Shown: positions 1 through 32,489 of the stretch, in pieces
Numbering within the stretch: position 1 is the stretch's first letter
How the letters are laid out: each line of letters starts with the position of its first letter
Assembly (NCBI GenBank): GCA_031288515.1
Contig: JAITRG010000077.1
Span: forward strand, 1 to 32,489
Direction: 5' to 3'
Source: Tannerellaceae bacterium
GTDB taxonomy: Bacteria; Bacteroidota; Bacteroidia; Bacteroidales; Tannerellaceae
Length of the DNA: 32,489 nt
Position numbers and translations under genes: made by a program
Notes under the pieces: generated by a model
What the model saw: the letters and a program-made list of their open reading frames with translations, nothing else
What the model was told of the DNA's origin: nothing
Databases searched by the model: none

Positions 1-374
1 TAAACAATACTGGGATAGTCCGGACGCATACCCGGGCGGCGATCGGGCGTGTAAGCATCGTCGCTACGCCGGCGCTTATTGGCGGTGTAATGATTGATCA
101 TCGAATCCATAGCTCCCGGCGATACGCCGAAGAAAAGGCGGGGCTTTCCTAATTTCCTGAAGTCGCGATAATCGCCATGCCAGTCCGGTTGAGGAACGAC
201 AGCCACCCGTAGCCCTTCGGACTCCAGCAAGCGCCCAATTACGGCAACGCCAAACGAAGGGTGGTCTACATACGCATCGCCGCTAAAGAGAATAACGTCC
301 AGATAATCCCAGCCTCTCGCTTCTACTTCCTTTTTGGTAGCGGGTAACCAGGCGTTTAATTTATACGGATTCAT
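1..374 (-). CDS. YgiQ-family radical SAM protein, N-terminal part (runs off the window edge)
   Basis: Reverse-strand translation from ATG at 374: MNPYKLNAWLPATKKEVEARGWDYLDVILFSGDAYVDHPSFGVAVIGRLLESEGLRVAVVPQPDW..., typical YgiQ N-terminus; no stop before the edge. Confidence 0.85.
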   Translation of the reverse strand, partial: MNPYKLNAWLPATKKEVEARGWDYLDVILFSGDAYVDHPSFGVAVIGRLLESEGLRVAVVPQPDWHGDYRDFRKLGKPRLFFGVSPGAMDSMINHYTANKRRRSDDAYTPDRRPGMRPDYPSIV

Positions 375-379
375 AGCGG

Positions 380-387
380 CAAAAGTA
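380..387 (-). promoter_or_regulatory. Bacteroidetes -7 element (TACTTTTG, matches TAnnTTTG) upstream of the ygiQ-like gene
   Basis: caaaagta on + strand, just upstream of the ATG at 374. Confidence 0.4.
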
Positions 388-626
388 GTGATTTTTCAGC
401 GTATTCTATTTCTACTTTAACACATTAATTCTTTCTCATCAAAAGCATAAAGCCCCCACCCCCTCTTCAGGCCCATACCATTAACCCGTTATACAGGCTT
501 GTTTGGCGACACCTTTCAGTTTTCAGCCGGTTTACAAGCGCTTGCGTATGAACAGCTATGGCTGAAAGAAGACCTTTCAGCCTCGTTTCAGCAAAAAAAT
601 TACAGGGCAGGCGAAAAGGAAAAAAT

Positions 627-802
627 CATTGAGACGCCTTTGGTAAATCATTGAGAAGACTCTGATGAACCATTAAGAAGACTTAAAAAAAGCGCTATGA
701 CGCCTTTGGTAAACCATTATAATGGTTTGGTAAAGAGTATATAATGGTTTACCGACAGCATTATAATAGTTTACTGAAGACTGTATAATGATTTTTTATG
801 GA
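627..802. repeat. Degenerate tandem array, eight 22-bp units
   Basis: Units in register: cattgagacgcctttggtaaat / cattgagaagactctgatgaac / cattaagaagacttaaaaaaag / cgctatgacgcctttggtaaac / cattataatggtttggtaaaga / gtatataatggtttaccgacag / cattataatagtttactgaaga / ctgtataatgattttttatgga. Confidence 0.7.
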
Positions 803-1002
803 ATAAATCCCTCCAAAGGCTGAAAGGGCTGTAAGGAAGCCGAAGTTCCTCTTTCAGGATTTCATCCTGTAAACCAATCATTTGCAACAAAAAGGAAAGA
901 TGAAAGGAAAGATGAATTAGTATCGTTTAGCAGGGGAGTTTTCCTGTTGAAAAAGTAGTTCCCGAACCGGTATCAGGTTTATCTCCTTTTTTTGCATGTT
1001 CT

Positions 1003-4000
1003 TTAACTCTTAAACTCAAGCAAACGAATTATTTCTATCCTGCTTCTGCCATTCACTGCTTTAATAACCTGAATCTGAGCGTTAATACGTTCGGTCATTT
1101 CAGCTACATGCGAGATAATCCCTATCTTGCGCCCCTGGGTTTGTAATCGCTCCAAAGCATCCATTGCTATCCGCAACGTTTCTATATCAAGCGAACCAAA
1201 GCCCTCATCAATAAACAGGGACTCTACTTTCATCCGGTTTGATGACAGGGAAGAAAGCCCTAACGCCAAGGCAAGCGATATTAAAAACGATTCCCCGCCG
1301 GACAAGGAATGTACCGTGCGGACTTCGCCCAACATATCCAAATCGACCACCTGCAAGGCTAATGTATCCGGTATACGCTGTATTTCATACCGTTTGGAAA
1401 GTTCCTGGAGATGCTTGTTTGCGTAAGCGAGTAACGCATCCAGCGTATAGCCTTGAGCCAAAACTTTAAACTTTGACCCATCAGCCGAACCGAACATTTC
1501 GTTTAACTTCTTCCAGTTTTCGGATAGGGCAGACTTTTCGTTCAATTCCTTTTCGAACAGGGCGATCCGCTCTTTTCCCCTGTTATGGTTGGCTAATAAT
1601 ATATCAATCTCCGTATTACGGGCCGTTTTACGCCGTGTGGCTTCCTGTCTGTCAGCCAATGTTTCCTGCAAAATATCTTTTGTTTCCTCTTTTGCCGGCT
1701 TGCTTTCCGTCAGATGATGATTTTCCAGTGTTTTCTTTCGTTCATTCAGTGTAGCCAATGCGGTAGTCTTGCCCTGATGCAAACGGTTTAACAACTCCCT
1801 TTCGGCGATGACCCACGCATTATCTCTCGACAGCAAGTCTGATAAACGCTCGACTGTCACATCTTTATTCCTGGATAAAATCCACGTATCTACTGCTATT
1901 TGCAAATCATCGCAATGCCCGGACAGCCTCGAAATCTCCCGGGAAATTTGCTTAATTACCCCCTCTTGTTTTTCATTTGCAGCAAGAATTTTATTTTGTT
2001 CTTCTTTCAGCTTGGAAAATACGCCGGAAAGTTCTTTTTTCCTCTGAGTATATTGTTTCTCAACCTCGTCGGCGGCTTCTCCTTCAAGTATTCCGGCTCT
2101 TTTCTCCTGCAAATTCTCCAGCGCATTTTTTGTGTTTTTATGCTTTTCATATTTAGTTGCAAAAGCCTCTCCAGCTTCAATGAGCTGTTCTTTTTCCAGT
2201 TCTAAACTTGCCTGAAAAGTAGCTATCTGCTCATTCGCTTTACGTAAGGTTGATTCGTTTTTACTCCAGGCGCCGGCAACTGATTTTAGCAGATTTTGCA
2301 AAGCTCCCTGTTCAAACTTCGTTTTCCAGTCAGGGAGAAGCGCAAGAAAGCCATCCGATTTATTCATTGCTTCCTTCGATTGACTGGCATAGTTTTCAAT
2401 AACCGACGCTAAACGAATGTTTTCACTTTTGAGGCTTTCAATCCGGTTATCCAGCAAAGCTATTTTATCGGCCACCTCTTTTTTTGCCCTGTTAAGTTCA
2501 GTCTCCACCAGGCTTTCTCCGCTTATATTGCGATACGGGTGGCGCTCGCTTCCGCAAACAGGGCAGGGTTTTCCATCTTCCAGTTTTAGCCGCAGCGCCG
2601 TAATTTCTGCAGGAAGCAACTTATTCAACCGTTCGGATTCCGCTAGTAATTCTGCACGTTTTACTGTTGCAGAGGCAAGTAATGTATTGGAATCGGCTAA
2701 CGTTTTAGCGTTATTCGCTTTTTGCTTAATTGCCGCAGTTGCGTCATCGAGCAAATTAACAATCAATTCTACTCTCGGGATAATATCCTTGTATTGTTCA
2801 TTTTGGCTGAACCATAGCCTGGCCTGTGAAGCCGTTTCTTTTGCGGAATCGATAGACGTCTGTGTTTTTACGATGGATTTTCCAAGTTTATTTTTCTTCT
2901 CGCCGGCCTGGTTATATTCTTCTTCAGCCTCTTTTGCGTTGTTTCTTGCCCCTGCTATCTGAATATCCAATTCCCGTGCCTGTTTGATTTCAGGTTCCAC
3001 GTTTTTAAATTCTTCATCGAATTTGAGTAAACGGCTTTCGCAAAGAGCCACCTTTTCAGTTGATTGTTTTAATCGCAAAGCATTCGTATCCCGTAGCTTT
3101 TCCTGTTCTGCAAGGTTGCGTTTGTTTTCCGTAAGCTGTTTGTCCGATGTTTTCAGTTCATTAAAGCTATCTCTGATTTCCTGTACGCTATCTACCTGTG
3201 CAAGATAATCGTAGCGGGGCTTTGCCTCTTCAATGGCTTTGACAGCGCCGGCCAGCCGTTGTTCCGCTTCTTTCACGCCGGCATCCAGCGCAGCCTCATC
3301 TGTTATCCATTTAATTTTATTTGCCAGAACCTCCATTTCTATCTTCTGACTCTCTATCTCCCGAATAATGGATAGTTTTTCAATGCCAAGCGTTTTTACT
3401 TCTTCTTCGGAAAGAAGTTCAATATCTCTGATGCGCTCCCGGATCAGGTTTAGTTCCTGCTCCGCGTTTTTCGACTTTTCATAAATAACGGCGGATATAC
3501 GGGAATAGACTTCTGTCCCTGTCAATTTCTCCAGAAGTTCCGCTTTCTCTTTTTGCGTCGCTTTTAAGAAGGTGGCAAAATCTCCCTGCGCGAGGAGGAC
3601 TGCCCGCGTGAATTGGTCGAAAGTCAGGCCAATCAGCCCTACAATCTTTGCCAGCAATTCTGTTTTCCGCCCTTGCTCTTCCACATTTGTCGTAAGATTG
3701 GCCAGCCTTAGTTCGGAATTTTGCAATGTGCCGCCTACCCTGTCACGTGATCGCCTGACACTCCACCGGCTCCGGAATTTCTCTCCTCCGAGCGATACGA
3801 AATCCACTTCCGCATACCCGTCGCTCGTGCCCCGCCTTAAAATGTTGCGGCTGTCTTTTTGATTGATTGTCTTATCTTTTACATCCGTTATCTGGATATT
3901 ATTCTCAGAAGCGCGATTGGTGCGGGGGGTATCGTCAAACAGTGCGAGGCAAAGCGCATCAAGTAAAGTTGACTTACCGGACCCGGTACTGCCGGTTATT

Positions 4001-4101
4001 GCGAAAATGCCGGCAGATTTTAATGGTTCTGTTGTAAAATCTATCTCAAATTCACCTTCCAGGGAGGCGAGATTTTTCCCCCTTATCGCCAGTATTCTCA
4101 T
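1003..4101 (-). CDS. sbcC: Exonuclease subunit SbcC (Rad50-like SMC ATPase)
   Basis: Walker A GSTGSGKSTLLDAL, zinc hook CPVCGSERHP, coiled coils, signature LSGGESFLISLALALGLSSL, Walker B ESLFIDEGFGSLD. Confidence 0.95.
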   Translation of the reverse strand: MRILAIRGKNLASLEGEFEIDFTTEPLKSAGIFAITGSTGSGKSTLLDALCLALFDDTPRTNRASENNIQITDVKDKTINQKDSRNILRRGTSDGYAEVDFVSLGGEKFRSRWSVRRSRDRVGGTLQNSELRLANLTTNVEEQGRKTELLAKIVGLIGLTFDQFTRAVLLAQGDFATFLKATQKEKAELLEKLTGTEVYSRISAVIYEKSKNAEQELNLIRERIRDIELLSEEEVKTLGIEKLSIIREIESQKIEMEVLANKIKWITDEAALDAGVKEAEQRLAGAVKAIEEAKPRYDYLAQVDSVQEIRDSFNELKTSDKQLTENKRNLAEQEKLRDTNALRLKQSTEKVALCESRLLKFDEEFKNVEPEIKQARELDIQIAGARNNAKEAEEEYNQAGEKKNKLGKSIVKTQTSIDSAKETASQARLWFSQNEQYKDIIPRVELIVNLLDDATAAIKQKANNAKTLADSNTLLASATVKRAELLAESERLNKLLPAEITALRLKLEDGKPCPVCGSERHPYRNISGESLVETELNRAKKEVADKIALLDNRIESLKSENIRLASVIENYASQSKEAMNKSDGFLALLPDWKTKFEQGALQNLLKSVAGAWSKNESTLRKANEQIATFQASLELEKEQLIEAGEAFATKYEKHKNTKNALENLQEKRAGILEGEAADEVEKQYTQRKKELSGVFSKLKEEQNKILAANEKQEGVIKQISREISRLSGHCDDLQIAVDTWILSRNKDVTVERLSDLLSRDNAWVIAERELLNRLHQGKTTALATLNERKKTLENHHLTESKPAKEETKDILQETLADRQEATRRKTARNTEIDILLANHNRGKERIALFEKELNEKSALSENWKKLNEMFGSADGSKFKVLAQGYTLDALLAYANKHLQELSKRYEIQRIPDTLALQVVDLDMLGEVRTVHSLSGGESFLISLALALGLSSLSSNRMKVESLFIDEGFGSLDIETLRIAMDALERLQTQGRKIGIISHVAEMTERINAQIQVIKAVNGRSRIEIIRLLEFKS

Positions 4102-5282
4102 ATCTCAATCTCCTGTATTACTTTCTGCAAAAGAGTTTTCATCTCCGTGGGCATCTCTTTTCCGCTAAACCGGCGGCGAAAAATATCTGTCGCAATATCC
4201 ATCGGATTAATGGTTTGCAACTGTTCATAAGTGATAGCCTGCATTCCCGTATCCCGTTTTGGAGTAACGGCGGCAACACGGGCCAATCGCACGGACTTTG
4301 TTTTCAACGCCTCTTCTATGTTGTGCCGCAACGATGGGTCCGGTTCTGTAAGCAGTATTTTAATCTCAAGATAGGGAGACGTTTCCGTTATCTCTCCTTC
4401 CGGCAAATTAACTATTTCTTCAAGCGCTTTGTCAAAAGGCGCCGGCTCTGCAGGAATGCTTAGCAATTTTACAGGCGCATCGAACCCGATACGTTTAATT
4501 CCGGTCGAGCCGGTTATTTCAATAAATGTAACGCCTTGCTTATTATTCTTCTCTGCAAAAGACATCGGTAAAGGCGAACCGGCATACCTGACGTTTTCAC
4601 GGCCTGAAACCCGCTGCGCACGGTGAAGATGCCCAAGAGCCGTATAAGCTATCTCCTCCGCAAACGAGCCGGGCGATATACATTCCAATCCTCCTATTAT
4701 TGTGCGTTCAGACCGGTCGTTCTCCGATATTTCCGATCCGGTAGCCTGTAAATGCCCCATTGCAATAATGGGTCCCTTTTTGTCTTTCATCCGTTCATAT
4801 AGCGTTTCATACATTTGCTGCACTCCTTGCGTATAAGACCCGGCATCCGGATAATCTCCCTGCCGCAAATAAGGCACAGCAAGGCAATAACCACCTTTAT
4901 TGAGCGGAACAGTCAAATAGTCGAAATCAATCTCGCCCTCATTTGTCCGTTTTATAACTCCCCGAACAGAAACGTTCATACTTTCCAGCAAAGGATTGGG
5001 AGCTTCGAGGCGAGCGGCGGAATCGTGATTACCTGCAATAATGATTATCTGCAAATCCGGATTGTCTGCCGTAATATCCCGCAAAAAATGATAATATATC
5101 CGCTGAGATTCCGCTGATGGATTGGGGCTGTCAAACACGTCGCCCGCAAGCAATAAGAGGTCAACCTGCAATTCCCTGACTTGCCTCTTTAACCATTCCA
5201 GAAACTTATTATGCTCCGCCTTACGGTCATAATCAAAAAATGTCTGCCCGATATGCCAATCGGCTGTATGGATGATTTTCAT
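4098..5282 (-). CDS. sbcD: Exonuclease subunit SbcD (Mre11-like nuclease)
   Basis: MKIIHTADWHIGQTF..., LLLLAGDVFDSPNPS, IIIAGNHDS, metallophosphoesterase motifs; overlaps sbcC by 4 bp. Confidence 0.95.
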   Translation of the reverse strand: MKIIHTADWHIGQTFFDYDRKAEHNKFLEWLKRQVRELQVDLLLLAGDVFDSPNPSAESQRIYYHFLRDITADNPDLQIIIIAGNHDSAARLEAPNPLLESMNVSVRGVIKRTNEGEIDFDYLTVPLNKGGYCLAVPYLRQGDYPDAGSYTQGVQQMYETLYERMKDKKGPIIAMGHLQATGSEISENDRSERTIIGGLECISPGSFAEEIAYTALGHLHRAQRVSGRENVRYAGSPLPMSFAEKNNKQGVTFIEITGSTGIKRIGFDAPVKLLSIPAEPAPFDKALEEIVNLPEGEITETSPYLEIKILLTEPDPSLRHNIEEALKTKSVRLARVAAVTPKRDTGMQAITYEQLQTINPMDIATDIFRRRFSGKEMPTEMKTLLQKVIQEIEI

Positions 5283-5354
5283 GTGGGTAACTATTACGAT
5301 TGTTTATCAATTTGTTTGGAAAGAGAGATATTCTATGTACATAATATGTAATTT

Positions 5355-6236
5355 TTATTTCAAAATATCAAAACCATTTTTCTGTTGCCAATTAGATATT
5401 GCAGAAAATAATTTTGTGGTAGAAAACTCTCGAATAGTAAAAGATAATCGGAGATGACGGCAAAATTCGGTATGAGATATTTGCCCGCCAACAATTATAG
5501 AAAGCAATGCGGCTGTATCATGTCCATTACAAAGATTAAGAAAATCAGAGGTTTTATATTGATTTATAAAATTGTTAATGTTTTCAAGAGTCAATTCTTC
5601 GGTCCTCTTCGCTGATCGGTTATTTAATTTACTCAACAATTCTTGTTTTTTAATACTTATTTTACCGTCCGTTATTTCCGATAAATTTCCTCCAAACTTT
5701 ATCTCCTTAAAATTAATTTTGCATTGCTTTTTATCGTTGTACCAACGAATGTACGCAATATATAATGATTCATTTAACACATTGTTCCATATCTCCTGTG
5801 CATTTTCCAATATATTATATTCTATGAATAAATTCCTGCGTACATCATCAAAACCAAGCATTGTCATTTCAATGTCGTGGTAATCCGTAAAAAACAAATT
5901 TTTCGTGCCGGGATAATTTTTCTCTAAATGTAAAAAATCAGCATCTTGGATACCAATTACTTGTTTTGTCTCATCAGCAAGTTTATTTAAAGCTTTAGTT
6001 AATTGCCCTTTTCCTCCATTTACAAATTCTACTTTGGTTTTAGCTTCATTAAAAAACTTCGGATAAATCTTGCAGTCATTTTCTCCTTCAACTAAAATCC
6101 AGATTATCTTACTTCCCATATCACTACGCAAGGATAGTCTAATCTCAACGATTTTGTCGCGAGCGTCAATATTTTCTCTCAGGGTTCGATTTTCTTGCAT
6201 TGCACTACTTAACGTTAGAAAGTTCATATAAATCAC
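5355..6236 (-). CDS. DUF4435/Toprim-like protein, AriB-like partner of the upstream AAA ATPase (PARIS-like); start could also be the ATG at 6200
   Basis: IIWILVEGENDCKIYPKFF, VIGIQDADF, FFTDYHDIEMTML motifs typical of DUF4435; directly downstream of and overlapping the ATPase gene. Confidence 0.7.
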   Translation of the reverse strand: MIYMNFLTLSSAMQENRTLRENIDARDKIVEIRLSLRSDMGSKIIWILVEGENDCKIYPKFFNEAKTKVEFVNGGKGQLTKALNKLADETKQVIGIQDADFLHLEKNYPGTKNLFFTDYHDIEMTMLGFDDVRRNLFIEYNILENAQEIWNNVLNESLYIAYIRWYNDKKQCKINFKEIKFGGNLSEITDGKISIKKQELLSKLNNRSAKRTEELTLENINNFINQYKTSDFLNLCNGHDTAALLSIIVGGQISHTEFCRHLRLSFTIREFSTTKLFSAISNWQQKNGFDILK

Positions 6237-7569
6237 GAGTCAAATCCCATCTGTCATTGATAATTTGTGGCGCATGAGTTGAGATAAGAAATGATATATG
6301 TTTCATTTTGGCTATCCTTTGTAAATCCTGGATAAGTGCCTTTTGCCACATAACGTGTAATGAAATTTCCGGTTCATCTATTAAAATAAGGGTATTTGGA
6401 TTTGTCTTAAACAGTAATTCATATTGAAGTACGACTTCTTGCTGTTCTCCCGATGATAAATCAGCCAAATTCAATCTTTGCTCATTGCTTGATTGAAAAT
6501 AAAAACCCTGTGCGCCATTTATCATGATAGATTTAAAAGCAAATCTTTTTTCATTTAATATATTTACAAATAATTCTATTTTACTTAATAATTCATCATA
6601 CACACTTATCTTTTTTTCCGAATCCTCTAAATAAACGGTTAGTACATTAGCCGTATCTGTGTTATATTCCGTTACATCTTGTATTGTTGTTGCTATACCA
6701 AAAGTTCTTAACAATTCCTGTTTTCTGGTTAAATCAGCAAAACGAGATTTAAAATCACTTTCCGATAAAACTTCCTTGCACTCAATCAGGCGTTTAGGAA
6801 ATGAACTGTCTAATTGTTGTATGATTTTATATGCTTCTAATTGTTTTTTTACTATTATATTTTTCAAATCTTCTGCATATTTTTCAATTGTATTAATAAA
6901 AGAAGTATTTGGTTTGAGATTCCGAATCTCCACTACCGGTTTAAGTAATCGTTGCTCTTTTATTAGATAAACATTTATTTCACTTAAAATCTGTAATATT
7001 TGTGTATTTATACTGCCTCCCTGTCTTCTTATAAGCGCCATCAAACATTCCGGCAGCAGATTACTGTTTTTATCTAAAAACTCAGTTGTTTTTATTTGCT
7101 TTCCAGTCCTGTCATTAATCCACAAATCAGGCGCTAATTGTCGAACAGGATAAGATTCCTGTAACTCTTGCGCTAATTTATTTTCTAATTCGGAATTATA
7201 AATAAATGTATCTGTTAGCGTATTGTCGATATATAAATTTAAATGAATATCTGTCGTTTCGATATTTTGATTTATAATCCGTCGTTGATTATTAATTAAT
7301 TGAAAGGCCTGCTCTGTCTTTTCTTCGTTTTTCTTCTTTGTTATATCAATTCTTTTATTTTGATCAAATGAAAAAGAAATTAATTCAAAATTTAATTTTT
7401 GGAAATAGAAAAATCGCTGATTAAAAAGATTGTAAATAATATTCAGAATAGTGGTTTTACCATAACCATTCGGACCTGTCAAAATTGTCAGTTTCTCATC
7501 TCGATTTAGTTCGATATTATAGTCGAATAAACCAAACATTTTTTGTATTTTAATGATATTTAGTTGCAT
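6205..7569 (-). CDS. AAA-family (SMC/ABC-type) ATPase, AriA-like
   Basis: Walker A LTGPNGYGKTTILN, signature LADLSSGEQQE, Walker B NTLILIDEPEISLH, H-loop LISTHAPQII. Confidence 0.75.
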   Translation of the reverse strand: MQLNIIKIQKMFGLFDYNIELNRDEKLTILTGPNGYGKTTILNIIYNLFNQRFFYFQKLNFELISFSFDQNKRIDITKKKNEEKTEQAFQLINNQRRIINQNIETTDIHLNLYIDNTLTDTFIYNSELENKLAQELQESYPVRQLAPDLWINDRTGKQIKTTEFLDKNSNLLPECLMALIRRQGGSINTQILQILSEINVYLIKEQRLLKPVVEIRNLKPNTSFINTIEKYAEDLKNIIVKKQLEAYKIIQQLDSSFPKRLIECKEVLSESDFKSRFADLTRKQELLRTFGIATTIQDVTEYNTDTANVLTVYLEDSEKKISVYDELLSKIELFVNILNEKRFAFKSIMINGAQGFYFQSSNEQRLNLADLSSGEQQEVVLQYELLFKTNPNTLILIDEPEISLHVMWQKALIQDLQRIAKMKHISFLISTHAPQIINDRWDLTRDLYELSNVK

Positions 7570-7631
7570 AATATAGATAATTATATGATATAATCGAAAT
7601 TAAGTCGTAAAGTTACATATTTATTTTCAAA

Positions 7632-7715
7632 TTACAGGCATCCCAAAGCTGCCCATTCTTCTTTTGATTCAATCAGAGGGCCGCTTATCGCTGAACATAG
7701 CGGGTTTCCACTCTC
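7632..7715 (-). pseudogene. Possible C-terminal gene remnant
   Basis: Open reverse frame ending ...ESGNPLCSAISGPLIESKEEWAALGCL*, no start codon; protein-like sequence in an otherwise non-coding gap beside the AT-rich cassette. Confidence 0.25.
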
Positions 7716-7854
7716 CTATGCCCGGCATCTACCTGTAAAAATTAAGATACGCCGGTTCTGCAATAACTCTCTTTTCCAAAAAGACAGGCAGCTTCTTACA
7801 ATCAGGCGTATTCTTTAATAGCAAGAACAAAACTCGTTAAAACATGTTAAAGTA

Positions 7855-7885
7855 TTTGGTTTACAACAAACATTACTTACATTTG
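7855..7885 (+). promoter_or_regulatory. Bacteroidetes primary-sigma promoter (TTTG-N19-TACATTTG) for the ABC/GntR operon
   Basis: -33 TTTG 7855-7858, 19-nt spacer, -7 TAcaTTTG 7878-7885. Confidence 0.65.
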
Positions 7886-7887
7886 AT

Positions 7888-7909
7888 GTGTTCTATCGAA
7901 CTAATACAC
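7888..7909. promoter_or_regulatory. Candidate operator dyad GTGT-N14-ACAC just downstream of the promoter, possibly for the operon's GntR regulator
   Basis: gtgttctatcgaactaatacac immediately 3' of the -7 element. Confidence 0.35.
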
Positions 7910-7925
7910 TAATAAATTATATGAC

Positions 7926-8753
7926 ATGATTCAGTTAACAGATGTAAGTTTCGGATACCGTAAGCAAAAGCAAGCGCTTCACAGCATTAGCTTGGATATC
8001 AAACCGGGTATCATTTATGGTTTGCTTGGGAAGAATGGGGAGGGGAAAACAACGCTCCTTAATATTATGTGCGGGCTTTTGTTCCCGGATAGCGGTACTT
8101 GCCGCGTTTTTGACGAGGCGCCGGAAAAGCGGAAAGTTGTATTTCTTCAGAAGATTTTCATTTTACCCGAAGAGATTAACCTGCCTGATGTAACGGTTTC
8201 GGATTATATTAAGATGTATGCTCCTTTTTATCCTTCTTTCAGTAATGAGAGGTTACAGGCGTGTATTGAGTTGTTCGGGTTGGATATGGGCGACGTTACC
8301 TCGCGGTTGTCGCTGGGACAGAAAAAGAAAGTTGCCATCACGCTGGCTTTAGCCGCTAATACGCCGGTTCTCTTTATGGACGAGCCTACAAACGGGTTGG
8401 ATATCCCGTCGAAAAGTATTTTTCGCAAACTGCTTGGTTCATTTGTCCGCGAAGACCAGTCTATCATTATCTCGACTCACCAGGTGCGCGACCTGGAAAG
8501 CCTGATAGACTCGGTCGTCATACTCGACAACAAAGAAATCGTATTTAACAAATCGCTTGACGAAATAAGCGGCAAATTGAACTTCCGTACACTCGAAGCA
8601 GACGAAGAGGCGCTCTATTCCGAATTGTCGCCTCTCGGGAAAACAGGCGTGGTACGCAACGATTCGGGCGAAAAGAGCCATGTTTCGCTGGAATTGCTGT
8701 TTAATGCCATGATTTCTTCCAAAAAGACAATCAAACAAATTTTTAACGCATAA
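7926..8753 (+). CDS. ABC transporter ATP-binding protein
   Basis: Walker A GLLGKNGEGKTTLLN, LSLGQKKKVAI signature, VLFMDEPTNGLD Walker B. Confidence 0.9.
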   Translation: MIQLTDVSFGYRKQKQALHSISLDIKPGIIYGLLGKNGEGKTTLLNIMCGLLFPDSGTCRVFDEAPEKRKVVFLQKIFILPEEINLPDVTVSDYIKMYAPFYPSFSNERLQACIELFGLDMGDVTSRLSLGQKKKVAITLALAANTPVLFMDEPTNGLDIPSKSIFRKLLGSFVREDQSIIISTHQVRDLESLIDSVVILDNKEIVFNKSLDEISGKLNFRTLEADEEALYSELSPLGKTGVVRNDSGEKSHVSLELLFNAMISSKKTIKQIFNA

Positions 8754-8764
8754 TCTTTATTACA

Positions 8765-9481
8765 ATGGATACTTATTTTAATTTGAAGCGAATCGGCTAT
8801 CTTTTGCGGGCCGACTGGATAGAGCATAAAAAAAGCCTGTTGTTTTGTTTGGGCGGGGTTTCGTTCGTATGGATCGCCAGCCTGTACTTCATATGGTCCG
8901 GCCGTACGGAAGCAAACTTCCAAAAAGCCTTTTTCTTTATCGGCGAACTGGTTACTTTTATCTATTATTGCCGCTTTATCAGCAAAAAAATCCACCAGCC
9001 GAAAGGTTTATATTATACGCTTCCGGCCAGCAACCAGGAAAAGTATTTCACGCTGTTGTTTGAAGGTTTATTATTCTTCCTGGCATTTGCGGGGATTTTC
9101 CGGTTGGGATTATTCCTGTTCAAGCTCTTTTCTCCCGGTTTCAGCGTGGTTAGCCTGTCCGGGTTATACGATGGATACGATGGTATCAGCCATGCCCCTA
9201 TCGCTATTTTACTCTGCCTGTCATCTATTATATTCCTGTCTCATATCACATTCCGTAAGTTTGCCTCTTTAATCGGCTTTACGGGTATAGCGCTTTATAT
9301 ACTGTTGTTTGCCGGCGTATCGTGGAAGGTTGTTTCTACGCTTACCAACGATACCGGCGTTACATTTGTTAACGAAGCGATTTGTTTTATGAGGCAGTTG
9401 TTTACGCCTGTTTTACTGATTGTTACAATCGTTGTTTTGTATATAGGGTATCTCAAACTTAAAGAAAAAGAACAGCGATGA
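8765..9481 (+). CDS. Hydrophobic multi-TM protein, probable ABC permease-like component
   Basis: Multiple hydrophobic segments; located between the ABC ATPase and GntR genes, overlaps GntR by 4 bp. Confidence 0.65.
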   Translation: MDTYFNLKRIGYLLRADWIEHKKSLLFCLGGVSFVWIASLYFIWSGRTEANFQKAFFFIGELVTFIYYCRFISKKIHQPKGLYYTLPASNQEKYFTLLFEGLLFFLAFAGIFRLGLFLFKLFSPGFSVVSLSGLYDGYDGISHAPIAILLCLSSIIFLSHITFRKFASLIGFTGIALYILLFAGVSWKVVSTLTNDTGVTFVNEAICFMRQLFTPVLLIVTIVVLYIGYLKLKEKEQR

Positions 9482-9861
9482 ATTACAATACAAGCCTGCC
9501 TATCTTTATACAGATAGCCGACCGGATAGCCGACCGTGTTTTAAGCAACGAATACCTTCCTGATACGCGTATTCCTTCCGTCAGGGAGCTGGCCGTAGAA
9601 ATGGAAGTAAACCCCAACACCGTTATGCGTTCTTTTGAATGGTTGCAGAGCCATGAGATTATCTACAACAAACGGGGTATCGGCTACTTCATTTCTACCG
9701 ACGCAAGGGAGAAAATCAGGGAAATGCGCCATCAGACCTTTACAGGCGAGGTTCTTCCTTCGGTCTTTAAAGAGATGATCCTGCTCGATATCAGCCTGGA
9801 CGAACTGTCTGAAGCGTACAACAATTATTTGTCGACTAATTTATCAACTAATAAACTATAA
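9478..9861 (+). CDS. GntR-family (YtrA-like) transcriptional regulator
   Basis: YNTSLPIFIQIADRIADRVLSNEYLPDTRIPSVRELAVEMEVNPNTVMRSFEWLQ... wHTH; short C-terminus typical of the YtrA subfamily. Confidence 0.9.
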   Translation: MNYNTSLPIFIQIADRIADRVLSNEYLPDTRIPSVRELAVEMEVNPNTVMRSFEWLQSHEIIYNKRGIGYFISTDAREKIREMRHQTFTGEVLPSVFKEMILLDISLDELSEAYNNYLSTNLSTNKL

Positions 9862-9863
9862 CG

Positions 9864-9956
9864 ATGAAACGAAGTAATATCCTGTTTATAGCGCTGCTCG
9901 TTACCCTTTTTGTTTTACCTTTTATTATACTGGGGGTATTTTATATAGCCGGGTAG
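9864..9956 (+). CDS. 30-aa single-TM small ORF at the end of the GntR/ABC operon (not in the supplied track)
   Basis: MKRSNILFIALLVTLFVLPFIILGVFYIAG*; starts 2 bp after the GntR stop. Confidence 0.45.
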   Translation: MKRSNILFIALLVTLFVLPFIILGVFYIAG

Positions 9957-9967
9957 TAAATACCCGG

Positions 9968-12319
9968 TTATTCCGTTTTTATACTGTCTACCGGATTGGC
10001 ATTGGCTACCTGCCAGCTCTGGAAGGTAACGGTGGCGGTTGTTATCATCGTTACCAGCAGGAATGAGAGGGCGAATACCCACCAGTACAGCGGCGTTTTA
10101 TAGGCAAAGCTCCGGAGCCAACTGTCTATTGTATACCAGGCTACCGGGGCGGCTACTATAAAACAGACCATAAGTATTTTGATATAGCGCGCGTTAAACA
10201 TGGCCAGTATCTCCGGCGTGGTAGAGCCCATCACCTTGCGTATACCCACTTCCTTGCGCTTGTATTCGCTCTCGAATACGACCAGGCCGAAGACCCCGAC
10301 GATTGATATCAGTATAGCAATCAGGCTAAACCAGGCGATCAGCAAAGTCATCTTGTTTTCTTTATCATACACGGCTTGCAGTATCGTATCATAGGGGCGC
10401 ACGTTGAAGGCGTAATGTGGGGAAAATCCCTGGAGCGCCGTCTTGATAAACCCGATGGCGTCGTATAGATTCGATCCGGCTTTAATGCGTATATAGGCAT
10501 AGTCCAGCTCTTTGAATTGATAGTTGCCGTACAGCGTAAAAGCCATCGGCTCGATTTCTTTCCGTAAGGAAGTGATATTGATATCCGGGATAAATCCGAT
10601 TATCTGCCCCTCGCCTAACTTATCTCCTGCTGAAAAGCCAAATTCTTTGCGCGCCTTTTCATTGAATATGTATAAGGCCGGCATCTTTTCGGCCGATTTA
10701 TCCGTCGGGAGGAAACCGCGGCCTTCCGTCAGGCTGATACCTACCGTTTCCAGGTAATTCTCATCTACGCCGGCCATCTGGAATATGATGTTTTCCCCTT
10801 TCCAGTTCCTGGAAAACTTACCGTAGTAATCCGTCCCTGATAATAAATCACAGGCAAAAGCCACGCTCTCAATGGCTGAAGAACGAAGTAATTCATCCTT
10901 GAAAGCGCCTCCATTCTTACGAATATCGTCATTAACGTCTACTACAACCAGATGATCTTTATTATATCCCAGGGAGGCTTTTTGCATATACCGTACTTGC
11001 AGGTACATAAAGAGGGCCGTTATGATGAGGATAAAAGACGCTACAAACTGTATGCCTACAAGCGAGTTGCGCAGTTGCTTTCCCTTGGGCGACAGGCCGA
11101 AGCTGCCTTTCAGCGCCAGAGCCGGGGCAAACGAGGTGGCATAAAAGGCAGGATAAATACCGGCAAACAGCCCCACAAGCAAGGCTACGCCGCCTACGCA
11201 CAGCAGCAGGGGCAGATGATTGGGTAAATATATATCTACATCCAAGAGGGAGGTTAAGGAGGTGAGCGACAGCAGGTGCGTCAGCCCAAGCGACAGCAGC
11301 CAGGCTATCAGGCAGACAAGGACAGCTTCTATCGCCAGCGAACCTCTTAGCTTCCGTTCCGTTGCCCCCAGCACCTTTTGCGTATTGATGCTTTTGACGC
11401 GAAGCGGCGTAAGGGCGATGCTGTAATTGGTGAAATTGATCGTAGCGATCAGCAAAACAACGACTGCTATGCCAATCAGTATCCAAAGAGTAGTCATACT
11501 CGTTTTGGGAACGGTATCAAATTCCGAACCCATATCGTAATGGAGCCGGCTTACCGGGGTTAAGGAAAAGCTGAAGATTCCGTTTTTTACTACTTCATCT
11601 TCTACGGATTCGACATAGGTTTCTATCAGATTCTCAGCCGCCTCAGGCGTATCCAATTTTATATAGGCGACAAAGTTGAGGGTTCCGTATCCTGCATATC
11701 TGTCTCTTTCCGGGCTTATTTCCTTATAGATAACGTTGTTTACCGACGTATTGTCAGGGAAATCCCTGTATACGCCTCCTATCGTCCAGGCAAAACCATC
11801 TCCCGTCATCCGCTTCTGTATGGCCGGTTCATTGCCGAACATTTTATGCGCCATACTTTCCGGGATTAAGACCGTGTTCGGTTCTTTGATAGCATCTGCC
11901 TGGCCTTCCGTCATTTCAAAAGAGAACAGGTGCACAAAACCGGCGGATACATCCAGGGCGTCTTCCATAAACCATACATCCCCGCCATTTCTTTCCACAG
12001 AGAAAAAGGCGCTTCCGGTATTGGCGTCTGCAAAATAAGGGTCGATAATGGCGCTTTCTACCACGGAAGGAGATTTGCTTGCCAAATCTTCCGGCATAAT
12101 ACGGGAACTTATAGCATATCGATGCCCATCGAGAGAGGTCTCAATCCTGAATATGCGGTCGACGTCTTTAATAGATTTATTGAAGCCCAGGTCGTATGTA
12201 ACCTGCATCATAATCACGATAAAAGCGGTGAAGGCAACCGAAAGCCCTAAAACGTTCAACACAGACGCCATCTTAAACCGCCGGAACACACTTAGAAAAT
12301 TACGTAGCATTGTTTTCAT
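9968..12319 (-). CDS. FtsX/MacB-like ABC transporter permease
   Basis: N-terminal TM, periplasmic core, FtsX-like C-terminal TM segments, KRKEVGIRKVMGSTTPEIL motif. Confidence 0.88.
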   Translation of the reverse strand: MKTMLRNFLSVFRRFKMASVLNVLGLSVAFTAFIVIMMQVTYDLGFNKSIKDVDRIFRIETSLDGHRYAISSRIMPEDLASKSPSVVESAIIDPYFADANTGSAFFSVERNGGDVWFMEDALDVSAGFVHLFSFEMTEGQADAIKEPNTVLIPESMAHKMFGNEPAIQKRMTGDGFAWTIGGVYRDFPDNTSVNNVIYKEISPERDRYAGYGTLNFVAYIKLDTPEAAENLIETYVESVEDEVVKNGIFSFSLTPVSRLHYDMGSEFDTVPKTSMTTLWILIGIAVVVLLIATINFTNYSIALTPLRVKSINTQKVLGATERKLRGSLAIEAVLVCLIAWLLSLGLTHLLSLTSLTSLLDVDIYLPNHLPLLLCVGGVALLVGLFAGIYPAFYATSFAPALALKGSFGLSPKGKQLRNSLVGIQFVASFILIITALFMYLQVRYMQKASLGYNKDHLVVVDVNDDIRKNGGAFKDELLRSSAIESVAFACDLLSGTDYYGKFSRNWKGENIIFQMAGVDENYLETVGISLTEGRGFLPTDKSAEKMPALYIFNEKARKEFGFSAGDKLGEGQIIGFIPDINITSLRKEIEPMAFTLYGNYQFKELDYAYIRIKAGSNLYDAIGFIKTALQGFSPHYAFNVRPYDTILQAVYDKENKMTLLIAWFSLIAILISIVGVFGLVVFESEYKRKEVGIRKVMGSTTPEILAMFNARYIKILMVCFIVAAPVAWYTIDSWLRSFAYKTPLYWWVFALSFLLVTMITTATVTFQSWQVANANPVDSIKTE

Positions 12320-12354
12320 ATCATTTCAATTATTTTACTTGTTTCAATTACCGG

Positions 12355-12370
12355 TGCAAATCCCATGCCA
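12355..12370 (-). promoter_or_regulatory. Sigma-54 promoter (-24/-12): TGGCATGGGATTTGCA
   Basis: Matches TGGCAYR-N4-TTGCW; about 36 bp upstream of the ATG at 12319. Confidence 0.8.
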
Positions 12371-12422
12371 AAACATATAACCATATAACTAACAGCAAGA
12401 TATAACGCATGAAGAATAAAAA

Positions 12423-12468
12423 GGAGTGTCCAATAATTAGACAGCGCTGTCTAATTATTGGACACTCC
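12423..12468. promoter_or_regulatory. 46-bp perfect palindrome made of two inverted 17-bp dyad sites (TGTCCAATAATTAGACA, gcgc, TGTCTAATTATTGGACA); candidate enhancer-binding-protein UAS
   Basis: ggagtgtccaataattagacagc / gctgtctaattattggacactcc; the same site recurs at 15663. Confidence 0.75.
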
Positions 12469-12496
12469 CGGAGAAGTAAGGCCGTTTCAGGGCGCC

Positions 12497-13177
12497 TTAA
12501 ATAAATTCGCTCACGGATGATACGATGATACCGTCGAAGAGGTTGATTACCCGGTGGGCAAACGAGGCGTCGTGCTTGGAGTGCGTTACCATGATGATGG
12601 TGGTTCCTTCTTTGTTGAGCTCGGTAAGCAGTTCCATCACTTCGAGGCCGTTCTTACTGTCGAGGTTACCGGTAGGTTCGTCGGCAAGGATCAGTTTGGG
12701 ATTGGAAACTACGGCGCGGGCGATGGCTACGCGTTGCTGCTGCCCTCCGGACAGTTGCTGCGGGAAGTGTCCGGCGCGGTGGCTGATGTTCATCCGTTTC
12801 AGAATATCCGTAACCATCTGTTTGCGGTCGGACGATTTAATTTTCAGGTAAGTCAGCGGGAGTTCTACATTCTCGAATACGTTTAACTCATCAATCAGGT
12901 TAAAGCTCTGGAATACGAACCCGATATTCCCTTTACGCACCTGCGTACGTTCTTTTTCTTTCAGATGCCCTACTTCCTTTCCTTCCAGGTAATAATCTCC
13001 TTCCGTAGGATTATCCAGCAGGCCGAGGATGTTCAGCAAGGTAGACTTGCCACAGCCGGAAGGGCCCATGATGGCGGCAAACTCGCCGTCTTTTACTTCC
13101 AGCGACACTTTATCGAGGGCAATAGTTTCTACTTCTTCCGTGCGAAACGACTTACTTAAATTTTCAATTTTAATCAT
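12497..13177 (-). CDS. ABC transporter ATP-binding protein (MacB/LolD-like)
   Basis: Walker A MGPSGCGKSTLLNILG, LSGGQQQRVAIARA, LILADEPTGNLDSKNG. Confidence 0.93.
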   Translation of the reverse strand: MIKIENLSKSFRTEEVETIALDKVSLEVKDGEFAAIMGPSGCGKSTLLNILGLLDNPTEGDYYLEGKEVGHLKEKERTQVRKGNIGFVFQSFNLIDELNVFENVELPLTYLKIKSSDRKQMVTDILKRMNISHRAGHFPQQLSGGQQQRVAIARAVVSNPKLILADEPTGNLDSKNGLEVMELLTELNKEGTTIIMVTHSKHDASFAHRVINLFDGIIVSSVSEFI

Positions 13178-13227
13178 GTCTGTTTATTGTTTAATTAATT
13201 AATGAATATGCTCAGGTTGCTTTTCTG

Positions 13228-15555
13228 TTATTCTGCTTTTATGTTCTTTACCGGGTTCTCGTTGGCGGCATGGTAGCTTTGGAAAAATACCGTCGCAAAG
13301 GCTACGAGCAGGCAGAACAGGCCGGCCGCTATAAATATCCAGGGATACAGCGGGATGCGGTAGCTGTAGGCCGTTATCCACCGGGTCATGATATACCAGA
13401 TAACCGGCGTGGCAATGACAAAGGCAATACCCACATACGTCATAAACGTAGAGACAATCTTTACAAGTATTTCCGTATTAGACGAACCGAATACCTTACG
13501 CACGGCCACTTCGCGCGCGCGTTGCTGGATAAAGTAGGTAGACATTGCCAACAGCCCCAGGAACGAGATTACAATCGCTATAATGGCAAAGATTACCACC
13601 AGGTCGGCCATGCGGCGCTGTTCGGCGTACGATTCTTCTATCTGCCGGTCGGTATACTGGCCGGAAAATTCAAGCTGCGAGATACGCTCGAAAACTTCTT
13701 TTACCTGGTCGCGGGCCGCGAAGGGGTCGCCCTGCGTTTCTATCAGTACGTTCCAGGGGTAGAAATCGGCTTCTTTGGCCACCCTGACGATAACCGGCTT
13801 CTTTTCATACGTAATATTGTTTAGCTGGAAGTCGCGTATGACGCCGGCAATGCGTTCCGGGTCTCCGTTTGTCCAAAGCCTGGCTTCGGTAACGTCTGCC
13901 GGCAGGCCGGTTTCTTTCAGGGCCTGTTCGTTCAGGAAAGACTGCGAGCCTTCCGCCGTACTGCTCCGGTAAAGCGTTTCAAATCCCAGCATATTGAAAA
14001 ACGTAGAGTCGCCCGTTAGAATCTGGAAAGATATGTTCTTCCCTTCATATATGGTAGTGTAGTTGTTCCCCCGGTTGAAAGGCACGCCTTGCGAACAGGC
14101 TACCCGCCTGACGGAGGCCAGCTGGCGCGTTTCGTTTACGAAGGTATTGATCTTTTCGCGGCTTTCGAACTGATGGGTCGGCACGTACAGCATATTGGCG
14201 GTATTATACCCGAGCGGGGCTTTTATCAGATGATTTATTTGCAGTATCATGGTGATAGACGCCGCCAGCAGCATAATGGTAATCACATTCTGGAAGGTAA
14301 TGAATACTTTGCTGAACACCATCTTCGTCTTCGCCCGGAAGCCTCCCCTTACGATATCTATCGGTTTGGCGTTTGAAATGATAACGGCCGGAAGCAGGCC
14401 GGAGATAACGCCCACCAGCGCCACTATCCCTGCGACCGCCATCGTATGCACCGGGGTAAAGAAGCCTCTCAGGTCAATAGTCGTTTTGAGCAGATCATTG
14501 GCAAGCGGCAGGGCGGCGAATGCCAGCAGCAAACCAACCAGGAACGAAATGGAACAAAGCGTTACCGACTCCAGCATCAGGCGGGCGAACAGCTCTCCGC
14601 GCGACGACCCCAGCAGGCGGCGGGTAGCCATCTCCTTCGCCCGCGAACCGGTTTGCGCCACCGTAAGGTTGATATAATTAATAACGGCAAAAATCAGGAT
14701 CAGGATACCGGTGAACATAAATACGATAACGAACGTCCAGTCGCTCTGCCGCAAGCTATGGGCCTGAATCTTGGAGAAATAAATATCCCTCAGCGGCGTA
14801 AACCTTACCTTCTGCCAGAGACCCCGTGTGTATATCCAGAATATCTCTTTCAGGTAGGCGGCAATTTCTTCCGTTCTCGCTTGTATATCGCTTCCCGGAA
14901 CCGTTTGGAAGAACACCTGCAAATCGGCGGCATTATTCCCGCTTTCCGAATCGAGGCTCGGGTTAAAGAAGCGGACGTTGTTTATATTAATAATAATGTC
15001 GGCGTAAGGGATCGTCGAGTTTTTTATGTCTTTTATAATCCCGTTTACCATCACATTGATCGAATCGTTTACCCGGATGAATTGCCCCATCGGGTCGCGG
15101 TCGCTGAAGGCCTTCCGGGCAAACGTTTCGGAAACCACCGCATAACCCCGGGTTGCCAACGCCGTCGCCGGGTCTCCCTGCGCCAGGGGGAAGGTGAACA
15201 TGGAGAAAAAGGTAGTATCCGCCAGCGCTATATCCGCCTTATACTTCTTATCGCCCAAAAAGACGCCTGCTCCCGTGATGACAGCCAGCGGGCATATCTT
15301 ATCTATCTCGGGGTATTTTTCGGCAATGCGTTCGCCTATGCGCCAGGCAAAGCCCATCCCGCCATCATGGCCAATCGCATAGATACGGTCGGCATTCTTC
15401 TGGAAGCGGTCGGTAGACAATCCCTGGCTTGCATACACCAGGATCAGGATGACAAACATCAGCGATACCGACAGACCGAATACATTGATAGCCGTAAAGG
15501 CTTTATTCTTTCTCAAAAATTGAAAAAAAGATTTAAAGTTCAGTAGATTATTCAT
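13228..15555 (-). CDS. FtsX/MacB-like ABC transporter permease
   Basis: MNNLLNFKSFFQFLRKNKAFTAINVFGLSVSLMFVILILVY..., FtsX motifs RAREVAVRKVFGSSNTEIL. Confidence 0.88.
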   Translation of the reverse strand: MNNLLNFKSFFQFLRKNKAFTAINVFGLSVSLMFVILILVYASQGLSTDRFQKNADRIYAIGHDGGMGFAWRIGERIAEKYPEIDKICPLAVITGAGVFLGDKKYKADIALADTTFFSMFTFPLAQGDPATALATRGYAVVSETFARKAFSDRDPMGQFIRVNDSINVMVNGIIKDIKNSTIPYADIIININNVRFFNPSLDSESGNNAADLQVFFQTVPGSDIQARTEEIAAYLKEIFWIYTRGLWQKVRFTPLRDIYFSKIQAHSLRQSDWTFVIVFMFTGILILIFAVINYINLTVAQTGSRAKEMATRRLLGSSRGELFARLMLESVTLCSISFLVGLLLAFAALPLANDLLKTTIDLRGFFTPVHTMAVAGIVALVGVISGLLPAVIISNAKPIDIVRGGFRAKTKMVFSKVFITFQNVITIMLLAASITMILQINHLIKAPLGYNTANMLYVPTHQFESREKINTFVNETRQLASVRRVACSQGVPFNRGNNYTTIYEGKNISFQILTGDSTFFNMLGFETLYRSSTAEGSQSFLNEQALKETGLPADVTEARLWTNGDPERIAGVIRDFQLNNITYEKKPVIVRVAKEADFYPWNVLIETQGDPFAARDQVKEVFERISQLEFSGQYTDRQIEESYAEQRRMADLVVIFAIIAIVISFLGLLAMSTYFIQQRAREVAVRKVFGSSNTEILVKIVSTFMTYVGIAFVIATPVIWYIMTRWITAYSYRIPLYPWIFIAAGLFCLLVAFATVFFQSYHAANENPVKNIKAE

Positions 15556-15592
15556 CGGTTTTTCTTTTTACGTTATGTTTCTCTTATACTGG

Positions 15593-15608
15593 AGCAAATG
15601 ACGTGCCA
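15593..15608 (-). promoter_or_regulatory. Sigma-54 promoter (-24/-12): TGGCACGTCATTTGCT
   Basis: Full match to TGGCACG-N4-TTGCT; about 38 bp upstream of the ATG at 15555. Confidence 0.85.
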
Positions 15609-15662
15609 AAAATACATCTTTCTGTTATTTAATCAATTATAAACACAGACATTCTACGGTAG

Positions 15663-15700
15663 TGTCCAATAATTAGACAGTAGTGTAAAAAAATTAGACA
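15663..15700. promoter_or_regulatory. Paired 17-bp dyad sites (TGTCCAATAATTAGACA, gtag, TGTAAAAAAATTAGACA); candidate UAS for the sigma-54 promoter
   Basis: First site identical to 12427-12443; same 4-bp separation (21-bp centre spacing). Confidence 0.7.
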
Positions 15701-15754
15701 CATCCCCCCTGCCCTGACTCCCTGATGGAAGCCGGGGGGCGACAGGCGGCGGGC

Positions 15755-16408
15755 TTATCCTATCACCTTGGTTATGGGGTCAGACCAGGGGCCTTCCTGC
15801 AGGCGGGGGTTCATCCAGGCGGCGGTAAGGACGATGCGCCGGCCTTCGTCCTTCATGTTGAAGTAGAGCGTGAGCCGCAAGCGGGTAGACAATTCAAGAC
15901 GCCATTCCACTTCTTCTTCAAACTTCCAGTGGAGCTTGAAGCCATGATAGGGCTTGAGCTGTACGCCCTGCGTGGGCTGTCCGTGCTCGCTGCGGGCGAC
16001 GTATACCACGAGTTCGTCTTTCCGGTACGCGGTACTTACAAGGGGAGCTTCCGTGGGCACAGGCAGCGGCCGCCGTCCGGGGCGCACGCGGGGGCGGAGG
16101 CTCATGAGGGCTAGGGCGGCGTCGGGCACGGTTTCCTGGCCTTCAAGGTAGTTGATAAAGATCGAAAGGAAGCCCTTCAGATCGGCGAAGGCCCTCTTTT
16201 TTCCCACCGACGTAACATGGTTGCGCGTAGCGCGGTCGCTATTGGCCTGGTAAGCCTTGCTTGCGTCGGCTATCAGAGCGTAGAGGCTTGCCAGGCGCGC
16301 CCCGTCGAGGCCCCAGCTTGCCGAGTGTTCTTTACACTGCTCATAAATAGTGTTTACAAATGCCAGGAATTGCCCGTCCGGCAGCGCATGATAACGTACT
16401 TGCCCCAT
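15755..16408 (-). CDS. Uncharacterised 217-aa protein, paralog of 31459-32112 (paralog 1)
   Basis: MGQVRYHALPDGQFLAFVNTIYEQC...LRPRVRPGRRPLPVPTEAPL...QPTQGVQLKPYHGFKLHWKFEEE...AAWMNPRLQEGPWSDPITKVIG; start moved from 16465 to 16408 because length and N-terminus then match the paralog. Confidence 0.8.
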   Translation of the reverse strand: MGQVRYHALPDGQFLAFVNTIYEQCKEHSASWGLDGARLASLYALIADASKAYQANSDRATRNHVTSVGKKRAFADLKGFLSIFINYLEGQETVPDAALALMSLRPRVRPGRRPLPVPTEAPLVSTAYRKDELVVYVARSEHGQPTQGVQLKPYHGFKLHWKFEEEVEWRLELSTRLRLTLYFNMKDEGRRIVLTAAWMNPRLQEGPWSDPITKVIG

Positions 16409-16460
16409 AGCGTGTTTTTTTAAAGATAAAACAAAATGAACGTTCTTACAAAGAAGCCAT

Positions 16461-16505
16461 AGCAAAGATAAAAGAATTATCAGGAATCCCTATACTATTT
16501 CATTG
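16461..16505 (-). promoter_or_regulatory. Conserved promoter-like block of paralog 1, -7 element TATCTTTG at 16463-16470
   Basis: agcaaagataaaagaattatcaggaatccctatactatttcattg aligns with 32165-32209; -7 element lies 55 bp from the start codon in both loci. Confidence 0.6.
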
Positions 16506-17596
16506 ATTTTTATTTATTTCCACATAATTCTTACTTGTTTCCGGGCGATTCCTATCTATTTCCGGACAAGTCTTATCTATTCCCGGACGATTCTTATCTA
16601 TTCCCGGACGATCCTTATCTATTCCCGAGCGATCCTTATCTATTGTCGGGTAATTCCTATCTATTTCCAGGTGATTCTTATCTATTTTCGGACGATTCTT
16701 ATCTGTTTTCGGATGATTTCTATCTATTTCTGGGCGATTCCTATCTATTTCCAGATAAATCTTATTTATTTTCGAATAATTCTTATCTATTTTCGGGTGA
16801 TTCCTATTTATTTCCGGATGATTTTTATCTATTTTCAAGTAATTCTTATCTATTGCTAGATGATTCCTATCTATTTCCGGGCAATTCTTATTTATTGTCG
16901 GGTAATTTCTGTTTATTTCTGGGTAATTCCTATCTATTTTTAGATAAATCTTATCTATTTTCGGATGATTCCTATTTATTTCCGGATGATTTTTATCTAT
17001 TTTTGAGTAATCCTTATCTATTTCTGAATAATTTCTATCTATTGTTGGGTGATTTTTATCTATTTTCAAGTAATTTTTATCTATTGCTGGATGATTCCTA
17101 TCTATTTCCGGGCAATTCTTATTTATTGTCAGATAATTTCTGTTTATTTCTGGGTAATTCTTATCTATTTTCAGGTAATTCCTATTTATTTCCGGGTGAT
17201 TTTTATCTATTTTTGAGTAAATCTTATCTATTTCTGGATAATTTCTATCTATTGTTGGGTAATTTTTATCTATTATTAAGTAATTTTTATCTATTTCAGG
17301 TAATTTTTATCTATTTTCAGGTAATTTTTATCTATTTTCGGGTGAATTATATTTGTTTCTATGCAAATTATATTTGTTTTTTGATAATTTTTATGTGTTT
17401 CCAGGTGAATTTCATGTATTTCAGATAAATTTTATGTGTTATTGAATGAAGTTTATGTGTTATTGAGTAAATCTTATTTGTTTTTGAATAAAATTTATAT
17501 GTTTTTGGATAAACCTTATTTATTTTTAATAGATTCTACATGTCTTCAAGTTGACTTTATGTATTTTTCTGCAAATTCTATGTGTTTTTGAGTAAA
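16505..17596. repeat. 21-bp-period tandem array, about 52 units, consensus near gattcttatctattttcgggt, with higher-order repeats
   Basis: Manual register, e.g. gattcctatctatttccggac / gattcttatctattcccggac / gatccttatctattgtcgggt; 20-bp units only in the distal part. Confidence 0.95.
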
Positions 17597-17613
17597 CTTT
17601 GAATGAATAATCT

Positions 17614-17621
17614 TATCTTTG
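17614..17621 (+). promoter_or_regulatory. -7-like element TATCTTTG for the EEP-family gene
   Basis: TATCTTTG 45 bp upstream of the proposed ATG at 17666. Confidence 0.45.
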
Positions 17622-17665
17622 ACGATGTGAAAAATACATCTGATTATTCTATGGCAAATATTAAC

Positions 17666-18727
17666 ATGAAAATCACTAAACAACTGGTTTACGCATTATT
17701 ACTCGCCTTTGGGGCATTTTCCTGCACGCAGGAGAAAAGTGTGGATTTGAAAGTATTGCAGCTGAATACCTGGATACACGGGGAGCGTGTGCCCGGAGCG
17801 GCCGGAGGAATCGCCGACCTGATAGACCTCGCCGACCCCGACGTGGTATTGCTGTGCGAACTGGACGCCGGAAGCGAAACGCCCCTGGCGCAACGGTTGG
17901 CTGACGAACTCGGCAAACGGGGAAAAACGTACTTCAGCGACGGCAAGAACCTGCAAACCGGTATCCTGTCTAAATATGCCCTCGAAAACGTCTCGGTACT
18001 CCTCCCTACCATCGAACGCCACCGGCCGCTGGTCAAGGCGCACATCGCCGTAAACGGGCGGACGGTCGCCGTCTATTCGGCGCATCTGGACCACATGCAC
18101 TACGCCCCTTACCTCCCGCGCGGATACAACGGAGAGGGCGGAAAACTGGACGCGCCGGCTACGCACCCCGATTCGATTCTTGCAGACAGCCGCGCTTCCT
18201 GGCGAGACGATGCCATCCGGGGTTTTCTCCGTGAGGCGGAAGCGGAAACAGCCAAAGGACGCCTGGTAATCATCGGCGGAGACTTCAACGAACCGTCGCA
18301 CCTCGACTGGCAGGAAGACACGAAGGACATTCGCGACCACCGGGGCGCCGTTGTCCGCTGGGACGTGTCGCAAATGCTCTATGAAGCCGGCTACATCGAC
18401 ATTTACCGTCATCTCTACCCCAATGCCCTGACGCATCCGGGATTTACCTGGCCGGCCGGCAATACGTATGCCCGGCTGGAAGACCTCTACCCGGCGCCCG
18501 ACGCCGACGAGCGCGACCGTATCGATTTCATTTACTGCTATCCGCAACCGGGCGCCATACCGGTCAAAGCATGCATCGCAGGCCCGCCCGCTTCGGTAGT
18601 TTACGGAAAAATCGCGCCCGACGAAACCGCCGACGCCATCCTCGCCCCACAAAGCGTCTGGCCGAGCGACCACAAAGGCAACCTGGCCATTTTCCGCATC
18701 TCGCCGCCGGCAACATCCCATCCGTAA
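17666..18727 (+). CDS. Endonuclease/exonuclease/phosphatase (EEP) superfamily lipoprotein
   Basis: Signal peptide with lipobox MKITKQLVYALLLAFGAFSCTQ; EEP motifs LQLNTW, GGDFNEPS, DRIDFIY, SDHKGNLA; start moved from 17603 because the -7 element falls inside the longer ORF. Confidence 0.82.
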   Translation: MKITKQLVYALLLAFGAFSCTQEKSVDLKVLQLNTWIHGERVPGAAGGIADLIDLADPDVVLLCELDAGSETPLAQRLADELGKRGKTYFSDGKNLQTGILSKYALENVSVLLPTIERHRPLVKAHIAVNGRTVAVYSAHLDHMHYAPYLPRGYNGEGGKLDAPATHPDSILADSRASWRDDAIRGFLREAEAETAKGRLVIIGGDFNEPSHLDWQEDTKDIRDHRGAVVRWDVSQMLYEAGYIDIYRHLYPNALTHPGFTWPAGNTYARLEDLYPAPDADERDRIDFIYCYPQPGAIPVKACIAGPPASVVYGKIAPDETADAILAPQSVWPSDHKGNLAIFRISPPATSHP

Positions 18728-18953
18728 ACGCAACCGGACGCACCGGCAAGCCCGCTACCCATAAAGGCCGCGGGCAAGTTTTATGTTGTCAAGCGCCAAA
18801 GTTCAGGCCATCTCCCATCGCCCGGATTGCAGAAAGGCATTCCTAATGAACGAAATTCCGTAGCCATGTCCTAGGCAAACAGCCACAATGGTTTTGCCCT
18901 TTCCTCTTTTTGGCGCGATTCTTCGATAGCATTCACCCGGCGCTGTTTTTCCC

Positions 18954-19181
18954 TTGCGATATGTATTGATCAATGGCGTGAAAGTGGCTGTGGAAAATTT
19001 GTTTGACAAAAAGCCTCTCACATTTTATGAAGTTGTTTATAAAGCGCCGGAAGAACATAAAGGAAATGGTAACGTTACTGTCATGTTCAGATCGCAAGCG
19101 GGCAAACATGCCGGAACGGTATTTGCCTTGAAGTCAACAATCGATCCGTGGAAATTTCCGAATTATAAGTTTTATTTCTAA
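18954..19181 (+). pseudogene. Gene remnant resembling the C-terminus of a GH127-like glycosidase
   Basis: LRYVLINGVKVAVENLFDKKPLTFYEVVYKAPEEHKGNGNVTVMFRSQAGKHAGTVFALKS...; no good start, in-frame stop at 18927; the NGV...EVVY..PEE...VTV.F...G..AG pattern recalls GH127 C-termini. Confidence 0.35.
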
Positions 19182-19190
19182 AACACGTAA

Positions 19191-19220
19191 AGGAGAGGGC
19201 CTCAAAAGTCCTCTCTTTTT
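19191..19220 (+). terminator. Rho-independent terminator
   Basis: GAGAGG-gcctcaaaagt-CCTCTC-TTTTT. Confidence 0.6.
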
Positions 19221-19252
19221 ATGGGCGCATACTGGGGAACCGTGAATTTCCT

Positions 19253-21439
19253 TTATAATACAAGGCTATGCGTGCCGGCAGTTACTTTCTGCCTTTTACC
19301 TTCAGGCGATACGACTTCGGCAGAAGTTCCTTCGGGCACTGTTAGCTGAACCTGAAGCCGGCTGCCTGATTTCTTTATTCCTACCGTTATTTTACCGAAA
19401 TGGGTATCTACTACGGCTCCGACTTCGGTAAGATTGCCCATCTGAGGCTCTACTTTAAAGGTTTTAAAGCCGGGCGACGACGGTTCGACGCCACAGACTT
19501 TCCGGCTTAGCGCCGTCAGCGGGCCTCCGCTCCAGGCATGATTAATCGTTCCGCCACCGAACCCTTCGTCTCCAATGCCCCATCCCTCAAACAGCGTGGT
19601 ATATGGGTAAGCCATCATTCCGGCATAGCGTTCCTTCATGCGCTGCAAAGCAAATTCCGGCCGGTTCATCCGGAAGAGCGCTTCCAATACATACTTCTCC
19701 ATATAGGGGCTGGCGTGGTATTCTTTCCGCAAGACATTTATTATGGCTGGGTATTTATCTTCCGTCGCCAGTCCGGATACAACGGCCATTGCCTGCGCCC
19801 GGTCGTCGGTTTCGCCTTTATAGCCAGGGGAACGATAGGCTGCCCCATTCCAGAAGCGGATGTCGAAACAGTTGGCTAAGGTTTTCATCTTTTGGGTGAT
19901 AAAGGCTACGTCTTCCTGTTTGCCAAGTTGCCCGGCAAACGCTCTTTGCGCTTTGAGGGCTAAGTAATACCAGCAGTTGGTAAGTACGCCCATGTCTATA
20001 TTTTCGCCCCAGTCGCCCCAGTTCCATTCGCCGGTACGTTCGATAGCCAGGCCGCTTTTATCTACTTTCCACACGTCATGCAGGTAACGGGAGAGGCGGT
20101 CGTAAATTACCGGGACAAAAGCGCTGTCGGCGCTATAAAAGTACTGGGTATAAAAACCATACCATCCTACGGAAGCCAGCATCTGGAGAGGCAATTCTTT
20201 CGCCCAGTTACCGGCAGGCACGGGAGAATAGATCACGCCGTCTGCACGCTGCCAGTTCATCAGTTCGTAGATACCTTTAAGGGCCAATTGCTGTCCCGGA
20301 GGAGAAAGTGTATAGAAGACTTCGCCCAGTTCGTTCACTTCGTCTCCCCACCATTGGGCGCGTTCCCTGTCGGGGCAATCCATATAGCTGTCGCGCATGG
20401 TTATATAAAGCGTTCTGGCCGAGCGCTTCCACAATTCGTTATAAAAAGGGTCGTTGCATTGGAACGAGCCGCTGAACTCGGCATTATAACCTGTCTCGCG
20501 ATACCCGGCTTCGAGTACTTTTACCCCTTCCGGGATGATATACCATACCTCATGGCCGTTCATCCATCCATAGCTTTCGTATTCCTGCACACCTTCGCGG
20601 GTGATGTATTCGGCGCGGACGTTATTGGAACTTCCTCCACGATAATTGTCTGTCTGCATATGGATTGTGGCGCCGGATTTTGCTTCTACCCTTAACCAGG
20701 GAGTTACCTGGCAATTGTAAGGAAGCTTACCAATGAGCGTATCGCCGGATTGCCTCATCCCGAAATAAGGCGTTAGCCCGTAATCTTTCCATTGCGGGAT
20801 GGGGCGTTCTACCAATTGCCCGAAAGGGGCGTCTCCTGCTTTGGCTACCGGAACGGCTTGCGGCAAAGAGCCTTCAAAGGCGGTTTGATTCCAACCGTCT
20901 ATTTCCCGCCGGGCGTCAAAACGGATATTGCTTTCCGGCAAACGATAGTTGGGAAACGGGGCTTCCGTATTCTGATAGGCTTCATATATGTCGCACTGCC
21001 AGCTTGCATCAGAGGCAATTTCTATACCGGGAGCCGCCGCATCAAACAGCAGAGCCGCTTTACCGCTATTGATATGGCTAAACCCGTCTTGCCCGAAATG
21101 CCATACCAGTACGGCTATCAGATTCTCTCCCGGCGTGAGATAAGGCGCAATATCTACTACGTCGTAATAGGTATCATGCGGCGAAGGGCCGCGCTTCAGC
21201 CCGCCTTCAAAAACGACCATTTGGTTGTTTATCCAAAGCCAGTATTTGGAATCGGCGGCAATACGGGCTTTAAGAGATTGCGGAACGGTGGCGATATCGG
21301 CCGTTTTCCGGTAAATCAACCAGGTGTTTTTAGCGCTCTGACATCTTTCCGTATTAATCCATTGCCCTTTCCATTCTGCGGCAAACGTATGCTGCGCTAC
21401 CATAAGCAGCGCGAATAAAAACAGCTTTTTCATATTCAA
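19253..21439 (-). CDS. Alpha-L-rhamnosidase-related glycoside hydrolase (GH78-like)
   Basis: Signal peptide; SYMDCPDRERAQWWGDEVNE, TLFEGWGIGDEGFGGGTINHAWSGGPLTALSRKVCGVEPSSPGFKTFKVEPQ. Confidence 0.82.
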   Translation of the reverse strand: MNMKKLFLFALLMVAQHTFAAEWKGQWINTERCQSAKNTWLIYRKTADIATVPQSLKARIAADSKYWLWINNQMVVFEGGLKRGPSPHDTYYDVVDIAPYLTPGENLIAVLVWHFGQDGFSHINSGKAALLFDAAAPGIEIASDASWQCDIYEAYQNTEAPFPNYRLPESNIRFDARREIDGWNQTAFEGSLPQAVPVAKAGDAPFGQLVERPIPQWKDYGLTPYFGMRQSGDTLIGKLPYNCQVTPWLRVEAKSGATIHMQTDNYRGGSSNNVRAEYITREGVQEYESYGWMNGHEVWYIIPEGVKVLEAGYRETGYNAEFSGSFQCNDPFYNELWKRSARTLYITMRDSYMDCPDRERAQWWGDEVNELGEVFYTLSPPGQQLALKGIYELMNWQRADGVIYSPVPAGNWAKELPLQMLASVGWYGFYTQYFYSADSAFVPVIYDRLSRYLHDVWKVDKSGLAIERTGEWNWGDWGENIDMGVLTNCWYYLALKAQRAFAGQLGKQEDVAFITQKMKTLANCFDIRFWNGAAYRSPGYKGETDDRAQAMAVVSGLATEDKYPAIINVLRKEYHASPYMEKYVLEALFRMNRPEFALQRMKERYAGMMAYPYTTLFEGWGIGDEGFGGGTINHAWSGGPLTALSRKVCGVEPSSPGFKTFKVEPQMGNLTEVGAVVDTHFGKITVGIKKSGSRLQVQLTVPEGTSAEVVSPEGKRQKVTAGTHSLVL

Positions 21440-24021
21440 TCTTTATAAGTAAACGTATGCAAACCGGAGCCTACGGATTGTTTAACGCCGTTTACAATAA
21501 TATCGGCCGTGCAATTGGCAGGGATACTTACTTTCAGCGTTACCTGTCCTTCCTCCCTTGTCCAATGAGAATAAACGTATCCGTTTACCGACCGGTAAGC
21601 GCCTTTCGCCCAGCTCAGCTCCTTCACGAAGTGAGGCGTTATCAATACATTCCTGAAGCCGGGCTTCGACTCGTCATAATTTATACCGGCAATCCGGTTC
21701 ATCATCCAGGCAGACACGTCGCCCATAAATACATGGTTCAGCGAAGCATCATGAAACTGAGGACTCAACGTCCATGTCTCGGCCAAGGTGGCGTACCCCA
21801 TTGTTTCCACCCAGTATCCCCACGAAGGAGCATCTGTTTTCAATACCATCTTCATGGCGTCTTCTACGTATCCGTACCGGGTAAGCATGGCGGGAACCGT
21901 TTTGCTGCCTAATAAGCCAAAATCAAGGAAATGATCGCCCGCCTCCACTACTTCTTTTAATTTAGCGGCTACGGCCTCTTCCCTGCCTTCGGGCACAATA
22001 CCCAGGTAAAGAGCCAGCGCCTGCGCCGTTTGCGTGCCTTCGGCATAGGTATTGGCGGCGGCATCGAAGAATTTAGCGTTGACCAGTTCTTTCAGGCGGG
22101 CAGCCTTCTGCTCGTAGGGAGCCGGGTCTTTTCCTGTCAGGCCGGCAAAACGGGCCATCAGGGTATAATCCAAATAATAATAGGCGGTAGACGTATATTC
22201 GTAGTTTGTAACGGCTTTCCAGTATACCCAGTCGCCCAGTCCGAACGGCAGGTATCCGCCGTCTTTTTCTTTCGCCTGAAGATAGGCCAGGTAACGTTCC
22301 ATCACAGGATAAATCTTTTCGATGCATTGGGTATCGCCATAATAGTTATACAAAGCGTTCGGTATGATAAAGAGCGCAGCGTCCCATACCGGCCCGGGCC
22401 ATTCGCCGTATCCCCACCCGCTCGATGGAATAATCCCGGAAATGCCGCCCCCTTCGAGTTGATTGTCGATAAAGTCGTTCATCCATTTTTCATAGAACGT
22501 AATGCCGTCGAAACCCAGCAGCCCCAGGTCTGCGGCAACATGCGCATCAGCCGTCCAGCCGTTCTTTTCGCGTTGCGGACAATCGGTCGGTATGCTATGG
22601 ATATTGCTGCGGTAAGCCAGCATGGTAGCGTCCCAGATTTTGTTCATCAGTTCATTGGAACAACTAAAGCTTCCAGCCGGGTTCAAATCTGTATGGATAA
22701 AACAGGCGGTAAGGCTTTCTTCGTTTAGCTCAACAGGCTCGGAGGCTTCTACTTCCACATGTTGAAAACCATGATAGGTAAAGGATGGCATAAAGGTTTC
22801 GCCGGCTTCATCGCCACTGAGGTAATAGATATCCGTCTGGAATTTCTCATACGGTTTCACCGGATGATAGTATACGTCGATATTCCCCTGCTCAAGACGG
22901 CCGTTTTCTTTTAATAATTCGCCGTATTTCAACGTTATTTTCGTGCCGGCAGCGCCTTTTATATCAAGCCTGCATAAACCGGCAATATTTTCAGGGAATG
23001 AGAAGACATACAGCTTATCGCTGAATTTCTTAACAGAATCGGGAGAATAGTAACCGGTAACGGAAATACCCGGCGCCGGCTGCGCCGTAATAAGAGGAGC
23101 GGGCGCTTGCGTAAGCGTGGCAGGCTGCCAGCCGCTTTCGTCGCACTCAGGCGTTTTCCAGCCTTTGTCGAGCCGCGCATCATATATATCGCCGCTATAC
23201 AAATTGTTATATAAATAAGGGCCGGTAGACGTTTTCCAGCTTTCATCCGTACCGAATGTATCTACCGTACCATCCGTATAGGTTACACGAAGTTCGCACA
23301 TCATACGCGGCCGGTTACGCCAGCGGGCTTCATGGAAATTCCACGTAGCCACCGACTGTTCGTTATACCAGCCATTGCCTAATACGGTTGCGATGATATT
23401 TTCTCCCGGTTTGAGGCTGTAAGTAACGTCGTGCGTTACGTAAAGAATGCGCTTATCAAAATGCGTATAACCTGGATCGAGGTAGTTCACGCCTACGCGC
23501 GAACCATTAATAAAGGCTTCATAATATCCGGCGGCGGCTATATAGAGGCGGGCCTTTTCTACCTCTTTGTTTATCGTTACTTTCTTGCGGAAAAGCGGAG
23601 CCGGTTCATACTCTTTATCATGGCTGTCGGTAATCCATCCGGCAGACCAGTCGGCAGCGGAAAACTTGGCTGTCTCAAAATAAGCGGTATCGCTTGTCAG
23701 GGTTTTCGTTCCTTTTTCGTCCCATCCTGTTACTACCCAGTAATACCCTGTATGGGGCTGAAGAGGAGTTCCTTCCTTGTATGTTTCCAATTTACCGGGT
23801 TCGGCGCCTAATTTTATTTCATACCGGGAAATGACGGCAGGTTCTTCGCCATCGTTTTCGTAGCTCCAGGTAAGCCGTGGCGCAGGCGTACCTATTCCTG
23901 CAGGGTCGTACAGATATTCGGTACGCAGGTCTGTCGGCGCGATATGCCGGTTCTCCCGGTTACATCGTATCGCAGTAAATACCCATACTACGCAAACAAT
24001 AATAAATAATAATTTCCGCAT
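21436..24021 (-). CDS. GH78 alpha-L-rhamnosidase, lipoprotein
   Basis: APTDLRTEYLYDPAGIGTPAPRLTWSYEN, SIPTDCPQREKNGWTADAHVAADLGLLGFD, lipobox-like TAIRC. Confidence 0.93.
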   Translation of the reverse strand: MRKLLFIIVCVVWVFTAIRCNRENRHIAPTDLRTEYLYDPAGIGTPAPRLTWSYENDGEEPAVISRYEIKLGAEPGKLETYKEGTPLQPHTGYYWVVTGWDEKGTKTLTSDTAYFETAKFSAADWSAGWITDSHDKEYEPAPLFRKKVTINKEVEKARLYIAAAGYYEAFINGSRVGVNYLDPGYTHFDKRILYVTHDVTYSLKPGENIIATVLGNGWYNEQSVATWNFHEARWRNRPRMMCELRVTYTDGTVDTFGTDESWKTSTGPYLYNNLYSGDIYDARLDKGWKTPECDESGWQPATLTQAPAPLITAQPAPGISVTGYYSPDSVKKFSDKLYVFSFPENIAGLCRLDIKGAAGTKITLKYGELLKENGRLEQGNIDVYYHPVKPYEKFQTDIYYLSGDEAGETFMPSFTYHGFQHVEVEASEPVELNEESLTACFIHTDLNPAGSFSCSNELMNKIWDATMLAYRSNIHSIPTDCPQREKNGWTADAHVAADLGLLGFDGITFYEKWMNDFIDNQLEGGGISGIIPSSGWGYGEWPGPVWDAALFIIPNALYNYYGDTQCIEKIYPVMERYLAYLQAKEKDGGYLPFGLGDWVYWKAVTNYEYTSTAYYYLDYTLMARFAGLTGKDPAPYEQKAARLKELVNAKFFDAAANTYAEGTQTAQALALYLGIVPEGREEAVAAKLKEVVEAGDHFLDFGLLGSKTVPAMLTRYGYVEDAMKMVLKTDAPSWGYWVETMGYATLAETWTLSPQFHDASLNHVFMGDVSAWMMNRIAGINYDESKPGFRNVLITPHFVKELSWAKGAYRSVNGYVYSHWTREEGQVTLKVSIPANCTADIIVNGVKQSVGSGLHTFTYKD

Positions 24022-24031
24022 AGTTTTCTTT

Positions 24032-25786
24032 TTATTCTGTCAGTATGGTTATTCCTTCCGGAGCCTTTATGACGCTTTCTATTTCGCCGTCCGCTTTTTT
24101 CTCATGGCGAATGGTTATTATACCCCGGGGCGTGGGGAATGTACCTTCTACCCATTGCAAATCGCCAAGATTCGGAACGATACGCACTTTGCTGCATCCG
24201 GGTTCTACCACCTGCACGCCGAGGACATATTCGCTCAGCCACGCCGTAGGCCCCGAAGCCCAGCCGTGGCAAAGGCTATGCCTGAAACCCTTGTAACAAT
24301 AATCGCCGTAATCTCCGTGAATATCTTTTTTCCCTTCGGGAATCAATTCGTCAATACGCCCGGCATTTGCCAGCCAGTCGATATTGAAGTCTTCCCAGAA
24401 AGTAGTGGCGCCCAAATCAAGCATGGCGCCCCAATAGCGGCGGATTACGTCGAGCGCCCCCCGGTAGTTTCCGGCGGCCGCCATGGCGCGCAGCATATAG
24501 TATCCGTAAAAGGTAGAGAAGCCGCTTGCGCCATTGACCGATAAGAATTTCTCGTCTGCCTCATCCGGTTCCATCATACCTGCCAGCGCCATTAATGCTG
24601 CCGCTTGTTTGGATCCCGGGGCATCCGGCTTTTTCCCCGAATTGAGGACGGCTTTGTATGCTTCCGACGATACTTTTACGGCACGGTCCGTGGCCTTGCT
24701 ACATTCTTTAGCCAATTCAAAGTCGCCAAGAATGGCGCATAGTTCTCCGCCTGCTTTGAAGGCCATGATCATCAAGGCCTGCAAGCCGGCGTTTATCGCT
24801 TCTTTATTTTCGCTCGAAGGCCAGTCGAGGAAACGGCTCCCGTCTAACTGTTCACGCCCGTCCTTGTCTGTCTTATCCATTAAGTAGCGAAGCAGGCCGG
24901 CGAGGTATTCTTTCTGTTTTTCCAGGTATTTTAAATCGCCCTGGTAGTAATACCAGTCACGGTGTATCAGTATCCACCAGAGGGAGTATGAGCTTATGCT
25001 GTTCATCCAGCCCGGGAGGGGCGTTATATCCCGTACCAAGTCGAGGCTTTTGGGTACGGATTCGTTTTTACCGAATACGGTATTCACCGTCATCACTTCG
25101 GGATGAAGGTCGCCCACCCATACGAGGCGGTCGCGTTTGATACCGTCCCACAGGTAATCCTGCATATTGAGGTGTACCGTGTATGCGCCCGTCTGCCAGA
25201 TACGGTTGAGCCGCTCGTCGTTGCAGCGGAACGAGCCTTTATAGGGAATATCGCGATAGGTATAAACGGCTCTTATCTCTTTCAGATACAGCTCTGTTTC
25301 TTTACTTACGAGGTCTATCCGCGCAAAGCGGAAACCGGAGTTACCTACCTCCATTACGCCAAGCCAGGGAAGGGTTATTTTAAAATCCCTCATGGCATGG
25401 TCGTTGGTGGCTCCTTTTTCGCCAATGTCGCTCATCGCTTCGCCGGCGGATTCTCCCAAACGGATTCTTACTTCTACCGGCGTTTGCGAATCAGACATCC
25501 CGGTAACGAGTTGGATGCCTCCTTGCAGTTCGCGTCCGAAGTCAAGCAGGATAGCAGCCGAGGCGTCGCCTGTATTTTTCATTACGCAGATGCGGCTATT
25601 GGACAAATCGGATTGCCCGTTTCCCGGCAAAAGCAGATTGTCTACATTTTTAATCAGCGTATCGTTCTGTTGCCATACAATCCGAACGGGAGAAAGATAC
25701 TCCCTCACCCGTTCATCCCGTTGCCGGGCAATGGCGGGAATAGAAAGGATTGCTAATATAATAACTGTTGCCTTTTTCATTTTCAC
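24032..25786 (-). CDS. Alpha-L-rhamnosidase-like six-hairpin glycosidase
   Basis: LDFGRELQGGIQLV, YLWDGIKRDRLVWVGDLHPEV, GFRHSLCHGWASGPTAWLSEYVLGVQVVEPG. Confidence 0.85.
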   Translation of the reverse strand: MKMKKATVIILAILSIPAIARQRDERVREYLSPVRIVWQQNDTLIKNVDNLLLPGNGQSDLSNSRICVMKNTGDASAAILLDFGRELQGGIQLVTGMSDSQTPVEVRIRLGESAGEAMSDIGEKGATNDHAMRDFKITLPWLGVMEVGNSGFRFARIDLVSKETELYLKEIRAVYTYRDIPYKGSFRCNDERLNRIWQTGAYTVHLNMQDYLWDGIKRDRLVWVGDLHPEVMTVNTVFGKNESVPKSLDLVRDITPLPGWMNSISSYSLWWILIHRDWYYYQGDLKYLEKQKEYLAGLLRYLMDKTDKDGREQLDGSRFLDWPSSENKEAINAGLQALMIMAFKAGGELCAILGDFELAKECSKATDRAVKVSSEAYKAVLNSGKKPDAPGSKQAAALMALAGMMEPDEADEKFLSVNGASGFSTFYGYYMLRAMAAAGNYRGALDVIRRYWGAMLDLGATTFWEDFNIDWLANAGRIDELIPEGKKDIHGDYGDYCYKGFRHSLCHGWASGPTAWLSEYVLGVQVVEPGCSKVRIVPNLGDLQWVEGTFPTPRGIITIRHEKKADGEIESVIKAPEGITILTE

Positions 25787-25816
25787 TTGCTTGCTTTTAC
25801 TGTCTGACTATGTTTA

Positions 25817-26614
25817 CTATTCTATCTTATCCAGGCCGAATGCCGGAACCAAGCCATCTAACTGTTCATCGGTCATTCCTTCGGGTTCGTAGCCTGCCAT
25901 GCGGGCGCTGAAGTAGATTTGCGCCGATTTGCCGAGCGTATCGATTGCATCGAAACATTCGATAATGTCTTCGCCTACGGCCAGGATACCGTGTTTCTCC
26001 CAGAATACCACGTCGTGCTTTTCGAGCTGTTTGATTGTGGCGTGCGCCAGTTCAACTGTTCCCGGTATTTCATAAGGAACGATTCCTATTCCTTTCGGTA
26101 CGATGATACGGCACTCCGGAATCATACTCCACAGCAGTCGGGTGATAACTTCCGACTGTATTAACGGTTTGCAATGCGTCATCCCTATCAGATCGGTAGG
26201 ATGTGTGTGCAATACCACTTTATTGTCGCGTCCTTTGGCGCGGAGGTAATTGTGCATCAGCAGGTGGGAAGGCAGTTCGGAAGTAGGCGCAATCGCTTCT
26301 TCGGCAATAATTTCGTATGAAAGGCCGTCGTCGGCAATCCGTATCAGGGAACCGTTGGCAAATGGCGCCTGCGCTACGTATCGCATCCGTTTACCGGTTC
26401 CGGTTACGTAAAAGATGTGCCCGGCGAGCGCTGTCATGGCTTCCGGCAAAGATACCGCAGGGGCGATGGCAGGCCGTTTCTTTTCTTCTTCACTCATCAG
26501 GGCGGTAACGTTCACCGATATGTTTCCTCCGTTACGCTCTGCCCAGCCTTTGGCCCAAAGATATCCGGCCACTTCGGCTATACGGGCTATTTCACGCATT
26601 AATACCTCATTCAT
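25817..26614 (-). CDS. rhaD: Rhamnulose-1-phosphate aldolase
   Basis: Class II aldolase: WAERNGGNISVNV, HLLMHNYLR..., VVLHTHPTDLIGMTH, VVFWEKHGILAVG. Confidence 0.93.
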   Translation of the reverse strand: MNEVLMREIARIAEVAGYLWAKGWAERNGGNISVNVTALMSEEEKKRPAIAPAVSLPEAMTALAGHIFYVTGTGKRMRYVAQAPFANGSLIRIADDGLSYEIIAEEAIAPTSELPSHLLMHNYLRAKGRDNKVVLHTHPTDLIGMTHCKPLIQSEVITRLLWSMIPECRIIVPKGIGIVPYEIPGTVELAHATIKQLEKHDVVFWEKHGILAVGEDIIECFDAIDTLGKSAQIYFSARMAGYEPEGMTDEQLDGLVPAFGLDKIE

Positions 26615-26703
26615 TCTTTTGATTCTTTTATTTATTTTATTTTCTATGATTATTATTCTATTACTTTAATTACCGATTATTTTACGTAGCTGCTCCGGCT
26701 ATT

Positions 26704-27723
26704 TTAAACAAGATTCGGGAAGAAAAGGGAGAATATCAACAGCCCCATGCCGGCGACGAGGACATAGATTGTCGTCATGCCTGTTCCTTTCCACTCTTTG
26801 AGGATAATGCCCCATACGTTGCTTAATATAACATTGAGCGACATCAGGATACTCCACGAAAAGGCCAGCATCACGGGCGAACCGGCGAAATAGCTCTTTC
26901 CCATTCCCAGACCGAAAAACTGGGAGTACCACAACACGCCGGCTAAGGCGCAAAATAACACATTATTGAGCAATGCTCCGCCTGATACGGCGAAATAATC
27001 TTTCCCGCTTTTGTTTTTAATGTTCTGGAAGATGCAGTAAACCGCATTGGTAAAGAAGCCTCCCAGCGTTACCATCAGGGTGGCGGGCAACGTTTTGAAC
27101 AACTCGTTGCTTCCGTCTGCCACAAGCGGCTCGCCGGCTTCAAGTCCCAGAGCGAAACAGGCGCTCATAACGCCTGCCAGCAAAGCGACCGACAATCCTT
27201 TTGTCAAGGCGAAATCTTTTACGGCCGCTTTCTTTTCTTCTTCCGTCATATTCTTTGCCCGCAGGCTTCCGGCATAGCCTATCACGGCAATACCTCCGAG
27301 GGTTATGCAGACGCCGATGAGGAGTATCAATCCATTGCCTTGAAACAAATCCGTACCTTTCATCAGCGCGGGAATGACCGTGCCGAATGCAGAGCAGGTT
27401 CCCAGGGCGATAGACTGCCCCAGGGCTATTCCCAGGTAGCGCATGCTCAGCCCGAAGGTGAGCCCCCCTATCCCCCACAGTACGCCAAAGCCCATTGCCT
27501 TGAGTGCGGCGGATGGGTCGGCAGAGAGAATCTGCGCCAGGCTGCTTCCTTCGGGTACAGCCAGCAGCGCGCCCAAAAGAGGAAAGACGAGCCAGGCAAA
27601 GATTCCCTGTACAAGCCAGAAACATTCCCAGCTCCATCCTTTCACTTTATTAACAGGTACGTATGAACTGCTTTGTCCGAAACTCCCTATCGCAATAATT
27701 ACTAAACCGATAATCGTGTTCAT
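26704..27723 (-). CDS. rhaT: L-rhamnose/H+ symporter
   Basis: Multi-TM protein, SSSYVPVNKVKGWSWECFWLVQGIFAWLVFPLLGALL, GVLWGIGGLTFGLSMRYLGIALG, typical RhaT. Confidence 0.93.
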   Translation of the reverse strand: MNTIIGLVIIAIGSFGQSSSYVPVNKVKGWSWECFWLVQGIFAWLVFPLLGALLAVPEGSSLAQILSADPSAALKAMGFGVLWGIGGLTFGLSMRYLGIALGQSIALGTCSAFGTVIPALMKGTDLFQGNGLILLIGVCITLGGIAVIGYAGSLRAKNMTEEEKKAAVKDFALTKGLSVALLAGVMSACFALGLEAGEPLVADGSNELFKTLPATLMVTLGGFFTNAVYCIFQNIKNKSGKDYFAVSGGALLNNVLFCALAGVLWYSQFFGLGMGKSYFAGSPVMLAFSWSILMSLNVILSNVWGIILKEWKGTGMTTIYVLVAGMGLLIFSLFFPNLV

Positions 27724-27741
27724 AAAAAAAACGCTGTTTTT

Positions 27742-29001
27742 TTAGATTCTCTTACTCGTTACTTCTTTTTCGTACTTCTGGATGGCGGAAATGCACTCTT
27801 CGTCCGGAGGGACGTCGTTGCTCATGCAATACATATCCCATACGGCGTTCCAGGGGAGGGTTTTGGCTGCTTCCTGCAGGGCGAGGCGTTCAAAGTATTT
27901 TCCTTCTGCTTCGTATTGCTGCAAAAGGCGGGAGGGTTCAAGCATGGCGGCGAGGATGGCTTTTTGCGTAGCCCGGCAACCGATTACGTAGGCTCCGATA
28001 CGATTGATCGTAGCGTCGAAATAATCGAGGCCGATATGTACGCGATCCAAGGCGTCGCAGCGGATTATTTCGCGGGCTAAATCCAGCAGGTCGTCATTCA
28101 GTATCACTACATGGTCGCTATCCCAGCGTACCGGACGGCTTACGTGGAGCATAATTTCGGGCGTGAAAAGAAGCAGTGACGAAATCTTGTCGGCAACGCT
28201 CTCCGTCAGATGGAAGTGGCCGGTATCAAGGGTTACGATTTTCCCCTTTTTCGCCCCGTATCCCAGGTAGAAGTCGTACGAGCCTACGGTATAGCTTTCC
28301 AGGCCGATGCCGAAGAGTTTTGCTTCGATACAGTCTTTCATATGGCTGTATTCGGCGGCGAATATCTCGTCGAGCGACTGTTCGAGGATACGGCGGTATT
28401 TCAGGCGGTTGGCCGGCACTTCCTTGCTTCCGTCATGAATCCAGAGGTTCATCATGCAGGGGTCTCCCTGGGCAACGCCTATTTCTTCGCTTATGCGGCG
28501 GCAGCGTTTGGTGTGTTCGATCCAGAAGTTGCGGATGGCGTCGTCGGGGTTCGACAAGGTGAGGTTGCCGCTCTTGGGGTGCGAGAAGGAGGTGGAGTTG
28601 AAATCGAGCTTCATACCGTTTTCCCTCGCCCATTGTATCCAGGAGGCGAAGTGGGCCGGCTCTACTTCGTTGCGGTCTACTTTTTTACCGCCGAAGTCGC
28701 CGTATATTTCGTGCAGGTTCAGGCGATGGCGGCCGGCTATGTATGAAGCGGCCGTTTTGACGTCAGCGCGCAGTTCGTCGATGGTGCGGGCACGTCCGGG
28801 ATAATTGCCGGTCACCTGAATACCGCCGGTCAGTTCTCCTCCCTGACTCTCAAAGCCGCTTACGTCGTCGGCCTGCCAGCAATGGAGGGATAGAGATACT
28901 TTTTTCATTTCTTCAAGTTTCTGGTATACGTCTATGCCATAAACTTGGTAACGTTCGGTTGCCAGTACAAATGCAGCCCGGATGGATTGTTCTTTTTGCA
29001 T
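27742..29001 (-). CDS. rhaA: L-rhamnose isomerase
   Basis: LSLHCWQADDVSGFE, GIQVTGNYPGRA, LDFNSTSFSHPKS, LDTGHFHLTESVADKISS. Confidence 0.95.
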   Translation of the reverse strand: MQKEQSIRAAFVLATERYQVYGIDVYQKLEEMKKVSLSLHCWQADDVSGFESQGGELTGGIQVTGNYPGRARTIDELRADVKTAASYIAGRHRLNLHEIYGDFGGKKVDRNEVEPAHFASWIQWARENGMKLDFNSTSFSHPKSGNLTLSNPDDAIRNFWIEHTKRCRRISEEIGVAQGDPCMMNLWIHDGSKEVPANRLKYRRILEQSLDEIFAAEYSHMKDCIEAKLFGIGLESYTVGSYDFYLGYGAKKGKIVTLDTGHFHLTESVADKISSLLLFTPEIMLHVSRPVRWDSDHVVILNDDLLDLAREIIRCDALDRVHIGLDYFDATINRIGAYVIGCRATQKAILAAMLEPSRLLQQYEAEGKYFERLALQEAAKTLPWNAVWDMYCMSNDVPPDEECISAIQKYEKEVTSKRI

Positions 29002-29041
29002 ATTATTCTATTTTATAAATTCATTAACTGTTTACTTGTTT

Positions 29042-30469
29042 TTACTGCTCCCCGGGCAGGAATACTTCGGGCGGGAAGGCGGCGGCTATGAGGCGGCGCA
29101 TTTCCCAACGGTCTTTTAAGAGACCGGCGGCTTTGGCCTGAATCATGATATTGCCTATGGCTGTGGCTTCGGCCGGGCCGGCTATGACGGGTATTCCTGC
29201 GGCATTGGCCGTAAAGCGGTTCAAGAGGTTATTGCGGGAGCCTCCTCCTATTACGTGCAGCTTTTCAATGGGAAAAGGGGCAATTTTTTTCAGGGTGGCA
29301 AGCGTTTCGCCGTAACGGTTTGAGAGGCTGGCAAAGATGCAGCGGACAAACTCGGCGTGCGTCGAGGGCGCCGGCTGGCCGGTATGCCTGCAATAAGCGG
29401 CGATGGCGGCGGTCATACGTTCCGGATTGGCAAAGGAGGGGTCGTCGGGGTTCACTGTAGAGGGGAAGGCGGCGGCTTCTGCGGCCATCGCTACGATTTG
29501 CGGGTAGGCGTAGGTTTGGCCGCTTCGCTCCCACTCTTTCCGGCACTGCTCGAGGAGCCACATGCCGGTGATATTTTTCAGGAAGCGGGTAGTGCCTTCT
29601 ATCCCTCCTTCGTTGGTGAAATTATTCCGGTAGGATTCGCCGGTGATGATGGGCTGTTCTACTTCTATGCCCATCAGACTCCACGTGCCGCTGCTCAGGT
29701 AGGCAAAGTTTGCGTCGGCGGCGGGTACGGCGGCAACGGCCGAGGCTGTATCATGTCCGGCAACGGCTATGACGGGGATTTTCCCGGCGCCCGTTTCCTT
29801 CGCCACAGAATCGGTAAGCAGGCCTGCGAATGTGCCGGGCATAACCGGACGGCGCAGTATGCCGGGCGAAACGCCTGCCGCTTCGAGCAGCCCGGGTTCA
29901 AACTCTTTGGTGGCCGGGTTCAGTATCTGCGAGGTAGAGGCGATTGTATATTCGCACACTTTATTGCCCGTAAGCATGTAGGAGAGCAGGTCGGGGATGA
30001 AAAGGATTTCCGCGGCTGCTTCGAGTGGGGCGAAACGGCGCTGCCTGGCCCTGTAAAGCTGGAAGAGGCTGTTGAAGTTCATTATCTGTATGCCCGTGAG
30101 CCGGTAGACTTCTTCGCGGGGGATGATGCGGAAGAAATCGTCGGGGGCGCCTTCGGTGTAAGGGTCGCGATAAGCGCGGGGCATGCCCGTGAGCGAGCCG
30201 TCGGCTCCTACAAAACCGTAGTCTACGCCCCAGGTATCGATACCCATCGAATCAATCGCCACGCCTTGCCGCGCGCAGAGGGAGAGGCTTGTTTTGATGG
30301 ATTCACAGAGGCTGAAGACGTCCCAATAGTATCTTCCGTGCAATTCTATAATGTTATTGGGGAAGCGGTGCGCTTCCTGCATTTCGAGCTTGCCGCTCTC
30401 TACCGAGGCGATGACGGCACGTCCGCTCGTGGCCCCGATATCAATGGCTAAAAAGGTATGTTTCTTCAT
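29042..30469 (-). CDS. rhaB: Rhamnulokinase (FGGY family)
   Basis: FLAIDIGATSGRAVIASV, GIDTWGVDYGFV, VAGHDTASAVAAVPA, HVIGGGSRNNLLNRFTANA. Confidence 0.95.
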   Translation of the reverse strand: MKKHTFLAIDIGATSGRAVIASVESGKLEMQEAHRFPNNIIELHGRYYWDVFSLCESIKTSLSLCARQGVAIDSMGIDTWGVDYGFVGADGSLTGMPRAYRDPYTEGAPDDFFRIIPREEVYRLTGIQIMNFNSLFQLYRARQRRFAPLEAAAEILFIPDLLSYMLTGNKVCEYTIASTSQILNPATKEFEPGLLEAAGVSPGILRRPVMPGTFAGLLTDSVAKETGAGKIPVIAVAGHDTASAVAAVPAADANFAYLSSGTWSLMGIEVEQPIITGESYRNNFTNEGGIEGTTRFLKNITGMWLLEQCRKEWERSGQTYAYPQIVAMAAEAAAFPSTVNPDDPSFANPERMTAAIAAYCRHTGQPAPSTHAEFVRCIFASLSNRYGETLATLKKIAPFPIEKLHVIGGGSRNNLLNRFTANAAGIPVIAGPAEATAIGNIMIQAKAAGLLKDRWEMRRLIAAAFPPEVFLPGEQ

Positions 30470-30500
30470 GGTAAATTAACAATTACATCAGTAAACGATG

Positions 30501-30535
30501 CAAAAGTAAGCGTTCGTTTGCTATCTTTGCTTACT
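30501..30535. promoter_or_regulatory. Overlapping divergent promoters: -7 TACTTTTG (minus, 30501-30508, rhaB) and TATCTTTG (plus, 30522-30529, araC-type), with inverted repeat AGTAAGC/GCTTACT
   Basis: caaaagtaagcgttcgtttgctatctttgcttact. Confidence 0.5.
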
Positions 30536-30564
30536 AAAATGACAATAATCTTTTCAATTCTGAC

Positions 30565-31452
30565 ATGAATAAAGAGCACGACCAGCTTCGCTACCTTTCC
30601 ATCGGCCCGGCCGATGAGGATTGGGGGATTGTGGTGACTACGGTGGGGTATCAGTTTGTTTCCCCGCAAGGCAAGTATCCGCTTTCCAGGCATCCCGATA
30701 CGTATGAATTCAAGCCACAGAACGGGCGTATCCTTAATGAGTATCAACTGGTGTACATTACCAAGGGGAGCGGGCGCTTCTCTTCGCAGTCGTGCCGCGC
30801 GGAGCAAAAGATAGCGGCGGGCACGATGATACTGCTTTTCCCCGGCGAATGGCACAGCTATTATCCCGACAGCGAGACCGGTTGGAACGAATACTGGGTG
30901 GGCTTCCACGGGATACATATAGACCGGCGCATAGAGAAGCAGTTTTTTACCGCGGGCGAGCCTTTGCACCACATCGGGCTTAGCGCTACCATTATCGGGC
31001 TGTACGAAGATATACTGAAGTTTGCTTCGGAAGAGAAGGCGGGCTACCAGCAGATGATTTCCAGCATTGTGCTGCATATCCTGGGCGCGGTTTATTATAA
31101 GAAGAAGAATACTTCGTTTACCAATACGTATATGGTAGACAAGATAAACGAGGCGCGCGTCCTGATGAAGAAGCAGGCGGAAAACCCGGCCAGCCCGGAA
31201 GAGATAGCTTCCGGGCTGGGATTAGGGTATTCGTGGTTTCGGAGGATGTTCAAGGAATATACAGGCGTTTCGCCCGCCCAATATCAACTGCAGCAAAAAC
31301 TACTGCGCGCCAAGGAATTGCTTACCACCACCTCGATGAACATTTCCGAGATAGCCTGGCGCCTTAAATTCGAGAATGCCAGCCAGTTTTCCACCTTCTT
31401 CAAGAAGAAGGAAGGCGTTACCCCCTCCGAGTTCCGCGAAAGAGCGCATTGA
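30565..31452 (+). CDS. AraC-family transcriptional regulator, probable rhamnose operon activator (RhaR-like)
   Basis: N-terminal cupin and C-terminal AraC double HTH (PEEIASGLGLGYSWFRRMFKEYTGVSPAQYQLQQKL...ISEIAWRLKFENASQFSTFFKKKEGVTPSEFR); divergent from rhaB. Confidence 0.92.
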   Translation: MNKEHDQLRYLSIGPADEDWGIVVTTVGYQFVSPQGKYPLSRHPDTYEFKPQNGRILNEYQLVYITKGSGRFSSQSCRAEQKIAAGTMILLFPGEWHSYYPDSETGWNEYWVGFHGIHIDRRIEKQFFTAGEPLHHIGLSATIIGLYEDILKFASEEKAGYQQMISSIVLHILGAVYYKKKNTSFTNTYMVDKINEARVLMKKQAENPASPEEIASGLGLGYSWFRRMFKEYTGVSPAQYQLQQKLLRAKELLTTTSMNISEIAWRLKFENASQFSTFFKKKEGVTPSEFRERAH

Positions 31453-31458
31453 CGGGGG

Positions 31459-32112
31459 TTATCCTACCACCATGCCGATGGAGGGCGCCCAGGGGCCTTC
31501 CTGCAGGCGCGGGTTTATCCATGCTGCTGAGATGGTTACGCGGCGCGTTTCATCCTTCGCATCAAAAAAGATGGTGTGATGAAGGCGGGTGGATATTTCG
31601 ACATGCCAGTCTGCTTCCTCTTCGAACTTCCAGCGCAGCTTAAAGCCGTGATAGGGCTTAAGCTGTACGCCATGGGCGGGCTGTCCCTGCTCGCTGCGGG
31701 TAACGTATACCGTTATCTCGTCGTGCTGCTGCGAAAAGCGGAGCAGCGGGGCTTCCGTGGGTACGGGCAGCGGCTTGTGCGCAGGCTGCGTGCGCGGGCG
31801 GAGATGCATGTCTGCCAGGTTTTCGTCCGTCACCTCTTCATTGCCTTCAAGGGCGTCAATGAAGAGCGAGAGGAAATGTTTCAACTCTCCGAATGTCAGT
31901 TTTTTCTCCACAGAGGTAAGATGATTGCGCGTGGAAGGCGTATTGTTGGCTATGTATGCATTGGTAGCTAAGCGTGTATGCATTTCCAGCTTTTTTACGC
32001 GTTCTGCGTCTAACTTCCAGTTAATCTGATGGTCATTAACCTGTGTGTAAAAATCGTTGGCAAAAGCAATGAACTCTTTGTCCGATTGCTTTAAGGTACT
32101 TCTCCTGTTCAT
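31459..32112 (-). CDS. Uncharacterised 217-aa protein, paralog of 15755-16408 (paralog 2)
   Basis: NDHQINWKLDAERV...STRNHLTSVEKKLTFGELKHFLSLFIDALEGN...LRPRTQPAHKPLPVPTEAPLL...GVQLKPYHGFKLRWKFEEE...AAWINPRLQEGPW. Confidence 0.85.
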   Translation of the reverse strand: MNRRSTLKQSDKEFIAFANDFYTQVNDHQINWKLDAERVKKLEMHTRLATNAYIANNTPSTRNHLTSVEKKLTFGELKHFLSLFIDALEGNEEVTDENLADMHLRPRTQPAHKPLPVPTEAPLLRFSQQHDEITVYVTRSEQGQPAHGVQLKPYHGFKLRWKFEEEADWHVEISTRLHHTIFFDAKDETRRVTISAAWINPRLQEGPWAPSIGMVVG

Positions 32113-32164
32113 GATTAATTTAATTTAAGCGTTTAATATAATGATCCTTTTTCTTATAAAGCGT

Positions 32165-32209
32165 ATCAAAGATAGCAGAATTATTGATAACATCTATATT
32201 ATTTCAATT
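32165..32209 (-). promoter_or_regulatory. Conserved promoter-like block of paralog 2, -7 element TATCTTTG at 32167-32174
   Basis: atcaaagatagcagaattattgataacatctatattatttcaatt, matching 16461-16505. Confidence 0.6.
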
Positions 32210-32231
32210 TTTTTTTGCATGGGATTGAAAA

Positions 32232-32441
32232 AAATCCGCGCAGAAACGGGTGATTTCCACGCAGAAACGAGCCTTTTCTACACGGAAACGAGCGATTTCC
32301 ACACAGAAACGGGCTTTTTCCACACGGAAACGGGCTTTTTCCACGCGGAAACGGGCGATTTCCACGCGGAAACGGGCGGCTTCCACGCGGAAACGGGCGG
32401 CTTCCACGCGGAAACGGGCGATTTCCGTGGGGAAAGTTACG
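32232..32441. repeat. 21-bp-period tandem array, about 10 units, consensus near atttccacgcggaaacgggcg
   Basis: Units 32253, 32274, 32295, 32316, 32337, 32358, 32379, 32400 in exact 21-bp register; degenerate ends. Confidence 0.95.
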
Positions 32442-32489
32442 GATGTTTTGCTATCTGGCGCGAATATCGGCGCTCCACATTAACTTTTC

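What the first reader, a model, noticed from the sequence alone, without database searches (positions are those of the whole stretch)
15755..17600. Candidate new locus type, copy 1: 217-aa orphan protein, conserved promoter block, then a ~52-unit 21-bp array
Seen: paralog 1 (start 16408) has TATCTTTG at 16463-16470 and, with no gene between, a ~1.1-kb array of 21-bp units starting at 16505. Everything but the array sequence is repeated at 31459-32441: 217-aa protein, 55-bp spacing from -7 element to ATG, ~45-bp block, array directly upstream of the block. Established: 21 bp is about two turns of B-DNA, so each unit shows the same face to a binding protein; repeat arrays next to promoters are known sources of copy-number-dependent expression change. 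Inference: a promoter-linked minisatellite module in which the array acts as a multi-site upstream regulatory region or expression tuner.
Basis: partly seen in the sequence, partly recalled or inferred. Interest (0 to 1): 0.88.

Follow-up and report, generated by a model that had tools for sequence, protein, structure and literature searches.

The report
Orphan gene with private repeat array
A family of unstudied bacterial genes, found in termite-gut bacteria of two phyla, is almost always preceded by its own long array of 21-letter DNA repeats whose letters differ from gene to gene; some of these repeats are also scattered at fixed places around the chromosome, which suggests a new kind of paired protein-and-DNA-address system.

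Summary
Copy 1 (15755-16408, minus) has a 52-unit, exactly 21-bp array upstream. All four paralogs in this genome have such an array, each with a different unit. Of 116 full-length relatives with at least 300 bp of 5' flank, 109 have a 20-22-bp array; among named records (at least 150 bp) 70 of 71, including 9 of 9 Planctomycetaceae. Ordinary genes give 13 of 274. The protein matches no Pfam, NCBIfam or PDB sequence; AlphaFold predicts a helical bundle plus a fibronectin-III domain. All 80 named relatives listed appear to be termite-gut MAGs.

The copy-2 unit recurs in about ten dispersed arrays here and in two sister species, often at orthologous positions. Its palindromic core is conserved without compensatory changes, which points to a duplex protein-binding site, not RNA. 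An unrelated family (DUF6261) carries 40-43-bp arrays.

Best reading: helically phased binding arrays, probably for the encoded protein, for self-regulation and, in some members, dispersed chromosomal sites. No binding was shown; near-identical paralogs with different units, and the protein's neutral charge, speak against direct recognition.

The parts
15755..16408 (-). copy 1 gene, 217 aa, helical bundle + FnIII family (family A)
   Evidence: fold inferred from the copy-2 model
16463..16470 (-). TATCTTTG, -7-type promoter element of copy 1, between array and gene
   Evidence: same -62 spacing in window-clade members
16505..17597 (.). array 1: 52 units of 21 bp, consensus in gene direction AATTACCCGGAAATAGATAAG; no dispersed copies of size found in this genome
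31459..32112 (-). copy 2 gene, 217 aa, same family
32167..32174 (-). TATCTTTG promoter element of copy 2
32235..32426 (.). array 2: 9.1 units of 21 bp, palindromic core TTTCCRCGCRGAAAC; same unit in about ten dispersed arrays elsewhere in the genome

Best explanation
The locus is one member of a protein-plus-array module. SHOWN: a 217-235-aa protein (predicted helical bundle + fibronectin-III domain) whose gene is preceded by a tandem array of exactly 21-bp units; the unit differs from paralog to paralog; for copy 2 the same unit forms about ten further arrays outside recognisable genes, many at orthologous sites in two sister species; the unit core is palindromic and conserved without compensatory changes. 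INFERRED: the array is a row of double-stranded binding sites that present one face every two helical turns, so that many copies of a dimeric protein can assemble side by side. INFERRED, less sure: the binder is the protein encoded next to the array (perhaps with a partner, since it has no known DNA-binding domain); at its own locus it regulates its own promoter, and in members such as copy 2 it also coats the dispersed arrays, as a small regulon or as nucleoid anchor points. Copy 1, whose unit is not dispersed, would be a purely self-acting member.
For: Linkage: 109 of 116 full-length members with >=300 bp flank; 70 of 71 named loci with >=150 bp flank, two phyla; control 13 of 274 ordinary ORFs against 4 of 4 members in the same sample. 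Period 21 or 42 in 69 of 75 arrays upstream of the family in the named loci. Dyads in units: stem >=6 in 25 of 114, 3.0 expected by shuffling. Dispersal: own genome; L004 unit at two more loci; one of 14 G010 members matches an orphan array at 19 of 21. Among 18 genomes of the genus the copy-2 unit is found in 3, which include both that carry the copy-2 gene. Positional conservation in three species, and a core with C4 98%, G11 99%, T2 96% over 370 units. No positive covariation at symmetric positions, and 7 compensatory against 148 single-side changes in 22 dyad arrays: a site read as duplex DNA. Orthologs at 83% identity keep unit and unit number.
Against: No binding shown. Three paralogs of G015 that are 88-91% identical have units matching at only 10-13 of 21 positions, shuffled 8.5-9.3, hard to square with direct recognition unless only a short core is read. 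Median pI 6.8, no basic half. No known DNA-binding domain in Pfam. G008 has the dispersed copy-2 arrays but no copy-2 gene was seen there (58% complete). Array 1 of the finding has no dispersed copies and no strong dyad. Many units (66 of 114) have stems under 5. Dispersed arrays show no promoter preference (one side upstream 12, both 7, none 2, against background 10, 4, 2).
Confidence: 0.4

Rival explanations
1. Promoter-linked expression tuner: the array is an upstream regulatory region of its own gene, bound by some host factor, and unit number sets expression.
For: Array close to the gene, median 90 bp between array end and ATG; conserved promoter at -62 directly downstream in the window clade.
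Against: Same units at dispersed sites without promoter preference; promoter motif on the far side of the array in 18 of 98; unit number stable between orthologs; a host factor would not explain a different unit for each paralog.
Confidence: 0.2
2. REP/RAYT- or MITE-like selfish repeat: the arrays are non-autonomous elements that spread with help of the linked protein or of an IS transposase; binding or regulation is secondary.
For: Dispersed arrays; two sites with an array in G000 and G015 and none in G016, one of them also empty in G011; Porphyromonas gingivalis has 23- and 41-nt minisatellites inside MITEs (PMC4596501, sections 5 and 7 read).
Against: No transposase or HUH domain in Pfam; arrays persist at orthologous sites across three species; no terminal inverted repeats obvious at the junctions aligned, though none were searched for systematically.
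Confidence: 0.2
3. Hitchhiking: the arrays are inert minisatellites common in these genomes, and the gene family tends to land beside them.
For: Minisatellites are frequent in G010 (about one per 13 kb); near-identical paralogs sit beside different units.
Against: Array on the 5' side and hardly any 21-bp repeat 3' in the 30 loci; fixed 21-bp period beside this family against 40-43 beside DUF6261; conserved unit core over species.
Confidence: 0.12
4. Transcribed leader: the array is a 5' UTR of repeated RNA elements that controls translation.
For: Promoter motif 5' of the array in 18 of 98 loci, 2.6 expected; some arrays end 5-45 bp before the ATG.
Against: In the window clade the promoter is downstream of the array; no excess of compensatory changes; dispersed arrays lie between convergent genes too (2 loci).
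Confidence: 0.06

Closest known systems
BrickBuilt and MITE464/PgRS minisatellite MITEs of Porphyromonas gingivalis (PMC4596501)
   Same: Tandem 23-nt and 41-nt units, intergenic, dispersed about 10-20 times, in a Bacteroidales genome; segments with promoter activity.
   Different: No linked protein family reported; units 23 or 41 nt, not 21; leader/tail with IS5-type inverted repeats; a unit per species instead of a private unit for each paralog.
REP/REPIN-RAYT systems (PMC3116915, abstract seen)
   Same: A protein gene sits beside palindromic repeats that are dispersed in extragenic space; different repeat classes pair with different proteins.
   Different: RAYT is a tyrosine transposase; here a helical bundle + FnIII protein. 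REPINs are doublets, not long head-to-tail arrays.
Iteron-Rep loci of plasmids (recalled)
   Same: Direct repeats about two helical turns apart directly upstream of a gene, private repeat sequence per replicon.
   Different: Chromosomal-type contigs, multi-copy, up to 52 units, no Rep domain, no relative on plasmids.
DUF6261 (PF19775)
   Same: Unstudied, multi-copy in the same genomes, beside private arrays with dyads.
   Different: Unrelated by profile comparison; 40-43-bp period; array upstream in 15 of 28 only.

Membership tests
REP/RAYT | Y1/HUH transposase domain in the linked protein | tested here: not met
   No Pfam transposase match for the window proteins at E<=10 or for 7 relatives at E<=1; model is helical bundle + FnIII
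REP/RAYT | cognate repeats dispersed in extragenic space | tested here: met
   copy-2 unit; not for copy 1
BrickBuilt-type minisatellite MITE | leader and tail with terminal inverted repeats | tested here: inconclusive
   two junctions aligned and read by eye only, no TIR seen; no systematic search
BrickBuilt-type minisatellite MITE | 23-nt repeat unit | tested here: not met
   unit is 21 bp and private to each locus
Iteron-Rep | replication initiator domain | tested here: not met
   no Pfam/NCBIfam match; no plasmid relative by tblastn
CRISPR | repeats separated by unique spacers | tested here: not met
   units are contiguous, period 21 without spacers
Fibronectin type III fold | FnIII beta-sandwich | tested here: met
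   C-terminal domain of both models: Foldseek best E 1.4e-6; VIA Z 11.7 over 96 residues, rmsd 2.4
Family A module (this work) | full-length member with 20-22-bp array upstream | tested here: met
   both window copies; 109 of 116 overall
Sequence-specific DNA-binding protein of its own array | binding of the encoded protein to its unit | not testable with these tools
   needs EMSA, DAP-seq or ChIP

The most novel reading that the evidence does not exclude
A multiplexed, orthogonal protein-DNA address system: each paralog owns a private, helically phased satellite (two turns for family A, four turns for DUF6261), with its own cis array and, in some, dispersed chromosomal arrays kept at fixed sites over speciation, like a set of mutually insulated centromere- or nucleoid-anchor systems, exchanged between Bacteroidota and Planctomycetota inside termite guts.
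Probability: 0.2. Interest if true: 0.92.

Novelty: categorically new. Interest (0 to 1): 0.78.

Why it matters
Satellite-like arrays are rare and mostly unexplained in bacteria; one survey reports dispersed satellite families only in Leptospira interrogans and Methanocella conradii (PMC6749651, abstract). Here arrays have a gene partner, a fixed helical period and species-stable positions, so their function becomes testable: the partner can be purified, its DNA preference measured, and its arrays deleted. If the protein binds its private unit, dozens of natural orthogonal protein-DNA pairs are at hand. It would also suggest a partner-based explanation for the 22-, 23- and 41-nt repeats of other Bacteroidales. 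'Categorically new' refers to the anatomy; the function is unproven.

Tried and rejected
Coding array: ORFs run through arrays on either strand, but position bits of array 1 show no third-position excess, and 41-bp arrays cannot keep a frame. RNA hairpin: disfavoured by lack of compensatory change. Phage or plasmid cargo: no relatives in viral contigs, phages or plasmids. Homology of family A with DUF6261: none by hhalign. Selection for orthogonality among paralogs of one genome: unit similarity of same-genome and different-genome pairs does not differ clearly (9.65 against 9.85 at 50-60% identity, 10.26 against 11.03 at 60% and above). GU-strand asymmetry goes with an A-over-T excess on the gene strand and was not pursued. 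PDB sequence search with the family profile: nothing below E 0.12. Fold list of the viral library: mainly tail proteins with FnIII domains. The VIA list covers only the FnIII half; the helical half was not searched alone. Literature: searches listed no paper on this family or module; DUF6261 occurs in one unrelated paper. Absence from print is claimed for those searches only.

Rows dropped: of 144 nonredundant family ORFs 138 counted as full length, 116 of these with >=300 bp flank. Unit statistics use 114 arrays with a 21-letter consensus of 117 with period 21; promoter counts use 98 with enough flank. Of 246 relatives only the best 80 were shown and used. Of the hits only those fetched as loci were used. 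Of the DUF6261 matches the 30 fetched loci were examined, 28 of them with enough flank.

Full report
OBSERVATION. The copy-1 gene (15755-16408, minus) encodes 217 aa; TATCTTTG lies at 16463-16470 on the same strand; a period-21 array fills 16505-17597 and counts 52 units. Copy 2 (31459-32112) is 56% identical and has a 9.1-unit array with a different sequence at 32235-32426. The -62 promoter motif is in both.

THE FAMILY. Four members occur in this genome, and all four have a 21-bp array upstream with four different units. Pfam, NCBIfam and PHROGs have no matching family. In 60 relatives 13 genomes had a hit by single-protein search; by profile 11 of 18 genomes of the genus, up to 17 matches in one, 10 of 295 of the order and, at a stricter E of 1e-10, 2 of 395 of the phylum. 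A scan of named genomes gave 246 relatives; the 80 listed all belong to one MAG series: Tannerellaceae and Tannerella, Prevotellaceae, Dysgonamonadaceae, Proteiniphilum, Odoribacteraceae, Symbiothrix, unplaced Bacteroidales and 11 Planctomycetaceae. A paper names bins Gsp477, Roe453 and Gx485 of this series as from termites (PMC11707648, passages); that the other codes are termites too is inferred. So the niche is termite guts for the records seen; further relatives of unknown habitat exist.

LINKAGE. Of 138 full-length nonredundant members, 116 had at least 300 bp upstream, and 109 of these had a 20-22-bp array; misses were L109, L064, L029, L066, L080, L076, L072, four of them from one distant genus. 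Within 600 bp it is 93 of 104. Among named loci with at least 150 bp it is 70 of 71, miss L109. In an unselected 400-kb sample of one relative, 13 of 274 ordinary ORFs had such an array within 600 bp, family 4 of 4. In the flanks of the named loci, 23 of 277 other ORFs had one, many of them apparently the same array seen from a divergent neighbour. Upstream of the family in the named loci the period was 21 in 56, 42 in 13, 22 in 2 and other in 4 arrays.

THE UNITS. Units are near random to each other below 50% protein identity and only weakly similar above 60%. Three paralogs at 88-91% identity differ (10-13 of 21), while the ortholog pair L001/L005 at 83% keeps its unit (16 of 21). Dyads are enriched: stem of 6 or more in 25 of 114 against 3.0 expected, 5 or more in 48 against 12.9; loops of 0-2, too short for an RNA hairpin, make up 29 of those 48.

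DISPERSED ARRAYS. The array-2 unit matches about ten other places in this genome, none inside a recognisable gene, several running into a contig end. In the genus it is in 3 of 18 genomes: this one, G015 (with the orthologous gene) and G008 (58% complete, gene not seen). Many of these arrays sit beside orthologous genes in two or three of the species. Over 370 units from 35 arrays the core reads TTTCCRCGCRGAAAC with T2 96%, C4 98%, C9 94%, G11 99%; symmetric positions do not covary positively. In 22 other dyad arrays 148 single-side and 7 compensatory changes were counted, with 15.4 double changes of any kind expected. Two sites are empty in other species. The L004 unit has two further loci; L002 and copy 1 none of size. 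In relative G010, 1 of 14 linked units matched an orphan array at 19 of 21, two more at 16-17, null maximum 15.

PROMOTERS. On 98 loci the motif TA[TCA][ACT]TTTG is 5' of the array in 18 (2.6 expected) and between array and gene in 17 (3.2 expected), never both. The window clade has the second layout. The other 63 loci show no such motif, so this is a partial picture.

THE PROTEIN. Two AlphaFold models (mean pLDDT 91 and 94) give a helical bundle (about residues 11-111) and a C-terminal FnIII domain. pI median 6.8.

A SECOND FAMILY. In the same genomes DUF6261 reaches 44 matches (9 here). Of 28 loci with enough flank 15 have an array upstream, 13 of them at 40-43 bp. It is not detectably homologous to family A. 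In G015 a DUF6261 gene with a 42-bp array lies upstream of the gene that borders copy 1 here.

MECHANISM. The fixed period of two or four helical turns, the dyads, the conserved core without compensation, and the stable positions fit rows of duplex binding sites. That the neighbour protein is the binder follows from linkage and partial co-occurrence only; the unit change among near-identical paralogs and the neutral charge count against it, and a partner or a short recognition core may be needed. Self-regulation and nucleoid anchoring cannot be told apart here.

KNOWN SYSTEMS. P. gingivalis BrickBuilt and PgRS (PMC4596501, abstract, section 5 and part 1 of section 7 read) are the nearest repeats, without a partner protein. 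REP/RAYT (PMC3116915, abstract) is the nearest protein-repeat pair, with a different protein. Searches for the module in print listed nothing on it.

Noticed in passing
L306-L335; L182-L201 (window genus): DUF6261 genes are expanded to as many as 44 matches per genome and often have 40-43-bp arrays upstream (13 of 28 loci; 15 of 28 with any array) or, in some, downstream.
   Followed up: partly
L182-L201 (400 kb of G010): Minisatellites of 21, 22-23 and 41-42 bp occur about once per 13 kb, several orphan arrays sharing a unit at distant loci (for example TCACAACGTTGTGA at C70:82922, 83107 and 212661).
   Followed up: partly
L154:1-220: A palindromic 21-bp array (GTCAGTATTGAGCGTACTGAC) lies directly upstream of a pair of AraC-like genes (by eye), not of a family A gene.
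   Followed up: no
window 15659-15700: Two copies of a 21-bp unit (TGTCTAATTATTGGACACTAC region) 3' of copy 1.
   Followed up: no
window 623-794: Degenerate 22-bp repeats downstream of the SbcC-like gene at the left end of the window (gene name by eye).
   Followed up: no
L270:3220-4747: In G015 a DUF6261 gene with a 42-bp array occupies the side of the endonuclease/exonuclease-type gene (by eye) where this genome has copy 1 and array 1, as if modules were exchanged at one site.
   Followed up: partly
98 loci: Two promoter layouts (array inside or outside the transcript) within one family, never both motifs at one locus.
   Followed up: partly

Follow-up and report, generated by a model that had tools for sequence, protein, structure and literature searches.

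The window analysed here is a stretch of 32,489 nucleotides of contig JAITRG010000077.1 from a Tannerellaceae bacterium (assembly GCA_031288515.1). It carries two copies of a module consisting of a short gene and an upstream tandem array. Copy 2 of the gene lies at 31459..32112 on the minus strand and spans 654 nt including the stop codon, encoding 217 aa. A Bacteroidota-type -7 promoter box (TAnnTTTG), here TATCTTTG, occupies 32167..32174 (minus strand), between the array and the ATG, with its start at -62 and its end 55 bp short of the ATG. The array itself, on the same strand, was placed by autocorrelation at 32235..32435, with about 9.6 units of gene-strand consensus TTTCCGCGTGGAAATCGCCCG and a score of 123, compared with at most 10 in shuffles; TRF reports 32235-32426, period 21, 9.1 copies, score 237 and 0% indels. 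The first-pass annotation had described a gene of 654 nt, a TATCTTTG box 55 bp from its ATG and a 10-unit 21-bp array beginning at 32232. The ORF at 31459-32112 and the box at 32174..32167 agree with this, and the array is real, its quoted limits (32232 and 32441) being off by a few bases.

Copy 1 is encoded at 15755..16408 on the minus strand and is also of 217 aa; the two proteins are 56% identical. Its TATCTTTG box (16463..16470, minus strand; locus L003) has the same -62 offset, and its 21-bp array, at about 16506..17597 (minus strand), is longer, with about 49 units unrelated to the copy 2 unit, so that the earlier observation of a constant period with differing units was correct. Self-comparison of the genome, which had been proposed as a way to find further paralogs, yielded two, on contigs C103 and C165, each with an upstream 21-bp array of yet another unit. 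Copy 2 is about 55% identical to its three paralogs in this genome. In the C103 paralog (L002) the ORF runs in frame through part of its own array, giving a heptapeptide-repeat N-terminus if translation starts at an upstream ATG.

The family proteins are about 220 aa long. An AlphaFold2 model of copy 2 (pLDDT 92.4, pTM 0.65) predicts an N-terminal four-helix bundle (residues 11-101) followed by a C-terminal FN3 beta-sandwich (residues 123-215). Foldseek searches with this model matched only FN3 domains in the PDB (E about 1e-6) and FN3 and tail proteins among viral proteins; no DNA-binding fold was matched. The median pI of the family is 6.5, not basic, and DNA binding is thus indicated neither by charge nor by fold. 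The protein falls within no family of Pfam, NCBIfam, PHROGs or PADLOC, and sequence search found no solved relative. A Pfam Hom_end_hint match (E=0.001, 19.5 bits, below the 32.1 cutoff, one member only) was attributed to chance, as were other weak profile matches to the family. A tblastn search of 72,556 plasmid records with a family member gave no match; phage or plasmid cargo was rejected, as plasmids, phages and viral contigs yielded no copies at the sensitivity used. A defence system was likewise rejected on the lack of a PADLOC match and of any recurrent neighbouring gene in 80 loci.

A first set of 61 genomes (this one and 60 relatives) gave 30 loci, and a scan of a genome collection found 294 relatives; 80 of them were retained. 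The family ranges over Bacteroidales and other Bacteroidota. By their record titles the relatives are Bacteroidales MAGs and some Planctomycetaceae MAGs, probably from termite guts, judging by names such as Candidatus Symbiothrix and by isolate codes. Members in Planctomycetaceae-labelled MAGs (L063, L066-L068, L073, L075, L077, L078 and L080), most with 21-bp arrays, reflect either horizontal transfer or binning contamination.

Among the 93 distinct loci whose upstream DNA was long enough, the upstream array has a period of exactly 21 in 88 and of 22 in one. Autocorrelation found no 21- or 22-bp array in the other four, which include L018, with only 124 bp of upstream DNA, and L072, with a strong 42-bp array. 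The array that almost always precedes a family gene ends roughly 20-150 bp short of the ATG. In a matched control, 79 of 89 family genes had a 21-bp array no more than 400 bp away, compared with none of 122 neighbouring ORFs from the same loci (p=2e-47). The first-pass annotation had proposed that period and placement are kept without sequence, and had allowed that other 21-bp arrays in the genome would make the association a coincidence. Such arrays do exist in this genome, but the shuffles and the matched control rule out chance, and the proposal stands: gene and array form one module, in which the unit is nearly free to change and the period and position are not. Very distant relatives from other families and classes (G317, G221, G451, G698, G599, G471, G582 and G536) have 21- or 42-bp arrays too, mostly around -300 to -50. 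One distant subfamily has no near array; its gene stands in divergent orientation to a LuxR-type regulator, beyond which repeats were seen in four of six loci inspected. L142, L144, L140 and L132, from other Bacteroidales families, belong to this subgroup and have repeats of the 21/42-bp type past the regulator. At L011/L053 (G005, contig C245) a family gene without a 21-bp array is preceded, at a distance of about 0.9-1.2 kb, by a 41-bp array.

The placement of the promoter is less general than first described. The box is at -62 or -61 in the close subfamily (L001-L005) and at -72/-75 in two more loci (L006/L017), but in most other relatives the stretch from array to ATG contains no such box, and the position of the array relative to the promoter differs among subfamilies. 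A specific UAS position was rejected; promoter-like boxes point away from array edges in 15/60 and toward them in 6, which is suggestive only.

Unit similarity between loci is near background for nearly all pairs, and even proteins 88-91% identical carry unrelated units (matching at 10-13 of 21 positions). Purifying selection acts on the proteins, with dN/dS of 0.19-0.36 across eleven close pairs. Over 22.2 kb of array we counted 38 indel bases and 3338 substitutions, a measure of how faithfully the period is kept, and higher-order periods of 42, 63 and 84 point to repeated segmental duplication. Palindromes exceed those in shuffles over all units taken together (Fisher chi2 324 on 176 df) and occur in a minority only, the palindrome of the single unit being non-significant in 67 of 88; a reading of the arrays as hairpins alone was ruled out on this count. 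Also rejected were coding heptad repeats (21 bp being seven codons), with open frames only about 10% over expectation and equal on both strands, and a one-strand or RNA function, with no clear skew of GC or AT with respect to the gene. Repeat peptides can be read from L101, L068, L109 and others, as well as L002, with no strand preference. The lack of a coding signature and of strand asymmetry is consistent with a function as double-stranded DNA.

The array of copy 2 has matches on 11 other contigs of its own genome. At least one pair of these, C11 and C29, looks like halves of one array split by the assembly, since the dxs region of relative G008 has the C11 flank, and about ten distinct copy-2-type loci therefore result. 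Contigs often end inside arrays (e.g. L046, L047, L051 and L066), so that draft genomes under-count arrays and split single ones, as with C11 and C29. The copy 1 array has no cognate array elsewhere in the genome. More widely, many of these dispersed (orphan) arrays share the unit of a gene array in the same genome, matching at 15-18 of 21 positions. Those of G010 and G012 match at 17-18 of 21 where matched, and many orphans match none of the partial set of gene units compared. A unit that differs from gene to gene and is yet echoed elsewhere in the genome suggests that spacing and position are kept, not sequence. The dispersed arrays are intergenic, many orphans lying upstream of other genes, and among 12 arrays of this genome almost no common leader, tail or terminal inverted repeat was found, only those on C74 and C39 sharing a short flank.

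Copy-2-type arrays are present in this genome (G000) and, in similar number, in G016 and G008; they are absent from G017, G015, G011 and G007. G015, G011 and G007 yielded no family gene, and in G017 a single, distinct member lies at the end of a contig; the G008 assembly is 58% complete, and the copy-2-type gene was not recovered there. A 21-bp array lies upstream of dnaB in G000 and G016 and upstream of dxs in G000, G016 and G008. Neither is found in other genus members with upstream DNA available; dxs of G001 has a 23-bp array. All of this comes from a single clade, so that the coupling is at a minimum one of descent and only possibly causal. The periods of other dispersed arrays sampled in the genus fall mostly at 21-23 and 40-44, near two and four helical turns, and relatives negative for the gene also hold some 21- or 22-bp arrays.

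We pooled 373 copy-2-type units from 34 arrays in three species. Two half-sites are kept, TTTC at positions 1-4 and GGAA at positions 10-13, with the palindromic core TTCCGCGCGGAA. Information is about 1.1-1.8 bits in the half-sites and 0.2-0.7 bits in the variable linker at positions 14-16 and 18-19. With a period of 21, one face of the DNA carries the half-sites at intervals of about one helical turn.

The reading that we prefer, at a probability of roughly 0.4, is that the arrays are helically phased docking platforms of double-stranded DNA, each tied to its own family gene. As 21 bp is two helical turns, all docking sites of such a multi-site platform would face the same side. The cognate factor would be encoded by the adjacent gene and would act singly or together with a partner; it would load on its own upstream array, in autoregulation, and also in trans on orphan arrays, many of them upstream of other genes, which it might so regulate. 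Each set of gene and arrays would then have a private label that drifts fast by concerted repeat turnover. Docking is favoured by the association, the exact period, the missing coding and strand signatures, the overall excess of palindromes, the units shared in trans, the distribution of the copy-2-type, dnaB and dxs arrays, the kept half-sites, the purifying selection and the near-two-turn and near-four-turn periods of other arrays in the genus. Its main difficulty lies in near-identical proteins with unrelated arrays, which ordinary sequence-specific binding would hardly explain unless specificity depends on few residues. Further points against it are the lack of a known DNA-binding fold, the pI, the 67 units without a palindrome, the partnerless copy 1 array, the 21- and 22-bp arrays of gene-negative relatives and an array-promoter position that varies by subfamily. 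A satellite-like system, in which the two-turn spacing and not the sequence would be recognised, and each FN3-domain protein would be paired with a private label shared with trans arrays, is possible and on balance rather doubtful.

The main rival, though unlikely, is a selfish dispersed repeat working like REPIN/RAYT, the gene array being the master, the orphans non-autonomous copies spread with the gene product's help and any regulation incidental; the sequence would drift with the divergence of each lineage. The intergenic location fits this, as does the presence of about ten arrays of one type in G000, with similar numbers in G016 and G008 and none in four relatives, three of them with no family gene detected and the fourth (G017) with its one distinct member. 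The comparable BrickBuilt minisatellites of Porphyromonas gingivalis are described as MITEs (PMC4596501). Against it, the predicted helical bundle and FN3 domain offer no transposase-like fold or catalytic motif, the orphans share the repeat and almost nothing of a flanking leader, tail or terminal inverted repeat, searches of plasmid, phage and viral sequences found no copies at the sensitivity applied, and transposition needs no exact 21-bp period.

It is improbable that a different host factor reads the helical phasing or DNA shape, with the family protein merely its regulated target. Such a factor would account for near-identical proteins with unrelated units, for the neutral pI and missing DNA-binding fold, and for the distant subfamily with its array beyond the LuxR-type regulator. 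Within a genome, however, the unit types follow individual family genes, so that one reader shared by all would need to be blind to sequence, and yet the half-sites are conserved. Equally hard to credit is a mutational by-product, by which local slippage or unequal exchange (perhaps provoked by the protein) repeatedly makes 21-bp tandem duplications in front of the family gene that serve at most as a variable-number expression switch, since this suits the complete unit turnover at constant period and the segmental duplications at 42, 63 and 84 bp but leaves unexplained the unit sharing by orphans, the persistence of the dnaB and dxs array positions between species and the half-sites kept over linkers.

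RAYT proteins are Y1/HUH transposases, and REPs are not known to form long fixed-period tandem arrays. As in REPIN/RAYT systems, a gene lies beside a palindromic repeat that is also dispersed in the genome (true of copy 2, not of copy 1), and each gene lineage has a repeat type of its own; unlike RAYT, the family protein has no Y1/HUH match and no Pfam or NCBIfam match above cutoff, with a helical and FN3 structure predicted. Among plasmid arrays, the 43-bp units of F sopC are bound by SopB, and RepA iterons are of about 22 bp. The arrays here resemble these iteron and centromere arrays in being tandem, helically phased and often palindromic sites adjoining the gene of a putative binding protein; they differ in being chromosomal, multi-copy and free in sequence between paralogs, with no Rep or ParB homology, plasmid match or recurrent neighbour genes. 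CRISPR arrays have constant repeats, unique spacers and cas genes, whereas these units are contiguous without spacers, and no recurrent neighbour was seen in 80 loci. BrickBuilt (Klein et al. 2015, PMC4596501) is a minisatellite/MITE with a 23-nt unit, present 19 times in one genome in imperfect copies and with reported promoter activity. Like it, the present arrays are dispersed intergenic tandem arrays of a unit of about two turns in Bacteroidales. BrickBuilt has a leader, a tail and small inverted-repeat ends, and the accessible part of its description names no associated gene family, whereas here the flanks are not shared, the period is 21 and not 23, and the arrays are tied to a gene family. 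In the open-access literature searched, the closest known systems are BrickBuilt, REPIN/RAYT and plasmid iteron or centromere arrays, and each departs from the module in at least one of the defining features tested; the apparent novelty rests on these differences and that literature, not on a demonstrated mechanism.

An uncharacterised Bacteroidota family appears locked to a DNA architecture set by spacing and place and not by sequence, and its cognate arrays are dispersed over the genome. Should the protein read these arrays, the system would add a new means of organising or regulating bacterial chromosomes and would parallel, in prokaryotes, the fast-evolving satellites of constant monomer length; if the arrays are selfish, they would represent a dispersed element of a new type that comes with an unusual protein. 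In both cases, the family offers a candidate gene behind orphan minisatellites of the BrickBuilt kind.

Some minor observations concern the repeats themselves. The motif CCGTAAC was seen at array edges five times against 0.2 expected, a post hoc count over few arrays. A 22-bp array at 623-794 of the window, with units containing AAACCATT and AATGGTTT (an inverted pair), has no family gene beside it, and similar 22-bp repeats occur at 12245-12431 of L168 (contig C16 of the same genome), which suggests a second dispersed type without an identified gene. In a sample from the gene-positive genome G018 (L268-L277), 40-42-bp arrays dominate over 21-bp arrays.
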